Shown piece after piece: positions 1-64,000 of a DNA stretch of 64,000 nucleotides. Every line of letters begins with the position of its first letter. Position 1 is the stretch's first letter. The notes beneath the pieces are model-generated. The model worked only from the letters and a program-made list of their open reading frames with translations. It was not told where the DNA came from and made no database searches. The DNA is from Candidatus Promineifilum breve. GTDB taxonomy: Bacteria > Chloroflexota > Anaerolineae > Promineifilales > Promineifilaceae. A program made the translations under genes and the position numbers. The stretch covers positions 186,001-250,000 of the forward strand of contig NZ_LN890655.1 in assembly GCF_900066015.1 (NCBI RefSeq), given 5' to 3'.

Positions 1-105
1 GAGGTGAAGGGCCGGCCGCTCTATCTCATTCAGGAGAGTTGGGGGCTGGAAGAAGGGCCGCTCGGCCGCTTTGCCCCGCCGATGGGGCCGAACAGCACGG
101 ACTAA
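1..105 (+). CDS. 3' end of an unidentified gene (partial)
   Basis: An open frame runs from base 1 to a TAA at 103-105 and encodes the last 34 residues of a protein that begins upstream of the window. The tail ends in GPNSTD. I see no recognisable domain or motif in so short a piece, so no function is proposed. It converges on moaA, whose stop lies 50 bases away. The high G+C at third codon positions is consistent with real coding sequence, but the call rests only on an open frame. Confidence 0.45.
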   Translation, partial: EVKGRPLYLIQESWGLEEGPLGRFAPPMGPNSTD

Positions 106-155
106 GCGGAATCTAAATCTGACAGGTCAGCGGGCTACACCGCGAACCCAATGGC

Positions 156-1136
156 TCAGCCGCCGATCTCCGACATCACCCGGTTGAGCGGGATCACGTC
201 CTGGGCCAGCCCATGCCCCCACGGCTTCCACCAGATGCCCTTCTTGATGATCGCTTCCAGTTCCTCGTCCGTGGCTCCGGCGCGCAGGGGGGTCATCAGG
301 TCAACCTCTTTCTCGCGCAAGAGGCACAGGCGCAGGCGGCCGTCGGCCGTCAGGCGGGCGCGGTTGCAGCTGGCGCAAAACGGCTGGCTGATCGAACTGA
401 TGAAGCCGATTTTGCCCGGCGCGCCGTCGAGCTGGAACAGGCTGGCCTCGCCGTCCAGCACGCCCTGATTGACGGGCCGCAATTCGCCCAGCGCCCCGGC
501 GATGGTCTCTTGTAGTTCCGCCTGGGTCACCACGCCGGATAGCTGGAAATCGGCCACGTCGCCGAAGGGCATCATCTCGATGAAGCGCACCTGCCACGGT
601 TGGTAGAGCGTCAGGCGGGCCAGATCGACCACGTCCTCGCCATCGTTGTAGTTGCGCACGACGACCGCGTTGAGCTTGATCTCCAGCCCGGCGGCTTCGG
701 CGGCGCGTATGCCGCGCCAGACGTCCTCGACTTCGCCCCAACGCGTCAGCTTCTTGAACTTGTGCGGATCGAGCGTATCGATGCTGATGTTGACCCGTTG
801 CAGCCCGGCATCGGCCAGCGGTTGGGCCAGCCGGTCGAGCAGCAGGCCGTTGGTCGTCATCGCCAGCTTCTCGACGCCGGGCGTGGCGGCCATCGTCGCC
901 ACCAATTGGACGACGTTGGCCCGCACTGTCGGCTCGCCGCCGGTCAGGCGAAACTTGTGGAAGCCCAATCCGCTGAACAGCCGCACCAGGCGCGCAAGCT
1001 CATCATCCTGCAACAGTTCGCTGCGCGGCCGGAAGGTCATGTCCTCCGGCATACAGTAGACGCAGCGCAGGTTGCAGCGGTCGGTCAGGGAGATACGCAG
1101 ATAATTGATATTGCGGCCGAAGCGGTCGAAGGCCAT
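156..1136 (-). CDS. moaA: GTP 3',8-cyclase (molybdenum cofactor biosynthesis protein A)
   Basis: A radical SAM enzyme that converts GTP to 3',8-cyclo-GTP, the first committed step of molybdopterin synthesis, in the cytosol. The N-terminal SAM-cluster motif CNLRCVYC places the three cysteines at residues 21, 25 and 28. The second [4Fe-4S] site near the C-terminus reads CASCNRARL followed by a third Cys 14 residues after the second. The chain ends in the di-glycine (EIGG) that the family needs for activity. Length 326 is normal for MoaA. No other moa, moe or mob gene is adjacent, so it is a solitary member here. A TTGACG-N17-TACAGT promoter lies about 65-93 bases upstream and carries a dyad. 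Confidence 0.96.
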   Translation of the reverse strand: MAFDRFGRNINYLRISLTDRCNLRCVYCMPEDMTFRPRSELLQDDELARLVRLFSGLGFHKFRLTGGEPTVRANVVQLVATMAATPGVEKLAMTTNGLLLDRLAQPLADAGLQRVNISIDTLDPHKFKKLTRWGEVEDVWRGIRAAEAAGLEIKLNAVVVRNYNDGEDVVDLARLTLYQPWQVRFIEMMPFGDVADFQLSGVVTQAELQETIAGALGELRPVNQGVLDGEASLFQLDGAPGKIGFISSISQPFCASCNRARLTADGRLRLCLLREKEVDLMTPLRAGATDEELEAIIKKGIWWKPWGHGLAQDVIPLNRVMSEIGG

Positions 1137-1200
1137 AGCTACTCACTCGCCAACAGTTCAAATGGTTTTAAGTGCCACTAGACGCCCTAACTTATCCTGA

Positions 1201-1229
1201 ACTGTAGCCCTTGCCGGACGGCGCGTCAA
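1201..1229 (-). promoter_or_regulatory. Probable moaA promoter with overlapping dyad
   Basis: On the minus strand a -35 box TTGACG (1224-1229) and a -10 box TACAGT (1201-1206) are separated by 17 bases. The perfect inverted repeat CCTTGCCG/CGGCAAGG (1209-1216 and 1230-1237, 13-base spacer) straddles the -35 box and most of the spacer, as an operator would. The transcript would start near 1194, about 58 bases before the moaA ATG. Confidence 0.5.
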
Positions 1230-1315
1230 CGGCAAGGCTGTATTATTATCAATAATATCATAAAAAGGCGCTGATGAGAAGTAGCCGAAACAGAGGGCTT
1301 CCGGCGGGAACCAGC

Positions 1316-1345
1316 AAGACAAATCCAGCGTTGAACAGATATAAT
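1316..1345 (+). promoter_or_regulatory. Probable promoter of the LCP-family gene
   Basis: AAGACA (1316-1321), 18 bases, then a perfect TATAAT (1340-1345). A small hairpin TGCTCT/AGAGCA (1351-1356 and 1362-1367) follows at the predicted transcript start, ahead of the TTG start at 1396. The -35 box is weak (4 of 6), so the call leans on the -10 box. Confidence 0.5.
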
Positions 1346-1395
1346 AGCGTTGCTCTTCAATAGAGCACCCGATGAATGAAGGTTAGAGTGTTAAT

Positions 1396-2448
1396 TTGAA
1401 TAGACAGCCATTATTACCGGGCTGGTTGAGCGCCCTGTTGTCGGTTGCGTTTGTGTTTTCCGCCATCGCCGTGTTGTTTTTTGCATACTTCACGGTGCAA
1501 CATTTGATGAGCGAGTCCGCCAATGAGGCCGCGGCGGATGGCCTGGGCGGCGGTCTGGAGCCGGTGGACAACGGTCTGGCTCCCGTGACCGTCGTCGAGG
1601 GGGCCACGCCCGCGCCCACGGTTCAGCCCACGCCGGCCGCCTGGGAAGGCACGGAGCGGGTGAACATCCTGCTATTGGGCATCGACCGCCGGCCGGGCGA
1701 GGCGTTCGTGTCGCGCACCGATTCGATGATGGTCATCTCCATCAACCCGGCGACCAAGTCGGCCTCCGTCCTGTCCATCCCGCGCGATCTCTATGTCCAG
1801 ATTCCCGGCTACGGCGAGGACCGGATCAATACGGCGCTGGTCTATGGGGCCAGAGATGGCGATTATCTCGACGGTGCGGCCCTGGCCATGCAAACCGTTT
1901 CGTCCAATCTCAATATTCCCATCCACCATTTCGTGCTGGTCGATTTCGGCGCGTTCGTGAGGATCATCGACATCCTGGAAGGTATCGATGTTGAGGTTCC
2001 CTACGATATCGATGATTCGCTCTATCCCGACATGGATTTCGGCTATGATCCCCTGTTCATCCCCGCCGGGCTGCACCATTTCGACGGCCAGACGGCCCTG
2101 AAATACGCCCGCACCCGCCATGCCGATAGCGATTTCAACCGCGCCTATCGCCAACAGCAGGTGCTCTTTGCCGCCCGCCGGCAGGCCCTCAATCTGGGCT
2201 TTGGCGAACTGTTGCTGCGCGCCCCGTCGCTCTATCGGGAAGTGGAAGACGGCATCCGCACCGATCTCAGCCTGGAGCAAATCCTGCGTCTGGCAACGAC
2301 GGTGGGCGATATTCCCGCGGAAAACATGCGCAATGCCGTGCTCGATCAAGATTACGTCACCAGCTATCGCACCCCCGGCGGCGCGTCGGTCTTGCTGTTG
2401 AACGTCGATGCCGCCCTGCCCCTGATTCAAGACCTTTTCAGCGATTGA
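1396..2448 (+). CDS. LytR-CpsA-Psr (LCP) family glycopolymer transferase
   Basis: LCP proteins attach undecaprenyl-linked glycopolymers to the cell wall or another acceptor on the outer face of the membrane. Residues about 8-35 form one N-terminal membrane anchor, followed by a short Pro/Thr linker. The LCP domain starts near residue 88 with NILLLGIDRR and contains SRTDSMMVISINP, SIPRDLYV and the Arg-rich ALKYARTRHADSDFNR segment that contacts the lipid pyrophosphate. Length 350 is typical. Translation starts at TTG 1396, because an in-frame stop lies just upstream and no ATG precedes the anchor. The gene stands alone between moaA and the methyltransferase/reductase gene. Confidence 0.93.
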   Translation: MNRQPLLPGWLSALLSVAFVFSAIAVLFFAYFTVQHLMSESANEAAADGLGGGLEPVDNGLAPVTVVEGATPAPTVQPTPAAWEGTERVNILLLGIDRRPGEAFVSRTDSMMVISINPATKSASVLSIPRDLYVQIPGYGEDRINTALVYGARDGDYLDGAALAMQTVSSNLNIPIHHFVLVDFGAFVRIIDILEGIDVEVPYDIDDSLYPDMDFGYDPLFIPAGLHHFDGQTALKYARTRHADSDFNRAYRQQQVLFAARRQALNLGFGELLLRAPSLYREVEDGIRTDLSLEQILRLATTVGDIPAENMRNAVLDQDYVTSYRTPGGASVLLLNVDAALPLIQDLFSD

Positions 2449-2536
2449 ATCCTGACGTATCCTTCAGCCGAAAAGTAAGCGGGGCGGGTATAGTGGATGA
2501 CATTAAGACCATACCCGATCTACAACGAGCAATATT

Positions 2537-4408
2537 ATGAATCGTCGCCAATTTAGAGAACGACTGCAACACGGCCCCCTCCTGATGGACGGGGCCTTCG
2601 GCACGGTCCTGCATGGCCGCGGCGTGCCCATCGATCAATCCTTCGACGCCGTCAATCTGAGCAACCCGGCGCTGGTGGCCGAGATCCATCGCGCCTACAT
2701 CGACGCCGGGGCCGACCTGATCGAGACCAACACCTTCGGCGCCAACCGCTACAAACTGGGCGAGAACGGACAGCAGGATAAAGTGGACGAGATCAACCGG
2801 GCCGCCGTGCATGTGGCCCGGCGCGTCATCGATGGCTCCTACAAGGAAATCATCCTGGCCGGTTCCGTGGGGCCGCTGGGGGCGCGCCTGGCCCCGTTGG
2901 GGCGGGTCACCTTCGCCGAGGCCCAGGAAGCTTTCCACGAGCAGATTCAGGCCCTCCACGACGCCGAGCCGCGCGGTGTGGATGTCATCATCATCGAGAC
3001 GATGTCGGACATTAAGGAGATCGAGGCCGCCGTGGCCGCCGCGCGCGCCGTCAGCGCCGACCTGCCGATCATCGCCCAAATGACCTTCACCCGCGACGAT
3101 AAAACCATCCTGGGCTATCCACCCGAAGCCATTGCCACCCAGTTGGCGAAGCTCGACGTTGACGCGGTGGGCATCAATTGCAGCGGTGGCCCGGCCCAGG
3201 TATTGCGGCTGATCAGCATCGTCCGCAAGCTGGCCCCGGAGATACCCATCTCGGCCTCGCCCAACGCCGGCTGGCCGGAACAGATTCAGGGCGGCCGGGT
3301 GATGTATCCGGCCACGCCCGATTACTTCGGCGATTACGCCCGCGCCTTCGTCGAGGCCGGCGTCAACCTCATCGGCGGCTGTTGCGGCACCACCGACGCC
3401 CACATCCGCGCCATGCGCCGGGCGCTCGATACCCCCGGCGCGAGCCACGTCAGCGCGCCCGAAATCCACATCACCAACCGCCCGGAGACGACCGTGACCG
3501 TGGGCGACCGGCCGACACGCCTGGCCCAATATTTGGCCGAGCGCCGTATGATCCTGACCGTCGAGATGAACCCGCCCAAGGGGGTGTCGGTCGGCCGCCT
3601 GTTGGCCGGGGCGCGGATGTTGCGCGAGGCCGGGGCGACCTGCCTGAATATCGCCGACAGCCCGCTGGCCCGGATGCGCATGAGTGCCTGGGCCGCCGCC
3701 TATCTGGTGCAGAAGGAGATCGGGCTGGAGGCGGTGCTGTCCTTTCCCACCCGCGGCCGGAATATCCTGCGTATCCAGGGCGATCTGCTGGCCGCCCACG
3801 CCATGGGCATCCGCAACCTATTCGTCACGATGGGCGACCCCACCCGCATCGGCGATTTTCCCGAAGCGATGGACTCCTACGACATCGTGCCCACCGGCCT
3901 GATCGAGTTGATCAAAAACCAATTCAATCAGGGTCTCGATAAGGCCGGACAATCGATCGATCAGCCGACGACCTTCGTGGTCGGTTGCGCCCTCAATCTG
4001 ACGCCCAAAGACGTGGCCGCCGAGTTGAAGCTACTGCGCAAGAAGGTCGAGCACGGCGCCGACTTCGCCCTGACGCAGCCGGTCTTTGATCCCCTGGCGG
4101 CGATTGAGTTCCTGCAAGCCTACGAGCGCACCTACAACGAGCCGCCGCCGCCGATCGTGGCCGGCATCAAGCCGCTCTACAACAGCCGCAACGCGGAATT
4201 CCTGCACAACGAAGTGCCGGGTATGCACATCCCCGACGTGCAGCGCGAGCGGATGCGCCAGGCGGAGAAGCCACAAGCCGAAGGTGTCGCCATTGCCCGC
4301 GAGATCGCCACTGCCCTGCGGCCATACGTGGGCGGGTTCTACATCATGCCCGCGTTCGGCCATTACGATCTGGCGGCCGATGTGCTCGACGGCTTTCGCG
4401 AAGGCTAA
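2537..4408 (+). CDS. Bifunctional homocysteine S-methyltransferase / 5,10-methylenetetrahydrofolate reductase
   Basis: A two-domain one-carbon and methionine enzyme, organised like Bacillus YitJ. Residues 1-300 form the zinc-dependent homocysteine methyltransferase barrel. The zinc ligands are visible as Cys215 in GINCSGGP and Cys282-Cys283 in GGCCGTT. Residues about 325-620 form a MetF-type FAD-dependent reductase, starting at MILTVEMNPPKG, that makes 5-methyl-THF. The fusion suggests direct coupling of methyl-THF production to homocysteine methylation. A loose inverted repeat CGGGTAT/ATACCCG (2485-2491, 2511-2517) lies just upstream. The stop overlaps the stop of the convergent glycosyltransferase gene. 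Confidence 0.95.
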   Translation: MNRRQFRERLQHGPLLMDGAFGTVLHGRGVPIDQSFDAVNLSNPALVAEIHRAYIDAGADLIETNTFGANRYKLGENGQQDKVDEINRAAVHVARRVIDGSYKEIILAGSVGPLGARLAPLGRVTFAEAQEAFHEQIQALHDAEPRGVDVIIIETMSDIKEIEAAVAAARAVSADLPIIAQMTFTRDDKTILGYPPEAIATQLAKLDVDAVGINCSGGPAQVLRLISIVRKLAPEIPISASPNAGWPEQIQGGRVMYPATPDYFGDYARAFVEAGVNLIGGCCGTTDAHIRAMRRALDTPGASHVSAPEIHITNRPETTVTVGDRPTRLAQYLAERRMILTVEMNPPKGVSVGRLLAGARMLREAGATCLNIADSPLARMRMSAWAAAYLVQKEIGLEAVLSFPTRGRNILRIQGDLLAAHAMGIRNLFVTMGDPTRIGDFPEAMDSYDIVPTGLIELIKNQFNQGLDKAGQSIDQPTTFVVGCALNLTPKDVAAELKLLRKKVEHGADFALTQPVFDPLAAIEFLQAYERTYNEPPPPIVAGIKPLYNSRNAEFLHNEVPGMHIPDVQRERMRQAEKPQAEGVAIAREIATALRPYVGGFYIMPAFGHYDLAADVLDGFREG

Positions 4409-5589
4409 CCGCCGCGTCCCAACAGCCGCCCCATGCGCCGGAAGAGACGCCGGCGGCCCGCCTCGCCCGTCCGATAGCGGCTGAAGTAGCGGTCGTTGTC
4501 GCCTTGCGCCGCGCGCGTGGCGGCGACGCTCAAATCGACGTCGGCGCGCCGGGCCAGAGAGAGGCCGGTTCCCGCCACGCCCCCGATCACGTTGGCCTCC
4601 AGCGGCCACATCTCCCGGCCATATGTCGCCACGGGCTGGCGGCAAGGACGGCTCGTCAACAGATAGTCGGCCTGCAATTGATGCGCCGCCTTTGTGGCGT
4701 ACAAGTCCACTTCGTACGCCGTAACGGGTAGGTTGACGGCCATCCGGCTCAGCCGATCGGGCAATATCTCATAGAACCCATCATAAACGGCCACGGCGTC
4801 GTCGAAGGGCATGAAGCGAAACTCACGCCGAAATTGTTGCAGCGGCATCTGGAACAGCGTCGTCCCCTGGGCGAAATGCGTCCCCGGTTCGCCGAAGTTA
4901 GTCGTCAACGATTCACGCGGGTAGACATAATATTTCTGCGTCGCGGCCAGATATTTGGCCTTGACCGCCAGCCAATCATCGGCCGGGAAAGCGGCGAAGA
5001 GGGCGTGGACGTTGTCGGCCGTCGTCACCTCCCGTCCATTCACCGCCAGCCACTCCGCAAAATGCGCCCATTGCCTCGCCGTGTAGACCTGGCCCTGCGG
5101 CGTGGACAGTTGCAGAAAGTAGACATCCCCATCGTCGAGCAGGGGGATGAACGGCTGATGGGTGAAGCCGTTGAACCACAGGGTATTGAGCGAGATACCG
5201 GCCAGACGCGGCTCGGCGGCGTAATACGCCAAAGCCTGTTGCGCATAGCCATAAAAACGACGCGAAACAAGCAGGTCATCCTCCAGCAGGACGATCGCGC
5301 CAAAGTCGGCCGCCAGACTGCCGGCATGGAAGACGTTGCCCACCAGCCCCATGTGCTCCGGCTGCTGCCTGACTTCCTTAGGCCCGTGTGGCCAGTGGAA
5401 GCCGTGGGCCAGATGCAGGACGGCGGTATGGCCGGGGCGGTGGCGCTCCTCGGCGGGGCGGTCGATGGTCAGGACGAGGGGCGTGCCCGCCGGCACCTCG
5501 GCCGCCGCCAGCGAGGCGAGCAGCCGCTCCAGCGTCGCCGGACGGCAAAAGGCGGGAATGACGATGGCCGGGTTCATGGCTTGGGTCAC
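4405..5589 (-). CDS. GT-A fold (family 2-like) glycosyltransferase
   Basis: The N-terminus NPAIVIPAFCRPATLERLL is the nucleotide-binding start of a GT-A glycosyltransferase. The acidic IVLLEDDLLVSRRF segment near residue 100 is the metal and sugar-nucleotide site expected for this fold. The remaining 280 residues are less familiar; there is no membrane segment, so the enzyme is probably cytosolic or peripheral. It is the last gene of a five-gene minus-strand operon, 15 bases after the flippase gene, which suggests it adds a sugar to whatever the flippase exports. The start is GTG 5589 or ATG 5577: an AAGGAG sits 2 bases before the GTG and 14 before the ATG. Acceptor and donor are unknown. Confidence 0.75.
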   Translation of the reverse strand: MTQAMNPAIVIPAFCRPATLERLLASLAAAEVPAGTPLVLTIDRPAEERHRPGHTAVLHLAHGFHWPHGPKEVRQQPEHMGLVGNVFHAGSLAADFGAIVLLEDDLLVSRRFYGYAQQALAYYAAEPRLAGISLNTLWFNGFTHQPFIPLLDDGDVYFLQLSTPQGQVYTARQWAHFAEWLAVNGREVTTADNVHALFAAFPADDWLAVKAKYLAATQKYYVYPRESLTTNFGEPGTHFAQGTTLFQMPLQQFRREFRFMPFDDAVAVYDGFYEILPDRLSRMAVNLPVTAYEVDLYATKAAHQLQADYLLTSRPCRQPVATYGREMWPLEANVIGGVAGTGLSLARRADVDLSVAATRAAQGDNDRYFSRYRTGEAGRRRLFRRMGRLLGRGG

Positions 5590-5604
5590 AGCTCCTTGAC
5601 GCCG

Positions 5605-6882
5605 TTACGCAATCGCCCGGCGGCGATCAGCCAGCGTGAGCAGGGTCAGGATTGCGACCTGGGCGGCTTCGCATAGTGGCAAGGCGACGGCCGCCCCGGT
5701 CACCGACCAGCGGCTGATCAGCCAGGCGGTGGTGGGCGCGGCCACACCTAGCGTCAGCAGCGTGGCGATGGCGGCGATGCGCTCTTGCTTATGGGCCACC
5801 AGATGGAACGACAGGGCGAAGGCCAGCACCGTCAGCGGCAAGCTGGCGGCCATCACGCGCAAGGGGGTGACGGCCGCCGCAAAACCAGCGCCAAATAGAA
5901 TAGCGATGATCGGCCGGGCCAACAGGGCGGTGAGGGCCGCCACCGCAACGCCCAGACCGATCAGGACGATGACCGTTTGGCGATAGGAACGGCGCATGGC
6001 GGACCGCTGTTCGGCGGCCATCATCGGCAGCAGCGCGCCGAACACGGCCGCCGGCAACATCTTCAGCACTTCGAGCACTTTGGCCGCCGCACTATACAGG
6101 CCGGTGGCCGTGTCGCCGTCCAGCAGAGATAGCAAGATAACGCCCAAGCGCTGGTAGACCACGGCCAGCACCATCAGGGCCGCCAGCATGGCCCCGCCGC
6201 GCCCGGCGCTGACCAGCATCCCTCTGTCCGGCCAACGGCTCAGCCGCAACCACGGCGCGGCCCGGCGACAAAGGTAGTAGGCGGCCACGGCCCCGCTGGT
6301 CTGCGCCAGCAGGACGACCCAGGCCGCGCCCACCAGCGAGCCACCGCGCCAATAGAGGATGGCCGCCCCCAGCCCCGCCGCCGCCGCCGTGATGACGCTG
6401 AAGGCCATGTAGGCGGCCATCTTTTCGTGCCCCCGCAGGACGGCGCTGAAGATGGTCGAGAAGGCCAGCGGAAGCAACGACAGCACGGCGACACGCAGGG
6501 CGAGCGCCGCCCCCGATTCGCCACCGGCCAGCCGCGCCCCCACTGTCCAGACGATCAGGATGTAGAGCAGCGCCAGCAGCAGTTGCAGCGCCAGCGCGGC
6601 GTGGATGAGATCGCCGATCTTTTGACCGGCGGCCCGCGCCAGGGCTACCTCGCGGATGATCAGCGTGTCCAGCCCGTAGGTGCTAAAGACGTTGCCGATG
6701 AACACGATGGCCGAGATGAAGGCGAAACGGCCGAACGCCGCCTCGCCCAACGCGCGGGCGATAGCCAGGGTGAACAGCACGGCCAGCGCCTGACTGATAA
6801 CCCGCGCCGCCAATAACCAGAACGAATTGAGGCTGAGGCGGGCCAGAAGGGGATGATTGATGACTTGCCGGTAGACCGCCAT
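5605..6882 (-). CDS. Polysaccharide/oligosaccharide flippase (Wzx/MATE-like)
   Basis: A 425-residue integral membrane protein with about 12 hydrophobic segments, beginning near residue 15 with LNSFWLLAARVISQALAVLF, the usual opening of the polysaccharide-biosynthesis flippases. Proteins of this superfamily move undecaprenyl-linked sugars across the cytoplasmic membrane. It sits between the methyltransferase (18 bases upstream) and the glycosyltransferase (15 bases downstream) and is surely co-transcribed with them. No polymerase (Wzy) or ligase gene is visible nearby, so the exported molecule may be a short glycan or glycolipid rather than a long polymer. Confidence 0.9.
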   Translation of the reverse strand: MAVYRQVINHPLLARLSLNSFWLLAARVISQALAVLFTLAIARALGEAAFGRFAFISAIVFIGNVFSTYGLDTLIIREVALARAAGQKIGDLIHAALALQLLLALLYILIVWTVGARLAGGESGAALALRVAVLSLLPLAFSTIFSAVLRGHEKMAAYMAFSVITAAAAGLGAAILYWRGGSLVGAAWVVLLAQTSGAVAAYYLCRRAAPWLRLSRWPDRGMLVSAGRGGAMLAALMVLAVVYQRLGVILLSLLDGDTATGLYSAAAKVLEVLKMLPAAVFGALLPMMAAEQRSAMRRSYRQTVIVLIGLGVAVAALTALLARPIIAILFGAGFAAAVTPLRVMAASLPLTVLAFALSFHLVAHKQERIAAIATLLTLGVAAPTTAWLISRWSVTGAAVALPLCEAAQVAILTLLTLADRRRAIA

Positions 6883-6901
6883 AGACCCCGCCGCGCCGAC
6901 G

Positions 6902-7735
6902 TTAGCCGGTGAACTCCATCGTCAGGATGAAGAAGTCGCCCCAGCCATTGAAGGGGAAGCGGCCGGATAGCCGGTCGTCCAGGCCAACCAGCCCGCGATA
7001 GAGGCGGGGATGGTTGACGGCGAAGGTTTTGTTGTCGGCCGTTGGCGTGAAGACCGATAGCCCCTGTAGCCGGACGCGGCGAAAGCGCGGCCCGAACGCC
7101 CGTTGGGTCTGGGCCGCGCTGTAGTAGTAGGTCATAAAGTGGACGCCTTCCACGTGGGCCAGGATGCCGCCGCGATGCCAGCGCCGCGTGCCGACGCGCG
7201 GGTCTTTGGGGATGACGGCCACTTCCCACGGGCAGACGCGGGGCATGATGACCCAGGTGATGCGCGCGCCGGGCTTCAGGATGTCGGGCAGGTGGCGGGT
7301 GACGGCGGTCAGGTCGGCGATGCAGTTCAATCCGCCCGAGTTGGAGTACAGGCCATCATACGGCCCGCCATCGACCCGCGCCAACTCCGTGAATGACAGG
7401 GCTTGCACCGTCAGCCGGTCGCCCAGGCCCAGGTGGGCGATTTTCTCCTCGATCTGGGCCAGCATACCGGGGGCGAAGTCGGTGGCGTGGACGCGAAAGC
7501 CGCGATCGACCAGTTCCACGGCGTCCTGCCCCGTCCCGGCGTTGATCTCCAGCAAGTGGCCGCCGGGCGGCATCACGCTCTGGATGTGGTCGTAGAACTT
7601 GCGGCGCATCCGCGCCAGATTGATGTGATTTTCGCCGAAGGCATCGTAGACCAGCGCCTTGCGCGAGAAGGCTTCGGCGACGGCGGCGTAGTGGCCGGGC
7701 GCGGGTGGGGATTCGGTGCTCAGAGGGCCGGTCAT
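6902..7735 (-). CDS. Class I SAM-dependent methyltransferase
   Basis: The Rossmann-type SAM site is plain: GHLLEINAGTGQDAVEL is motif I and VHATDFAPGML holds the acidic residue that binds the ribose. Length is 277. The remaining sequence, rich in aromatic residues around HFMTYYYSAAQ, resembles small-molecule methyltransferases, but the substrate cannot be named. The ATG at 7735 overlaps the TGA of the radical SAM gene (ATGA), so the two are translationally coupled and probably act in the same pathway. Confidence 0.85.
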   Translation of the reverse strand: MTGPLSTESPPAPGHYAAVAEAFSRKALVYDAFGENHINLARMRRKFYDHIQSVMPPGGHLLEINAGTGQDAVELVDRGFRVHATDFAPGMLAQIEEKIAHLGLGDRLTVQALSFTELARVDGGPYDGLYSNSGGLNCIADLTAVTRHLPDILKPGARITWVIMPRVCPWEVAVIPKDPRVGTRRWHRGGILAHVEGVHFMTYYYSAAQTQRAFGPRFRRVRLQGLSVFTPTADNKTFAVNHPRLYRGLVGLDDRLSGRFPFNGWGDFFILTMEFTG

Positions 7736-9285
7736 GGCAAGGGTGACTCGACCTGGGGCGACGGTAAGGCGGCCTCTTCGGGCGACATGTGGCGGGCGGG
7801 CCGGATGGCGCGTGACGGTTCGGCCGCCAGGCGATCCAGCTTAGCCCGTTCCGCCGGTAAGGTGACGGCCCGATAGAGCGCCGCGCCCGCCTGCCGCAGG
7901 TGCGCCGCCCGCCACAGCGACGGGTGCGGGCCGACACGCCGCAACTCGGCCCCCGCCCGGCGCAGGCGGAACTCGTGGTGCAGCACGTTGTGCAGTTGGC
8001 GATAGAACGCGGTGGAGAATGGCCCCTCGTAGAGCATATCCAGGTCGGCCGAATCGACCCAATTGCGCTTGTCGCTCAGTTGCAGCCGGACGGTATTGTG
8101 GAATTTCGTGCCCGGCAACGGGTAGGAGACCGACATGCCGATGTCGTCCGGCCGGCAGTCGCGCACCATCTGGAATGTGCGGGCGATGTCGTCGCGCGTC
8201 TCGCCGGGGTAGCCGAATTGCAGAAAGAAACCGATGCGGATGCCGGCGTCGCGCAGGGCGCGCGTGGCGGCGTAGATCTGCTCCACCCGCGTGCCTTTCT
8301 CCATCGCGTCGAGGATGCGCTGCGATCCCGACTCGGCCCCCAGCCAGACAATGTCGCAGCCGGCGCGGGCCAGGGCCTGCACGTCGGTCTGGCTACGCAC
8401 GATCAGATCGGCCCGGCTCAGACATTTGAACGGCAACACGGCATCGCGGGCCTGCACGGCGTCGGCAAAACTCGTCCACCAATGGGGCGTGAGGCCCATG
8501 ATGTCGTCGGCAAACCAGATGTGATCCGGCCGGTAGGTGCGCTTCAGCCAGCCCATTTCGTCGGCCACGCTCTCGGGCCGGCGCGAATGGTAGCGCTGGC
8601 CCCAGATCGGCTTGGCGCACCAGTTGCAGTGGTAGGGGCAGCCGCGCGTCGTGACCATGTTCATGGAGTAGTAGCCGTGCCGCTCCAGCCAGATGCGCCG
8701 GTAGCGTTCCACGTCAACCAGATCCCAGGCCGGATAGGGCAGGGCATCGACCTCGTTGATCACCGCCCGGCGTGGATTCTGGCGCGGGCGGTTGTCCTCG
8801 CAGAAGGCCAGGCCGGGGATGGCGTCGAAGGGGGTCGTCGTGCGCCCGGTCAGGCGGTCGATCAGCTCGACCAGCGTCTGCTCGCCTTCGCCCAATAACA
8901 CGAAGTCGAAGCCGGCTCTCAGATAGGCCTGGCTCTGATCGCTGGCGTCGGAGCCGGCGGCGATGACCGTGCAGCCGCGCGCGCGGGCCATCTGGGCCAT
9001 GGTGAAAGCCGCCTGGCGCATACGCAACAGGCACATCTTGGTGAGGTAGTTGAAGTTATCCTCGTAGACGACGGCGAAGCGCGGCCGGTGGTGATCCAGC
9101 GCGGCGGCCCACTCTTCCTCCGATTCGGCCAGCATGGCGTCGAACAGGGCCACCTCATGCCCTTCCCGGCGCATGACCGCCGCGGCATACAACGTACCCA
9201 GTGGCGGATAGGGCTGCTGCGCCGCCCATAGCTTGGGGTCGAATTGCAGGTAATAGGATTGGCCGAACAGGATTTCGGTGGTCAT
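7732..9285 (-). CDS. B12-binding-type radical SAM protein
   Basis: The cluster motif is CPYHCNWC (CxxxCxxC) in TRGCPYHCNWCAKPIWG. Before it lies a cobalamin-binding-like Rossmann domain with PPLGTLYAAAVM and FDFVLLGEGEQTLVELI, as in the BchE/HpnP/B12-rSAM superfamily. After it comes the radical SAM barrel with HIWFADDIMGL and GAESGSQRILDAMEKG. The start is ATG 9285, overlapping the upstream TGA; a longer in-frame extension to 9402 would overlap the upstream gene and is unlikely. The protein has 517 residues. Enzymes of this class perform unusual C-methylations, cyclisations or lipid modifications. With a methyltransferase, a flippase and a glycosyltransferase in one operon, a modified surface lipid or glycan is a reasonable inference. 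Confidence 0.92.
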   Translation of the reverse strand: MTTEILFGQSYYLQFDPKLWAAQQPYPPLGTLYAAAVMRREGHEVALFDAMLAESEEEWAAALDHHRPRFAVVYEDNFNYLTKMCLLRMRQAAFTMAQMARARGCTVIAAGSDASDQSQAYLRAGFDFVLLGEGEQTLVELIDRLTGRTTTPFDAIPGLAFCEDNRPRQNPRRAVINEVDALPYPAWDLVDVERYRRIWLERHGYYSMNMVTTRGCPYHCNWCAKPIWGQRYHSRRPESVADEMGWLKRTYRPDHIWFADDIMGLTPHWWTSFADAVQARDAVLPFKCLSRADLIVRSQTDVQALARAGCDIVWLGAESGSQRILDAMEKGTRVEQIYAATRALRDAGIRIGFFLQFGYPGETRDDIARTFQMVRDCRPDDIGMSVSYPLPGTKFHNTVRLQLSDKRNWVDSADLDMLYEGPFSTAFYRQLHNVLHHEFRLRRAGAELRRVGPHPSLWRAAHLRQAGAALYRAVTLPAERAKLDRLAAEPSRAIRPARHMSPEEAALPSPQVESPLP

Positions 9286-10223
9286 ACCGACGCTCGAATG
9301 CCCGGTTCCTCGACCGGCGATTCCAGGTGGGTTTGTTCGTGGACGAGACGTTCGAAGGCCTGGATCGTGCGCTGCTGGTGCTGGTTGAAATGTCCTTTGC
9401 AACTTGCGGCCGAGAATTCCGCCTCTTGCGAACCGGGATGCTCGCGGCGAAAACGGCTTACCTTGCGCCCCATTTCGGTCTGGTCGAGCCAGCGGCCGGG
9501 GCGATTATTGAACAGTGCCTCCAGCGAGCCGCGACCGAGGACGGGCAGCGGCTGGTTGGCCGGGACGTAGGCGGGCAGGGCCGGCGCGCCCTGGGCATTG
9601 GGCAGAAAGCGATCGGTCCAGGCATTGAGCCGCCGCATGGCCTCATAGACCGGCAGGCCGAACAGCGGCACCATCTGGGTCAATTCGTGGGCGGTATACA
9701 GGTTCTGCGTGGACAGGCGCAGGGCGCCCTCGGCCAAAAAATAGTTGGGGCACAGCGTGATGGCCCGCCGCGCCGCCCAGCGCACCAGCAGAATGACGAA
9801 CGCCCGGCACACCCACAGATGATCGTCGGCGGTCACGATCATGTAGTCGATGTCCTCCGCCGGGCCGACGTTGCTGACGGCCAGCGAGCCGGTGACGCCG
9901 ACCATGCGCACGAACGGCAGGCGGGCGATGCGGCGGCCGTAGGCCATCGCTTCGGGCCACAGTCGTTCGGCCGAGGTTTGGCGTTGCCGGCGCGTGGTCA
10001 CGATGTCATCGCGGCCGGGCAGCATATAATAGCTGCCCAATCGCCGCAGGCGATGGGGCACCAGTGTTCGTCTGTTGAGCGCCTCGTAGACCGCGGTGGG
10101 AGAAAGGGGAAGGTTGATGAGGTAGCGATGGATTTCCGCCAACGTCAACGGGTAGTCAAAGGCATCGACGTATGACACCGTATTTACGATCGCCTGCTCA
10201 ATCTCGGCCCGTGATACGTTCAT
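9282..10223 (-). CDS. Nucleotidyltransferase-fold protein with N-terminal helical region
   Basis: Residues about 1-85 look helical and wHTH-like (VDAFDYPLTLAEIHRYL). After this comes a pol-beta nucleotidyltransferase signature, GVTGSLAVSN followed by EDIDYMIVT: a GS pair, then the D-x-D metal-binding pair. The C-terminal third is helical. The protein could be a nucleotidyltransferase that activates or tags a substrate, or a non-catalytic member. It is the first gene of the five-gene operon and its TGA overlaps the ATG of the radical SAM gene. Start ATG 10223 gives a natural N-terminus; ATG 10244 would add seven residues, and neither has a clear ribosome binding site. Confidence 0.65.
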   Translation of the reverse strand: MNVSRAEIEQAIVNTVSYVDAFDYPLTLAEIHRYLINLPLSPTAVYEALNRRTLVPHRLRRLGSYYMLPGRDDIVTTRRQRQTSAERLWPEAMAYGRRIARLPFVRMVGVTGSLAVSNVGPAEDIDYMIVTADDHLWVCRAFVILLVRWAARRAITLCPNYFLAEGALRLSTQNLYTAHELTQMVPLFGLPVYEAMRRLNAWTDRFLPNAQGAPALPAYVPANQPLPVLGRGSLEALFNNRPGRWLDQTEMGRKVSRFRREHPGSQEAEFSAASCKGHFNQHQQRTIQAFERLVHEQTHLESPVEEPGIRASV

Positions 10224-10281
10224 ATTTTGTAAATGACGCCTCATCGTAGGCCGGTTGGACGAGGCCTAGGACATCGGTTAC

Positions 10282-10310
10282 ATTATACAAATTCCCGGCA
10301 CCCCCGTCGA
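10282..10310 (-). promoter_or_regulatory. Candidate promoter of the five-gene surface operon
   Basis: On the minus strand TCGACG (10305-10310) and a perfect TATAAT (10282-10287) are 17 bases apart. It lies in the 128-base divergent gap between the NTase-like gene and zwf, about 60 bases before the first start codon. Confidence 0.4.
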
Positions 10311-10351
10311 GATATGCCGGAAGCCGGCCCATATCCAAAGTAGAGGCACAC

Positions 10352-11833
10352 ATGAGCGAGACGAACGCGATTGTCATCTTTGGCGCGTCGGGCGATCTGA
10401 CCCGTCGCAAACTGATCCCCTCTCTCTATGATCTGTATCGCAAAGGGCGACTGCCGAAAAATTGGCGCATCATCGGCGTCTCGCGCTCGGAGTTCTCCGA
10501 CGAGGCCTTCCGCGACCATGCCGAGGCGGGCGTCAAAGAGTTTGCCCGGGCCAGTTATGACGCCAAAACGTGGCGCGAATTTGCCAAGAACGTCAGCTAC
10601 CTGCAGGGTGACCTGACCGAGTTCGAACAACTGCAAGCGGTGGATCGCCATCTGTGTGAATGGGAAGAGGGCCATGGCGGCAATCGCCTCTATTACCTGT
10701 CCATTGCGCCGCACCTGTACGAAAAGGCTGTCGCCAATCTGGGCCGGGCCGACATGGTTCACGAGACCCACGGTTGGCGGCGGGTCGTCATCGAAAAGCC
10801 GTTCGGCCACGATCTGGCCTCGGCCCGCCAGTTGAATCAGGCCGTCCACCAGGTGTTGGCTGAATCGCAGATCTACCGTATCGACCATTACCTGGGCAAA
10901 GAGACGGTGCAGAACCTGCTCGTCTTCCGCTTCGCCAACTCGCTCTATGAGCCGGTCTGGAACCGCAACTACATCGATCACGTGCAGATTACGGCCGCCG
11001 AGACGGTCGACGTGGGCCACCGGGCCCATTTCTACGACGGCGTCGGCGTCATGCGCGACATGATGCAGAACCACGTCATGCAACTGCTGTCGCTGGTGGC
11101 CCAGGAGCCGCCGGCCTCGTTCCAGGCCGAATCACTGCGCAACGAGAAGGCCAAGGTCTTCAGCGCCATCCGTCCCATCCGGCCGCAGGACGTCGCCAAA
11201 TGCACCGTGCGCGGACAATACCGCACCTATCGCGATGCCGAAGGCGTGGCGGCCGGATCGACCACGCCCACCTTCGCCGCTCTGCGCTTCTACATCGACA
11301 ATTGGCGCTGGCAGGGCGTGCCCTTCTACATGCGCTCCGGCAAGGCGTTGGCGGCCAAATCGACGGAGATCACCATCTTCTTCAAGCGGCCGCCGCACCT
11401 CATGTTCCCCATGCCCGAAGGCGACAAGCCCGCGCCCAATCGCCTCTCGATCTGCATTCAGCCCGACGAGGGCATCCATTTCTCCTTCCAGGCCAAAGTG
11501 CCCGACACGCCGGCCGAGATGCGCACGGTGGAGATGTCCTTCCACTACGAGGAATCGTTTGGGGCGTTGGCAATTCCCGAAGCCTACGAGCGGCTGCTGC
11601 TCGACGTGATCAAGGGCGATGCCTCGCTCTTCACCCGTAGCGACGCGATTGAGCTATCGTGGGCGCTGATCGATCCCATCCTGGAAGGCTGGGACTCGAA
11701 ATATGCCCCGCCGATGAACTTCTACGAGTCGGGCACGTGGGGGCCGTCCGAGGCGGAAGAACTGATCGCCCACGAAGGCTATCACTGGACCCACGGCTGC
11801 GGCAACGATACCGAAGATTCCGAGCGACCCTAG
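10352..11833 (+). CDS. zwf: Glucose-6-phosphate 1-dehydrogenase
   Basis: Oxidises glucose 6-phosphate to 6-phosphogluconolactone with NAD(P)+, the entry step of the oxidative pentose phosphate pathway. The coenzyme loop is IFGASGDLTRRKLIPSLY at the N-terminus. The active-site signature RIDHYLGKETVQN contains the catalytic His and the substrate-binding Lys. Length 493 is standard. A GAGG ribosome site lies 8 bases before the ATG. No gnd, pgl or opcA gene is adjacent. It is transcribed divergently from the surface operon and converges on the helicase gene with a 13-base gap. Confidence 0.97.
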   Translation: MSETNAIVIFGASGDLTRRKLIPSLYDLYRKGRLPKNWRIIGVSRSEFSDEAFRDHAEAGVKEFARASYDAKTWREFAKNVSYLQGDLTEFEQLQAVDRHLCEWEEGHGGNRLYYLSIAPHLYEKAVANLGRADMVHETHGWRRVVIEKPFGHDLASARQLNQAVHQVLAESQIYRIDHYLGKETVQNLLVFRFANSLYEPVWNRNYIDHVQITAAETVDVGHRAHFYDGVGVMRDMMQNHVMQLLSLVAQEPPASFQAESLRNEKAKVFSAIRPIRPQDVAKCTVRGQYRTYRDAEGVAAGSTTPTFAALRFYIDNWRWQGVPFYMRSGKALAAKSTEITIFFKRPPHLMFPMPEGDKPAPNRLSICIQPDEGIHFSFQAKVPDTPAEMRTVEMSFHYEESFGALAIPEAYERLLLDVIKGDASLFTRSDAIELSWALIDPILEGWDSKYAPPMNFYESGTWGPSEAEELIAHEGYHWTHGCGNDTEDSERP

Positions 11834-11846
11834 ATTGGGCGGCGGT

Positions 11847-14186
11847 TTATCTTTCCGGCGCGTTCTCCTGTAAGTAGCGGTAGAGGACGCCGAGCACCGT
11901 CGCCGGCTCCATCTCCTGCTCCCGGTTCTGGCGGCGGGTGGCCCGGCTGCGGCTGATGTGGAGGTAGCGCCGCGCCCGGGTGATGCCGACGTAGAGCAGG
12001 CGCAACCGCTCGCAGATGACCTCGATATGGGCCGATTCGGTGGCCGTGCGGTCGGGGTAGATGCCTGCCTCGTCGCGCATCAGGTAGTACAGTTGCGCCG
12101 TCGCCTCGGCGTTGGGGTCGCCGCCCAGGAAGTCGTGGACGCCCAGAAATGGCGCTTCCAGGCTGCCCGGTATCCACATGCCGTCGATGCCGATCAGGAA
12201 CACGGCGTCCCACTCCAGCCCCTTGGCGCTGTGTTGGGTGGTGAGGGTGATGCGGCCCGGCTTCGGCTCGTAGCCGGCATCATCGCGGACGACGTTGAGC
12301 GCCCGCCGCCCGGAGGCCACCGATTGCAATTGGGCCACCAGTTCCGGCAACCGCCACTCCGGCTGGGCCTCGCGCCATTGGCGCAACTGGCTGGCGATCT
12401 GGTAGGCGATCGCCAGGTCGAGTTCGTGGCTGGCCGCGCTCTCCTCGGCCGCGTCGGGTTGGGGGGCGAAGAGGGCATCGGCCAGGGCCAGGGTCAGATC
12501 GTCAATCGGCAGCGTCCGCAGGTCGAAGCTGTCGCGCAGGAACTCGGCCAGTTGCCCCAAACGAAGGACGTCTTCCTCGGTCGCCACGCCCGCCGGCAAA
12601 ATGTCGGTCAGCGTCTCCTCCTCGCGCGGGAAAAGGATCGACTCGGGGCGGTAGACGCTACGCAGGATGGCCTGGAAGCGCGCCGCATCGTCCCCTTCGC
12701 CGCCGAACGGCTCGTAGACCGGGCCTGTCTCGCGTAACTCGCTCAGGCCGTTGTGGGCCGCCTGGAGCGCCTTCATGTCCAGCGGATTGGCCAGCACGGC
12801 CAGCACGGCGTGGAGGGCGGCGGCCACTTCCCGCTCGCGACCGCTGCCGCGCAACAAGTTATCGTAGTCGGCATCGAGCGCGTCCAACTGTTGGGCGATG
12901 CCATACCCCATCTGGTGCGTCGGCGCGAGAATGGCGATGGTCTGGTTTGGCTGCCGCTGAGCATACTCCACCGCCAGCCGGGCGATGGACGGCAGTTCTT
13001 CTTCTTCGCGGTGGCGATAGACGCGAATTCGTAGCCCCGCTTCGCTGTCGGGCGGGTTGGGTTGCGAATCACCGGGCGGGGTGGGCAGGATGTCCTGGCG
13101 GCGGAAGGCATCGCGTCGCACTTCGGGGACGGGGTGGTGGTCGATGGCCCAGTTCAACATGGCGTTGGCCGCGCCGATGATCAGGTGGGCCGAACGGCCG
13201 CTGTTGGGCAACGTCCGCGCCGTCACGTCCGGCCGGTCGATGAAGCGCGAGAAAAAGCGGGGGTGGGCGGCGGTGAAGGTGCTGGTGATGGCCTGATTGG
13301 GGTCGCCGACGCGCACCCAATTGCCATTGGGGCCGGTCAACGCATCGAGCAACAACTCTTGCAACGGCACGCTGTCCTGGGCCTCATCCTCCAGCACGAA
13401 CGGCCAGCGCGCGCGCAAACTCTCCACCAGATCGGGCCGGTGCTCCAGCCGGTCGGCCGCGCCCCAGATCAGGTCGTCATAGTCCAGGCCGCCCTGGCGG
13501 GCCAGCGCCGCCTGATAGCGGCTATAGATGCCGGCCAGCATGTGGATCAGCGGCGAGCGGGCCACGTTGGGCGCGTCGTCCGGCCCGTCCGGTGCGTCAA
13601 ACTGTTGGCGGATGGCGGCATGGATGGCGTCCGGGGTGTAGCGTTCATTCTTGGCGGCGCGGATGAAGGACGCGGCCGTCGTGGCCGTGATGTCGCGCCA
13701 GCTGGCGATCATCTGCGGACTGTACTCGCGCCCCGCTTGGGGTAGAAAGGTTTCCCACAGGCGTACGTTGTCATTGATCCAGCCATCGACCGCGCCCTCC
13801 AGAATCTGGCGGCTCTGGAAGTCGTCGAGCACGGCCAGCTCCTCGGCCGGGGTTTCGCCGGCGCGCCGCACGATCTCCAGCGCCAGGCTGTGGAGCGTGC
13901 GCACGTCGAAGCCGACATCGGCCAGCCCCATCGCCAGCAGCCGCTTGCGGATGCGGGCGCGAAAGGTATCGACGCTGCTGTTGAGGAAGGTGACGATCAA
14001 TACCTGCTGTTCGGCGCTGGTATCGACGCGGCCGTCGGCGATTAGCCCGGCCGCCAGCAGCGACAGGGTAAACGTCTTGCCGCTGCCGGGCACGGCGCTG
14101 ATCGCCAGGCGGCCGCCACGATAGGCCATGATCGCTTCCTGCGCCGGGCGCAATCTTAGTGTATCGTCGTTTATCGTCTCATTCAT
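11847..14186 (-). CDS. UvrD/Rep-type superfamily 1 ATP-dependent DNA helicase
   Basis: All main SF1A motifs are present. Walker A is SAVPGSGKTFTLSLLAAG near residue 30. Motif II is VLEDEAQDSVPLQELL (DEAQD), motif III WVRVGDPNQAIT, motif V TLTTQHSAKGLEWDAVFL and motif VI LLYVGITRARRYLHISRS. The protein has about 779 residues and no C-terminal nuclease domain, unlike AddA/RecB. It probably acts in repair or in clearing replication blocks. The ATG at 14186 is preferred; a GTG at 14198 would add four residues. A minus-strand TATAAT lies at 14207-14212, inside the start of the divergent glycosidase gene, so the two genes share a tight divergent promoter region. Confidence 0.93.
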   Translation of the reverse strand: MNETINDDTLRLRPAQEAIMAYRGGRLAISAVPGSGKTFTLSLLAAGLIADGRVDTSAEQQVLIVTFLNSSVDTFRARIRKRLLAMGLADVGFDVRTLHSLALEIVRRAGETPAEELAVLDDFQSRQILEGAVDGWINDNVRLWETFLPQAGREYSPQMIASWRDITATTAASFIRAAKNERYTPDAIHAAIRQQFDAPDGPDDAPNVARSPLIHMLAGIYSRYQAALARQGGLDYDDLIWGAADRLEHRPDLVESLRARWPFVLEDEAQDSVPLQELLLDALTGPNGNWVRVGDPNQAITSTFTAAHPRFFSRFIDRPDVTARTLPNSGRSAHLIIGAANAMLNWAIDHHPVPEVRRDAFRRQDILPTPPGDSQPNPPDSEAGLRIRVYRHREEEELPSIARLAVEYAQRQPNQTIAILAPTHQMGYGIAQQLDALDADYDNLLRGSGREREVAAALHAVLAVLANPLDMKALQAAHNGLSELRETGPVYEPFGGEGDDAARFQAILRSVYRPESILFPREEETLTDILPAGVATEEDVLRLGQLAEFLRDSFDLRTLPIDDLTLALADALFAPQPDAAEESAASHELDLAIAYQIASQLRQWREAQPEWRLPELVAQLQSVASGRRALNVVRDDAGYEPKPGRITLTTQHSAKGLEWDAVFLIGIDGMWIPGSLEAPFLGVHDFLGGDPNAEATAQLYYLMRDEAGIYPDRTATESAHIEVICERLRLLYVGITRARRYLHISRSRATRRQNREQEMEPATVLGVLYRYLQENAPER

Positions 14187-14202
14187 TGGAGGGAGCACCT
14201 GT

Positions 14203-16074
14203 TTGAATTATAATCGCAGTTTTGTTGTCCGGCATCCGGCCGGGCCATCTCGATCTGACGTGAGGCTATCTATCTCTTTGCGACATCTAATCACTACGCT
14301 GGGCCTGATCACACTCTTGTTGGCGACAGCCCCCACCGCAGCGGCCCAAACCACCCCCCAATCCACCCCGCAACCCCCGGCCGACGAAGCAGAGGTCGAT
14401 CCGCGCTTTGGCGTCATCGAATCCTTCTGGGAAGCGGGCGAAGCGGCCGAGTTGGGCGTCGGCTGGGATCGCATCCTGTTCTACTGGAACGAAATCCAGC
14501 CGACCGGGCCGGACGACTGGAACACGCTCCACGTCCTGGAAGAGTGGCTCGACGACGCCCGCGCCCAAAATCGGGTCGTCACCGGCCTGTTGAAGAACAC
14601 GCCCACCTGGGCCACCGACGGCCAGCCGTTCTCCGGCGTGCCGCGCGGTCTCGACCTGCCGGTGGATGATCCCGACAACCTGTGGGCCGGCTACGTGCGC
14701 AAGGTGGTCGAATACTACGCACCGCTGGGCGTCCACCATTGGATTATCTGGAACGAGCCGGAGATCGAAGCCGGCGTCTACGGCCACGAATTCGGCGGCT
14801 CGACGGCGCAGTATTACCGCCTGCTGAAAGTGGCCTATCAGGTCGCGAAGGAGCATGACCCGCAGGCCGTCGTACATTTGGCGGGCTGGTCCTATTGGCA
14901 CGATCCGAACTGGCTGGGCGAGTTCTTGCGGATCGCCGTGGCTGACCCGGAGGCCAAAGCCAACAACTACTTCTTCGACGTCATCACCCTCCACATCTAC
15001 TTTCGGGTGGAGACGGTGGAGCAGCTTGTCGAAGAGACGTGGGCCATCCAGGAAAGGTATGGGCTGAAAAAGCCGATCTGGATCAACGAGACCAACGCCT
15101 CGCCCAATCTGGATCCGCTGTGGCCGGTGGAGCGGCCGAACTTCCAGGTCGATCTGGAGCAACAGGCGTGGTATCTCGTCCAGGCCCACGCGTTGGGCTT
15201 CGGCGCGCGCAGCGCGCGCATCGGGGTCTATAAGCTGCTCGACATCTTGCTGCCACCCGGCGGTGAATCGTTCGGCATCCTGCGGCCCGACGGCAGCCGC
15301 CGCCCGGCCTTCGACGCTTACCAGGCGACCGTCCGTTACCTGTCGGGGTTCACCTATCCGGTGGGGCGGCAGCAATCGGGCAGCTTCTATGCCTTTGCCT
15401 TCAACCGGCCGGAAGGCGTCACGCGCATCCTCTGGGCGCGAACCCAGACCGACGTGACCTTGCGCGTCCCGGCTCTGGCCGATGAGGCGTTGCTCGTCTC
15501 GGCCACCGGCGAGGAGCAGCCGTTGCGCGCCTTGGATGGCTTCTATCGTATTCGGCTGCGCGGCGCGCGTTGCGCGCCGGCCTGTGACATTGGCGGCCCG
15601 CCCATCTTTATCGTTGAAAGCGGGGCTGATCTGGCCTCGGACGAAGAAGCCGTGCGCATCGACCCCGATACGGCGATCCTGATGACGGCCACGCCTGTGC
15701 CCACCACGCCGGCAGCAACGGCGACGACGGCCGCGTCCGGCGATGTTACCATCACCGTTACCCCACCCGCCACGGCCACCTCTTCGCCAACGCCCCCACC
15801 GCCTACGCCAACGCCGGAACCAGCGACGGCGACCGCCACCTCTACCGCCACGCCCTCACCGACGTTGACGGCCTCCCCCACGACCGAAGCGCCGACCGCC
15901 ACGCCGACCGTCACAGCGACTACGGTTGTGGCTGTCGCGGAGCTACCCGCGGTCGAAGAACCGCCGGACGGCTCGGCAATCGGCCCGTCGAATGCCCCCA
16001 TTACCTCGTGGCTGTTTATTGGCGCGGCCGTCGTGCTGGGTGTGGTGCTGGTGTTTGCGACCCGGAAGAGGTAG
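14203..16074 (+). CDS. Secreted, membrane-anchored glycoside hydrolase-like protein (clan GH-A type barrel)
   Basis: The chain starts at TTG 14203 behind a strong GGAGGG (14188-14193); GTG 14260 would be a shorter alternative. A hydrophobic signal segment ending in ATAPTAAAQ precedes the catalytic region. The barrel shows WIIWNEPEIE (candidate acid/base Glu, about residue 185) and KPIWINETNAS (candidate nucleophile Glu, about residue 296), in the order and spacing of clan GH-A glycosidases such as GH5/GH39. A 100-residue Thr/Pro/Ala linker follows, then a C-terminal membrane span (SWLFIGAAVVLGVVLVF) and a basic TRKR tail. The enzyme should therefore face outward while tethered to the membrane. 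The substrate is unknown. Confidence 0.85.
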   Translation: MNYNRSFVVRHPAGPSRSDVRLSISLRHLITTLGLITLLLATAPTAAAQTTPQSTPQPPADEAEVDPRFGVIESFWEAGEAAELGVGWDRILFYWNEIQPTGPDDWNTLHVLEEWLDDARAQNRVVTGLLKNTPTWATDGQPFSGVPRGLDLPVDDPDNLWAGYVRKVVEYYAPLGVHHWIIWNEPEIEAGVYGHEFGGSTAQYYRLLKVAYQVAKEHDPQAVVHLAGWSYWHDPNWLGEFLRIAVADPEAKANNYFFDVITLHIYFRVETVEQLVEETWAIQERYGLKKPIWINETNASPNLDPLWPVERPNFQVDLEQQAWYLVQAHALGFGARSARIGVYKLLDILLPPGGESFGILRPDGSRRPAFDAYQATVRYLSGFTYPVGRQQSGSFYAFAFNRPEGVTRILWARTQTDVTLRVPALADEALLVSATGEEQPLRALDGFYRIRLRGARCAPACDIGGPPIFIVESGADLASDEEAVRIDPDTAILMTATPVPTTPAATATTAASGDVTITVTPPATATSSPTPPPPTPTPEPATATATSTATPSPTLTASPTTEAPTATPTVTATTVVAVAELPAVEEPPDGSAIGPSNAPITSWLFIGAAVVLGVVLVFATRKR

Positions 16075-16105
16075 GTTTAGTCCGGTGGTGTGGGGCTGGG
16101 CTGGG

Positions 16106-16819
16106 TCAGTCGCCGGCGAACTGCAACGTCGTGGGCTGGTCGAGCGGCGGCGTGGCCTCGACCAAGGGCGGCGGCTCGCGGCGCATGACGTCCCAGGCGG
16201 CGACGAGCGTGGCCGCGGTCTCCCGTATTTCATACCAGCCGGCATCGCGATATGGCCGACGGTCGGCCGTGACTCCCACGACGTCGATGCCCAGCGCCGC
16301 ACACGTCAGAAGGGCGCGCGGCAGATGGAAGGCCTGGGTCACCAGGATGGCGCTTTCGATCTCGAAGACGTGACCGGCCCGGTAGCACGTATCGTAGGTG
16401 CGATGGCCGGCGCGGTCGGCCAGAATGTCGGCCGGATCGACGCCTCGCTCGATGGCATAGGCCATCATGGAACCCGGTTCATCGTAATAGGATGAGCTAT
16501 TGTCGCCGCTGACGATGATCCGTTCCACTTGACCGGCTTCGTACAGGGCGATGGCCGTATCGACGCGGTCGCGCAGGACGGGACTGAGGCGGCCGTTGCC
16601 ATAGACGGCCGCGCCAAACACGACCGCTACTTGGTGCTGCGGCGCCTCGGTTGGGGCATACATATCGCGATGATAGTAGACCTTGACCGCGCTGCGCCAC
16701 AAGATCGGCGACGCCGCCAACAGCATGATGCCAATGAAGCCGGTCAGACAGCCCCGGCGAAGCAAAGATTTCACGCCTGAGATTATAGTGAAGCCGCAAC
16801 CACGCCCAAGGGAATCCAT
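16106..16819 (-). CDS. SanA/YdcF-like DUF218 membrane protein
   Basis: One N-terminal membrane segment (FIGIMLLAASPILWRSA) precedes a DUF218 domain recognisable by VAVVFGAAVYGNGRLSPVL, RIIVSGDN, EPGSMMAYAIERGV, DRAGHRTYDTCYRA and LVTQAFHLPRAL. Members such as SanA affect envelope permeability, and some DUF218 proteins are suggested to act on lipid-linked or wall precursors; the biochemical role is not settled. Length is 237. The ATG at 16819 follows GAGAAG at a good distance. The gene converges on the glycosidase gene 31 bases away. Confidence 0.88.
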   Translation of the reverse strand: MDSLGRGCGFTIISGVKSLLRRGCLTGFIGIMLLAASPILWRSAVKVYYHRDMYAPTEAPQHQVAVVFGAAVYGNGRLSPVLRDRVDTAIALYEAGQVERIIVSGDNSSSYYDEPGSMMAYAIERGVDPADILADRAGHRTYDTCYRAGHVFEIESAILVTQAFHLPRALLTCAALGIDVVGVTADRRPYRDAGWYEIRETAATLVAAWDVMRREPPPLVEATPPLDQPTTLQFAGD

Positions 16820-16886
16820 GCGACTTCTCAGACAATTCTGACGCGCCGCTCATCATTGGGATAATTAATAATATATGGACAATATG

Positions 16887-16915
16887 TTGACATTATATCT
16901 CTTATCGATTACGAT
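16887..16915 (+). promoter_or_regulatory. Promoter of the SRPBCC-carotenoid oxidoreductase pair
   Basis: TTGACA (16887-16892), 17 bases, TACGAT (16910-16915). The -35 box is perfect and the -10 box matches 5 of 6. The predicted transcript start near 16922 is about 35 bases before the ATG at 16957. Confidence 0.6.
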
Positions 16916-16956
16916 GGCGGCGACAAGTAGTTTTCCGCAAGTCAGGCCGATAAACC

Positions 16957-17430
16957 ATGGAATTTACCCACGCCTTTGTAGTCGATGCGCCACTCGCCGC
17001 CGTGGCCGCGTTTCATCGGGATACGAGCGCCCTGCGGCAGCTAACGCCGCCGCCGATCGTTGCCCGCCTTCACCAGTTTGAACCGCTGGGCGAAGGTTCC
17101 GAGGCGCGGTTTACCTTGTGGTTTGGGCCGTTGCCGGTGCGCTGGCACGCCGTCCATAGTGATGTATCGCCCGCCGGCTTCACCGACACCCAGCTCCATG
17201 GCCCGCTCAAATCCTGGCGGCATCAACACCGCTTTATCCCCCTGAATGCGCGGCAGACGCGGGTCGAGGATCACATCACCTACGAACACGATGGGGGGCC
17301 GCGCGGTTTGCTCAGCCGGATGTTATTCAATCGGTTGGGGCTGCTCTATCTGTTCACAGCGCGCAAAATCCTGACCCGGCGGCACGTGGCGCGGCTGATG
17401 GCCGCCGAGCAGCGCAACTGGCCGGTGTAA
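16957..17430 (+). CDS. SRPBCC (START/Bet v1-like) family protein
   Basis: A 157-residue protein with the SRPBCC pattern. It opens with the strand MEFTHAFVVDAPLAAVAAFHR, has a central run of strands (GSEARFTLWFGPLPVRWHAVHSD in part) and ends in a long C-terminal helix. Such domains bind hydrophobic ligands or act as small cyclases and dehydrases. Only 7 bases separate it from the carotenoid-type oxidoreductase gene, so a role in handling a lipophilic substrate or product of that enzyme is plausible, though not shown by the sequence. Confidence 0.72.
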   Translation: MEFTHAFVVDAPLAAVAAFHRDTSALRQLTPPPIVARLHQFEPLGEGSEARFTLWFGPLPVRWHAVHSDVSPAGFTDTQLHGPLKSWRHQHRFIPLNARQTRVEDHITYEHDGGPRGLLSRMLFNRLGLLYLFTARKILTRRHVARLMAAEQRNWPV

Positions 17431-17437
17431 CGCCCAG

Positions 17438-18913
17438 ATGACTAACTCGCCCCAGACTGTGGTGATTGGCGCCGGCGTTGGTGGCCTGACGGCCGCTGCC
17501 CTCCTATTGCGCGCCGGCCACCGCGTGACCGTGCTGGAAGCCCACGTCTACCCCGGCGGCAGCGCGGGCACGTTCTACCATCAGAAGTATCGCTTCGACG
17601 CCGGGGCTACGCTGGCCGGTGGGTTTTCGCCCGGCGGCCCCCATGCCCGCGTGGCCGAAATCTTGGGCCTGGAGTGGCCCATCCGGCCGGTCGATCCGGC
17701 GTGGGTCGTCCATCTCCCCGACGGCCGCACGATCACCCAATGGGCCGAACGCACCGCCTGGGCAGAGGAGCGCCGCCGCGTGTTTCCCGATAGCGAGCCG
17801 TTCTGGGCCATTCAGGAGCGGCTGGCCGGCATCGCCTGGGACATCTCATCGCGCCCTTTTCCGTGGCCGCCGCGCACGGCGCGGGATGTGGCAACGCTGG
17901 GCAGCGGCTTGCGTCCCAGGACGTTGGGCGCGCTGCCCTACCTGACGCGGACGATGGACGCCCTGCCCCTGAGCGATGATCCCTTGTTTCGCGCCTTTCT
18001 CGACGCGCAGTTGCTCATTTCCGCCCAGACCACGGCCGGGCAGGCCGGAGCACTCTACGGCAGCGCCGCCCTCGATCTGCCGCGGCGGGGCGTCAACCAC
18101 GTGCGCGGCGGCATCGGCGCCATTGCCGCCACGCTGGCGGATTGGATTCGCGCCCACGGCGGCGAGGTTCATTATCGCCAACGGGTGGCGCGGATCGAAT
18201 TACAAAACGGGCGGGCCAGGCGCGTCCATACCCAAAAAGGTCGGTGTTATGAAGCCGATTTCGTGCTGGCCAACGTTACCCCCTGGGCCTTGGCCGATCT
18301 GCTGGGCCACATGACGCCGCCCGCCTTGTCGCGGGAGCTATCGCAGCGCGAGCCGACGTGGGGCGCTTTCACCCTCTACGCCGGTCTGGACGCCGCCGCG
18401 CTGCCCGCCGGTCTGGCGGATCATCACCAGATCATCGTCGATGCCACCCGGCCGCTGGGCGAGGGCAACTCCGTTTTCCTCTCCCTGTCCGACGCCGGCG
18501 ACCCCAGCCGCGCCCCGCAAGGGATGCGCGCGGCGACCCTGTCCACCCATACCGCCGTGGGCGATTGGTGGCAATTGCGCCAGGACGACGATGAATCGGC
18601 CTATCTGGCGCGGCGGGCGCCGTATGCCGAACGGCTCATCAGCGCCGCCGAGAGGGCTATCCCCGGTTTTCGCCAAGCCATCCGTCTCTGCCTGCCGGGC
18701 ACGCCGGTGACCTTTGCCTACTACACCGGCCGGCCGCTGGGCATGGTCGGCGGCTTTGCTCAGAAGTCGATTTTCGCCGCGCGCGGGCCACAGACGGGCA
18801 TCGCCAATCTGTGGCAGGTGGGCGACTCGATCTTTCCGGGGCAATCGACGGCCGGGGTCACCCTGGGCGCGCTGCGCGTGGCCGCCGAGGTGGCGCGGGC
18901 CGGGCGTGGTTGA
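17438..18913 (+). CDS. FAD-dependent phytoene desaturase/carotenoid isomerase-family oxidoreductase
   Basis: The FAD dinucleotide motif VVIGAGVGGLTAAALLLRAG starts at residue 8 and is followed by VLEAHVYPGGSAGTF, the CrtI/CrtISO-type extension. The C-terminal flavin motif is represented by LWQVGDSIFPGQSTAGVTLGALR. Length 491 is usual for the family, which includes phytoene desaturases, CrtISO, CrtD and retinol-saturase-like enzymes. No crtB, crtE or lyc gene is adjacent, so the substrate cannot be named. It forms a two-gene operon with the SRPBCC gene upstream. Confidence 0.87.
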   Translation: MTNSPQTVVIGAGVGGLTAAALLLRAGHRVTVLEAHVYPGGSAGTFYHQKYRFDAGATLAGGFSPGGPHARVAEILGLEWPIRPVDPAWVVHLPDGRTITQWAERTAWAEERRRVFPDSEPFWAIQERLAGIAWDISSRPFPWPPRTARDVATLGSGLRPRTLGALPYLTRTMDALPLSDDPLFRAFLDAQLLISAQTTAGQAGALYGSAALDLPRRGVNHVRGGIGAIAATLADWIRAHGGEVHYRQRVARIELQNGRARRVHTQKGRCYEADFVLANVTPWALADLLGHMTPPALSRELSQREPTWGAFTLYAGLDAAALPAGLADHHQIIVDATRPLGEGNSVFLSLSDAGDPSRAPQGMRAATLSTHTAVGDWWQLRQDDDESAYLARRAPYAERLISAAERAIPGFRQAIRLCLPGTPVTFAYYTGRPLGMVGGFAQKSIFAARGPQTGIANLWQVGDSIFPGQSTAGVTLGALRVAAEVARAGRG

Positions 18914-18938
18914 CAGGCCACCGGCGAATGACTACACT
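18910..18938 (+). promoter_or_regulatory. Promoter of the EamA transporter gene
   Basis: A perfect TTGACA (18910-18915), 17 bases, then TACACT (18933-18938). The -35 box overlaps the TGA of the upstream oxidoreductase gene. The transcript would start about 17 bases before the ATG at 18962. Confidence 0.6.
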
Positions 18939-18961
18939 GTGCTTCCTCAGGTTTCCCGCTC

Positions 18962-19849
18962 ATGATCGATCCGTCCGCCGACCACCCCGCCTTCGCAACT
19001 GTCAACACGCCACTGATCTTCGCTATCCTGCTCGTCGTCGATAGCCTGCATTTCATCTTCGCCCGCGCCCTCGTGCCTCTCCTGCCGCCGGAAATGTCGT
19101 CGTTTTTGCTGTTGGGTATCGCCGCCGTGCAGGTTGGGATCTATCAGGCGGCACGCGGCAAAATCAGGTTTGGAACGTTACGGCGGCGTTGGCGCTTTTT
19201 TGCCGCCATCGGTGTGCTGGTGGCCGCCTCGACCGTCATCAACTACGCCGCAGTCGCCTACATCGATCCGGGCACGGCCTCACTACTGGGCAAAGCCGGC
19301 GTGGTTTTTTCGCTGGGCATGGGACTAATCTGGCTGCGCGAGCGCCTGCGGCCGATTGAACTGCTCGGCGCGCTATCGGCCATTGCCGGCGCATTTCTCA
19401 TCAGTTTTCAACCGGGCGATTACCTGCGCATCGGCTCGGTGTTGGTATTGGCTTCCGCTTTCTTCTACGCCTTGCACACGGCCATTGTCAAGCGCTATGG
19501 CGAGGCGATGGAGTTTGGCGATTTCTTCCTGTTTCGCATTGCTGCCACCGCCTTCTTTCTCTTTCTCTTCGCCGCCGGGCGCGGCCAGTTGGTCTGGCCC
19601 AGCGGGCGGGCCTGGTTGGTAGTCTTCATCGCGGCCACGGTCGACGTGGTCATCAGCCGCTCGCTCTACTATCTTTCCCTGCGGCGGATGTCGATGTCGA
19701 TCCACACCATTATCCTCACCCTCAGCCCGGTGGTGACGATCCTGTGGTCGCTGGCCCTATTCCGCGAGGTTCCCACGCCCACCAGCCTGATCGGCGGAGC
19801 GTTGGTCATCCTGGGCGTAGCCCTGGTAACTCTCCGCCCAAGGAAGTGA
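18962..19849 (+). CDS. EamA-family (DMT superfamily) transporter
   Basis: A 295-residue protein with ten predicted hydrophobic segments arranged as two five-helix EamA repeats. The second repeat starts near LRIGSVLVLASAFFYALHTAI. The segment before the last two helices (SIHTIILTLSPVVTILWSL) is typical of the family. EamA carriers export or exchange metabolites such as amino acids or nucleotides; the substrate is not predictable. The ATG is at 18962 and the gene has its own promoter. Confidence 0.92.
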   Translation: MIDPSADHPAFATVNTPLIFAILLVVDSLHFIFARALVPLLPPEMSSFLLLGIAAVQVGIYQAARGKIRFGTLRRRWRFFAAIGVLVAASTVINYAAVAYIDPGTASLLGKAGVVFSLGMGLIWLRERLRPIELLGALSAIAGAFLISFQPGDYLRIGSVLVLASAFFYALHTAIVKRYGEAMEFGDFFLFRIAATAFFLFLFAAGRGQLVWPSGRAWLVVFIAATVDVVISRSLYYLSLRRMSMSIHTIILTLSPVVTILWSLALFREVPTPTSLIGGALVILGVALVTLRPRK

Positions 19850-19880
19850 TGGCAGGCCGCCTGGTGTGAGCAAGTCTGAC

Positions 19881-19908
19881 TGCGGTCTGCGGTCTGCGGT
19901 CTGTGGTC
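19881..19908. repeat. Short tandem repeat, 7-base unit
   Basis: Three exact TGCGGTC units (19881-19901) and one TGTGGTC variant (19902-19908) lie between the convergent EamA and SDR genes. It looks like simple-sequence expansion; no function is seen. Confidence 0.8.
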
Positions 19909-19934
19909 ATCGGTCGGCAGCTAGTAGTCGCCCC

Positions 19935-20696
19935 TCACGTCCGCAAATACGACGCCCCATTCACATCAATGATCGCCCCGGTCATAAACTCCGCCCCGGC
20001 CGACGCCAGAAACAGCACGGCATAGGCCACCTCTTCCGGCCGGGCCACGCGGTTAAACGGGCTTTGGGCGCGCTTCTCCGCGCCGCTGGCCCCGCTCAGC
20101 GCCTCGCGGGCCATGTCGGTCTCGACGAAGCCGGGGGCGACGACGCCGACGGAGATGTTGTAGGGGGCCAGATACTTAGCCAGCGACTGGCTCATCGCAT
20201 TGAGCGCCGCCTTGCTGGCCCCATAGGCCGGGCCGGTCGGTTCGCCGCGAAACGCGCCGCGCGACGAGACGTTGACGATCCGGCCGCCGCCCTGGGCGAT
20301 CATGGCCCGCCCGACGCAATAACACATATTGGCCGGGCCGATCAGATTGGCGTCGATGGTGGCCCGCCAACTGGCCTGCCACGTGGCGTAATCCACCTCG
20401 GCCAGTGGGTGATCCTCGTAGACGGCGGCATTGTTGACCAGCACGTCAATGCGCCCCAGTTGGCCCATCACTTCATCGACCAGCGCGGCCACGGCCGCCG
20501 GGTCGGTGACGTCGCCCTGAACCAGGATGTGGCCCGTCCCGTCCAGCGAGCGTAAGGTCTCCTCGGCCGCGGCGCGGTTGGTATGGTAGTGGACGGCGAC
20601 GCGCGCCCCTTGCCCGGCAAACAGGCGGGCGATGGCCCGGCCGATGCCGCGCGACGAGCCGGTGATGAGCACTACTTGATCGGTAAACTCCAACAT
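19935..20696 (-). CDS. Short-chain dehydrogenase/reductase (FabG-like)
   Basis: Classical SDR features in order: cofactor loop [29 protein letters not shown] (NNAG-type motif), the catalytic Ser in [24 protein letters not shown] with the Tyr-x-x-x-Lys pair, and [10 protein letters not shown]. Length is 253 from ATG 20696, chosen because a GGAGG lies 8 bases upstream; an ATG at 20711 lacks this. Members reduce 3-oxoacyl-ACP or a variety of keto/hydroxy substrates with NAD(P)H, and the actual substrate is open. It is transcribed divergently from pyrG across a 261-base region rich in repeats and dyads. Confidence 0.9.
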
Positions 20697-20747
20697 AGTC
20701 TTAGCCTCCATGAGTGAATGCGCCGATTATCGGGCGGTCGCTTGTTG

Positions 20748-20794
20748 GCGGCAACATCGTGCCCTGGTGGTGTTCAGCGGCAACATCGTGCCCT
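20748..20794. repeat. 18-base direct repeat upstream of pyrG
   Basis: GCGGCAACATCGTGCCCT occurs exactly at 20748-20765 and again at 20777-20794, with a 29-base period. The second copy runs into the candidate pyrG -35 box. It may be a pair of regulator sites or a local duplication. Confidence 0.75.
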
Positions 20795-20822
20795 TGCCGC
20801 CCGCCCCAAACGATGCTATCCT
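20794..20822 (+). promoter_or_regulatory. Candidate pyrG promoter
   Basis: TTGCCG (20794-20799), 17 bases, TATCCT (20817-20822); each box matches 4 of 6. It is the best-placed promoter-like pair before the palindromes and the pyrG start. Confidence 0.38.
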
Positions 20823-20834
20823 TTGCCCCCATAA

Positions 20835-22643
<1,809 letters not shown>

Positions 22644-22655
22644 GGCCGCCGGCGA

Positions 22656-24203
22656 TCACTCCAGCTTGGTGAGACGCGGCCCATCGTTGCTGACGGCCGC
22701 TTCTCGCCGCTGGGGTTCGGCCTCTTCCAGCCGCCGCCAGGCGGCGCGAATGGCCTCCAGTTCCTCGTCCGTCTCCGGGATTTCACCGTAGCGCACCCGG
22801 ATGAACGCCTCGGTAATCAGGCGCGACTCAGCCGGATAGTCCGGCCAGACGCGGGCCAGCGTCGGCAGAAACTCATAGGGCGTTTCCGTCGGCAGGCGCG
22901 GAAAACCGGCCGACTCGGCGGCGCGACACATCTGCCGGTAAATGCGGCGCACCGACGCCGCCGCCCGCCACTGCCGCAGCCCCAGCCGCTCCAGCATCCG
23001 CCGCCCCAGGCCCGGCTCGTCGTCCTCGTCGTCGCCGACGACACGGCTGCGGGCGCTGTCGCGAGCCGCGAAGGTCGCCTGGCGATAGGCGCGCGCCAGC
23101 CCCAGACCAATCACGGCGATCACACCCAACATGATGAAGGCGGTGATGGCTTTATCGCTGCCTTCCGGCATCTGGAAACCGAGCGTCTCCGTCGGTGGCA
23201 TGACTTCGGGCACGAGCGGTTCGTTGAATATACCGGCCGCGCGCAGCCCGGCCGAGACCTGGCCTAAAACACCGGCCAGGATGCTCCCCAGGAATTGCAC
23301 GAAGACCGCCAACAGTTCCAGAAAGGGGTAGAGAAGCTCGAACAACGTCACCCCGGTGACGGTGGTGCCAAATTGCAAGGCCCGCCACAGCGGCGATAGC
23401 CAGGCGATGAAGACGAACAACGACTCGCCGCCGATGATCGCCCCGATGGCGCCGCCGGTCAGCACAATGGCCAGCGCCGCGCCCAGCACGACCAGAAACC
23501 AGCGCGCGTTGAGCGTGGCCGCCGTGCCGCTGCGCTCCTGCTCGATATTTTCGGCCCGCACCAACGCCACCACGGTCAGCGCCGCCAGGAAGAAGAGCAA
23601 CACGAACGAGGCGACGTTGACCTCCAGAAAGCTGCCGGCAAACCACAGGATCAACGGGATCAGGATCAGCCCGCCGAGCCGCAACCGCAGGCCGACGTTA
23701 TTGATCTCCACGTGGCGCGTCGCCAGACGAATGCCGCGCCACCAGACCAGCGCCGTGACCATGAACACCGACAGGTCGCGCGTCCATAGCAAGCTGCCGC
23801 CCTCGCCAAAGCTGCCGGCAAAGCGCCGCAGCCAGGTCAGATCGAGCAGGGAGCCGGCCGGGTAGAGCAGCAGCCGCCAACTCACCAGAATGGTCAGCAG
23901 CAGGGCCACGATCAAAAGTCGCCGCTGCCGCTTAAGATCGATGTGGAGCAGGCTCATCAGGCGAATCAGATTGAGCGGCAGCAGCATCACCAGCAACAGC
24001 CATAGGGCGACCTCGGACGCCGGCCAATAGCGCGCCCAACTTAGAATGACCATCACCACCGGCGTAAGCAGAGCGACTTCCATGAGCGCGTAGCCCAGGA
24101 AGAGCAACTCATGGCGAATGGTTCCCCATACGGTCGGCAGAGGGGCGACCAGGCCGCGCCGGGTTCCTGGGGCACGAGGCGTCGCAGCGCGCCCGGCGCT
24201 CAT
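22656..24203 (-). CDS. Multi-pass membrane protein with C-terminal DUF4129-like domain
   Basis: Residues 1-330 hold about eight to nine hydrophobic segments, and another span lies near residue 360 (AFIMLGVIAVIGLGLARAY). The cytosolic C-terminus shows the DUF4129-type pattern RRIYRQMCRAAE, GFPRLPTETPYEFL and SRLITEAFIRVRYGE. Such proteins travel with MoxR and DUF58 genes, usually with a transglutaminase domain fused or adjacent; I see no transglutaminase triad here. The ATG at 24203 overlaps the TGA of the DUF58 gene. It is the last gene of the three-gene module and converges on pyrG with a 12-base gap. Confidence 0.8.
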   Translation of the reverse strand: MSAGRAATPRAPGTRRGLVAPLPTVWGTIRHELLFLGYALMEVALLTPVVMVILSWARYWPASEVALWLLLVMLLPLNLIRLMSLLHIDLKRQRRLLIVALLLTILVSWRLLLYPAGSLLDLTWLRRFAGSFGEGGSLLWTRDLSVFMVTALVWWRGIRLATRHVEINNVGLRLRLGGLILIPLILWFAGSFLEVNVASFVLLFFLAALTVVALVRAENIEQERSGTAATLNARWFLVVLGAALAIVLTGGAIGAIIGGESLFVFIAWLSPLWRALQFGTTVTGVTLFELLYPFLELLAVFVQFLGSILAGVLGQVSAGLRAAGIFNEPLVPEVMPPTETLGFQMPEGSDKAITAFIMLGVIAVIGLGLARAYRQATFAARDSARSRVVGDDEDDEPGLGRRMLERLGLRQWRAAASVRRIYRQMCRAAESAGFPRLPTETPYEFLPTLARVWPDYPAESRLITEAFIRVRYGEIPETDEELEAIRAAWRRLEEAEPQRREAAVSNDGPRLTKLE

Positions 24204-25678
24204 TCCACCGCCTCCAGTTCCAACTGCACCGGCTCCGGGGTGGGGATGCTGCTGAGAGCGGCCTGGGTGGCCGTGGCGCTGCGATGCCCGGCCTGGAAGG
24301 CGGGCGCGGTGGCGGGGATGTGGTAGATCGTCAGCGGGTCGAGGCGCTTGCCGGCGCTCAGCGAAGGCGGTGGCTCGTCGCCCAGGGCCAACAACACGAC
24401 GCGCCGCCCCGCTTCCCGCAGACGCAGCAGGGCGATGAGCATCTCCGGGGTGACGACGGCCGTCACCAGCACGATGGTCGATACCCACGGCAAATGGGTG
24501 CTTTCGCGTAGCAGCATGTTCTCGATTGAACTGGTGGCGAACTCGGTGACGGCGGCCAACGCCTCCAGCACGTTGCCCAGTTGCTCGGGCGAACGGCTGG
24601 GCGGCACGCGGATGGCCTGGTCGGAATTGGGAATCGCGCCGTTGGCATAGAGGCCCACGCCCCAGCCTTGCTGCACGCCATAGTTGGCGATGGAGGCGGC
24701 GACGCTGATCGCCCGCTCCAAAAGCTCCGGGTCATAGCCCATCCAGTGGCGCGTAAAGGTGGCAACGTTGAGGAAAACGGCCATCGTCATGCCCGTTGAC
24801 GGGTCGTAGATCTTGGTTTGCAGTTGGCCGCGGCGTGCCGTCGCCTTCCAATGCACGTCGCGGAAGCGGTCTTGCGGGTTGTAATCGCGAATGCCGCGGG
24901 TGCGAATGGGGTCGGTGAAGAGGCTGTGGCGCACCTTGACCTCGCCGAATGGCTCTTTGGGCGGAAGCCACAACTCCTCCAGCGGCCAAATCTGCGGGTA
25001 GACGACCAGCGTGTCGATGTACTTGTGCTCCCGCTCGCGGGTGAAGAGGGTGAAAATATCGCCCGATTCGTAGGTCACCGGGCCGACACGGTAGTAGCCA
25101 CGCACGGGGAAACGCAGCTTCACCTGACGCTCGACACGCTCCCGGCTCTGCATCGAATAGACGCTTTGCAGCACAAAGTTGCCGGTCAACTCGCCCGACA
25201 GGGTTAGCGGTGAATCGCCCAAATCGGGCGGCACCGGGCACTGATCGCGAAAGCGCAACCACGTCAGCGGCAGACGCTTGTTGTTCTGGATCGTCACTGT
25301 CATGTTGATGGGTTCGCCCGGAAAGACGCGCGTGCGGTCGAAGGCGCGCTCGTAAGTGACGCCAAATAGGGACAGGTTTTTCCAGACCGTGCTGACACCG
25401 ACGATCAGTAAGAGGATGATGCCCAGGGCGATGAAACCCGCATTCTGCCCGGCCAGGATGCCGATGATCAGGAACAGGATCGCCAGCGGAATCCACGCTT
25501 CGCTGAAGATGCTATTCTCGCGCTCGCCGACGACCAGGCCGCGGGCGCGGGCCAGGTCATCCATGCCCATGCGCTGCCCACTGGCCGCGGCCAGCATCAG
25601 ATTGCGGCGGGCGCGCTTGGTCGCCTCGCGCCGCGTATCATCGACAACCAGCTGTAAATCCGAAATGCTCTCAGGCAT
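24200..25678 (-). CDS. DUF58 domain protein
   Basis: Two adjacent hydrophobic segments near residues 65-105 (IPLAILFLIIGILAG and FIALGIILLLIVGV) are followed by a beta-rich region and then the DUF58 hallmark: DPIRTRGIRDYNPQDRFRDV, ending in HWKATARRG. A von Willebrand A-like fold is assumed for this family. DUF58 proteins are partners of MoxR AAA+ ATPases in envelope-linked complex assembly or stress pathways, but the client is usually unknown. The gene lies 16 bases after moxR and overlaps the DUF4129 gene by four bases, which indicates a fixed operon. Confidence 0.93.
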   Translation of the reverse strand: MPESISDLQLVVDDTRREATKRARRNLMLAAASGQRMGMDDLARARGLVVGERENSIFSEAWIPLAILFLIIGILAGQNAGFIALGIILLLIVGVSTVWKNLSLFGVTYERAFDRTRVFPGEPINMTVTIQNNKRLPLTWLRFRDQCPVPPDLGDSPLTLSGELTGNFVLQSVYSMQSRERVERQVKLRFPVRGYYRVGPVTYESGDIFTLFTREREHKYIDTLVVYPQIWPLEELWLPPKEPFGEVKVRHSLFTDPIRTRGIRDYNPQDRFRDVHWKATARRGQLQTKIYDPSTGMTMAVFLNVATFTRHWMGYDPELLERAISVAASIANYGVQQGWGVGLYANGAIPNSDQAIRVPPSRSPEQLGNVLEALAAVTEFATSSIENMLLRESTHLPWVSTIVLVTAVVTPEMLIALLRLREAGRRVVLLALGDEPPPSLSAGKRLDPLTIYHIPATAPAFQAGHRSATATQAALSSIPTPEPVQLELEAVE

Positions 25679-25694
25679 AATATCGCCGGATGGG

Positions 25695-26660
25695 TCAGGC
25701 GCTCTCGACCGGCACGGCCACGACGTTGACGACCTCGCGGACGACGTCTTCGGGCAGGCGGCCGCGCAGCCGGGTCTGGGGGTTCACCACCAGCCGGTGG
25801 GTCAGGACGTGGGGGGCCAGTTCCTTCACGTCATCGGGGATAACGAATTCGCGGCCGTTGATGGCCGCCCGCGCCTGACAGGCGCGATAGAGGGCCATCG
25901 TGGCCCGCGGGCTGGCTCCCAGCAGGATGTCGTCGTGCAGCCGCGTGGCCCGACAGACGTTGACGATGTACTGCCGCACCGAATTCTCGACGCGAACGCT
26001 GCGAATCTGTTGTTGCATCGCCATGATTTCCGCCGGATCGATGACGCTCTCCAGCGTGTCTAGCGGGTCGGTGCGTTCAAAGCGATTGAGCATGGCGTTT
26101 TCCCCCGCCTCGTCGGGATAGCCCAGGGCGACTTTCATCAGGAAGCGATCCAGTTGCGCCTCGGGCAGGGGGAAAGTGCCCTCCAGTTCGATGGGGTTCT
26201 GCGTCGCCATCACCAGAAACGGCCGGGGCAAGGGGTGGGTGGCGATATCGACCGTAATCTGCCGCTCCTGCATCGCCTCCAGCAGGGCCGACTGGGTGCG
26301 CGGCGTGGCCCGGTTGATCTCGTCGGCCAGCAATATCTGGGCCATCAGCGGCCCCGGCCGGAACTCAAACTCCTGCGCCTTCTGATTGAAGTAATAGATG
26401 CCGGTCAGATCGGACGGCAGCAGGTCGGGCGTGAATTGGACGCGGCGGAAGCTGCACCCCAACGATGCGGCGATGGTCTTGGCCAGCGTCGTCTTGCCCG
26501 TGCCGGGCACGTCCTCCAGCAACAAATGCCCTTCGCACAGGATGGCGATGAGGGCCAGGTCGATGACGTCCGTCTTGCCGACGATGACCTTCTGGATGTT
26601 CTCGCGCAGGTGATTGGCCTTGTCGGCGATACTGGTTCCGTCCATAAGCGTATTCGTCAT
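25695..26660 (-). CDS. MoxR-family AAA+ ATPase
   Basis: Walker A is LEDVPGTGKTTLAKTIA and Walker B is ILLADEINRATPRTQSALLEAM. Sensor 1 is in MATQNPIELEGTFPLPEAQLDRF, and the C-terminal lid carries the sensor 2 region GASPRATMALYRA. Length 321 is typical for MoxR. These ATPases act as chaperones that mature or activate partner complexes containing VWA or DUF58 proteins. It is the first gene of a MoxR-DUF58-DUF4129 operon. Upstream lies a hairpin-rich repeat element shared with the end of the cystathionine beta-synthase gene. Confidence 0.95.
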   Translation of the reverse strand: MTNTLMDGTSIADKANHLRENIQKVIVGKTDVIDLALIAILCEGHLLLEDVPGTGKTTLAKTIAASLGCSFRRVQFTPDLLPSDLTGIYYFNQKAQEFEFRPGPLMAQILLADEINRATPRTQSALLEAMQERQITVDIATHPLPRPFLVMATQNPIELEGTFPLPEAQLDRFLMKVALGYPDEAGENAMLNRFERTDPLDTLESVIDPAEIMAMQQQIRSVRVENSVRQYIVNVCRATRLHDDILLGASPRATMALYRACQARAAINGREFVIPDDVKELAPHVLTHRLVVNPQTRLRGRLPEDVVREVVNVVAVPVESA

Positions 26661-26698
26661 GTGTGTGCAGATAACTGAATTAATACACTGAAACAGTA

Positions 26699-26819
26699 GT
26701 TCGTAGTAAGCAACTTTAGTTGCGTTCTTCGAGCGGACTCCTGTCCGCCGACTCCTGTCCGCCGACTCCTGTCCGCCGACTCCTGTCCGCCGACGGCGCT
26801 GAAGCGCCTGACTACGAAC
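26699..26819. repeat. Composite hairpin repeat with terminal inverted repeats and four 14-base tandem units
   Basis: The element is bounded by GTTCGTAGT (26699-26707) and its exact complement ACTACGAAC (26811-26819). Inside are three kinds of mini-hairpin: GCAACT-TT-AGTTGC, GCGGAC-TCCT-GTCCGC and GGCGCT-GA-AGCGCC. The unit ACTCCTGTCCGCCG is repeated exactly four times (26737-26792). It resembles the small palindromic intergenic repeats common in Chloroflexota and may work as a terminator for the minus-strand gene end nearby. There is no coding sequence in it. Confidence 0.8.
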
Positions 26820-26842
26820 AAAAGATGAATGCGGCTAAGGCA

Positions 26843-28279
26843 TCACCGAATTTGCGACGACAGGTAATCGAGGATGTCGATTTTGGTCAGGATGCCGGTC
26901 ACGCGGTCGTCGGCGTCGACGATGACCACCGCCGGGCGATCACTGATGAGCGTCATCAACGTCTCCAGCCGCGCGTTTGGCCCCACGACCGGCGCGTCCA
27001 CGTCGATGATACTCTCAATCGTTTCGTCCGCCTGATGCACGTGGTCGGCCAGCAGCATGTGGTTGAGCAGGTCTATCTCGCCGACCAGCCCCACCAGTCG
27101 CCCATCCCCGTCGACCACCGGCAATTGGGAGATATTGCCATCCTTCATGCGGGTCACCACGTCGCGCAGCAGATCTGTCTTGTGCGCGGTGTAGATATGG
27201 CCGCTGGTTTTTTGCGATTGAATGTCGCCGGCGCGGATGTCGCTCCAGATCTGGTCGAGGAAGCCGTTCTCGCGCATCCAGCCGTCATCGAAAACCTTGC
27301 TCAGATAGCGCGAGCCGGAATCGGGCAGCAACACCACGACGACGGCCTCGGGGCCGAGGCGGTGCTGCTGGACATATTTAAGCGCGCCCACGACGGCCGA
27401 GCCGCACGAGCCGCCACAGAACAGTCCTTCCTCGCGCACCAACCGGCGGGTCATCAGCAGGCTCTCGCGGTCGTTGACCTGCACGATCTCGTCGACGACA
27501 CTCAAATCGGTCGCGCCGGGCAGGAAGTCCTCGCCGATGCCCTCGACCTTATACCCCTCGGCTTCGGTGTACGTCCCTGAGCGGTGCAATTCATACAGGA
27601 TCGAGCCGATCGGGTCGACGCCGACAACTTGAATGTCCGGGTTCTTCTCCTTCAGGAAGCGGCCGGCGCCGGAAATCGTGCCGCCGGTGCCCATGCCGAC
27701 CACAAAATGGGTGACGCGGCCGGCGGTCTGCGCCCAAATCTCCGGGCCGGTCGTCTCGTAGTGAGCTTGCGGGTTGATGGGATTGTAATACTGGTTGGCG
27801 AGGATGGCGTTGGGCGTCTCCTCCACCAGCCGCCGGGCGACGGAGTAGTAGCTGCGCGGGTCTTCCGGTTCCACGGCCGTCGGCGTGACCACCACCCGCG
27901 CCCCGAACGCCCGCAGCAGCAAGATCTTTTCCTGCGACATCTTGTCGGGCATGACGAAGATACAGCGGTAGCCCTTGATGGCCGCGGCGATGGCTAACCC
28001 GACGCCGGTGTTGCCCGACGTGGCCTCGACGATCGTGCCGCCGGGTGTCAGGCGGCCGTCGCGCTCGGCGTCGGCGATGATCGGCCAGCCGATGCGGTCC
28101 TTCACCGATCCGCCGGGGTTGAAAAACTCGACCTTAGCCAGCACCGTCGGCTCCAGACCACTGGTGACGGCGTTGAGACGCACCAGCGGCGTGTTGCCGA
28201 TGGTCGTCAGGATGTCGTTATGAAAGTCCATCTCGTTGTCGGCGGCGCGTTCCGGCGCGTCGGAACCGAGAATCATCAT
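26843..28279 (-). CDS. cbs: Cystathionine beta-synthase with C-terminal CBS domain pair
   Basis: A PLP enzyme of the beta-family. Lys60 in NPGGSVKDRIG binds the cofactor, and EATSGNTGVGLAIAAAIKGY is the substrate/phosphate region. GTGGTISGAGRFLKE follows. Residues about 340-478 form two CBS motifs (the first with LLRDVVTRMKDGNISQLPVVDG), the usual adenosyl-ligand regulatory module. It condenses serine and homocysteine to cystathionine; a cysteine-synthase role cannot be excluded. Length is 478. A GAGGAG lies 9 bases before the ATG at 28279. It complements the homocysteine methyltransferase at 2.5-4.4 kb as the other fate of homocysteine. Confidence 0.92.
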   Translation of the reverse strand: MMILGSDAPERAADNEMDFHNDILTTIGNTPLVRLNAVTSGLEPTVLAKVEFFNPGGSVKDRIGWPIIADAERDGRLTPGGTIVEATSGNTGVGLAIAAAIKGYRCIFVMPDKMSQEKILLLRAFGARVVVTPTAVEPEDPRSYYSVARRLVEETPNAILANQYYNPINPQAHYETTGPEIWAQTAGRVTHFVVGMGTGGTISGAGRFLKEKNPDIQVVGVDPIGSILYELHRSGTYTEAEGYKVEGIGEDFLPGATDLSVVDEIVQVNDRESLLMTRRLVREEGLFCGGSCGSAVVGALKYVQQHRLGPEAVVVVLLPDSGSRYLSKVFDDGWMRENGFLDQIWSDIRAGDIQSQKTSGHIYTAHKTDLLRDVVTRMKDGNISQLPVVDGDGRLVGLVGEIDLLNHMLLADHVHQADETIESIIDVDAPVVGPNARLETLMTLISDRPAVVIVDADDRVTGILTKIDILDYLSSQIR

Positions 28280-28374
28280 TGCGTTCCACTCCTCGGAAAG
28301 GAATTCACGTCGATTTCATGTAATGCTACCAGCAAATCTGGCATGATGCATCTGCGAGTTTATGTAAAAAGGTC

Positions 28375-28402
28375 TTGCATATCATAATATTATGTCTATA
28401 AT
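28375..28402 (+). promoter_or_regulatory. Promoter of the LysM glycosidase gene
   Basis: TTGCAT (28375-28380), 16 bases, a perfect TATAAT (28397-28402). The transcript would start near 28409. A strong AAGGAGAG ribosome site (28431-28438) follows, 5 bases before the ATG. Confidence 0.65.
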
Positions 28403-28443
28403 GTGGAATAGGCGTACTTGACATATTACCAAGGAGAGAAGCC

Positions 28444-29865
28444 ATGAAAAGGTCGCGTTGGACTGCCATCGCCCTCGTCGTTGTCCTGTTATTGGTCACA
28501 GCCGCCGTAGTTGCCGCGGCCACCTACGTCGTCCAACCCGGCGACACCCTATGGCGCATCTCGCGCCAGTTCGGTACCTCGGTCGAAGCCATCGTCAATG
28601 CCAACAACATCCCCAACCCCAATCTGATTTACGTGGGGCAGGTGCTGGAAATACCCGGCGCGCCGACGGCTGTACCGCCGCCGCCGCCCGGCCCCACGGC
28701 CACCCCCGGCCCCACGACCGTGCCGACCGCCCCGCCGCCAACGCAAACCTACGTCGTTCAGCCGGGCGATAACCTGACCCGCATCGCCGCCCGGTTTGGC
28801 ACCACGGTGCAGGCACTGGTTCAGGCCAACAACATCGTCAATCCCAATCTCATCTTCGTCGGCCAGGTGCTGATCATTCCCGGCGTCGGCCCGCAGCCCA
28901 CGCCGCCGATCCAGCCCACTGCCCCCGGAGCTACCCCGGTGCCGCCGCCTGTAGGCGCGTTCGCGTTTGGCGGCCAGACGCAGACCTTCGCCAACGCCCA
29001 GGCCATGAAGGATTCCGGCATGGGCTGGGTCAAGTTCCAATACAAGTGGGCGCCGGGCGACACGGCCGACGCCGTGGGCGCGCAAATTCAGGCCGCCAAG
29101 GCCGGCGGCTTCCAGGTGCTCGTCTCCGTGACGGGCAAGACGCCCTACCCGGCGGCCAACAGCATCGACTTCGCCGCGTTGACCCAATTTATGAGCGCCC
29201 TGGCCGCCCAACACCCCAATGCCATTGAAGTGTGGAACGAGCAAAATATCGACTTCGAATGGCCGGCCGGGCAAATCGACCCCGCGGCCTACGTAAACAA
29301 CATGCTGGCCCCGGCCTATCAGGCCATCAAGGCCGTGGATAGCAATATCATGGTCATCTCCGGCGCGCCGGCCCCCACCGGTTTCGACAATGGCACGAAC
29401 GCCTGGGCCGATAACCGCTTCATTGCCGGAATGCGCGCCGCCGGCGCGGCCAACTATGCCGATTGCATCGGCGCCCACCACAACTCCGGGGCCACCTCGC
29501 CCAGTGCCACCAGCGGCCACCCGGGCGGCTCGCACTATAGCTGGTACTTCCAGCCCATGCTCGACCTGTATTACAACACGTTCGGCGGGGCGCGCCAGGT
29601 ATGCTGGACTGAGTTGGGTTACCTCTCCGGCGAAGGCTTCAGCGGGTTGCCGCCGAACTTCGCCTGGGCTGCCGGGACGACGGTGCAGGAACATGCCCAA
29701 TGGCTGCGCGAGGCGCGCGATCTGTCCAAGGCCAGTGGCCGCGTGAGCATGATGATCGTCTTCAACGTCGATTTCACCTTCTTCGACCCGGCCGGCGACC
29801 CGCAAGCGGGCTACGCCATGATTCGCCCCGACGGCAGTTGCCCGGCCTGCCAAGCCTTCAAATAA
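28444..29865 (+). CDS. Secreted protein with two LysM domains and a glycosidase-like barrel
   Basis: Signal peptide at residues 1-26 (AIALVVVLLLVTAAVVAAA). LysM 1 at about 27-72 starts TYVVQPGDTLWRIS and LysM 2 at about 102-147 starts TYVVQPGDNLTRIA; a Pro/Thr linker separates them. LysM binds GlcNAc-containing polymers such as peptidoglycan or chitin. Residues about 172-473 form a barrel with the candidate acid/base Glu266 in IEVWNEQNID and the candidate nucleophile Glu390 in VCWTELGYLSGE, as in clan GH-A. It is probably a wall- or exopolymer-bound glycosidase. The gene is monocistronic, with its own promoter and terminator. Confidence 0.9.
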   Translation: MKRSRWTAIALVVVLLLVTAAVVAAATYVVQPGDTLWRISRQFGTSVEAIVNANNIPNPNLIYVGQVLEIPGAPTAVPPPPPGPTATPGPTTVPTAPPPTQTYVVQPGDNLTRIAARFGTTVQALVQANNIVNPNLIFVGQVLIIPGVGPQPTPPIQPTAPGATPVPPPVGAFAFGGQTQTFANAQAMKDSGMGWVKFQYKWAPGDTADAVGAQIQAAKAGGFQVLVSVTGKTPYPAANSIDFAALTQFMSALAAQHPNAIEVWNEQNIDFEWPAGQIDPAAYVNNMLAPAYQAIKAVDSNIMVISGAPAPTGFDNGTNAWADNRFIAGMRAAGAANYADCIGAHHNSGATSPSATSGHPGGSHYSWYFQPMLDLYYNTFGGARQVCWTELGYLSGEGFSGLPPNFAWAAGTTVQEHAQWLREARDLSKASGRVSMMIVFNVDFTFFDPAGDPQAGYAMIRPDGSCPACQAFK

Positions 29866-29895
29866 ACCCCGGTCGGTCTGATCGATTAGCCTCAT

Positions 29896-29936
29896 AGGGC
29901 GCAAAGGAACTACCCTTTGCGCCCTTTTGGTTTATA
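29896..29936 (+). terminator. Rho-independent terminator
   Basis: AGGGCGCAAAGG (29896-29907), a 6-base loop, the exact complement (29914-29925), then TTTTGGTTTAT. It ends the LysM glycosidase transcript. Confidence 0.87.
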
Positions 29937-29988
29937 CTAGGGTGGCAAGAAACGGCCGGGAGCCGTATGTTCGCGGAGAGAAACCCAC

Positions 29989-30426
29989 ATGAAAGTTCGC
30001 AATATCCTGGCAACCAAAAAAGGTCACATCATCACCGTGCCGCCGGACGAGCAGGTGCGGCGGGCTATCGCCTTGCTGGTGGAGCATCGCATCGGCGCCC
30101 TGCTCGTGGTTGACGCGGCGGGCAAGTTGGTCGGCATTTTGAGCGAGCGCGACGTCATGCGCACCGCGGCCACCGACGAGGGACTGTTTGACTGGCCGGT
30201 CGAGGCCATTATGACCCGCGACGTCATCGTCGGCATGCCCCAGGATGACGTCATCGCCGTCGCCCACACCATGCTCGAAAAGCGCTTCCGCCATCTACCC
30301 ATCGTTGATGAAGGGCGGCTGATCGGCATCATCTCGATCGGCGACGTGCTGAAAACGCAACGCGACGCCTATCGCGGCGAAATGGATACGCTGGAAACAA
30401 GGTTGATTGCCGAAGGAGAGGATTGA
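29989..30426 (+). CDS. Stand-alone CBS domain-pair protein
   Basis: The 145-residue protein is only two CBS motifs. The first spans residues about 1-65 (KVRNILATKKGHIITVPPDE to GILSERDVMRTAA) and the second about 70-130 (VEAIMTRDVIVGMPQDD to IGIISIGDVLKTQ). Such Bateman modules bind adenine nucleotides and report energy state, or tune a partner enzyme or channel. The fprA start lies 5 bases after its stop, so the two genes are co-transcribed. The partner could be the ferredoxin reductase, but this is inference. Confidence 0.92.
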   Translation: MKVRNILATKKGHIITVPPDEQVRRAIALLVEHRIGALLVVDAAGKLVGILSERDVMRTAATDEGLFDWPVEAIMTRDVIVGMPQDDVIAVAHTMLEKRFRHLPIVDEGRLIGIISIGDVLKTQRDAYRGEMDTLETRLIAEGED

Positions 30427-30430
30427 TCCC

Positions 30431-31849
30431 ATGTCCACCATTGGAACCGCTGCGCAACCATTGCGGGTTGCCATCATCGGCGCCGGGCCGGCCGGCTTCT
30501 ATGCCGCCGAGCGCCTGTTCAAAGAGCCGGAGCTGGTCATTGAGGTCGATATGTATGATCGGCTGCCGACACCGTTTGGGCTGGTACGCAACGGCGTGGC
30601 CCCCGACCACCAGAAGATCAAGTCAGTGACGGCCGCCTTCGACCGCATTGCCGCCAATCCGCGCTTCCGCTTCTTCGGCAACGTGGAGTTGGGCCGCGAC
30701 GAAACCGTCGATGACCTTAAGGATTATTACCACCAGATTCTCTACTCCACCGGCGCGCAAACCGACCGGCCGCTGGGCATTCCCGGCGACGACCTGCTGG
30801 GCAGCCACCCGGCGACGGAGTTCGTGGCCTGGTATAACGGCCACCCCGACTATCGCGATCATCACTTCGACCTGACCCAGGAGCGCGTGGCCGTCGTCGG
30901 TGTGGGCAACGTGGCCGTCGACGTGGCCCGCATCCTGTGCCGCACCCCGGAAGAACTGCTGAAGACCGACATCGCCGATTACGCCCTGGAGGCCCTGCGC
31001 CACAGCCGGGTCAAAGAGGTCTACATCCTCGGCCGGCGCGGCCCGGCCCAGGCCGCTTTCACCGCCCCCGAAGCTAAGGAGCTGGGCGAGCTGGCCGATT
31101 GCGACACCTTCGTCTTGCCGGAAGAGGCCGAACTCGACCCGCTGAGCCAGGCGTCGATGGCCTCGGCCGACCGGGCCGACCTGCGCAAGGTGGAGATCAT
31201 CCAGGAGTTGTCCCGCCGCCAACCAGTGGGCAAATCGAAACGGCTCTACTTGCGCTTTCTGGTGTCGCCCACGGAGCTAATCGGCGACGAGCATGGGCAC
31301 GTGCGCCAGATGAAGCTGGTGCGCAACGAACTCCATGCCACCGACGCCGGATCGCTCCGACCACGGGCCACCGGCCACACCGAAACGCTGGACGTGGGTC
31401 TGGTGTTTCGCTCCATCGGCTATAAGGGCGTGGCCCTGCCCGGCGTGCCTTTCCACGATAGCTGGGGGGTGATCCCCAACAACGGCGGCCGCGTGGTCGA
31501 TCCGGCCACCCAGGAGCCGCTGGTCGGCCAATACACCGCCGGCTGGATCAAGCGCGGCCCGACCGGCGTCATCGGCACCAACAAGCCCGACGCGGCCGAG
31601 ACGGTCGAAAACATGCTGGCCGACGCGCGCCAGGGCCTCACCCTGTCGCCCAGCCACGGCACGGCCGACGAGGCCGACGTCCTCGTCCATTTGCGCCAAC
31701 CCTGCACGATCTCCTATGCCGATTGGCAGCGCCTCGACGCGCTGGAATTGAGCCGCGGCAAGGAGCAGGGCCGCCCGCGGATCAAGTTCACGCGGATTGA
31801 CGAAATGTTGGACGCGCTCGATCTGAAGCCGGCGAGCGAGCCGCAATAG
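30431..31849 (+). CDS. fprA: FprA-type ferredoxin-NADP+ reductase (adrenodoxin reductase family)
   Basis: The FAD motif is VAIIGAGPAGFYAAERLF at residues 14-31. The NADP-binding motif VAVVGVGNVAVDVARIL comes mid-chain and the family segment VYILGRRGPAQAAFT follows. The C-terminal FAD contact is GWIKRGPTGVIGTNKPDA. It moves electrons between NADPH and ferredoxin, supplying iron-sulfur or radical SAM enzymes among others. The start ATG 30431 lies behind GAGAGG; an in-frame ATG at 30407 would overlap the CBS gene. Length 472 is slightly above mycobacterial FprA. The RNase H gene begins on the base after its stop. Confidence 0.95.
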   Translation: MSTIGTAAQPLRVAIIGAGPAGFYAAERLFKEPELVIEVDMYDRLPTPFGLVRNGVAPDHQKIKSVTAAFDRIAANPRFRFFGNVELGRDETVDDLKDYYHQILYSTGAQTDRPLGIPGDDLLGSHPATEFVAWYNGHPDYRDHHFDLTQERVAVVGVGNVAVDVARILCRTPEELLKTDIADYALEALRHSRVKEVYILGRRGPAQAAFTAPEAKELGELADCDTFVLPEEAELDPLSQASMASADRADLRKVEIIQELSRRQPVGKSKRLYLRFLVSPTELIGDEHGHVRQMKLVRNELHATDAGSLRPRATGHTETLDVGLVFRSIGYKGVALPGVPFHDSWGVIPNNGGRVVDPATQEPLVGQYTAGWIKRGPTGVIGTNKPDAAETVENMLADARQGLTLSPSHGTADEADVLVHLRQPCTISYADWQRLDALELSRGKEQGRPRIKFTRIDEMLDALDLKPASEPQ

Positions 31850-32734
31850 ATGCCCGATAGCGTCATCATCCATAGCGACGGCGGCGCCGACCCCAACCCC
31901 GGTATCGGCGGTTGGGCGGCGCTGCTGCGTTTTGGCGACCGCGAAAAAGAGCTTTCGGGCAACGAGCCAAAAACCACCAATAACCGCATGGAGTTGCGCG
32001 CGGCCATCGAGGCGCTGCGGGCCTTGCGGCGGCCATGTGTGGTAGAGTTCCACACCGATTCGCAATACGTGCGGCGCGGTATCACCGAAGGCGTCAAGAA
32101 ATGGGCCGCCGCCGGTTGGCAAACGAAAGCCGGCCGGCCGGTTCCCAACGCCGATCTGTGGCAGGAGTTGCAAGCGCTGGTGGGCGGCCACGACATCACC
32201 TGGCATTGGGTGCGCGGCCACAGCGGCGACACGGCCAACGAGCGGGTTGACCGGCTGGCGCGGGAGGCACGGCTGAAGATCACGCCCAGGGTCGATCTCG
32301 CCACCGACGTGCCCCGCTTGTATCTGCGGGCGTCGTGCCGGGGCAATCCGGGGCCGGGGCGGTGGGCGGCGGCCGTCGAATCGGCCGGTGAGTGGCAAAC
32401 CTACACCAATGCCGAGCCGATGACGACCAATAACCGCATGGAACTGACGGCGGCCATCGAAGGCTTGTTGCTCATGCCGCCCGGCAGTCAGGTGCAGCTA
32501 TTCACGACCTCCGATTATCTCTTTCAGGGCGCGACACGCTGGGTGAAGGGCTGGCAGGCGCAGGGCTGGCTGAAGAAAGACGGGCTGCCGGTAGCCAATG
32601 CCGATCTGTGGCGTCCGCTCGTCGATCTGGCGGCCAACTATCGCGTCCACTGGGTGAATGCCAAGGGGTCGCGTCTGGAAGGTCTGGAGCGCGCCGGGCA
32701 GGCGTTGGCCGGGAAATCGGACGGCGCGATGTGA
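31850..32734 (+). CDS. Tandem RNase H protein: active RNase HI domain plus degenerate second copy
   Basis: Residues 1-145 form a complete RNase HI domain with the catalytic carboxylates Asp10 (HSDGGADPNPG), Glu48 (NNRMEL), Asp70 (HTDSQYV) and Asp134 (ERVDRLA), and the catalytic-loop His124. It cuts RNA in RNA:DNA hybrids. Residues about 155-290 are a second RNase H copy (CRGNPGPGRWAAAV, TTNNRMELTAAIEG, LPVANADLWRPLVDLA). In it Asp10 is replaced by Arg160, Asp70 by Thr220, the loop His is lost, and only Glu198 and an acidic Glu280 remain. The second copy should be inactive and may bind hybrid substrate. It abuts fprA without a gap and probably shares its transcript. Confidence 0.92.
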   Translation: MPDSVIIHSDGGADPNPGIGGWAALLRFGDREKELSGNEPKTTNNRMELRAAIEALRALRRPCVVEFHTDSQYVRRGITEGVKKWAAAGWQTKAGRPVPNADLWQELQALVGGHDITWHWVRGHSGDTANERVDRLAREARLKITPRVDLATDVPRLYLRASCRGNPGPGRWAAAVESAGEWQTYTNAEPMTTNNRMELTAAIEGLLLMPPGSQVQLFTTSDYLFQGATRWVKGWQAQGWLKKDGLPVANADLWRPLVDLAANYRVHWVNAKGSRLEGLERAGQALAGKSDGAM

Positions 32735-32741
32735 TCTTTCA

Positions 32742-32769
32742 TTGACAATTCAATTGAGTCTGCTAAAAT
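32742..32769 (+). promoter_or_regulatory. Promoter of tRNA-Leu
   Basis: A perfect TTGACA (32742-32747), 16 bases, TAAAAT (32764-32769), ending 14 bases before the tRNA. Confidence 0.65.
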
Positions 32770-32783
32770 ACCAGAACTATCCG

Positions 32784-32867
<84 letters not shown>

Positions 32868-32886
32868 CACAAGTGAATGACAAAAT

Positions 32887-32925
32887 AAACGGCTCGCGGT
32901 GAATACCCGCGAGCCGTTTTGTTTT
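32887..32925 (+). terminator. Rho-independent terminator of tRNA-Leu
   Basis: AAACGGCTCGCGG (32887-32899), a 7-base loop and its exact complement (32907-32919), followed by TGTTTT. The tail overlaps the -35 box of the next promoter. Confidence 0.9.
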
Positions 32926-32951
32926 GCGATAGCTTTCACAATCGCTATAAT
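32924..32951 (+). promoter_or_regulatory. Promoter of the four-repeat protein gene
   Basis: TTGCGA (32924-32929), 16 bases, a perfect TATAAT (32946-32951). It begins inside the T-run of the tRNA terminator. Confidence 0.6.
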
Positions 32952-33011
32952 GAATGGCAAGATACGTGCCTGGAGCTAACAAAAAACCGGGCGTAATGAA
33001 GGGTAATTCCT

Positions 33012-34280
33012 ATGGTCATTCTCCTGATCGTCGTCGTCATCTTCCTCGTCCTTTTGGCGGGCATGTTGCTGGCCTTCCTGTTCTCCCGGCTCGACCGCAC
33101 CGTGACCGCCACGCGCGCCGGCATGGTGGCCGAAGAGCGGGCCTACAATCCCGGCCTGACCATGGGCCACAAGATCAAGACCGGGTCAAACTATGACGAG
33201 CAATTGCAGCAGGCGCGGACGGCGGCGGCCAAGACAGCGGCAGCCACCCCGCGCGGCGCCAACAACCGCATCGGTAGCCTGGGTGAATCGACCCTCAACA
33301 CGGCCGGTAAGAGCGCCAAGGATGACCCCATGACCGCCGTGCGCATTGCCCGCTTTCATGGCTGGGACGGCGCGCGAACCGGCATCCCCGCCGGCGGCGC
33401 GCCGCTGGGCGGCACGGCACCGGTCATGGCCGGCGGTGCGGCTGCGGCGGTGGCGGCGGCTCCGGCTGCGGTGGGCATCGCCCCGCCCAAGCTGATCGCC
33501 ATCACCCCCGGCATGGCCCCCGAAGAGGTGCGCAAGGCGCGTATCGCCAATTCCAAGGCTGAGGCGGCCTATAACAAGGCCCTCAAGGCCGCGGCCTCGG
33601 GCGCGCCGGTGGCGGTGGCCGTGGCCGTTCCGGCCGGGCCGGGTGTCGCCCCGGAAGCCGCTCCGTCGGCGGCCGTGGGCATCGCCCCGCCCAAGCTGAT
33701 CGAGATTACCCCGGCCATGGCCCCTGAAGATGTGCGCAAGGCGCGTGTCGCCAACGCCAAGGCCGAGGCCGCCTACAACAAAGCTCTCAAGGCCGCCGGT
33801 GGCGTGCCCGGCGCGGCGGCCGCGCAACCGGCGGCCGTCGCCGCGCCGGCCGTCCAAGCCGCCGCCGCGTTGCCGGCCATGCCGGTCGCCACCGGTATCG
33901 CGCCGCCCAATCTCATCGCCATTACCGATAATATGCCCCCCGAAGAGGTTCGCCGGGCGCGGGTCGCCAACGCCAAGGCGGAATCGGCCTACAACAAAGC
34001 GTTAAAAGCCGCGGGCATCGACCCGGCGGCGGTCAAAGCCGGCGGCGCGCCCGTCGCGGCCGCGCCGGTCGTGGCCGAGGCTCCGGCCGCCGCGCCCGCG
34101 CCGGTGGCCGCGGCCGGGCCGGTCATCTCCGCCGGCATCGCCCCGCCCAACCTGATCGCGATCACCGATGCCATGTCGCCGGAGGAAATTCGTCGCGCTC
34201 GCGTCGAGAATGCCAAGGCGTCGGCGGCCTATAACAAGGCTCTGAAGGCCGCGGGCATCGATCCGGCGTCGCTCAAGTAG
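33012..34280 (+). CDS. Membrane-anchored protein with four copies of an unrecognised ~40-residue repeat
   Basis: Residues 2-25 form an N-terminal membrane anchor (ILLIVVVIFLVLLAGMLLAF), so the rest lies either in the cytosol or outside as a long, Ala-rich tail. Residues about 26-120 are a polar segment. Then four repeats start at residues 155, 223, 295 and 375. The consensus is GIAPPxLIxIT, then MxPEE(V/I)RxAR, then NAKAxxAYNKALKAAG. Ala/Pro/Val-rich linkers of 28-40 residues separate the copies. Each repeat looks like a short turn plus two helices. I do not recognise the family and propose no function. GAAGGG lies 8 bases before the ATG. The gene is monocistronic, with its own promoter and terminator. 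Confidence 0.82.
   Translation: MVILLIVVVIFLVLLAGMLLAFLFSRLDRTVTATRAGMVAEERAYNPGLTMGHKIKTGSNYDEQLQQARTAAAKTAAATPRGANNRIGSLGESTLNTAGKSAKDDPMTAVRIARFHGWDGARTGIPAGGAPLGGTAPVMAGGAAAAVAAAPAAVGIAPPKLIAITPGMAPEEVRKARIANSKAEAAYNKALKAAASGAPVAVAVAVPAGPGVAPEAAPSAAVGIAPPKLIEITPAMAPEDVRKARVANAKAEAAYNKALKAAGGVPGAAAAQPAAVAAPAVQAAAALPAMPVATGIAPPNLIAITDNMPPEEVRRARVANAKAESAYNKALKAAGIDPAAVKAGGAPVAAAPVVAEAPAAAPAPVAAAGPVISAGIAPPNLIAITDAMSPEEIRRARVENAKASAAYNKALKAAGIDPASLK
33474..34253 (+). repeat. Four in-frame 120-base repeats encoding the 40-residue motif
   Basis: The copies are at 33474-33593, 33678-33797, 33894-34013 and 34134-34253, with start-to-start distances of 204, 216 and 240 bases. They are close in protein sequence but differ at many synonymous sites, so the duplication is old and under protein-level selection. 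Confidence 0.85.
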
Positions 34281-34310
34281 CCCCGCGGCTCATTCGGCTC
34301 GAACGCTATC

Positions 34311-34352
34311 ATCCCGGCCGCGACGCCCTCGCCGCGACCGGGATTTGTTTTT
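34311..34352 (+). terminator. Rho-independent terminator
   Basis: ATCCCGGCCGCG (34311-34322) pairs with CGCGACCGGGAT (34333-34344, one mismatch), followed by TTGTTTTT. It ends the repeat-protein transcript. Confidence 0.85.
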
Positions 34353-34363
34353 GAAAGCACTAA

Positions 34364-35086
34364 ATGATGAGACGCAGGGCGCTGTGGCTGGGAGTGGGGC
34401 TGATGGGCTTGGCGCTGCTGGCCGTCCTTTGGATCAGGTCTGGGGGTGATTTGCGCGCCCGCCGCTTCCTGCAATGGGGCCGGGGCGACGCCGCCGAGCG
34501 CGCCGACCTGATCACCGTGCAGCGCGACGCCTGCCCCGGCGCGCCCTTCATCCTGCCCGCTGATGGCTTCATCGGCCTGCTCTACGCGGACCCCAACGGG
34601 CCATATTCGGCGGCCCAGCCCCATCAGGGCATCGACATCTTCAGCAACGCCGAGCCGGGCGTGACGCCGGTCTATGCCGCCTATGATGGCTACATCAGCC
34701 GCGAGGCGGGCTGGCGCAGCGCCCTGATCCAGCGTGTGGCCGATGATCCTCTGCACCCTGGCCGGCCCATATGGCTCTACTACGCCCACATGGCCGACCG
34801 CGACGGCAACTCCTTCATTGAACCCGCTTTCCCGCCGGGCGTCAGCGAACTATTCGTGCCGCGCGGCACGCTCCTCGGCTACACGGGCGACTACAACGGC
34901 GACGCCCTGCGCGATATTTGGGTTCACCTCCACTTCTCCATTGTCCTGGATGACGGCCGCGGCCGTTATACCAACGAACTGGAGTTCGCCAATACGCTCG
35001 ATCCCTCCCCCTATCTGGGTCTGCCCCTGAACTACGCCTGTGCCCAGAACACCATGCAGTGTGCCGCCGACGTGACGTGCCCGTAG
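34364..35086 (+). CDS. M23-type (LytM-like) metallopeptidase, membrane anchored
   Basis: Residues 7-24 form a single N-terminal anchor. The domain holds the M23 zinc ligands: His87 and Asp91 in PHQGIDIF, and His190 in VHLHFSI; His188 of the same HxH pair and His142 in YYAHMADR are the catalytic histidines. The motif set matches active LytM peptidases, which cut glycine-containing cross-links or peptide stems in the wall. An insertion between Tyr140 and the HxH motif (SFIEPAFPPGVSELFVP) enlarges the domain. Length is 240. A following stress-like cassette begins 250 bases downstream but is separately transcribed as far as can be seen. Confidence 0.86.
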   Translation: MMRRRALWLGVGLMGLALLAVLWIRSGGDLRARRFLQWGRGDAAERADLITVQRDACPGAPFILPADGFIGLLYADPNGPYSAAQPHQGIDIFSNAEPGVTPVYAAYDGYISREAGWRSALIQRVADDPLHPGRPIWLYYAHMADRDGNSFIEPAFPPGVSELFVPRGTLLGYTGDYNGDALRDIWVHLHFSIVLDDGRGRYTNELEFANTLDPSPYLGLPLNYACAQNTMQCAADVTCP

Positions 35087-35279
35087 CCGCCTTGCTGCCC
35101 CGCGCGGTGGGTTAACACATCTTTCTCGATTGGCGAACGTCCCATTCCGGCTTCTCCTCTAGCAAATATACCTGTTTCTATATCCCACCCCTATATCGCC
35201 TAACCATCAGAACCTCTTCTCCGGGGATTACACTGTGGGCAGCTTTGAGAGAACCTTCTCAGGGCAAAATTGCAGTAAG

Positions 35280-35294
35280 GTGCTCCCGGAGCAC
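35280..35294. promoter_or_regulatory. Dyad GTGCTCC-C-GGAGCAC upstream of the stress-like cassette
   Basis: Seven-base arms around one central base, 45 bases before the SRPBCC start. It could be an operator or a small leader hairpin. The rest of the gap 35087-35279 shows no convincing -35/-10 pair, so the cassette may use an alternative sigma factor. Confidence 0.35.
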
Positions 35295-35339
35295 ACGGAA
35301 ATCGACCTATCTTTCGGTCGACAGACAGAGGAGACGAGT

Positions 35340-35798
35340 ATGACCAATCAAGTTAGTCAGGACATCACCGTGAAAGGGGATGTCTCTACCATCTACAACA
35401 TATGGGCCGAATTTGAAACCTTCCCGCATTTTATGAAGTACGTCAATTCGATCGTGAAGACCGGCGAACGTACCAGTCATTGGGAAGTGAGCGGCCCGTT
35501 GGGCATGAAAGTCGAGTGGGACGCCGAGACGACGCGCCTGGATGAAAACCAGCGCATCGGCTGGAACACCAAGGATCGCGACGGCACGATTACCACGAGC
35601 GGCGAGGTGGTCTTCGCCCAACTGCCCAACGCGCAGACCCACGTCTCGGTGACGATGAATTACACGGTACCGGGCGGCAAGGCCGGCGAGGCCATTGCCA
35701 CTCTGTTCAGCGACCCGGGCAAGAGGTTGGAAGAGGATCTGCGCAACTTCAAGGTGTACGTTGAGAATGGGCTGCTGCAACCAGCGGTCATTGACTGA
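35340..35798 (+). CDS. SRPBCC (polyketide cyclase/START-like) family protein
   Basis: A 152-residue protein with the cyclase/dehydrase pattern: QDITVKGDVSTIYNIWAEFE, FPHFMKYVNSIVKTG, SHWEVSGPLGMKVEWDAE and a long C-terminal helix GKRLEEDLRNFKVYVEN. These small proteins bind hydrophobic ligands and are often induced with membrane and stress genes. The start ATG 35340 follows GAGGAG at 7 bases; an upstream in-frame start at 35235 lacks a ribosome site. It is the first gene of the cassette that runs to 38.1 kb. Confidence 0.85.
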   Translation: MTNQVSQDITVKGDVSTIYNIWAEFETFPHFMKYVNSIVKTGERTSHWEVSGPLGMKVEWDAETTRLDENQRIGWNTKDRDGTITTSGEVVFAQLPNAQTHVSVTMNYTVPGGKAGEAIATLFSDPGKRLEEDLRNFKVYVENGLLQPAVID

Positions 35799-35870
35799 CA
35801 AGTGCGAAAAGGAAGTCTATCTCCATCTCTAACCTCAGGTCAGGGTGGAAATCACTTTAGGAGTGACAAA

Positions 35871-36533
35871 ATGAGTAATCACACCAACACGAATCTAGAA
35901 GCGGAAGCCGAGAAGGGATTGGACAAGGCCCAGGAAGTGGCGACCCGCGCCCAGCAAAAAGTGAGCGAGACGGCCACGGCCGCCCAGCACAAGGTCAGCG
36001 AGACGGCCGCGGTCGCCAAGGAACAGGTCACCCGCAAGGCGGCCCAGGTGGGCGAGCAGGCCAAGGCCAGCGTCGATACCCGCATGAACGAGGTCGCCCA
36101 TGAATTAGGCTCCGTGGCCGACGCAGTTCGGCAGACCACCCATGAGGTCGGCGGCGATGAGAACGCCACGGTGTCCCGTTACGGCGAGCAACTGGCCGGC
36201 CAGATTGAGGGGATTTCCTCCTATCTCAACAACAACGGCGTCGAAGAGGTGCTGGACGATTTGCAGAACTTCGCCCGGCGTCAACCGGCGATGTTCCTGG
36301 GCGGGGCCTTCATGCTGGGCATCGTCGTCGGCCGCTTCCTGCGCAGCAGCGCCGACCGTGGCTATGGCCTCGATCAGGGCGGTCGTAACCAGTACGGCCA
36401 GCCGTACACAGATGCGTCCTACGGCGGTTCCACCGGCTATAGCGGCGGGGCCACCGGCTACAGCGATCAGAGCCGCAACCGCGCCCAGCCCGGTCTGAAC
36501 CAGGCGTCCACGACGGCCCAGAATTGGGACTAA
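35871..36533 (+). CDS. LEA/apolipoprotein-like amphipathic repeat protein with one membrane segment
   Basis: Residues about 15-75 are a run of Ala/Lys/Glu/Val-rich 11-residue-type repeats (AQQKVSETATAAQHKVSETA), the pattern of group 3 LEA and apolipoprotein helices. Such helices bind membranes and protect them under desiccation or osmotic stress. Residues about 140-160 form one hydrophobic segment (AMFLGGAFMLGIVVGRFL). The C-terminus is a Gly/Tyr/Ser/Gln-rich, probably disordered tail with GGSTGYSGGATGYS. Start ATG 35871 follows AGGAG at 7 bases. Similar proteins are annotated as nutrient-deprivation-induced; the function here is inferred. Confidence 0.75.
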   Translation: MSNHTNTNLEAEAEKGLDKAQEVATRAQQKVSETATAAQHKVSETAAVAKEQVTRKAAQVGEQAKASVDTRMNEVAHELGSVADAVRQTTHEVGGDENATVSRYGEQLAGQIEGISSYLNNNGVEEVLDDLQNFARRQPAMFLGGAFMLGIVVGRFLRSSADRGYGLDQGGRNQYGQPYTDASYGGSTGYSGGATGYSDQSRNRAQPGLNQASTTAQNWD

Positions 36534-36622
36534 GGGCTGGCGAATAGGGTAAGCATAAAACGATTGGTTCATCGGTACGTCCGGCCTGAAACGGTTCAGA
36601 CCCGACCTGTACGAGGGATTTG

Positions 36623-37036
36623 ATGAATTACCAGACAAATACCAACAATTCTACGGGCTATGAGCAACCCAGCCTGGGCGATTTATTCTCGAATCTCTCG
36701 AGCCAGGCCACCCTGCTGATGCGGCAGGAGATACAACTAGCCCAGGCGGAAATGACGCGCAAGGCCACCCGCGCCGGCCGCAACGCCGCCTTTATCGCCG
36801 CGGGGGCGGTCATCGCCTTGGGCGCCTTTCTGGCGGTCGTGGCCGGTTTGATCCTCATCCTGGCCCAATGGATGGCGGCCTGGCTGGCGGCCCTGGTTGT
36901 CGGCGTCCTGCTGGCTATCGTCGCCGGGCTTCTGGTGCAACATGGTATGAAGAAATTGAAGGAGATCGACCCGGCCCCGCGCCGTACGCTCGAAACCCTG
37001 AGGGAGAATAAAGAATGGCTGTCTCAACAAGTATGA
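36623..37036 (+). CDS. Holin superfamily III-like (DUF1469) membrane protein
   Basis: A 137-residue protein with an amphipathic N-terminal helix (LFSNLSSQATLLMRQEIQLA), the pattern Q-E-I-x-L-A-x-A-E-M typical of this family, and two membrane segments, AAFIAAGAVIALGAFLAVVAG and WLAALVVGVLLAIVAGLLV. Members are called phage-holin-like, but many are chromosomal envelope proteins and there is no lysis gene here. ATG 36623 follows GAGGG at 6 bases. Its 3' end overlaps the next gene by 22 bases. Confidence 0.88.
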   Translation: MNYQTNTNNSTGYEQPSLGDLFSNLSSQATLLMRQEIQLAQAEMTRKATRAGRNAAFIAAGAVIALGAFLAVVAGLILILAQWMAAWLAALVVGVLLAIVAGLLVQHGMKKLKEIDPAPRRTLETLRENKEWLSQQV

Positions 37037-38109
37037 CCCCAAGAAACGCGACCATGGCCCCGGCGCCCGTGAGCGAATCCGACGACCCGGACGTCATCCA
37101 GCGCCAGATCGACCACACCCGCGACCAACTGGCGGTGACCGTCAATGCCATCGCCGAGCGCCTGTCGCCGGATAACCTGATTGAGCAAGCGAAGTCCTCC
37201 GCCAAGGAGGCTACGGTAGGAAAATGGAACGATATGAAATACGAAGCGAATCGAAAGGTGGAAGGTATGTCCAGTAGCTTTAGTCAAACCCTACGTGATA
37301 ATCCGTTACCGGTGGCCGTTATCGGCCTGGGTCTCGGCTGGCTGCTCTTTTCCGAGCGCAGCAAGCGGGACGAGTATCGAGTTGATAGCCAGGGCTACCG
37401 TACCACCGGCTATCGTTACTACGAAGATAATGCCTACGATCAGCCTAACGGCGGCGCCCGCGAGCGCGTCCGCGAAGCGACCCACGCCGTTGAGCAGCGC
37501 GCGGGCGACGTCAAGCACCGCGTGGGCGAGGCAGCGCAAGCGGCCGGCGAAACCGTGTCCGATGTGAAGCACCGCGCCGGCGAAGCGATTAGCGATACGA
37601 CCCAGCGCGTGGGCGATACTCTGAGCGGTACCGCCTCGCGCGTCGGTGAAACGGTCAGCGACACGGCCCAACGGGTGGGCGAGACGGCCGAAATGGTGCA
37701 GGAGCGCGCCGGCGAAGTAGCCCAACGCACGCGCACCGAGGCCGAGCGCCTGCGCATGGAAGCGGAGTGGCGCAGCCGGATGGCGATGAATCGCACCAAG
37801 CAGTCTTTCTGGAACTCCCTCGAGGAGAACCCGCTGGCTATCGGCGCGGTCGTGGCGATTGCCGGGGCGGCCGTGGGCGCGGCCGTGCCCTCGACCGAGT
37901 ATGAAAACAAGCTGATGGGCGAAACCCGCGACCGTCTCATGGACGAGGCCAAGACCCGCGCTCAGGACGCCGTCGGGCGAGTCCAATCAGTCGTCGAGGA
38001 TACCCAGCGCGCCGTGGTCAGCGAGGCCAAGGATGCGGCCCGCCGTCACAACCTGACCGGTGAGGACGCGATGGAATTTGGCGCCACGTCCAACGGCAAC
38101 GATTTCTAA
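37015..38109 (+). CDS. DUF3618-like membrane protein with long amphipathic repeat region
   Basis: The N-terminus DPDVIQRQIDHTRDQLAVTV fits the DUF3618 pattern (I-E-x-T-R-x-x-L), which occurs next to holin-like genes. One hydrophobic segment lies near residue 100 (LPVAVIGLGLGWLLF) and another near residue 280 (AIGAVVAIAGAAVGAAV). Between them, residues about 150-245 hold repeated 11-residue units such as HRVGEAAQAAGETVSD and TQRVGDTLSGTASRVGE, again LEA-like. The start lies behind GGGAG and overlaps the holin-like gene, which indicates coupling. It may act as a membrane-surface scaffold or protectant; this is inference. Confidence 0.8.
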   Translation: MAVSTSMTPRNATMAPAPVSESDDPDVIQRQIDHTRDQLAVTVNAIAERLSPDNLIEQAKSSAKEATVGKWNDMKYEANRKVEGMSSSFSQTLRDNPLPVAVIGLGLGWLLFSERSKRDEYRVDSQGYRTTGYRYYEDNAYDQPNGGARERVREATHAVEQRAGDVKHRVGEAAQAAGETVSDVKHRAGEAISDTTQRVGDTLSGTASRVGETVSDTAQRVGETAEMVQERAGEVAQRTRTEAERLRMEAEWRSRMAMNRTKQSFWNSLEENPLAIGAVVAIAGAAVGAAVPSTEYENKLMGETRDRLMDEAKTRAQDAVGRVQSVVEDTQRAVVSEAKDAARRHNLTGEDAMEFGATSNGNDF

Positions 38110-38163
38110 TTCCGCGCCCCGGCGCTGAATGTCCTGGCGAGTATGGGGACAGTGATACAATTG

Positions 38164-38199
38164 AGCAGGGATGCACGGTAACAGGTGCGTCCCTGCTTT
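38164..38199 (+). terminator. Probable terminator of the stress-like cassette
   Basis: AGCAGGGATGCAC (38164-38176) pairs with GTGCGTCCCTGCT (38185-38197, one mismatch), followed by only a short T-run. Confidence 0.55.
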
Positions 38200-38234
38200 A
38201 AGATCGGCGAGCTAGCCAACAAGGGAGGAGAACG

Positions 38235-38756
38235 ATGCAACGAGTCAACACGACACTGCGCCTTATCATGGATTGGCGGGCGGCCGTTATCGCCGGGCTG
38301 GTGGCCGGCAGTCTGACGATGCTGCTGTGGATGATCCTCTTGTCCACGGTGACCGGGGGCGCGCTCTGGACGCCGTTTCATCACACCGCGGCCATCTTGT
38401 TGGGACAGGAGGCCCTGACCCCCTCGGCGACAATCGCCCCCCAAATTATACTGACCGGGGCGTTTGTCCAACTCGTCCTTTCTGTTGTTTATGCGCTCAT
38501 CCTGGCCTTTATTATTCATCGCTGGGGTTTGGTGGTGGGCATCGTGGGCGGGGCCTTGTTTGGATTGGCGCTCTATATCATCAACTACTACACCTTTTCG
38601 GCCCTGTTCCCCTGGTTCTATCCGCTCCGCAGTTGGATTGCCCTGGTGGGTCATATCTTCTTCGGGGCCACGGCCGGGGGCATTTACGAGGCCCTGGAAC
38701 GCGACATCTATGTGGTCGACGAGGCGCCGGCGGGGCAGACCGAGGCTTTGCGCTAA
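38235..38756 (+). CDS. Four-helix membrane protein of unknown function
   Basis: 173 residues with four strongly hydrophobic segments: AAVIAGLVAGSLTMLLWMILL, IILTGAFVQLVLSVVYALIL, LVVGIVGGALFGLALYIINYY and WIALVGHIFFGATAGGIYEAL. It ends in a short acidic tail. I do not recognise the family. GGGAGGAG lies before the ATG at 38235. The M48 peptidase gene follows after 27 bases, so the two may be co-transcribed, and a membrane-quality role is a possible but untested guess. Confidence 0.7.
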   Translation: MQRVNTTLRLIMDWRAAVIAGLVAGSLTMLLWMILLSTVTGGALWTPFHHTAAILLGQEALTPSATIAPQIILTGAFVQLVLSVVYALILAFIIHRWGLVVGIVGGALFGLALYIINYYTFSALFPWFYPLRSWIALVGHIFFGATAGGIYEALERDIYVVDEAPAGQTEALR

Positions 38757-38783
38757 TCGTCCGGGGATGGAGGGACTTTTACC

Positions 38784-39605
38784 ATGAATCGCAGAAGAAG
38801 TTTCAACGGTGGTCGCCTGCTCATGGCCCTGGTCGTGGCCGGCTTTGCCTTGTTTTCCTATTTTTCGTCCAGAACGTTCAACCCGGTGATCGAGGAAGAT
38901 CAATACGTCGGCATCACGCCCGATCAGGAGATCGCCCTCGGGTTGCAGGCCGTGCCCGAAATGACCGCCCAATTCGGCGGCTTGCATCCCGATGCCCGTG
39001 CCCAGGAGTTCCTCGACACCGTCTGTCGCAAGCTCATCACCGAAAGCGACGCCGGGCAGGCGGAATGGCCCTATGAGTGCTCGCTGCTCGTTGATGATCA
39101 GACGGTCAATGCCTTCGCGCTGCCGGGCGGCCAGGTGTTCCTGACCGTGGGGCTATACAGCCGCCTGCAATCGGAAGGGCAGTTGGCGGGCGTGTTGGCC
39201 CATGAGATCGGCCATGCCGTGGCCCGCCATTCGGCGCAACAGATCGCCCGCCAGCAGTTGACGCAGGGCCTGACCGGCGCGGTGGTCATCGCCTCCTATG
39301 ACCCATCGAATCCCAACAGCGCGGCCACGGGGCAGATGGCCGCCGTCGTGGGGCAATTGCTGACCATGCGCTATAGCCGCGAACATGAGCTACAGGCCGA
39401 CCGGCTGGGGGTGCGCTTCATGGCTCAGGCCGGCTATGACCCGCGAATGCTCATCGACGTGATGCGCATTCTGGCCGAGGCTGGCGGCGAAAGCCCGCCC
39501 GAATTCTTCAGCACCCATCCCAACCCCGAAAATCGCATCGAAGAGATCGAGGCGGCGATTCAAGCGGAGTTCCCCAATGGCCTGCCGGAGGGTCTGATCC
39601 AATAA
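38784..39605 (+). CDS. M48-family zinc metallopeptidase
   Basis: One N-terminal signal or anchor segment (residues 12-27, LLMALVVAGFALFSYF) precedes a peptidase domain. The HExxH motif is His140-Glu141-His144 in VLAHEIGHAVARH, and the third ligand is the Glu in REHELQADRLGVRFM. DQTVNAFALPGGQVFLTVGL is the usual M48 strand before the active site. Without multiple membrane spans it resembles BepA/LoiP-type secreted proteases that police the envelope rather than HtpX. It stands between two membrane-protein genes. Confidence 0.93.
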   Translation: MNRRRSFNGGRLLMALVVAGFALFSYFSSRTFNPVIEEDQYVGITPDQEIALGLQAVPEMTAQFGGLHPDARAQEFLDTVCRKLITESDAGQAEWPYECSLLVDDQTVNAFALPGGQVFLTVGLYSRLQSEGQLAGVLAHEIGHAVARHSAQQIARQQLTQGLTGAVVIASYDPSNPNSAATGQMAAVVGQLLTMRYSREHELQADRLGVRFMAQAGYDPRMLIDVMRILAEAGGESPPEFFSTHPNPENRIEEIEAAIQAEFPNGLPEGLIQ

Positions 39606-39697
39606 TATCACCGGCTCATGAGCGGCGGAGGGCGTCTATCGTCGTCCTTCGTACCTGGATTGATTGACAGTAATATGACTAACAAGAGGCTTGTTGT

Positions 39698-40642
39698 ATG
39701 GGCGTACTATTCAACTTGATCAAGCAGACCTTCAAAGAGTGGGGCGAAGATAAGGCCTCGCGGCTGGCGGCGGCGCTGGCTTATTACACCGTGTTTTCCA
39801 TTCCCCCGCTGCTGGTGATCGCCATCGGCATCGCCGGGCTGTTCACCGATCGTCAGGGCGTTGAGTCCCAGATCACCAGCCAGGCGGAGGCATTGATGGG
39901 CAGCCAGGGCTCCGAGGCCATCGAAACGATCCTGGAATCGGCCGAGGAACCGGGTAAGGGGGAGCTGGGGCCGACGCTCCTCAGTCTGGCCCTGCTGCTC
40001 TTCGGCGCGTCCGGCGTTTTCACCCAGCTCCAGGATGCCATGAACACGATTTGGAACGTGAAGGCCGACCCCGATCGCACTATTCTAGAATCGCTAAAAG
40101 GCCGCCTTTTCTCATTTACCATGGTATTGGGCATCGGCTTCGTGCTATTGGTCTCCCTCATGCTCAGTACGCTCCTGACCACCTTCGGCACTTTCCTCGG
40201 CAGTTTCATATCGGATACCGAAATGCTGCTGCTGGTGGTCAACTTCATCATTTCCTTTCTTGTGATCACCGGCCTGTTTGCGCTCATCTTTAAGGTTGTG
40301 CCCGACGTTAAAATCGCTTGGCGCGATGTCTGGATCGGCGCTGTCCTGACCGCCTTGCTGTTCAAGATCGGCGAATACGCGCTAAGCTTCTACTTCGAGC
40401 GCAGCGACCCGACTTCGGCCTTCGGCGTGGCCGGCTCGGTCATCTCTCTCTTGCTGTGGGTCTATTATTCGGCGCAGATCCTTTTCCTGGGGGCGGAGTT
40501 CACCCAGGTCTACTCGACTGAGTTAGGCTCCGGCATCACGCCGGATAAGGGAGCCGTCCCCCTGACAGAAGACGAGCGGGTCAAGCAAGGTATCCCGTCG
40601 GAAGAAACAGTCGAACAGGCGAAAGAGGCCCAAGGCCGATAG
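39698..40642 (+). CDS. YihY/BrkB-family membrane protein
   Basis: About six membrane segments with the family features: the N-terminal amphipathic KQTFKEWGEDKASRLAAALAYYTVFSIPP, then LGPTLLSLALLLFGASGVFTQLQDAMNTIW, and the late LLLWVYYSAQILFLGAEFTQVY. The family was once misnamed RNase BN; its members are inner-membrane proteins of uncertain, possibly transport, function. Length is 314, with a charged C-terminal tail. It is the last gene before the sensor kinase. Confidence 0.93.
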   Translation: MGVLFNLIKQTFKEWGEDKASRLAAALAYYTVFSIPPLLVIAIGIAGLFTDRQGVESQITSQAEALMGSQGSEAIETILESAEEPGKGELGPTLLSLALLLFGASGVFTQLQDAMNTIWNVKADPDRTILESLKGRLFSFTMVLGIGFVLLVSLMLSTLLTTFGTFLGSFISDTEMLLLVVNFIISFLVITGLFALIFKVVPDVKIAWRDVWIGAVLTALLFKIGEYALSFYFERSDPTSAFGVAGSVISLLLWVYYSAQILFLGAEFTQVYSTELGSGITPDKGAVPLTEDERVKQGIPSEETVEQAKEAQGR

Positions 40643-40741
40643 GCCGGCTCTTCATCCGCTGGTATCTGGTTAGCCTTGGGGTAGAATACGACCCATCCTG
40701 AGGGCGCGGCCCAGGCGAATTAACCGGGAAAGGTAATCCTA

Positions 40742-43348
40742 GTGGACGACATTGAGCGTGACGCGGCTATCAACGATCCGGATCTGGTCAGTATAACCCA
40801 GGAGTTATCGGTTATGACCGATCACCGGGATGCCGTGCAGACCCGGCTGCTGGAGAGCGAACGCCGTTTTCACGCGGTCTTTGATCAATCGCCCCAATTC
40901 ATCTCGCTGCTACAGCCGGATGGAACCCTCATCGACGCCAACCGCACCGCGCTGGCCTATCGCGGCGTCACCCGTGAGCAAATCATTGGCCTGAAATATT
41001 GGGACACCTTCGGCGCGCGCATCACCGCCGACATGCAACAGACGATTCGCGCGGCCGTGGAAGGCGCGGCTACCGGCGAATTTCGGCAATATGACCTGGA
41101 AATCCGAATCGACGACAACCGCCTAGCCATCATCGATTTCTCGATTACGCCCATACGCAACCGGGCGGGCCTGATCGTGATGCTGATCGCCCAGGGGCGC
41201 GACATCACCGAATTGAGGCACACGATTAATCGCCTCCGCCTGGCGGAGTTCCGCCTCGAGGAAGCTCAGCGCATCGCCCACATGGGCCATTGGGATTATG
41301 ACCTGGCCGGCGAAGAGGCGTCCTGGTCGTCCACGCTGTTTGAGTTGTTCGGCATGAATCAAGCCGATGTGACGCCCAGCCTCCAGGGGCTTAGTCAACT
41401 GGTGCATCCCGAAGACGAGAACCTGCTGCGCGAGGGAGTGCGCCATTCGCTCCAATCCGGCCGCCCTTACGAGATAGATTTTCGCGTCATCCGGCCCGAT
41501 GGCGTGATGCGCAATTTCTTTGCCGCCGGGGGGCCGGTGCGGGATGATAGCGGCGCGATTGTGCGCTTGAACGGCATTATCCAGGATGTCACCGGCCGGC
41601 GAACGCTGGAGCAATCCCTGGCCAAGTCCGTCGAGCGATTGTCCACGATTGATGCCATGGGCCAGACCGTGGCCTCGTCCTTCGACATGGCCGACATCTA
41701 TCGCCGGGTGCTGTCGGCCGGGCGGCACCTGCTGGCAACGGATGCGATGATCTTCTTCCTTCACGAAGCCAAAGAGTTGTGCATCGTCGCCGTCGATCAG
41801 GTCGGCGCGCATCAGCTAATGGGTCGCCGCATTCCTGAAGACGAAGGGATCGCCGGGGAAGCACTGACGATGACCCGCCCGGTCTGGGTCAGCGGGCAGG
41901 AGTGCCATCGCCGGCGCTCGTCCAGCCTGGCGCAAGGCTCCGGGCTGGAACCACGGTCGATTATCGCCGTGCCGGTGACGTGGCAGGGCGAAGTGTTGGG
42001 CGTGCTGGAAGCGGCTGACAGGCAGGACGACGCCTTCAATCTCGATGACGTGCGCGCCCTCCAGGCCATCGCCAACTGGACGGCCATCGCCCTGGGCAAG
42101 ACGCGCCAGCATCAAATCCTGGAGCGTCGCCTGCAGGAAAGCGAAGCCATCGCCCACGTCGGCCGCGCCCTGAGCGAGACGCTGGAACCCCAAGCCATCC
42201 TGGACTTGATCGTCAATACGGCCCATACCATCGTCCCGCGTTCCGATTGGGCGGTGATTCACCTGTTGCGTGGCCGTCCGGAACAGCTCGACCCGATCGC
42301 GGTCGCCGGAACGGCTGACAACCTGAGTGACTACGTCATCGGCCCGGAGGAGGGCATTGCCGGTTTGGTCATGCGCGACGGCTTGCCCATCAACGTTGAC
42401 GACTCCCAGGCCGATCCCCGATCGTCGGCCTACGCGCGAAAAATAGGCCTCCGGGCGCTACTGGTGGCCCCCATCCAGGCCGGCACGCGCCGTCTGGGGA
42501 CTATCAGCCTGCACTGTATGCAGCCGGCGGCCTTCAACGACGAGGATGAGCGACTGATGACCATTCTGGGGGTACAGGCCGGGCTGGCCCTCGAAAACGC
42601 CTATCTCTTCGATTCCCAGCGCCGGGCGCGGGGCGTGGCCGAAGCCCAGCGTGAACGGTTGCGGGTTCTGGCCGACCGCATCGTGACGACCCAGGAAGAG
42701 GAGCGGCTACGCATCTCGCGCGAATTGCACGACGAAGCCGGGCAGTCGCTGACGTCGCTCAAGATCAGCCTCGACCTGATCCGCAAGGGATTGCCACCCG
42801 ACCAGCCGGCCCTGCGTGAGCGTCTGACCGATCTGGCAACGCTGACCGGCGAGACGATGGATACGTTACGTACGTTGGCCCATGATCTACGGCCGCCCGG
42901 CCTCGATACGTTTGGCCTCAATGTGGCCCTCGAAGGGCTGTGCAACGATTTCTCGGCCCGCACGTCGCTGCCGGTTTACTATTCCGGGGTGGAATTGCCG
43001 GACTTGTCCACATCCGTGACCCTGACTCTTTACCGGCTGGCTCAGGAGGCGCTGACCAATATCGCCAAACACGCCGGCGCGCAACAAGTCCGGGTCGATC
43101 TATCGCAAGGCGATGGCGCGTTCCAACTAGCCATCGCCGACGATGGCCGCGGTTTCAATTTCGACCCCAATAAACATCCCGGCAGTGGCATCGGCCTGGT
43201 TAGCTTGCAGGAACGCGCCGACCTGATCGGCGGCGCGTTGGAGATCACCACCAATCCCGGCCAGGGTACGCGTATTACGGTGCGCGTCCCCTATGAAGGG
43301 CCGGAGGTGACGGCGGAAGTCACCGGCTTAGCCAAGGAATTAGCATGA
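40742..43348 (+). CDS. Cytosolic PAS/GAF sensor histidine kinase (NarL-partner type)
   Basis: No membrane segment is present. PAS 1 lies at about 40-158 (ending in RDITE), PAS 2 at about 175-288 (GHWDYDLAGEEASWS, ending in QDVTG), GAF 1 at about 305-455 and GAF 2 at about 470-625. The HisKA_3 helices follow with phospho-acceptor His663 in RISRELHDEAGQSL. The ATPase has its N-box at LTNIAKHAGAQ (773) and G-boxes DDGRGF and GSGIGLVSLQERA. It should sense a cytosolic ligand or redox signal through the PAS/GAF array. It starts at GTG 40742, and its TGA overlaps the ATG of the response regulator gene, so the pair is co-translated. Confidence 0.95.
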   Translation: MDDIERDAAINDPDLVSITQELSVMTDHRDAVQTRLLESERRFHAVFDQSPQFISLLQPDGTLIDANRTALAYRGVTREQIIGLKYWDTFGARITADMQQTIRAAVEGAATGEFRQYDLEIRIDDNRLAIIDFSITPIRNRAGLIVMLIAQGRDITELRHTINRLRLAEFRLEEAQRIAHMGHWDYDLAGEEASWSSTLFELFGMNQADVTPSLQGLSQLVHPEDENLLREGVRHSLQSGRPYEIDFRVIRPDGVMRNFFAAGGPVRDDSGAIVRLNGIIQDVTGRRTLEQSLAKSVERLSTIDAMGQTVASSFDMADIYRRVLSAGRHLLATDAMIFFLHEAKELCIVAVDQVGAHQLMGRRIPEDEGIAGEALTMTRPVWVSGQECHRRRSSSLAQGSGLEPRSIIAVPVTWQGEVLGVLEAADRQDDAFNLDDVRALQAIANWTAIALGKTRQHQILERRLQESEAIAHVGRALSETLEPQAILDLIVNTAHTIVPRSDWAVIHLLRGRPEQLDPIAVAGTADNLSDYVIGPEEGIAGLVMRDGLPINVDDSQADPRSSAYARKIGLRALLVAPIQAGTRRLGTISLHCMQPAAFNDEDERLMTILGVQAGLALENAYLFDSQRRARGVAEAQRERLRVLADRIVTTQEEERLRISRELHDEAGQSLTSLKISLDLIRKGLPPDQPALRERLTDLATLTGETMDTLRTLAHDLRPPGLDTFGLNVALEGLCNDFSARTSLPVYYSGVELPDLSTSVTLTLYRLAQEALTNIAKHAGAQQVRVDLSQGDGAFQLAIADDGRGFNFDPNKHPGSGIGLVSLQERADLIGGALEITTNPGQGTRITVRVPYEGPEVTAEVTGLAKELA

Positions 43349-43995
43349 TCCGTGTTGTCATCGCCGACGATCACCATCTCGTGCGCCAGGGTCTGCGGGC
43401 GCTGTTGGAGAGCAATCCCGAAGTCAAGGTCATCGGCGAAGCGGCCACCGGCTTTGAGGCGGTGGAACAGGCCGAGAAGCTGACGCCCGACGTCATCGTG
43501 ATGGATCTCTCGATGCCGCGTCTTGATGGGGTGCAGGCCGCGGCGCGCATCCTGGAGCTAAATGCCCCTATTCAGATCGTCATTGTCTCGATGCACGCCG
43601 ACACGGCCGTTATCCATAATCTGGTCCGGCGCGGCGTCAAGGGCTATCTGTTGAAGGACGCCCTGGCCGATGAATTGATGCTGGCGATCCGTTCGGCCGC
43701 GGCCGGCAAACTGTATCTCAGCCCGACCATCTCCGAATCGGTGATGAATATGTTGGTCAACCCCCAGCGCAACGAGGATGGCGCGGCCACCAATCCTCTG
43801 ACGGAGCGCGAGCAAGAGGTTCTCCAACTGGTGGCCGAGGGGCATACCAGCTCGGCCATTGCCCAAATACTCAGCATCAGCGTCAAGACGGTCGAAAAGC
43901 ATCGCGCCAATATTATGACGAAGCTGGATGCGGCCGACCTGGCGACGTTGATCCGGGTCGCCATCAAGCGTGGCTATATCTTTCTTGACACCTGA
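43345..43995 (+). CDS. NarL/FixJ-family response regulator
   Basis: The receiver domain has the acidic pair in VVIADDH, phospho-acceptor Asp54 in VIVMDLSMPRLDG and the conserved Lys in GYLLKDAL. The LuxR-type helix-turn-helix is at LTEREQEVLQLVAEGHTSSAIAQ and SVKTVEKHRANIMTKL. Length 216 is standard. It overlaps the kinase gene by four bases and is its obvious partner. Two more receiver genes follow on the same strand. Confidence 0.95.
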   Translation: MIRVVIADDHHLVRQGLRALLESNPEVKVIGEAATGFEAVEQAEKLTPDVIVMDLSMPRLDGVQAAARILELNAPIQIVIVSMHADTAVIHNLVRRGVKGYLLKDALADELMLAIRSAAAGKLYLSPTISESVMNMLVNPQRNEDGAATNPLTEREQEVLQLVAEGHTSSAIAQILSISVKTVEKHRANIMTKLDAADLATLIRVAIKRGYIFLDT

Positions 43996-44156
43996 TTTAG
44001 AAAATATCTTGTGAAATAGTCTACAAACAGGTTGCAGAGTAGGGAATTCCCCCATTATTGTGACGGCCCGTATAGGCGATAATGGAAGGGTATACTTCAC
44101 GGTACACTGCTATGAACATGGGTCATTGAAGCTTGCAACTTGCATCAAGGATTTAT

Positions 44157-44573
44157 ATGAAAATGATTCGCGTCTTGATCGCCGATGACCACGCGCTGGT
44201 GCGCGAGAGTGTTCGGGCGATCCTGGCTAACGAGGGGGATATCGAGATCGTCGCCACGGCCGGCAATGGTCAGGAAGCGATAGACCTCACCGCCTCCCAT
44301 CATCCTGATGTCGTGGTCATGGATATCTCCATGCCCAAGATGGATGGTATTCATGCCACGGAGATCATCCACAGCAAGCAGGAATCGACCGGCATCGTCA
44401 TCTTGTCGATGCACGTCAATGCCGCCCTCATCCAGCAGGCGCTGCGCATGGGCGCGCGCGGCTATGTCTTGAAGCGCCAGGTGACCGACGAGTTGCCCAA
44501 GGCGATTCGCGCCGCCTATCTGGGGGATGTCTTCCTTAGCTCGGCTATCCCCGCCTCCTATTTGCCGCGTTAG
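44157..44573 (+). CDS. Single-domain (receiver-only) response regulator
   Basis: The 138-residue product is a complete receiver domain: IADDH at residues 8-12, phospho-acceptor Asp56 in VVVMDISMPKMDG and the Lys in GYVLKRQV. The chain stops soon after the last receiver helix, in SSAIPASYLPR, with no HTH. The stop is followed 30 bases later by a strong terminator, so this is a true receiver-only protein, not a split gene. It may act as a phosphate sink or shuttle for the kinase upstream, or bind another protein. AAGGA lies 8 bases before ATG 44157. Confidence 0.87.
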   Translation: MKMIRVLIADDHALVRESVRAILANEGDIEIVATAGNGQEAIDLTASHHPDVVVMDISMPKMDGIHATEIIHSKQESTGIVILSMHVNAALIQQALRMGARGYVLKRQVTDELPKAIRAAYLGDVFLSSAIPASYLPR

Positions 44574-44603
44574 GCTCTCCGCCCCACTGTGGCACGAATA
44601 ATC

Positions 44604-44641
44604 GGCCGGGAATCGAACCGTGATTCCCGGCCTTTTTATTT
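44604..44641 (+). terminator. Rho-independent terminator
   Basis: GGCCGGGAATC (44604-44614), a 7-base loop, its exact complement (44622-44632) and TTTTTATTT. The stretch from here to 44833 holds no gene; I see no convincing promoter in it. Confidence 0.92.
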
Positions 44642-44833
44642 GCCGACCCGGTACATCCCAATCCAGCCACGAAATACGGGTTTCTCTGGGCCAATGGTAG
44701 GTACTTCCCCCATATCCCCGGCACAGATCAACCGGCATAATACAGGCCATAGAACAACCTCGCAGCCCATATCCTATCAGACCAAGTTCTATCACACTAT
44801 TCAACCTACTATTACCAAGCCATAGGGAGTGAT

Positions 44834-45517
44834 ATGATGATACGCGTACTGATAGCTGATGATTCGGGTCTTATCTGCGATGCCATGCGCACCGTGCTTG
44901 ATCAGGAAAAGGGAATTTACGTGGTCGGTTGCGCGCGTACCCTGGAAGAGACGGAATTCCTCCAACCCCATGCCGATCTGCTCCTGGTCGGCCCGGCCCT
45001 CGAGGGCGACAGCACCGTCGAGTTTGTGCGGCGCATTCACGGCAAGCAGCCGGAAAAGAAGATCATCGTGGTCGGCGTTCGCAACCAGCCGGAGCTAATC
45101 ACCCAATACATCGAAGCGGGCGCCATCGGTTACGTATCGCGTCAGGAATCGATGTCCCGCCTGGTAGAAAAGATTCACGCCGTCCACGCCGGGCAGGCGC
45201 TGGTGTCGCCGGACGTCGCCTTGCACATCATGCGGCGCTTGACCCAGTTGGCCCAACAACCCTTTATCGGCGGTTGGGGTATGGATACATCGGCCGGCCT
45301 GCACGAACTGACCTCGCGTGAGCGCGAAGTGCTCAGTCTGATTGGCGCCGGCTACTCCAATCGTGAAATCGCCGACCATCTGGTGATCGGCTGGGGCACG
45401 GTGAAGAACCACGTCCACAATATCCTCAAGAAGCTGGAGACCACCAGCCGGCACGAGGCGGCGGCCATCTACCGCGTTCACGCCCGGCAGAGCCCGCCCC
45501 TGGCACTGGCCTCCTAG
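44834..45517 (+). CDS. LuxR-type regulator with a pseudo-receiver domain
   Basis: The N-terminal 120 residues align with a receiver domain (RVLIADDSGLICDAMRTVL). The strand that normally ends in the phospho-acceptor Asp reads HADLLLVGPA, so the position is Gly53, and the conserved Lys is replaced in GYVSRQES by Arg. Only the first acidic pair remains, so phosphorylation is not expected. The C-terminal HTH is intact (LTSREREVLSLIGAGYSNRE and GTVKNHVHNILKKLE). It may be constitutively active, ligand-controlled, or regulated by dimerisation with the neighbouring receivers. GGGAG precedes ATG 44834, and the gene has its own terminator downstream. Confidence 0.88.
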   Translation: MMIRVLIADDSGLICDAMRTVLDQEKGIYVVGCARTLEETEFLQPHADLLLVGPALEGDSTVEFVRRIHGKQPEKKIIVVGVRNQPELITQYIEAGAIGYVSRQESMSRLVEKIHAVHAGQALVSPDVALHIMRRLTQLAQQPFIGGWGMDTSAGLHELTSREREVLSLIGAGYSNREIADHLVIGWGTVKNHVHNILKKLETTSRHEAAAIYRVHARQSPPLALAS

Positions 45518-45555
45518 CTTCGGCTTCATGGCTTCAGAATGAGCCATGTTTATTC

Positions 45556-45597
45556 AAAAGCCCGTCCGTTTCCCTCCCACGGACGGGCTTTTTATTT
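45556..45597 (+). terminator. Rho-independent terminator
   Basis: AAAAGCCCGTCCGT (45556-45569), a 9-base loop and its exact complement (45579-45592), followed by TTTAT. The A-run on one side and the T-run on the other could let it stop transcription from both directions, including serS. Confidence 0.92.
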
Positions 45598-45609
45598 GTT
45601 TCCTGGCGA

Positions 45610-46971
45610 CTAGCAGCCCAGTATTTCCATACCACCCATATAAGGCCGCAGCACGGCCGGAATACGAATCGACCCATCGGCCTGTTGGTTATTTTCCAGC
45701 ACGGCGATCATCACCCGCGGCAGCGCCAGACCGCTGGCATTGAGCGTGTGGGCGAAGCGCGGCCGGCCGCCATCGGCCGGACGGTAGCGCACGTTGGCCC
45801 GCCGCGCCTGGAACGCCTCGCAATTGCTGGCCGAGCTGACCTCCAGCCACTCCCGGCAGCCGGCGGCCCATATCTCCAGGTCAAATTTCTTGGCCGCGGC
45901 AAAGCCCAGATCGCCGGTGACCATCTCGATGCGCCGGTAGGGTAGCTCCAGGGCCTCGCAGATGTCGGCCGCGTGCTGCACCAGCTGATCCAGGTGCTCA
46001 TAGCTGGTCTCCGGCGTGGTGAACTTGTACATCTCCACCTTGTCGAACTGGTGGCCGCGCTTGATGCCGCGCACGTCGCGCCCGGCGCTCATCTTCTCGC
46101 GCCGGAAGCAGGGCGTGTAGGCCACGTAGTTGAGCGGCAAGTCGGCCTCTTCCAAGACCTCGTCGCGGTGGATATTGGTCAGGGCGATTTCGGCCGTGCC
46201 CAGCCACATGAAATCCTCTTCAGCGTCGCGGTAGATATTATCGGCGAACTTGGGTAGTTGCCCCGCGCCGACGAACATCGCCGACCGCACCATGAAGGGC
46301 GGGTAGATCTCGGTGTAGCCGTGGACGTTGCCGTGAAAATCGAGCATGAACTGGATGATGGCCCGTTGCAGTCGCGCCCCGGCCCCGCGCAGCACGTAGA
46401 AACGCGAGCCGCTCATCTTGACCCCGCGCTCGAAATCGATGATCCCCAACGCCGGGCCGAGGTCCCAATGCGCCCGCGGCTCGAAGTCGAACGCCGGCAG
46501 GGGCGCGCCCTGCGGCGGATAGGCGATGTTGTGGCTGTCGTCGGGGCCATCGGGCACGCTCTCGTGGGGCAGGTTGGGAACCCACAACATCTGCTCGTCC
46601 ACCTCGGCCTCCACCCGGCGCAGTTCTTCCTCCAGCCCCGTGATGCGGTCGCCCAGGCGGCGCGTCTCGTCCCTGGCCTCGTCGGCGTTGAATTGTAGGC
46701 CGGCTATCTGGGTCTGGAGCGTGTCGCCGGGTTGGCCGCCGGCCGTGGCCCGGCCTAGATCGCCTTCCAGCTTCTTGAGCGTCCCCAGCCACGCGCCGAT
46801 CTGCTTCGAGCTTTCGTTGCGCTGCCGCCGCAGTTCTTCTACTTCCTGGATGATTTCCCGGCGGCGAACATCGGCGGCCACGATGGCGTCGATGGGCGCG
46901 CTGTCGCCCAGGCGGCCGATCTGGGCCTTCACCCATTCCGGCTTCTCGCGGATCAAATTGATATCGATCAT
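45610..46971 (-). CDS. serS: Seryl-tRNA synthetase
   Basis: Charges tRNA-Ser (and tRNA-Sec where present) with serine. The N-terminal coiled-coil arm begins with MIDINLIREKPEWVKAQIGR and runs to about residue 110. Class II motif 2 is visible as YTPCFRREKMSAGRDVRGI, and motif 3 near the C-terminus as the segment around FAHTLNASGLALPRVMIAVL. Length 453 is usual. ATG 46971 is preferred because AGGAG lies 5 bases upstream. Expression is governed by a T-box leader and a consensus promoter upstream. Confidence 0.98.
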   Translation of the reverse strand: MIDINLIREKPEWVKAQIGRLGDSAPIDAIVAADVRRREIIQEVEELRRQRNESSKQIGAWLGTLKKLEGDLGRATAGGQPGDTLQTQIAGLQFNADEARDETRRLGDRITGLEEELRRVEAEVDEQMLWVPNLPHESVPDGPDDSHNIAYPPQGAPLPAFDFEPRAHWDLGPALGIIDFERGVKMSGSRFYVLRGAGARLQRAIIQFMLDFHGNVHGYTEIYPPFMVRSAMFVGAGQLPKFADNIYRDAEEDFMWLGTAEIALTNIHRDEVLEEADLPLNYVAYTPCFRREKMSAGRDVRGIKRGHQFDKVEMYKFTTPETSYEHLDQLVQHAADICEALELPYRRIEMVTGDLGFAAAKKFDLEIWAAGCREWLEVSSASNCEAFQARRANVRYRPADGGRPRFAHTLNASGLALPRVMIAVLENNQQADGSIRIPAVLRPYMGGMEILGC

Positions 46972-46985
46972 GTCACTCCTCAATA

Positions 46986-47233
46986 GAAAAAGCCCCCTTC
47001 GTTTCCAGGACGAAGGGGGCTCGTGGTGCCACCTGGGTTTGCCGGGCCATATCGGCCCGGCCTCTGGTGCGCGTTAACGGGCGCAGCCGGCGCTCCTTAT
47101 TCGCAGTGCGTTGCGGAGCGCAACTCGGGAGGGGATTTCCGGCGCGCTGGGCATTGGCTTGCACCGTCCGCCAACTCTCTGTAACCCGCGATGCCGTACT
47201 TGTCTCCGTCAAAGTCGATGTCGGATTCAATTA
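46986..47233 (-). promoter_or_regulatory. T-box riboswitch (serine) controlling serS
   Basis: On the minus strand the leader shows T-box landmarks in order. They are AAGTAC and AGAGAG in stem I, the GGTGCAAGCC apical region, a specifier loop GGAAATCCCCTCCCGAGT with the Ser codon TCC (complement of 47133-47135), and the T-box AGGTGGCACCACG (47022-47034). The terminator is AGCCCCCTTCGT, a 7-base loop, its complement (46991-47021) and a T-run. Uncharged tRNA-Ser should pair at the specifier and at the T-box and favour the antiterminator. Confidence 0.88.
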
Positions 47234-47239
47234 GCAGAC

Positions 47240-47268
47240 ATTATAAACAGGGCGCGCCGGGCTGTCAA
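47240..47268 (-). promoter_or_regulatory. Consensus promoter of the serS T-box transcript
   Basis: TTGACA (47263-47268) and TATAAT (47240-47245) are both perfect, 17 bases apart, on the minus strand. The -35 box overlaps the TGA stop codon of psuG (47265-47267). Confidence 0.85.
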
Positions 47269-48176
47269 CCCGCCAGGGCAACGGCGATCTCGGCGGCGAT
47301 GCGGCCGTTGTTGGTCAGCAGCGCCGTGTTGGCCGTCATGCTGCGCCCATCGGTCAGTTCCACGACGCGGCGCAACAGCCAGGGCGTGGCCAGTGGGCCG
47401 TGGATGCCGGCCGCGTCGGCCTCGCGGGCGGCCTGGGCCGCGGCTGCCTCGGCTTCGTCCGGGTCCATACATGCCTCTTCGGGGGCGGGGACGGTGACGA
47501 GCGTGCCGCCGGCCAGCCCCAATTGGCGGCGAGCCACGATCAACGCCGCCACGGCCGCCGGGCTGTCCAGGCGTACGTCAACCGGCAGCCCGCAGGAGCG
47601 CGCGAAAAAGGCCGGCAGCTCGTCCACGCCATAGCCGACGATGGTCACGCCCTCGGTCTCCAGCACTTCCCGCGTGGCCGGTAGGTCGAGGATCGACTTG
47701 GCCCCGCTGCTGACCACGGTGACCGGCGTCTGGCCCAGTTCGCGCAGGTCGGCGCTGACGTCGAAGGGATGGCCGCGATGCACGCCGCCGATACCCCCGG
47801 TGGCGAATAGTTCGATGCCGGCCATGTGGGCGACGACCATCGTCCCGGCCACGGTCGTCGCGCCGTCCTCGCCGCAGGCCACGGCGATGGGCAGATCGCG
47901 CCGGCTGCACTTGCGGACGACGCCGCTGCCCGCCAGTTGGCCCAGACGCTCGATGTCGTCCAGTTCCAGGCCCACCGTCAGGCGGCCGTGCAAGACGGCA
48001 ATCGTGGCCGGCTGCGCGCCGCCGGCGCGCACCGCCGCTTCCATCGCCAGCGCTGTCGCCACGTTTTGCGGGTAGGGCAAGCCGTGGGTGATGACCGTGC
48101 TTTCCAGGGCGACCACCGGCGCGCCATCGGCCAACGCTTGTCGGATCGAAGGGGAGAAGTGCAGCAGGTTATTCAT
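47265..48176 (-). CDS. psuG: Pseudouridine-5'-phosphate glycosidase
   Basis: Cleaves pseudouridine 5'-phosphate to uracil and ribose 5-phosphate (reversibly), in RNA breakdown. Family features: VVALESTVITHGLPYP at the N-terminus, ATIAVLHGRLTVGL, a run DLPIAVACGEDGATTVAGTM, FATGGIGGVHRG and the late TPWLLRRVVELTDGRSM. Length 303 is standard for PsuG/IndA. The usual partner, a PfkB-type pseudouridine kinase (psuK), is not next to it, so substrate supply must come from elsewhere. Its stop codon overlaps the serS promoter. Confidence 0.96.
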   Translation of the reverse strand: MNNLLHFSPSIRQALADGAPVVALESTVITHGLPYPQNVATALAMEAAVRAGGAQPATIAVLHGRLTVGLELDDIERLGQLAGSGVVRKCSRRDLPIAVACGEDGATTVAGTMVVAHMAGIELFATGGIGGVHRGHPFDVSADLRELGQTPVTVVSSGAKSILDLPATREVLETEGVTIVGYGVDELPAFFARSCGLPVDVRLDSPAAVAALIVARRQLGLAGGTLVTVPAPEEACMDPDEAEAAAAQAAREADAAGIHGPLATPWLLRRVVELTDGRSMTANTALLTNNGRIAAEIAVALAG

Positions 48177-48249
48177 ACGCCCGATTGTATCACAGCCCGC
48201 GGCGGCAAAGCCTCTAAAACCGGGCCGCCGCTATGGGGCAAGTTGCCTG

Positions 48250-48278
48250 TTGCCCATTGGCCGCTGACGGTTTAGACT
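48250..48278 (+). promoter_or_regulatory. Candidate promoter of the ParB-like gene
   Basis: TTGCCC (48250-48255), 17 bases, TAGACT (48273-48278), each 4 of 6, ending 15 bases before the ATG at 48294. Confidence 0.35.
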
Positions 48279-48293
48279 CCTGGTCGAATCAGT

Positions 48294-49244
48294 ATGACCA
48301 CTATCGAAACCCGCCTCAGCGCCCAGGGCGAATTTGATCGCGCGCGCCGCCAGGCCGAGATCGACCGCCTCGGCGCCTGGTTGCGCGGCCGTGACGACCG
48401 GCTCCTGCCTTTCGAGACGATCCGGCGCAACCTGCGGCAACAAAGCCCGCTCTACCGTGGTATCCACCAGGTGCAGTTGCCGGAAATTGTCGGCAGTGTC
48501 GGCCGCTATGACGAGATGACCCGCCACTTCCTGCCCCTCAACGACAGCCTGAAGAACCGTTGGGTCAAGATGGTCGAACTGGCCCAGACCGAAGGCTGGC
48601 CGCCCATTGAGCTATACAAAGTGGGCAACGCCTATTTCGTGCGCGACGGCAATCATCGGGTGTCGGCCGCGCGCCAATTGAAGTTTCCCTCGATTGAGGC
48701 CCACGTTTGGGAATACCCCGACGACATCGTGATCGACCCCCGCGCCACGCTGGATGAAGTGCTCAACCGCTTCCGTGAGCGCGTCTTCCTGGAGAAGACG
48801 GGCCTCAACCAGCGCTACCCCGATTATGACATTCGTTTCACGGCCGGGGGGCGCTACCCGGAACTCCAGGCCCAAATCGAGGATTTGCGGCAGAAGCTGG
48901 AATTGATCGACGAACGGGAGATCTCGTTCGAGGAAGCGGCCGATGCGTGGTATGAGTTGGTCTACTTGCCGAGTGTGCAAATCATCCGCGCGTCGGAGCT
49001 ACTGGCCGCCTTTCCCGGCCGCACCGAGGCCGACCTGTTCGCCTGGATGTCGCTGCATCGCGACCGGCTGCGCGAGGCGTATGGCGATTTCGACGACCTG
49101 CCCGCCTTGGCGCGCTCATTGATGGAGACGTACCGCGAGAAGCCTATCGCTCGCATGTCGCGCCAGGTGCGCCGCCTGCTGGGTAGCGAGGAGCTGCCGC
49201 CGCTGGCTGGGTTGGATGCGCCACCGGCCGATGAAGAAGAATAA
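48294..49244 (+). CDS. ParB/sulfiredoxin-fold-like protein of unknown function
   Basis: A 316-residue soluble protein. Residues about 95-135 contain GWPPIELYKVGNAYFVRDGN followed by HRVSAARQL, the pattern of the ParB N-terminal (sulfiredoxin-fold) nucleotide-binding motif, G-x-x-R-x-x-A-A-type. There is no ParB HTH or partner parA gene, so chromosome segregation is unlikely. The remainder is helical and rich in charged residues. A DNA- or nucleotide-related regulatory role is possible; no precise function is claimed. Confidence 0.7.
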   Translation: MTTIETRLSAQGEFDRARRQAEIDRLGAWLRGRDDRLLPFETIRRNLRQQSPLYRGIHQVQLPEIVGSVGRYDEMTRHFLPLNDSLKNRWVKMVELAQTEGWPPIELYKVGNAYFVRDGNHRVSAARQLKFPSIEAHVWEYPDDIVIDPRATLDEVLNRFRERVFLEKTGLNQRYPDYDIRFTAGGRYPELQAQIEDLRQKLELIDEREISFEEAADAWYELVYLPSVQIIRASELLAAFPGRTEADLFAWMSLHRDRLREAYGDFDDLPALARSLMETYREKPIARMSRQVRRLLGSEELPPLAGLDAPPADEEE

Positions 49245-49292
49245 CATGGCAAACCTGACAGGTTGCTGAAAAGCTGTCGGGTTTTGCCGTGG
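49245..49292. repeat. Imperfect long hairpin containing the AACCTGACAGGTT motif
   Basis: CATGGCAAACCTGACAG (49245-49261) pairs with CTGTCGGGTTTTGCCGTG (49274-49291) with a mismatch and a bulge. It directly follows the ParB-like gene but has no T-run. The core is related to the palindrome at 57668-57705. Confidence 0.6.
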
Positions 49293-49297
49293 CTCGT

Positions 49298-49326
49298 TTG
49301 TCGCCGGGGGGCGAGGCTACTACAAT
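49298..49326 (+). promoter_or_regulatory. Promoter of the solute-binding lipoprotein gene
   Basis: TTGTCG (49298-49303), 17 bases, TACAAT (49321-49326). The transcript would start near 49333, which supports ATG 49375 over the TTG at 49333 as translation start. Confidence 0.45.
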
Positions 49327-49374
49327 CCCCGATTGGATATAAACCGCGCTCTCGACCGAGCGCCATTGCAAGGC

Positions 49375-51003
49375 ATGAATCTTCGCTTGAAACCATTACC
49401 CGTCCTTTTCGGCCGTTCCCGTCCCTGTTTCCCCTTGTTATTGCTGTGCATCACGCTGGGGCTTCTGGCCGCCGGTTGTGGTGTGGATTTAGCTAACCCG
49501 CCCCGGCTGGCGACGGCCACGGCCCGCGCTGCCGCACCACCCACGGCCGCGCCGGACGTGCTGGTGTTGCCCGCGCCGACGACGACTGCGCCGGATTCCG
49601 CCGCGATTGGCGTCAACACGCCGGCCGCGCCCATCACCGATACCGAATCATCGGACGCTCGCCTGACTATCTGGGTCGATGAGACCTCGCCCGAACACCA
49701 GGCCGTGCTCGATCAAATGGCGGCCGACTTCGCCGACCGCCACGGCATCGACGTGGCCGTGCAACTGGTGTCGCCGGCGCTGTTGCCCGATCTGGTGACA
49801 ACGGCCGTGCTTTCGGCCACGCTGCCCGATCTGATCCTGCATCCGGTGGAATACACCGCGGGCTGGGTTCAAGACGGCATTCTGGATGCCGCCGCGGCCG
49901 AGACGGCCATCGCCCAACTCGGCCGGGATACATTCGACCCGGCGGCGCTCGACCTGCTGACGGTCAACGGCCAGGCAGGGGCCATCCCCAGCGACGGCTA
50001 CCACCAACTGCTGCTCTACCGCGCCGACTGGTACGCCGAGCGCAATCTGCCGCCGCCCGACACCTACGCCGCGATGGCGACCGCCGCCGAAGCTGTCTTT
50101 GACAGCGAGGCGATCATTTCCGGGCTGGTCATCCCCACCGAGTCCAATCTGGTCACCACCCATCAGGCCTTCGAGCAAATCGCTCTGGCCAACGGCTGCC
50201 GCCTCATTGACGATGCGGGCGAGGTGGTCATTCTGGATGAGGCCTGTCGCGTGGCGATTGAACACTATTACACGACCATCAATCGCTTCAGCCCGTCCGG
50301 CGTGCAGACCGATACCAGCGCCCGCAACGCGCTGCTGGAAGGGCGGACGGGCATGATCGTCACCTCGCCGGCCATCCTGCCCGATCTGGCGGGGTTGAAT
50401 CCGGCCGTCGTCCCCTCCTGCCCGGAGTGCGAGGCCGGCGAGGACGGCGTGAACTTCCTGGCCCGCAACGTGGGCATCCTGACCGAGATCGCCGGGCCGG
50501 ATGGCGCGCCAACGGCCTTCGGCAACGTGCGCAGCCTGGGCATCACCACCACGGCCGACCAGGCCGCGGCCCTGGCCTTCGCGCAATACTGGTTCGAGGA
50601 AGGGTATGCCGGCTGGCTGGCCGTCAATTCGGAGCGCAAGGTTCCTTTGCGATGGGGCACGGCCGGCGCGCCGCGGGCCAACATCGATGCCTGGGGCCTG
50701 ACGCCGCTGGGCGAGAGCGGCTTGACCATGACCGACCTGTACGGCGCGGAAGCCGTGGCCCGGCTGCGCGACGGCATCGCCGCCGCTCCCCGCTGGGGGA
50801 TACGCGAGGGGTACGGCGCGCTGATGACCCGCCTCTACGATGAGTTGATCATATCGATTGTGTTGCAGGAGATGCTCTCCGGCTACTTCAACACCGAGAC
50901 GACGCTGCGCGAAGCCTACCGCCGCACGATTGAACTGATCCCCAACTACGCCTTTCCGGTGCTTACGTTTGAGGAGTTGACCCCCACGCCGGAGCCGAAT
51001 TGA
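49375..51003 (+). CDS. Extracellular solute-binding lipoprotein (ABC sugar-type)
   Basis: The signal peptide ends in the lipobox LLAAGC, so the Cys near residue 36 should be lipidated and the protein held on the outer face of the membrane. A Thr/Pro/Ala spacer of about 50 residues follows. The mature part begins RLTIWVDETSPEHQAVLDQM, the usual opening of family 1 solute-binding proteins for sugars or oligosaccharides, and includes a MITSPAIL-like region (GRTGMIVTSPAILPDL). Length is 542. No permease or ATPase gene is adjacent, so it is an orphan component whose transporter lies elsewhere. Confidence 0.88.
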   Translation: MNLRLKPLPVLFGRSRPCFPLLLLCITLGLLAAGCGVDLANPPRLATATARAAAPPTAAPDVLVLPAPTTTAPDSAAIGVNTPAAPITDTESSDARLTIWVDETSPEHQAVLDQMAADFADRHGIDVAVQLVSPALLPDLVTTAVLSATLPDLILHPVEYTAGWVQDGILDAAAAETAIAQLGRDTFDPAALDLLTVNGQAGAIPSDGYHQLLLYRADWYAERNLPPPDTYAAMATAAEAVFDSEAIISGLVIPTESNLVTTHQAFEQIALANGCRLIDDAGEVVILDEACRVAIEHYYTTINRFSPSGVQTDTSARNALLEGRTGMIVTSPAILPDLAGLNPAVVPSCPECEAGEDGVNFLARNVGILTEIAGPDGAPTAFGNVRSLGITTTADQAAALAFAQYWFEEGYAGWLAVNSERKVPLRWGTAGAPRANIDAWGLTPLGESGLTMTDLYGAEAVARLRDGIAAAPRWGIREGYGALMTRLYDELIISIVLQEMLSGYFNTETTLREAYRRTIELIPNYAFPVLTFEELTPTPEPN

Positions 51004-51077
51004 GCGAATGGCAAAAAAGGTCTATTCTCGGTCAAAATAGCCCAATCTTTCCGCGAAAAATTGGATGATCCTATTGC

Positions 51078-51106
51078 TTGACGCGCGTCTCTCAGCATGT
51101 TATGAT
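51078..51106 (+). promoter_or_regulatory. Promoter of the aromatic-biosynthesis operon
   Basis: TTGACG (51078-51083), 17 bases, TATGAT (51101-51106). The transcript would start about 51112-51114, only a few bases before the leader-peptide ATG at 51116. Confidence 0.68.
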
Positions 51107-51115
51107 GCTCCCACT

Positions 51116-51220
51116 ATGAAAGGTTCACCGACCAATTTGGTCAGCTTCTTTTTCTTTTATTTTGGCACCGACACCCAGCCGCACTTGTTGCGAACGGGAG
51201 AGTCCGCCATGGCCGGCTAA
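51116..51220 (+). CDS. Phe/Tyr-rich leader peptide (pheL-like) of the aroH-DAHP synthase operon
   Basis: A 34-codon open frame starts at ATG 51116 and stops at TAA 51218-51220. Codons 11-16 read FFFFYF, five Phe and one Tyr in a row, which is the signature of a leader peptide that senses charged tRNA-Phe (and perhaps tRNA-Tyr), as in enterobacterial pheL. The predicted transcript begins nearly at the ATG and there is no ribosome site, so translation would be close to leaderless. A terminator follows at 51262-51286, ahead of two aromatic-pathway genes. The frame is too short to prove by coding statistics; context and composition are the evidence. Confidence 0.68.
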   Translation: MKGSPTNLVSFFFFYFGTDTQPHLLRTGESAMAG

Positions 51221-51261
51221 GAAGCACAAGCCAAACGGAAAGAACCCCAAACGAGACAAGA

Positions 51262-51286
51262 CGCGGCTGAGCAAGCCGCGTTTTTT
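51262..51286 (+). terminator. Attenuator terminator before aroH, with a matching antiterminator segment
   Basis: CGCGGCT (51262-51268), loop GAGCA, AGCCGCG (51274-51280), then TTTTTT. CAGCCGC at 51176-51182, just beyond the Phe codons of the leader peptide, is the exact complement of GCGGCTG (51263-51269) in the terminator stem, so the two pairings exclude each other. The same segment can also pair with CGGCT at 51214-51218 near the peptide stop. The rest of 51004-51330 holds no other gene. Confidence 0.78.
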
Positions 51287-51330
51287 GTTTTATAAATGGC
51301 ATTTATCAGGAAGGATCAAAGAGGGATATC

Positions 51331-51807
51331 ATGGCAAATCAGACGACGCAAAATGGGACAGGGCCGGCGCGGGCGATTATGTGCCGTGGGGTGCGCGGGG
51401 CAATCACCGTGAGCAGCGACAGCGAGGACGAGATATTGGAGGCCACGCGCGAGTTGTTGCAGGCGATTGTCGCCGCCAACGGCATCAACATCGATGACGT
51501 TGCCAGCGTCTACTTCACGACGACGACCGACCTGACCTCCACCTACCCGGCCTATGCCGCTCGCCAACTGGGCTGGTACGACGCCGCCCTGTTATGCGGC
51601 CATGAGATGGCCGTGCCCGGCAGCCTGAAAAAATGCGTGCGCGTTCTTATCCACTGGAACACGAGCAAATTGCCCAAGGAGATCGTCCACGTCTATTTGC
51701 GTGAGGCGCGCACGCTGCGGCCCGATCGCAAGACCATCCCCCCCATCCGGCCGCGCCAGATGAACCAGGTCGAAGCCGCCGTGCGCTTCCTGGCGATGAC
51801 CCTCTAG
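51331..51807 (+). CDS. aroH: Chorismate mutase, AroH class
   Basis: Rearranges chorismate to prephenate, the branch point to phenylalanine and tyrosine. The AroH-type fold is recognised from AIMCRGVRGAITVSSDSEDEI near the N-terminus, ASVYFTTTTDLTSTYPAYAAR, the segment CGHEMAVPGSLKKCVRVLIHW with the substrate-binding Arg/Cys region, and IVHVYLREARTLRPD. Length 158 is slightly longer than Bacillus AroH because of about 14 extra N-terminal residues. GAGGG precedes the ATG at 51331. Regulation by the Phe-rich leader attenuator fits its place in the pathway. DAHP synthase follows 106 bases later. Confidence 0.95.
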   Translation: MANQTTQNGTGPARAIMCRGVRGAITVSSDSEDEILEATRELLQAIVAANGINIDDVASVYFTTTTDLTSTYPAYAARQLGWYDAALLCGHEMAVPGSLKKCVRVLIHWNTSKLPKEIVHVYLREARTLRPDRKTIPPIRPRQMNQVEAAVRFLAMTL

Positions 51808-51913
51808 CCTGTCAATGACTGCTAAAGAGAAACGATAACCACCCGGCGCGGATTGCCCATGCCGGAAAAAAAGATACTCTTACCGAATATTACCTTATAA
51901 AAGGATTGATTGA

Positions 51914-52939
51914 ATGATGATCGTTATTATGCGGGCAGAAGCGACCATGCGCGAAAAATCAGCCGTCATCGCGCGGGCGGAAGACTTTGGCTTCAAAGTC
52001 CATCTTTCCGACGGCAAGGAGCGCACCATCATCGGCATCATCGGCGACGATCGGGTGATCAACCGCGACCAGATCGAACGGATGCCCGGTGTCGAGCGTG
52101 TTGTGCCCATCCTCAAGCCGTTCAAGTTAGCCAGCCGCGAGTTCCGGGCTGAGGACACCACCTTCCCCCTAGGCAACCACACCATCGGCGGCGGCAACGG
52201 CATCGTCGTCATGGCCGGGCCGTGTTCGGTCGAGAGCCGGTCGCAGATTATCGAGACGGCCATCGCCTGCAAGGAAGCCGGGGCGCATGTTTTGCGCGGT
52301 GGGGCCTTCAAACCACGCACGTCCCCCTATGCCTTCCAGGGCATGGGCGAAGAGGGGCTGAAGTATCTGGCCGAGGCCCGCGAAGTAACCGGCATGCCCA
52401 TCGTCACCGAGGTGATGGAGCCGGCGCTGGTGCCGCTGGTCTGCGAATACGCCGACATCTTGCAGATCGGGGCGCGCAACATGCAGAATTATGCCCTGCT
52501 TCATGCCGTGGGCGAGTCGCAATACCCCGTCTTGCTCAAGCGCGGCATGAGCAGCCTGATCGAGGAGTGGCTGATGTGCGCCGAGTACATCCTGAGCCAC
52601 GGCAACACCCGCGTCATGCTCTGCGAGCGCGGCATCCGCACCTTCGAGACCTACACCCGCAACACGTTCGACATCAACGCCATCCCCGTCGCCAAGCATC
52701 TCTCCCATCTGCCGGTGGTGGCCGACCCCAGCCACGCCACCGGCAAATGGGAATACGTGGCCGCGGCGGCCAAGGCCTCCGTCGCCGCCGGGGCCGATGG
52801 CGTGATCATCGAGGTGCACCCCCGGCCCGAAGAGGCCATGTCCGACGGCGGCCAATCCCTGAAGCCGGAGAAATTCGCCAAGCTGGTGACCCAGATGAAA
52901 GCGATTGCCCAGGCCGTCGGCCGCGACATCGAAGCCTGA
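51914..52939 (+). CDS. aroF: 3-deoxy-7-phosphoheptulonate (DAHP) synthase, type I-beta with N-terminal regulatory domain
   Basis: Condenses erythrose 4-phosphate and phosphoenolpyruvate at the entry to the shikimate pathway. Residues about 1-70 ([18 protein letters not shown]) form the ferredoxin-like/ACT-like regulatory domain found in Thermotoga-type enzymes, which permits feedback inhibition by Phe or Tyr. The barrel follows with [60 protein letters not shown] and [14 protein letters not shown], including the PEP and metal ligands. Length is 341. Its product feeds the pathway toward the chorismate mutase encoded just upstream. Its TGA overlaps the ATG of the next gene by one base. Confidence 0.97.
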
Positions 52940-53610
52940 TGGGCCGGCTGGAAATCCTGGAAACGCGGCCGGCCCCCGGCGTGGGGCCGGCCGGTTTGGC
53001 CTGGGATGGCGAGACGCTCTGGAATGCCGACACCCGCGACGGGCGCATTTATGGGCTTGAACCCGGCGGCGCGGTGCGGCGGTCGCTCTATTGCCCCGGC
53101 AATCTCAGCGGTCTGACCTGGGACGGCCGCGCCCTGTGGCAGTCGCTCTTCGATCAGGAGATGATCCGCGGCGTCAATCCGGCGACCAACGACTTCGACG
53201 AGACGATCATCCTGACCGGGCAGGGCTGGCTGTCCGGCGTCGCCTGGGACGGCCATCGCCTGTGGGCCGTGGCCCAGCAGCACGGCCGCCTGCTGTCGAT
53301 CGATCTGGCGACCAACGAGACCCAGCCGCCGTTGCCCGCGCCGCTGGCGATGGGCGATATCGATTACCACGACGGCTCGCTCTGGGCCGCCGTGGCCGAA
53401 CCGATGCGCTTTGACGCCGAACTGGGCCGGTTCGAGTGGCTGACCGAGACACCGGCGTTTGCCGTGCTGCGGCTTGATCCCGTGAATGGGCGCGAGATGG
53501 CCCGTTATACGGCCGATCGCCTTTTCTCTGGCCTGTGCTGGGCGGGAGATGATCTCTGGCTGGCCCATAGCGGCCGGCGAGAACTCTATCGCGCCCGCAT
53601 TAGGTCTTAA
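52939..53610 (+). CDS. Small beta-propeller-like protein
   Basis: The 223-residue product consists of repeats with a shared G(L/V)xWDGxxLW core: GLAWDGETLWNAD, GLTWDGRALWQS, GVAWDGHRLWAV, DIDYHDGSLWAA and GLCWAGDDLWLAH. This spacing of about 40 residues is that of NHL/SMP-30/YncE-like propeller blades. There is no signal peptide, so it is cytosolic. It is coupled to the DAHP synthase gene by a TGATG overlap, and such tight coupling usually signals a shared role, but none can be read from the sequence. It may bind a small molecule or protein, or be a lactonase-like enzyme. Confidence 0.77.
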   Translation: MGRLEILETRPAPGVGPAGLAWDGETLWNADTRDGRIYGLEPGGAVRRSLYCPGNLSGLTWDGRALWQSLFDQEMIRGVNPATNDFDETIILTGQGWLSGVAWDGHRLWAVAQQHGRLLSIDLATNETQPPLPAPLAMGDIDYHDGSLWAAVAEPMRFDAELGRFEWLTETPAFAVLRLDPVNGREMARYTADRLFSGLCWAGDDLWLAHSGRRELYRARIRS

Positions 53611-53717
53611 TCCTCCCGCTATTTCATTTTCAATCGGCGGCAAGATAGGCTATAATCCCACGAGCAGATTGGGGCAACACATCCTAATCCATCCCCTTAC
53701 TGGAGTCGAACGGATTT

Positions 53718-54824
53718 ATGGCACGTCGCGCAGTATTCCCATTCACGGCAATCGTCAACCAGGAGCGCATGAAGCGCGCCCTGATATTGAACGCGGTCAG
53801 CCCGCGTATCGGCGGAGTGCTCATCCGCGGCGAGCGCGGCACGGCCAAATCGACCGCCGCCCGCGCCCTGGCCGCCCTGCTGCCCGACATCACCGTCCTG
53901 GCCGCCAGCCGCTATAATTGCGATCCCCTGCGGCCGGATGAGTGGAGCGACGACAGCCATCTCCGCTACGACGGTCAGACGCTGGAAACGGAGATCCGCC
54001 AGACGCCGTTCATCGATCTGCCGGTCAGCGCCACCGAAGATCGCGTTGTCGGCACGCTCGACATCGAAAAAGCGATCAAGAGCGGTGAGAAGCATTTCGA
54101 GCCGGGCATCCTGGCCTCGGCCAACCGGGGCGTGCTCTACGTCGATGAGGTCAACCTGCTGGACGACCACGTCGTCGATCTGCTGCTCGACGCGGCGGCG
54201 ATGGGCGTCAACATCGTTGAGCGCGAGGGCATCAGCTTTTCCCACCCGTCCAAATTCATCCTCGTCGGCACGATGAATCCCGAAGAGGGCGACCTGCGTC
54301 CCCAGTTACTCGACCGCTTCGCCTTTTCGGTGCAGATCGAGGGGCTGGAAGATCCCGAAGACCGCGTCGCCATCATCGAGCGGCGAATCGGCTTTGAAAT
54401 TGATCCCGAAGGCTTCCGCGCCCAGTGGGCCGCCAGCGAGCGCGAACTATCGGAGCGCATCGCCCTGGCCCGCGACCGGGTGAACGACGTGATCTACTCG
54501 CGCCGCGACCTGATGTCGATTGCCGGGCTGGTGTCGTCGTTGAACGTGGACGGCCACCGCGCCGACCTGGTGATCCTGCGCGGCGCGCAAGCCCATGCCG
54601 CCCTGCAAGGTCGTGACAAGGTGACCGACGAAGACATCATCCTGGCCGCCGAACTGGCGCTGCCCCACCGCATCCGTGGGCGCGTCTTCCAGGACAGCGT
54701 CCTCTCGGCCGCCGAATTGTCGGAGCGGCTGGACGAGGTGCAGGGCGAGATGGGCGTCAGCGAGATGGATCAGCGCGAGGAACAAGCCGAAGAGACGGCC
54801 GCCACGGGAAAAAAAAAGCCTTAG
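53718..54824 (+). CDS. AAA+ chelatase subunit (ChlI/BchI-type), N-terminal part of a probable frameshifted chlD gene
   Basis: Walker A is LIRGERGTAKSTAARALAALLP, Walker B is GVLYVDEVNLLDDHVVDLL, and the ChlI-type insertion and sensor region follow (GTMNPEEGDLRPQLLDRFAFS). This AAA+ motor drives insertion of Mg2+ or Co2+ into a tetrapyrrole. The frame ends at TAG 54822-54824, right after an A9 run. A -1 shift on A_AAA_AAG (54812-54818) would continue into the downstream VWA frame and give a 686-residue AAA-linker-VWA protein, the normal ChlD layout, while the unshifted product is ChlI-sized (368). A TATAAT lies at 53651-53656 upstream. No bacteriochlorophyll genes are present, so a cobalt chelatase role is more likely. 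Confidence 0.92.
   Translation: MARRAVFPFTAIVNQERMKRALILNAVSPRIGGVLIRGERGTAKSTAARALAALLPDITVLAASRYNCDPLRPDEWSDDSHLRYDGQTLETEIRQTPFIDLPVSATEDRVVGTLDIEKAIKSGEKHFEPGILASANRGVLYVDEVNLLDDHVVDLLLDAAAMGVNIVEREGISFSHPSKFILVGTMNPEEGDLRPQLLDRFAFSVQIEGLEDPEDRVAIIERRIGFEIDPEGFRAQWAASERELSERIALARDRVNDVIYSRRDLMSIAGLVSSLNVDGHRADLVILRGAQAHAALQGRDKVTDEDIILAAELALPHRIRGRVFQDSVLSAAELSERLDEVQGEMGVSEMDQREEQAEETAATGKKKP
54812..54818 (+). other. Slippery heptamer A_AAA_AAG, probable programmed -1 frameshift site
   Basis: In the upstream frame the codons read GGA AAA AAA AAG CCT TAG, so the heptamer A_AAA_AAG sits in the correct phase for -1 slippage, two codons before the stop. The -1 frame continues directly as ALGQEDEAADGAEV into the VWA coding region. 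This is the same heptamer used by Escherichia coli dnaX. The nine-A run could equally promote RNA polymerase slippage. Confidence 0.8.
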
Positions 54825-54856
54825 GCCAGGAAGATGAGGCCGCCGACGGCGCGGAA

Positions 54857-55777
54857 GTGTCGCAACGCGAGGCCGGGCCGCAATCCGTGCCCAAGACGCC
54901 CAACGACGCCAACTGGTGGGAGGGCGGCCAGAAAGTCAAAAGCACCCAGGAGTTCGCCCCGCGACGGCTCGATACCCAACTCGACCGGCTGACGCGCAAG
55001 CAGGCTGGCCGTCGCTCGCGCACCAAGACCGACCGCAAGCGCGGCCGCTACATCCAGTCCCGCCTGCCCAAGGGGGACAAGGTGCGTGATCTGGCCTTCG
55101 ACGCCACCCTGCGCGCCGCCGCCCCCCATCAGATTCGCCGCGACCGCACCCGCCTGGCCCTGGCCCTGGAAAAGGGCGACCTGCGCGAGAAAGTGCGTGT
55201 GCGCCGCTCGGCCAATCTCATCCTGTTCGTCGTCGATGCCAGTTGGAGCATGGCCGTGGCCGAGCGCATGGAGGCGACCAAGGGCGCGATCCTGTCGCTG
55301 CTGACCGACGCCTACCAGCGGCGCGACCGGGTGGGGCTGATCGTCTTCCACAAAAATGACGCCAATCTGGTGCTGCCGCCGACCAATTCGGTGCAACTGG
55401 CGAAGAAAGCGCTGCTCGACATCGCCGTCGGCGGCAAGACGCCGCTCTCGGCCGGGTTATATCTGGCCTATCAGGTCTTTCGTCAGGAAGCCTATAGCCA
55501 CCCCGACGTGCTGCCGCTAATGATTCTGCTGACCGATGGCGCGGGCAACGTCTCCCTGACCGACATGCCGCCGCAGGATGAGGCCCACAAAATCGCCGAA
55601 CTGATCAGCGAGACCGACGTGCGCTCGGTGGTCATCAATATGGAGCACGCCGCCTTCGACCAGGGCCTGGCCCGCCTCCTGGCCGAACGGCTAGGCGCGC
55701 CCTGCCACACGCTAGAAGACCTGCGCGCCGATACGCTCTATCGCACTGTACTGGATCAAATAGGGGACAGAGGGTAG
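54857..55777 (+). CDS. VWA-domain chelatase subunit (ChlD C-terminal half), probably reached by -1 frameshift
   Basis: The frame is open from before 54818. The first possible independent start is GTG 54857, which has no good ribosome site. The N-terminal part is a charged linker, and residues about 120-306 form a von Willebrand A domain with the MIDAS motif DASWS in ILFVVDASWSMAVAERMEATK, the Thr in GGKTPLSAGL and the late LLTDGAGNVSL. In ChlD/BchD this domain follows the AAA+ domain and an acidic, Pro-containing linker in a single chain, exactly the order seen across the frameshift. Together with the upstream frame it should form the medium chelatase subunit. Confidence 0.88.
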   Translation: MSQREAGPQSVPKTPNDANWWEGGQKVKSTQEFAPRRLDTQLDRLTRKQAGRRSRTKTDRKRGRYIQSRLPKGDKVRDLAFDATLRAAAPHQIRRDRTRLALALEKGDLREKVRVRRSANLILFVVDASWSMAVAERMEATKGAILSLLTDAYQRRDRVGLIVFHKNDANLVLPPTNSVQLAKKALLDIAVGGKTPLSAGLYLAYQVFRQEAYSHPDVLPLMILLTDGAGNVSLTDMPPQDEAHKIAELISETDVRSVVINMEHAAFDQGLARLLAERLGAPCHTLEDLRADTLYRTVLDQIGDRG

Positions 55778-55853
55778 GTTTTAGGTTCTAGGTGCTAGGT
55801 TCTAGGGCAGAGCGCTCTTCCCCTAGCACCTATCCCCTGGAACCTAGAACCTA
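55775..55853. repeat. Imperfect palindrome of TAGGTTCTAGG-type units between convergent genes
   Basis: Tandem TAGGTTCTAGG/TGCTAGG units on the left are mirrored by CCTAGCACCTA and CCTAGAACCTA on the right, around the centre AGAGCGCTCT. It starts next to the chelatase stop and its right end includes the TAG stop codon of dnaN (55851-55853). It probably serves as a two-way terminator. Confidence 0.75.
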
Positions 55854-56984
55854 TCTGTTGAAGTTCATGGGCATGATGATGTGGACGAAATCATTATCGC
55901 CCACGGGCTTCAGTACGCCCGGTTCGTTGGGACTGGTCGTCTCCAGGGCCACCTGGGGTGTGTCGATGACGCCCAGCGCGTCGGCCATGAACTTGACGTT
56001 GAAGGCGATCTCGATCGGCATCCCCTCGACGCTGGCATCGATCTGCGCCACGTTGTCGCCGGTCTCCTTACTGTTGGCGGCCACGATGGCCGACCCGGCC
56101 GATAGCCCGTCGCCCGGCTCCACGGCCACGCGGGCGGTGTTGCTCGATTCGCGGGCGAAGATGTCGGCCGTGCGGCAGGCCTTGGTGAACTCGGCCGTGT
56201 TGAGCACGGTGCGCGTGTTGTGCGATTTGGGGATGATCGGCGCATAGTCGGGGAATTTGCCGTCGATCAATTGCGACACCAGCAGGACGTTCTCCATGTC
56301 GAAGATGATCTGGTTGCGCCCGGCGGGCATGGAGATATAGAGCGCCTCCAGGTCGTCGGTGATAATGCGGCCCACTTCATTGAGCGCCCGCGCCGGGATG
56401 ATGACGTGAAACGGCTTCTCGACGTAGCCGGCGATGTGGGCCGAGCGCACCGAGAGGCGAAAGCCATCGGTGGCGGCCATCGTGACCCGGTTGCCCTCGA
56501 ACGTGGTCAGTACGCCGGTCAGGGAGGGGCGCGAGTCGTCGGTGGCGGCGGCGAAGGCCACCTGGGCGATGACCCGCTTGAGGACGGCCGGCTCAATGCG
56601 GATGCGGCTCTCGTCGTCCGGTTCGGGGATCACCGGGAACTCGCCGGCATTGATGCCTTTGACGTTGGCTTGGGTGCGGCCGCAAGAGACGTGGAGCGTC
56701 TCGGTTGTCTTGTTGAGCGCCAGATCGACGCGCTCCTGGGGGAAGGTATTGACCAGTTCGCTGAAGGTGCGGGCCGGCACGGTCGTCGAACCGGCCTCGT
56801 TGACCGTCGCGCCGATCCAGCAGGTGATGACGATTTCCAGATTCGTGGCCGAGAGCTTGAGCCGTCCGTTATCCACGTCCAGCAACACGTTCCCCAACAC
56901 CGGCAGCGTGGAGCGCGGGCTGACGGCGCGGCCGACCGTGCTCAGTCCCTTCGCTAGATTCTCTTGAAGGCAGGAGATTTTCAT
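55851..56984 (-). CDS. dnaN: DNA polymerase III beta subunit (sliding clamp)
   Basis: The three-domain clamp is recognised from MKISCLQENLAKGLSTVGRA and RSTLPVLGNVLLDVDNGRL in domain 1, AATDGFRLSVRSAHI in domain 2, and the domain 3 ending DNDFVHIIMPMNFNR, close to the usual PMR/PMxL C-terminus. Length 377 is normal. It encircles DNA and holds polymerase III and repair factors. It is not next to dnaA, recF or gyrB here, so this is not an oriC-type neighbourhood. A good promoter lies upstream. The C-terminal FNR differs from the common RL ending and its effect is unknown. Confidence 0.96.
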   Translation of the reverse strand: MKISCLQENLAKGLSTVGRAVSPRSTLPVLGNVLLDVDNGRLKLSATNLEIVITCWIGATVNEAGSTTVPARTFSELVNTFPQERVDLALNKTTETLHVSCGRTQANVKGINAGEFPVIPEPDDESRIRIEPAVLKRVIAQVAFAAATDDSRPSLTGVLTTFEGNRVTMAATDGFRLSVRSAHIAGYVEKPFHVIIPARALNEVGRIITDDLEALYISMPAGRNQIIFDMENVLLVSQLIDGKFPDYAPIIPKSHNTRTVLNTAEFTKACRTADIFARESSNTARVAVEPGDGLSAGSAIVAANSKETGDNVAQIDASVEGMPIEIAFNVKFMADALGVIDTPQVALETTSPNEPGVLKPVGDNDFVHIIMPMNFNR

Positions 56985-57033
56985 GGTCAGATTTCCCGGT
57001 TAATTGTTGTATTATCCCGCATGGGATTTAACC

Positions 57034-57062
57034 AGTATAGCGCGTGTGGGCTTAGTTGGCAA
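57034..57062 (-). promoter_or_regulatory. dnaN promoter
   Basis: On the minus strand TTGCCA (57057-57062), 17 bases, TATACT (57034-57039). The transcript would start about 43 bases before the dnaN ATG. Confidence 0.6.
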
Positions 57063-57071
57063 GAAAGATAA

Positions 57072-57133
57072 AGAAACCACAGATTTCACAGATGGACTAA
57101 AAATCTGTGAAATCTGTGTAATCTGTGGTTTCT
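57072..57133. repeat. Palindromic AATCTGTG-type repeat
   Basis: AGAAACCACAGATTTCACAG (57072-57091, plus AT) pairs with the segment ending in AATCTGTGGTTTCT (57112-57133) with one mismatch in 22. A third, partial copy, ATCTGTGAA, lies inside at 57103-57111. The element lies just past the stop of the minus-strand SpoU gene (57140) and may end its transcript. Confidence 0.75.
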
Positions 57134-57139
57134 CTTTCT

Positions 57140-57661
57140 TCATCCGCAATGGCGAATGTGGTACAGGACGACGGCCAGGGCCACGTGGACATTGAGCGAC
57201 AGCCCCTTGCCGTACATGGGCACGAAAACGGCCGCGTCGCAGGCGGCCAGCGTGGCCTTGGTGACGCCGTGATCCTCATGCCCCACTACCAGGCACGTCT
57301 TGGCCGGGTAGGCGAAGTCTTGGTAGGCGACAGCGTCGTCGGTCAGCTCGACGGCGACGATACCGTAGGCTTTGGCCCGCAGGCCGTCGATGGCGATCAG
57401 TGGATCGGCCTCATAGCGCCAGGGCAGGCGCAGGCTCTTGTAGCGGCCGACCTTGTCGATGGTGGCGTTGGGCGGGGTGGGCGTGATGCCGGTCAGCACC
57501 AGCTCCGACACGCCTGCGCCGTCGGCCAGACGAAAGATAGAGCCGACGTTGGCCGGGTACTCCACGCTCTGTAAGAGCGCCGCGAGGTCGTGGGCGGGGC
57601 GGTGATTGCGGCGATAGTCGCGCAGGAAGCGCTTCAGGTCGGTGCCGATCAGGGGGCGCAT
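57140..57661 (-). CDS. SpoU/TrmH-family RNA methyltransferase
   Basis: A short (173-residue) SPOUT enzyme. The three family motifs are present: YPANVGSIFRLADGAGV (motif 1), CLVVGHEDHGVTKATLAAC (motif 2) and VPMYGKGLSLNVHVALAVVL (motif 3). These form the knotted SAM-binding site, and the Arg in motif 1 is the usual catalytic residue. The enzyme should methylate ribose 2'-OH in tRNA or rRNA; the exact position cannot be read. A very regular hairpin lies just upstream of its ATG. Confidence 0.93.
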   Translation of the reverse strand: MRPLIGTDLKRFLRDYRRNHRPAHDLAALLQSVEYPANVGSIFRLADGAGVSELVLTGITPTPPNATIDKVGRYKSLRLPWRYEADPLIAIDGLRAKAYGIVAVELTDDAVAYQDFAYPAKTCLVVGHEDHGVTKATLAACDAAVFVPMYGKGLSLNVHVALAVVLYHIRHCG

Positions 57662-57667
57662 AACTCT

Positions 57668-57705
57668 CCAGACCTGACAGGTTATCTGTAACCTGTCAGG
57701 TCTGG
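57668..57705. repeat. Perfect 17-bp palindrome with 4-base loop
   Basis: CCAGACCTGACAGGTTA (57668-57684), loop TCTG, and the exact complement (57689-57705), flanked by CTCT and AGAG that extend the stem. It lies between the SpoU start and the protease stop (both genes on the minus strand), so it may end the protease transcript. The core AACCTGTCAGGT recurs near 49250 and, in part, near 118. Confidence 0.85.
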
Positions 57706-57722
57706 AAGAGTCTAGCTGATTT

Positions 57723-60700
57723 TTAGTTGCCGGCTACTACGGGTAGGACGATGAGCCGCGGCGGCGCGGCTTCGTTGACCCATACCGGTGCGGTCAATTG
57801 CAGTTCAGTGCCGCGGATAACGCCGTTAACCTGCGCCACGAACTCCACCTGGCCCACGTGGGAGGCGGCGGTGGCGTCGAAGGTAATCGTCAGACCGGTG
57901 CTGCCCGGCAGCGTGCCCGACCAGGTGATGGCCCGTCCGGCGACGCTGTAGTGGGCCTGCCCAGGCGAGGCGTTCAACGAGGCCAGGTCGATGTTCAGTC
58001 CCACAGGCACGTTGATGCGCGCCGTGACGACTTCGGGATCGCTACTGTTGTTCCAAACGCGCAGCGAAACCGTCGTCGTCTCGCCCGTGGCCACGCTCTC
58101 CGGCCCGGCGTTCAGCCGAGCGCTCAGGTCGCCGGCTTCGAACGTCGGCACGGTGAGCGACACCGGCAGGCTGAGGGCGGCGGGGCTATCGGCCGGCCCC
58201 ATGAGCAGCAAGCCCTGGAAGGTCGTGCCTGCCTGATAGGGGACGGTTCCCGAAAGCGTAAAGGTAAGCGGCGTGTTGGCCGCCACCGGGCCGCTGGGCG
58301 CGTTCTCGACCGTCAAATCGTCGCCCTGGTAGGCGTTGATGTCGATGTCGTATGAACCCAAGCCGCCGGGGACGCCCCAGCCGTGGACGAGAACCCAGTA
58401 CAGGCCGTCGTCGGGTTGCGAGAGCCGGACGTGTTCTTCGGCCGTCGTCGTGGTCGACCCGCCCATCAACTGCTCGTCGGCGCATTCGTACACGCCGTCG
58501 CCGTCATCCAGTAAGACGAATAGATCGATGTCCAGACCAGGGTTGTTGCCGCTGGTAATCACTTCCAGCAGCCAGCCGTCGGCCATCGTTACGTCGTACA
58601 CCTGGTCAGACGTACACGGATCGGTGGGATCGTGCTGCTCGATGGGTGTGTCGCGCAGTGCGATAGGCTCGGTCACGCCGATACCCCGGACGGTGACGCC
58701 TTCGGGAATGTCGGCCGTGGCGGTGAAGGTCACCGCCACCTCACCGTTGACTGTCGGCGGCGAGGTCTCAACGATCTCGTCGGCGACGATGGCCAGCGGC
58801 GCGGGGTCAACCGTGATCTGGTAGGCGCGTCCAACAACCGGCTCGGCCAACTGCCGACCGGCGTTCAGGGTATTGTGAAGCGAGATGAAACCCAGTCCAT
58901 CGCTCATCAGGCCGCCGACAACCTCCTTAGGCCCGCCGGTCGATGTCTGGAACTGGAATATTCCGCCGGAATACCACATGTCTTTGCTGGCCGCCAACTG
59001 CTCGACGCCCGTCGGCCCGAAGAACGCGGGGTCGCCGGTCGAGTAGTCGTCCGCGGCGGCGCGATAGACGGCCGTGTCAACGTCCGTAAGGTCGCGAGGG
59101 GGGAGGAAGTAGCTTTCCGACGGGTCGGCGCCGAAGAGGCCGACATCGTCAATTTGCCAGTGGAAGCTCCAGGCAGTGGCGACGTAGTGGAAGCGCAGCA
59201 TGATTTCGCCCGCGCCGGCGTACTCGGAGAGGTCGATGACCAGCGGCGCGTCCTGCCTTTCCGTCAGATCGAGCAGGTTGATCCACGTTGTGCCGTAGTC
59301 GGTCGAGATGTCGACGTAGGCGTGTTCAATGATGTTGCCTTGCCAATCGATGTTGCTGAAGTAATCGGTATGGAAGGCCAACCACAGTTCTTCGACAGCC
59401 GACACGTCGACCACTGGTGTGACGAGCGCGGCGTCGACGGGGCCGAGGCAGGCGTTGGACGAGACGGTGGCGGCCAGGCCGGTACCGTCGGTCCAATTGT
59501 CCATACCGTAATCGACGTTGGTGCTCCAGGGGCACTCGCCGATGTCGAGGTAGTTCGTCCAGTCGAGCGGGATGCCGTCCTCGAAATCCTCTAACAGGTA
59601 GGTCTCGGGCAGCGGCGGCGGGGTGAACTCCTCCGGGTTGCGCCATTCGGTCTCGACAATCATGGCCGTGCCGGGGCCGGATTCGCCGTCGGCCACGTCG
59701 TAGAAGAACAACTTGGCGTCGCCCGTTTCCGGCCGCCAACCCCAGTCGGTTGTGCCCAGCAGGTGGCCGTTATCATAAGGCGTATCACCCAGCTCTTCGT
59801 CGAGCGAGGTGGCACCGAACTCGAACGTGGTCGAATCGGCGGCGACGTGGAGGATAACCGGCACGACCTGGCCGTCATATTCGACCGCGCCCTCATAGAC
59901 GCCCAGCGGCGCGTCGGCAGGCACGGCCATGGTGGCCGTCACGTCCGTCTGGCCGTTGGCGGGCACGTTCACCGAGTCGGCCGAAAGGCTCAACCACTCC
60001 CAGTCGGCCTTCTGATAGAAGATGAGGTGGACGGTCACTTCCAGCGGGGGCGCGTCGCCCCAGCCGGGCACGGTGCGTTGCAGGCCGAAGAAGACACCGT
60101 CATTGCGGCGCGATAAGGCGTCGCCGCCGAGGTCGGCGATGTGGTAGTTGGTATCGCCGGTGGCATAGGAGTAGCGATTGATCTCCGATTCGCCCAGCGC
60201 GCCGCTGACGTCAATCTCGTCCGCCTCGACCAGGCCGTTGTCGTTCGCGTCAACCCACAGGTTGCCGTCTTCGTTCAGGTCGGTCCAGTCGTAGTACAGC
60301 GCCGCAACCCCGTTCTGGCTATAGTAGTCCTCCTTATCGTCGAAAACGCCGAAGGGGAACATGACGTGGGCGCTGATTAGGTCGGGATCGTGGGCGTCAA
60401 CCAGCTCGGTGATGTCCAACAGGTAGTCGGGCAAGGTGAAGAGCCGGTTGCCGGCTTCCAGCGTCACGGTGAAGCTGACTTCGTGGGTGCGCTGCAAGCT
60501 CACGTCGCGCACGGCCACGTCGGCCGCCGCGTCGTTGGGGTTGTGGACGGTCAGCGGGACGCTGACCGAGTCGCCGGGGTGGACGATGGCCGGGAAGGCG
60601 GGGTAGTCCGTGCCGCGATAGTCGCCCACTTGCCACTGGCTGGGCGTCACGTAGGTCGCCTCGCCGGCGGCGATGGCCGTGGAGCGCAGGGCGTCGGCGT

Positions 60701-62945
60701 TGCCCGCGCCCTGGGCCAGCACATTGTAGCCCAAGTCGTTCGCGCCGTTGCTCAGGATGTCGGCCGCCTCTTGCCACGTCGGCCAGCGGTTGTGTGCGCC
60801 GCGGAACGCCTGGTAGGACAGGGCGACCACGCCGGTGCAAACCGGACTGGACATGGATGTGCCGCCGAAGACGCCGTAGGACGATTGGCCGTTGGGCCAG
60901 ATGTTGAGCCGCGCGCCGCTCATGCCGAACGCGCCGACGCAGGCGATGTCGGGGTCAACGTCGCCCAGCCGCCCCGGCCCGCGATTGGACCACGGCTGGA
61001 TCGTGCCGTAGGTGAACTGCTCCGGACCGATCAATTCAAAATCGTCCGACGTGGAATAGGCGGTGCTGGCCCCGACCTTGATGATTGTGCCGCCGTTGGG
61101 CGTAGTCGTCGAGCCGTAGCCCGGCCCACCGTTGCCGGTGGCGGCCAGGAAGGTCGTGTTGGGCGCGAAGTTGACGTTCAGATAGTGGACGAAACGGGAC
61201 GTGGTATCCCAACCATCCTCGGTGACGAAGCTGTCGCCCCAGGAGTTGTTGACGACCTGAGCCTCGTCGCCCGTGTTAGCCAGGCCGTCGAAACCCAGCG
61301 CCGACAGCGTCCAGGCGTCGAACGGCAGGTTGAAGCCGTACATAAAGGCGGCGATGCGCGCGCCGGGAGCGATGCCATGCAGAATCGGCCCACCCACGCC
61401 GCCGACATCCGCGCCGCCGGCAAACAGCGGGTTGGTGCTGCCTTGCAGTGCCGGGTCGGTCATGACGCTCTGGGCCACGATTTGCGAAGCCACGGCCGTG
61501 CCATGGACCTCGCCGTCGGTGACGAAGGCGAGCAGGCGACCGGCTTCGGGCACGGCCGCGCCCGGATAGAGCACGCCCACGCCCGGCGGTGGATTCTCGC
61601 CGTCGGCGATCCAGGTCAGCATACCGGCGGCGATGTCCCAGTAGCCATCGGGGCCAGGCCCCCAGGCGGCGTCGTAGATGTCGATGCCCGACAGCTCATC
61701 CCCCTTGGTCATGGGCTTGTCGTCGGTCAGGTCCTGGTCGAAGTCGCCGTCGATGTAGACGGTGTCATATACGCCAGCCGTTGTGGCGTCGGAGACGACG
61801 ATGGCCGCGGGCATGCTGTGGGTCGAGGCGTAGCCCAGGCCGCGCAGGAAGCCCATGTAGAGGTGGGAGAAGTCAGGGTTGACGGTGTAGTAGTACGTGT
61901 CGCTTTGTGACGTATCCGGCCAGGTAAAGGGAAAAATAACCGGGGCGATATCAGGACCGCCGAGGTCGAGCGCCAGATCGGCCGAGCACGTGCCCGCGGT
62001 GCAGGTCGCATTCTCGACGGGCAGGGTATGGACGAACATGGAACTCGTCGACCAGTAGTTGTCGGGGCCGGAGGTCACGCCGGAGAGGGCGTAGTTGGCG
62101 CCCGACAGCGTGTCATAGGCGTAGGGCCAGCCGTCGTAGGCGCCACCTTTGACGCGGGCCTGTGTCCCTTGCATGTCGATGCCTACGAAGTCCACACCCG
62201 TATCTACCACGGCGGCGATGACGCCTTCGCCGGTGTAGCCGGCGGCGTGGGCCTCGGTGGCGCGATGGATATCAACGACTTTCACGTCGGCCGGCGCTTG
62301 GGGACCATCCGAGTCCAGAGGAGCCAGGGTAACCGGGTCTTTTCTGGCAAACTCGATTTCCAGACCCGTCTTCATCTCCCGCAATACGGCCGCCTTGCCG
62401 CCCGTGGCGAACAGTTCGGCCACTTGCCGGCGATTCATCACAGGCGCGCCGCCGGTCATCTCTTCCAGGCCCGGCGCGGGCAGGGGTTGGAACGCTTCGG
62501 TCGAAGTGACGGAGTCGACGCCTTCGACCGAGGCCAACTTGAGCAGGTTGGCCGAGGTCACTTCGCCGGTCACCCATTGCAACTCGCCCAGTTGGCGGCT
62601 GACGACGTGGCTGGTCATGTATTTGCCGACCGACGTGCCGGGACGGATCAGGACAAAGACGAGGTGAACGTCGGCCGCCGTTGTTTCGGCGGACTGGGCA
62701 TCAGCACCAACGCGACCCGCGGCGGCCGCCAGGGCCACCTGGCGCAGGTCGGGCGACATTTTCAGGAGCGCGGCATCGGTGGCCGACGAGGCGCGCGAGT
62801 CAATCTGGTCGCGTGAGCGGGCGTAGAGAGCCTGCGCATTGGGGTTTCCCTCGGCCGAACGAGCGGCCAGGGCTGAGGATAAAAGTAGGGTCAGGGCGAT
62901 GAGCGTCAATAACGCCGCGGCGACGCGGCGAACAGTACCTTGCAT
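57723..62945 (-). CDS. Very large secreted subtilisin-like serine protease (S8) with C-terminal beta domains
   Basis: 1740 residues. Signal peptide at about 1-28 (AALLTLIALTLLLSSALAA), then a propeptide to about 220 with an inhibitor-I9-like region. The catalytic triad is Asp248 in IAAVVDTGVDFVG, His481 in DGEVHGTAVASQI and Ser697 in GVFGGTSMSSPV, with the oxyanion Asn605 in LAATGNGGPGYG. The 233-residue gap between Asp and His is far larger than in subtilisin and holds an inserted Asp/Tyr-rich domain. After residue about 760 come several beta-sandwich-type regions, including a jelly-roll-like segment at EDFEDGIPLDWTNYLD, and a DxD-rich pre-peptidase-like segment (GNNPGLDIDLFVLLDDGD). No membrane anchor is seen. 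It has a long structured leader. Confidence 0.93.
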   Translation of the reverse strand: MQGTVRRVAAALLTLIALTLLLSSALAARSAEGNPNAQALYARSRDQIDSRASSATDAALLKMSPDLRQVALAAAAGRVGADAQSAETTAADVHLVFVLIRPGTSVGKYMTSHVVSRQLGELQWVTGEVTSANLLKLASVEGVDSVTSTEAFQPLPAPGLEEMTGGAPVMNRRQVAELFATGGKAAVLREMKTGLEIEFARKDPVTLAPLDSDGPQAPADVKVVDIHRATEAHAAGYTGEGVIAAVVDTGVDFVGIDMQGTQARVKGGAYDGWPYAYDTLSGANYALSGVTSGPDNYWSTSSMFVHTLPVENATCTAGTCSADLALDLGGPDIAPVIFPFTWPDTSQSDTYYYTVNPDFSHLYMGFLRGLGYASTHSMPAAIVVSDATTAGVYDTVYIDGDFDQDLTDDKPMTKGDELSGIDIYDAAWGPGPDGYWDIAAGMLTWIADGENPPPGVGVLYPGAAVPEAGRLLAFVTDGEVHGTAVASQIVAQSVMTDPALQGSTNPLFAGGADVGGVGGPILHGIAPGARIAAFMYGFNLPFDAWTLSALGFDGLANTGDEAQVVNNSWGDSFVTEDGWDTTSRFVHYLNVNFAPNTTFLAATGNGGPGYGSTTTPNGGTIIKVGASTAYSTSDDFELIGPEQFTYGTIQPWSNRGPGRLGDVDPDIACVGAFGMSGARLNIWPNGQSSYGVFGGTSMSSPVCTGVVALSYQAFRGAHNRWPTWQEAADILSNGANDLGYNVLAQGAGNADALRSTAIAAGEATYVTPSQWQVGDYRGTDYPAFPAIVHPGDSVSVPLTVHNPNDAAADVAVRDVSLQRTHEVSFTVTLEAGNRLFTLPDYLLDITELVDAHDPDLISAHVMFPFGVFDDKEDYYSQNGVAALYYDWTDLNEDGNLWVDANDNGLVEADEIDVSGALGESEINRYSYATGDTNYHIADLGGDALSRRNDGVFFGLQRTVPGWGDAPPLEVTVHLIFYQKADWEWLSLSADSVNVPANGQTDVTATMAVPADAPLGVYEGAVEYDGQVVPVILHVAADSTTFEFGATSLDEELGDTPYDNGHLLGTTDWGWRPETGDAKLFFYDVADGESGPGTAMIVETEWRNPEEFTPPPLPETYLLEDFEDGIPLDWTNYLDIGECPWSTNVDYGMDNWTDGTGLAATVSSNACLGPVDAALVTPVVDVSAVEELWLAFHTDYFSNIDWQGNIIEHAYVDISTDYGTTWINLLDLTERQDAPLVIDLSEYAGAGEIMLRFHYVATAWSFHWQIDDVGLFGADPSESYFLPPRDLTDVDTAVYRAAADDYSTGDPAFFGPTGVEQLAASKDMWYSGGIFQFQTSTGGPKEVVGGLMSDGLGFISLHNTLNAGRQLAEPVVGRAYQITVDPAPLAIVADEIVETSPPTVNGEVAVTFTATADIPEGVTVRGIGVTEPIALRDTPIEQHDPTDPCTSDQVYDVTMADGWLLEVITSGNNPGLDIDLFVLLDDGDGVYECADEQLMGGSTTTTAEEHVRLSQPDDGLYWVLVHGWGVPGGLGSYDIDINAYQGDDLTVENAPSGPVAANTPLTFTLSGTVPYQAGTTFQGLLLMGPADSPAALSLPVSLTVPTFEAGDLSARLNAGPESVATGETTTVSLRVWNNSSDPEVVTARINVPVGLNIDLASLNASPGQAHYSVAGRAITWSGTLPGSTGLTITFDATAASHVGQVEFVAQVNGVIRGTELQLTAPVWVNEAAPPRLIVLPVVAGN

Positions 62946-63115
62946 AGCGATATGTCTCCTCGATACGAGTTAGGTCGTTGTATGTGTGGTTGTGATGATT
63001 TGCGCGTGAACGCGGCTAATTCAAATCGATGATAGATACACCTCTGTTACGAAGTTAGGCTGTGTTGTGTACCTTTGCTCATCGCCATGAGCGGATATGG
63101 TATTGTAGGCGCACC

Positions 63116-63166
63116 CGGATGGATGCCCGTCGCCAGTTACGGCTACCCCAGCAGGGGCGACGGCAA
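63116..63166 (-). promoter_or_regulatory. Structured 5' leader element of the exoprotease (unclassified RNA)
   Basis: On the minus strand, starting almost at the predicted transcript start, CCGTCGCC (complement of 63156-63163) pairs with GGCGACGG (complement of 63127-63134). It encloses a small CCCC-TGCT-GGGG hairpin that competes for two of the same bases, and TAGCCGTAACT. A second hairpin, GCATC/GGTGC, follows. I cannot assign it to a known riboswitch class. The remaining leader to 62946 (about 170 bases) shows only a GGAG 12 bases before the ATG. Confidence 0.45.
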
Positions 63167-63173
63167 GGCCACA

Positions 63174-63202
63174 AGTATAAGTCTAATCGGCTCTTTTGTC
63201 CA
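63174..63202 (-). promoter_or_regulatory. Probable promoter of the exoprotease gene
   Basis: TGGACA (63197-63202), 17 bases, TATACT (63174-63179) on the minus strand, each 5 of 6. The -35 box lies in the last codons of the acyltransferase gene. Transcription would start near 63167, giving a leader of about 220 bases. Confidence 0.58.
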
Positions 63203-64000
63203 TCGTTCCCGCCAATTGGCGCAGCGCGGCGAATTCAAGGCCGATGTTATCAATGATTTGCTCGGGATCGGGCACCAGGCCGGCGTCGGTCGTCACGCCG
63301 ATCATCACCCCGCCATTGTAGCTGAGGATGCTGACGCCCATGCCCAGCCCGCCCGATTGCGGAACCCAGGCCATGATCTCGCGCAGGGGGCTGCCGGCCA
63401 GATAAAGCTGGATTTGCGGCCCGGGCACGTTGGTCATCACCGCCGACGATTTGCTGCCGAAGAAATCAAGAAAAACGCTCTCGATATCGAGCGGCGTCAT
63501 ACCCAGGGCGTAGAGGACGCCATAGGCCACGACCGCTTCGGGCGAATTTTTGATCTCGTTCATGTGGCGGCGCATCTCGATAAAGCGCTCGTGGATATCG
63601 GCCGCGCCCACGGGCAGGGTGGGGAAGATGAGACCGAAGCGATTGCCCAGTTCCAGCGGGGCGTCGAGTGGTCGCAGGTTGACCGGGACGAGGGCGCGGA
63701 TGTTGACGCCATCGACGGGCTGGCCGTGGTCTTGGAGATAGCGCCGCAAAGCGCCGGCGACGGCGGCCAGGAGTACGTCGTTGACCGTGCCGCCCAAGGC
63801 CCGACCCACGCTCTTCACCTCCGGCAGCGGCAGCGAGTCCGACCACGCCGTGCGTTTGGCAATGCCCAGCTCCCCCTTGAACAGCGTCGTCGGGTCGGGT
63901 GTGCGCAGTGTCATCTTGGCCAGCGTGGCGGCATTGTCGGCCGTCACCTTCGCCAGATCGACGACCCGACCAGGGTTGCGGAACGTCTCCAGGCTCTGAT
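63183..64000 (-). CDS. Wax ester synthase/diacylglycerol acyltransferase-like protein (partial, N-terminus outside window)
   Basis: The frame enters from beyond base 64000 and ends at 63183, giving about 272 C-terminal residues. The WS/DGAT C-terminal domain is recognised from GGTVNDVLLAAVAGALRRYL, VNIRALVPVNLRPLDAPLEL, GNRFGLIFPTLPV, SAVMTNVPGPQIQLYLAG and GLGMGVSILSYNGGVMIGV. The family joins fatty alcohols or diacylglycerol to acyl-CoA to make storage lipid. The catalytic HHxxxDG motif lies in the missing part. The GTG at 63947 is internal and not the true start, because the frame is open upstream of it. Confidence 0.9.
   Translation of the reverse strand, partial: QSLETFRNPGRVVDLAKVTADNAATLAKMTLRTPDPTTLFKGELGIAKRTAWSDSLPLPEVKSVGRALGGTVNDVLLAAVAGALRRYLQDHGQPVDGVNIRALVPVNLRPLDAPLELGNRFGLIFPTLPVGAADIHERFIEMRRHMNEIKNSPEAVVAYGVLYALGMTPLDIESVFLDFFGSKSSAVMTNVPGPQIQLYLAGSPLREIMAWVPQSGGLGMGVSILSYNGGVMIGVTTDAGLVPDPEQIIDNIGLEFAALRQLAGTMDKRAD

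Follow-up and report, generated by a model that had tools for sequence, protein, structure and literature searches.

Predicted leader-peptide attenuators of aromatic amino acid genes in Chloroflexota, with a codon-matched aroH, pheS and tyrS set in one family

In Proteobacteria, the pheL-pheA and pheM-pheST loci of E. coli carry Phe attenuators. According to a 2010 survey, Proteobacteria and Actinobacteria were the only groups in which leader peptides had been shown until the Firmicutes his case that it presented (PMC2965389). In Actinobacteria, Phe and Tyr operons yielded no conserved RNA element in a comparative study (PMC1262725). Leaderless leader peptides have been annotated in Streptomyces lividans (leuL, trpL, ilvL, thrL and others; PMC8079986), and leaderless polycysteine short ORFs are known from mycobacteria (Canestrari et al. 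2020, as cited in PMC13236596). Neither attenuation mediated by the ribosome nor a leaderless leader peptide is therefore new as a kind of element. Here we describe a leader located upstream of aroH in a 64,000-nt stretch of Candidatus Promineifilum breve DNA (hereafter the window), from a genome of 5.03 Mb. We find it very likely that this element is a ribosome-mediated transcription attenuator whose signals are charged tRNA-Phe and tRNA-Tyr.

The leader upstream of aroH and its conservation

The leader opens with a sigma-70-type promoter on the plus strand (51078-51106), made up of a -35 box TTGACG (51078-51083), a 17-nt spacer and a -10 box TATGAT (51101-51106). It matches 10 of 12 consensus positions and has an extended -10 TG. 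The transcript is predicted to start at ~51113, 3 nt 5′ of the ATG (51116) of a 34-codon leader ORF, MKGSPTNLVSFFFFYFGTDTQPHLLRTGESAMAG, which extends on the plus strand to a TAA at 51218-51220 (ORF 51116-51220) and has a homologous aromatic ORF in 26 aroH leaders of the window's family. Codons 11-16 (51146-51163, plus strand) read Phe-Phe-Phe-Phe-Tyr-Phe (FFFFYF) and form the putative sensor. A short way 3′ of these codons lies the antiterminator strand CAGCCGC (51176-51182, plus strand), an exact complement of GCGGCTG (51263-51269). The latter is the 5′ arm of an intrinsic terminator (51258-51286, plus strand; stem 51258-51284, then a T-run) and is thus common to terminator and antiterminator. 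Promoter, FFFFYF frame, terminator and 7-base complement had all been named in a preliminary description of this DNA, and each was found where it had been placed. On folding, the leader RNA of the window was more stable than its own shuffles (z -3.2).

The terminator stands between the leader ORF and the first regulated gene, aroH (51331-51807, plus strand), which encodes a monofunctional chorismate mutase (PF07736, E 8e-45; TIGR01796, 135.7 bits against a cut-off of 82). The second gene (51914-52939, plus strand) encodes a DAHP synthase of the B. subtilis type with a ferredoxin-like N-terminal domain (PF00793 and PF18152; TIGR01361 and PRK08673 above cut-off).

The preliminary description had proposed that regions upstream of aroH be compared among relatives; that comparison showed the aromatic run and both alternating stems to be kept and the link to aroH to be conserved. 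An aroH leader that combines an aromatic run with a terminator was present at 26 of the 30 loci retrieved via AroH, the window's own counted; the relatives found in this way and bearing names are Promineifilum, Ardenticatenia and other Chloroflexota, and homology thus assigns the window to Chloroflexota. The upstream regions of some family aroH copies (L021, L023) had no detectable leader. Terminators of the 26 leaders are mostly of the form GACGCGGC...GCCGCGTCTTTTTT, with the arms CGCGG and CGCG invariant in all of them. The aromatic run is present in all family leaders found, in varying versions (FFFFYF, FYFYF, FYFYFYFF and others among aroH leaders), and the peptide outside it is divergent beyond the genus. 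Throughout, the leaders retain an open frame that begins at an ATG close to the promoter and contains the run in frame.

A covariance model (R1), built from the 26 family aroH leaders, matched 48 of 52 family genomes, mostly in 2 or 3 places each. Together with the recurrence at AroH loci, this places the arrangement far above chance. In three family genomes (L169, L174, L179), the element directly precedes the DAHP synthase gene and not aroH.

Codon runs of the aroH, pheS and tyrS leaders

R1 identified four elements in the window's genome. Besides the aroH leader, these are a pheS leader (C1:2758808-2758964, plus strand; MMNAPRSRSFFSFAFANMSRAATAETLCSA), a tyrS leader (C1:1167189-1167342, minus strand; MKRQLVHRFSYYGRQTTRPRRERA) and a leader (C1:2892382-2892534, minus strand; L150 / L269) that precedes a 104-residue protein of unknown family. 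This conserved protein had no Pfam or NCBIfam match; the fourth leader type (peptide FVF..DC), which includes L153, L184 and L195, occurs in four genomes of the genus. No leader was found for pheA (prephenate dehydratase) or trpE in the genus, where trpE sits behind a trpB-like gene (L114-L118) with no leader of this type.

A short leader ORF with an aromatic run was tabulated for 32 aroH, 35 pheS and 27 tyrS leaders, and codons were counted in the best nine-codon window of each. The pheS leaders held 164 Phe and 5 Tyr codons against 31 Phe and 87 Tyr in the tyrS leaders (Fisher p 4e-40, nominal only, since the sequences share kinship), and the aroH leaders held 139 Phe and 71 Tyr. Every tyrS leader had at least two Tyr codons in its nine-codon window, and 30 of the 35 pheS leaders had none. 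Codon identity fits the gene: Phe for pheS, Tyr for tyrS and both for aroH. The run had at first been read as a sensor of phenylalanine; this holds for Phe but not for Phe alone, as the element probably senses Tyr as well and has sister copies on pheS and tyrS.

Promoter, terminator and leader sequence are shared by the aroH, pheS and tyrS elements, which suggests that they derive from one another and that their codon runs were retuned in the process. The trio is a natural codon-swap experiment: one RNA switch, three runs, three genes.

The codon counts also bear on the idea of a general translation sensor or arrest peptide, in which the stall would result from the aromatic nascent chain or from a global slowdown of translation, and not from uncharged tRNA-Phe or tRNA-Tyr. 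Hydrophobic nascent chains rich in aromatic residues could make ribosomes pause, and an identical RNA switch would work. One conserved motif would be expected in that case, whereas the run shifts between Phe and Tyr according to the gene downstream and other parts of the peptide diverge, which makes such an arrest quite unlikely.

A T-box or riboswitch, in which the leader RNA binds tRNA or the amino acid directly and the ORF is incidental, is more improbable still. It is true that pheS and tyrS are often T-box targets in other bacteria, and that the window itself has a T-box before a serS-like gene. However, the promoter-proximal frame keeps its in-frame run in all leaders, and Rfam gave no leader family (Phe_leader or other) for 51000-51400 at the gathering score or at E up to 10, the latter returning unrelated sub-threshold matches only. 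The T-box model RF00230 had no match at the leader; within the window it matched 47003-47221 alone (minus strand, 117.8 bits). This T-box immediately precedes a minus-strand gene with its start at 46971, named seryl-tRNA ligase-like from its sequence. For serS, then, the genome seems to rely on a T-box, and for pheS and tyrS on leader peptides.

Covariation of two alternative helices and the proposed switch

The antiterminator is one of two alternative helices in the leader. The other, P1, joins a 5′ strand that overlaps the first sensor codons (51144-51150, plus strand) to a 3′ strand that starts inside the stop codon (51219-51225, plus strand), as placed by the MFE fold and by covariation. 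In the predicted folds, a local hairpin with the antiterminator strand sits between the P1 strands. RNAalifold on a MAFFT alignment of the leaders recovered the terminator only, probably because run length varies and misaligns the sequences; duplex tests of own against permuted partners were used instead.

One leader was taken from each of 18 genera, and the energy of the duplex with its own partner was compared with that formed with partners of other genera, in a permutation test that preserves base composition and ignores kinship between genera. For the antiterminator, the strand 3′ of the run was paired with the terminator 5′ arm and loop. Mean energies were -14.8 kcal/mol for own partners, -12.9 for cross partners and -11.5 for shuffled ones, and 0 of 20000 permutations were as low as the own mean. 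For P1, the codon run was paired with the region starting at the stop codon, giving -17.1 (own), -11.6 (cross) and -11.8 (shuffled), again with 0 of 20000 permutations as low. An antiterminator that excludes the terminator is therefore kept by compensatory change, as in L024, whose terminator carries GCGGTC and whose leader carries GACCGC instead of the GCGGC and GCCGC found in most other cases. The antiterminators of L028 and L010 pair over 9 and 8 bp, respectively, drawing on bases located at the terminator loop or next to it. Taken alone, the window's own P1 (L001) was no better than its shuffles, so that its support is comparative. In the sister leaders P1 likewise covaried (0 of 20000 for pheS and for tyrS), and the antiterminators did so more weakly (46 and 187 of 20000, respectively).

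Antiterminator covariation would be unaccounted for by a constitutive intergenic terminator with an unregulated short ORF upstream, a reading that is hardly credible even though such a terminator can simply stop read-through from the preceding gene, as the promoter lies 5′ of the terminator and the terminator-aroH interval holds only a 9/12 match overlapping the aroH start. Covariation and conservation together strongly support the original proposal of an attenuator with alternative terminator and antiterminator before aroH, for which stalling and the direction of the response would be as follows.

Transcription would start ~3 nt 5′ of the leader ATG, and a ribosome would load on the near-leaderless message, its translation presumably coupled to transcription. 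Under scarcity of Phe or Tyr, the ribosome would stall at codons 11-16 and cover the P1 5′ strand, leaving CAGCCGC free. This strand could then pair with GCGGCTG in place of the terminator, so that aroH and the DAHP synthase gene would be transcribed. When Phe and Tyr are plentiful, the ribosome would advance over the antiterminator strand to the stop codon. The terminator would form while the ribosome covers that strand, or after the strand refolds into the local hairpin and P1.

Ribosome states were modelled by folding transcripts that end just 5′ of the terminator 3′ arm, with different segments masked by the ribosome. Over the 26 leaders, mean antiterminator pairing was 0.53 without a ribosome and ~0.99 with a ribosome on the aromatic run; with a ribosome at the stop codon it was 0.79. 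In the window's own leader, equilibrium folding favoured the antiterminator in all three states, each near 1; the calculation therefore does not prove switching there and does not explain termination in plenty, for which a ribosome covering 51176-51182 or the kinetics of folding must be responsible. No other step of the mechanism is as weak as this one.

Distribution in the phylum and comparison with known systems

Outside the window's family, R1 gave a single weak match in 149 other genomes from the phylum, and the family-type element thus looks confined to that family. Aromatic aroH leaders of different sequence were found in Caldilineales, in Thermoflexus and Chloroflexus relatives, in Viridilinea and in ~12 more families. 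Their terminators differ (e.g. GAGCGTGGAGCGACC...), and the leader strand changes to match (GGTCGCTCC). Among 24 aroH leaders from other Chloroflexota lineages, the own duplex was at -19.5 against -15.9 when permuted, with 0 of 20000 permutations as low. Taken singly, 18 of the 24 were at or below the 5% shuffle level, and the antiterminators of L051, L047, L282 and L283 were not significant in this test. The AroH loci retrieved from Acidobacteriota and Dehalococcoidia were mostly without such a leader, and none of 28 pheS loci outside the family had an aromatic run plus a matching terminator. At three soil Chloroflexi aroH loci (L101, L102, L104), a near-leaderless ORF FAGFYFYAYLGPARDRLGMG occurs with no recognisable intrinsic terminator, and the output there is therefore perhaps different.

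The -10 box and the ATG are 6-9 nt apart in the first 25 parsed aroH leaders and 6-10 nt apart in ~96% of the family aroH, pheS and tyrS leaders. With a transcription start ~7 nt past the -10 box, the 5′ UTR would measure ~0-4 nt, which predicts a leaderless sensor mRNA. Such a near-leaderless sensor had initially been called unusual. The spacing behind this prediction is conserved, but the form is neither new nor unprecedented, since Streptomyces lividans has annotated leader peptides of this kind (PMC8079986). An ordinary 5′ UTR seems to be present in several aroH leaders of other Chloroflexota (e.g. Chloroflexus), and leaderlessness thus seems to be a trait typical of the window's family.

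Taken together, these leaders probably represent an unlisted class of aromatic leader-peptide attenuators that spans the phylum Chloroflexota. Within one family, the class would be predominantly leaderless and duplicated into a co-regulated, codon-retuned set of aroH-DAHP synthase, pheS and tyrS, including a Tyr-sensing tyrS attenuator. A literature search largely confined to papers outside subscription yielded no description of Chloroflexota elements of this type or of a Tyr leader on tyrS, in line with the preliminary description, whose author was aware of no Phe attenuator described for this phylum. Nor did the literature searched contain an aromatic codon-matched three-operon set in Chloroflexota; an earlier prediction of elements of this type may exist in the survey of Lopatovskaya et al. 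2010 (cited in PMC4833913), which lies outside that literature. The elements would extend leader-peptide attenuation to Chloroflexota and to tyrosine sensing. The predicted leaderless sensor lets one ask whether ribosomes without a Shine-Dalgarno site track RNA polymerase closely enough for attenuation.

Like the mycobacterial polycysteine ORFs, likened here by the citation in PMC13236596 alone, the Chloroflexota element is a short ORF, leaderless by prediction, proposed as an amino-acid-responsive attenuator; the mycobacterial ORFs sense cysteine and belong to another phylum. With the S. lividans attenuators it shares the lack of a 5′ UTR (predicted here) and a position before amino-acid and aminoacyl-tRNA ligase genes, but the S. 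lividans leaderless set has no Phe or Tyr member (PMC8079986). T-box leaders similarly couple tRNA charging to termination before aminoacyl-tRNA ligase genes, whereas sensing in the present leaders, which have no Rfam T-box match, is proposed to occur by translation of codons. The E. coli pheL-pheA and pheM-pheST systems resemble the Chloroflexota element in their Phe-codon leader peptide, in the alternation of antiterminator and terminator, and in having Phe biosynthesis and Phe-tRNA ligase as targets. The element differs from them in phylum and sequence, in its predicted leaderless start, and in its targets, which are aroH with DAHP synthase, plus tyrS. It also differs in architecture: the antiterminator strand lies between the P1 strands, whereas in E. 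coli it is strand 2 of the 1:2 hairpin.
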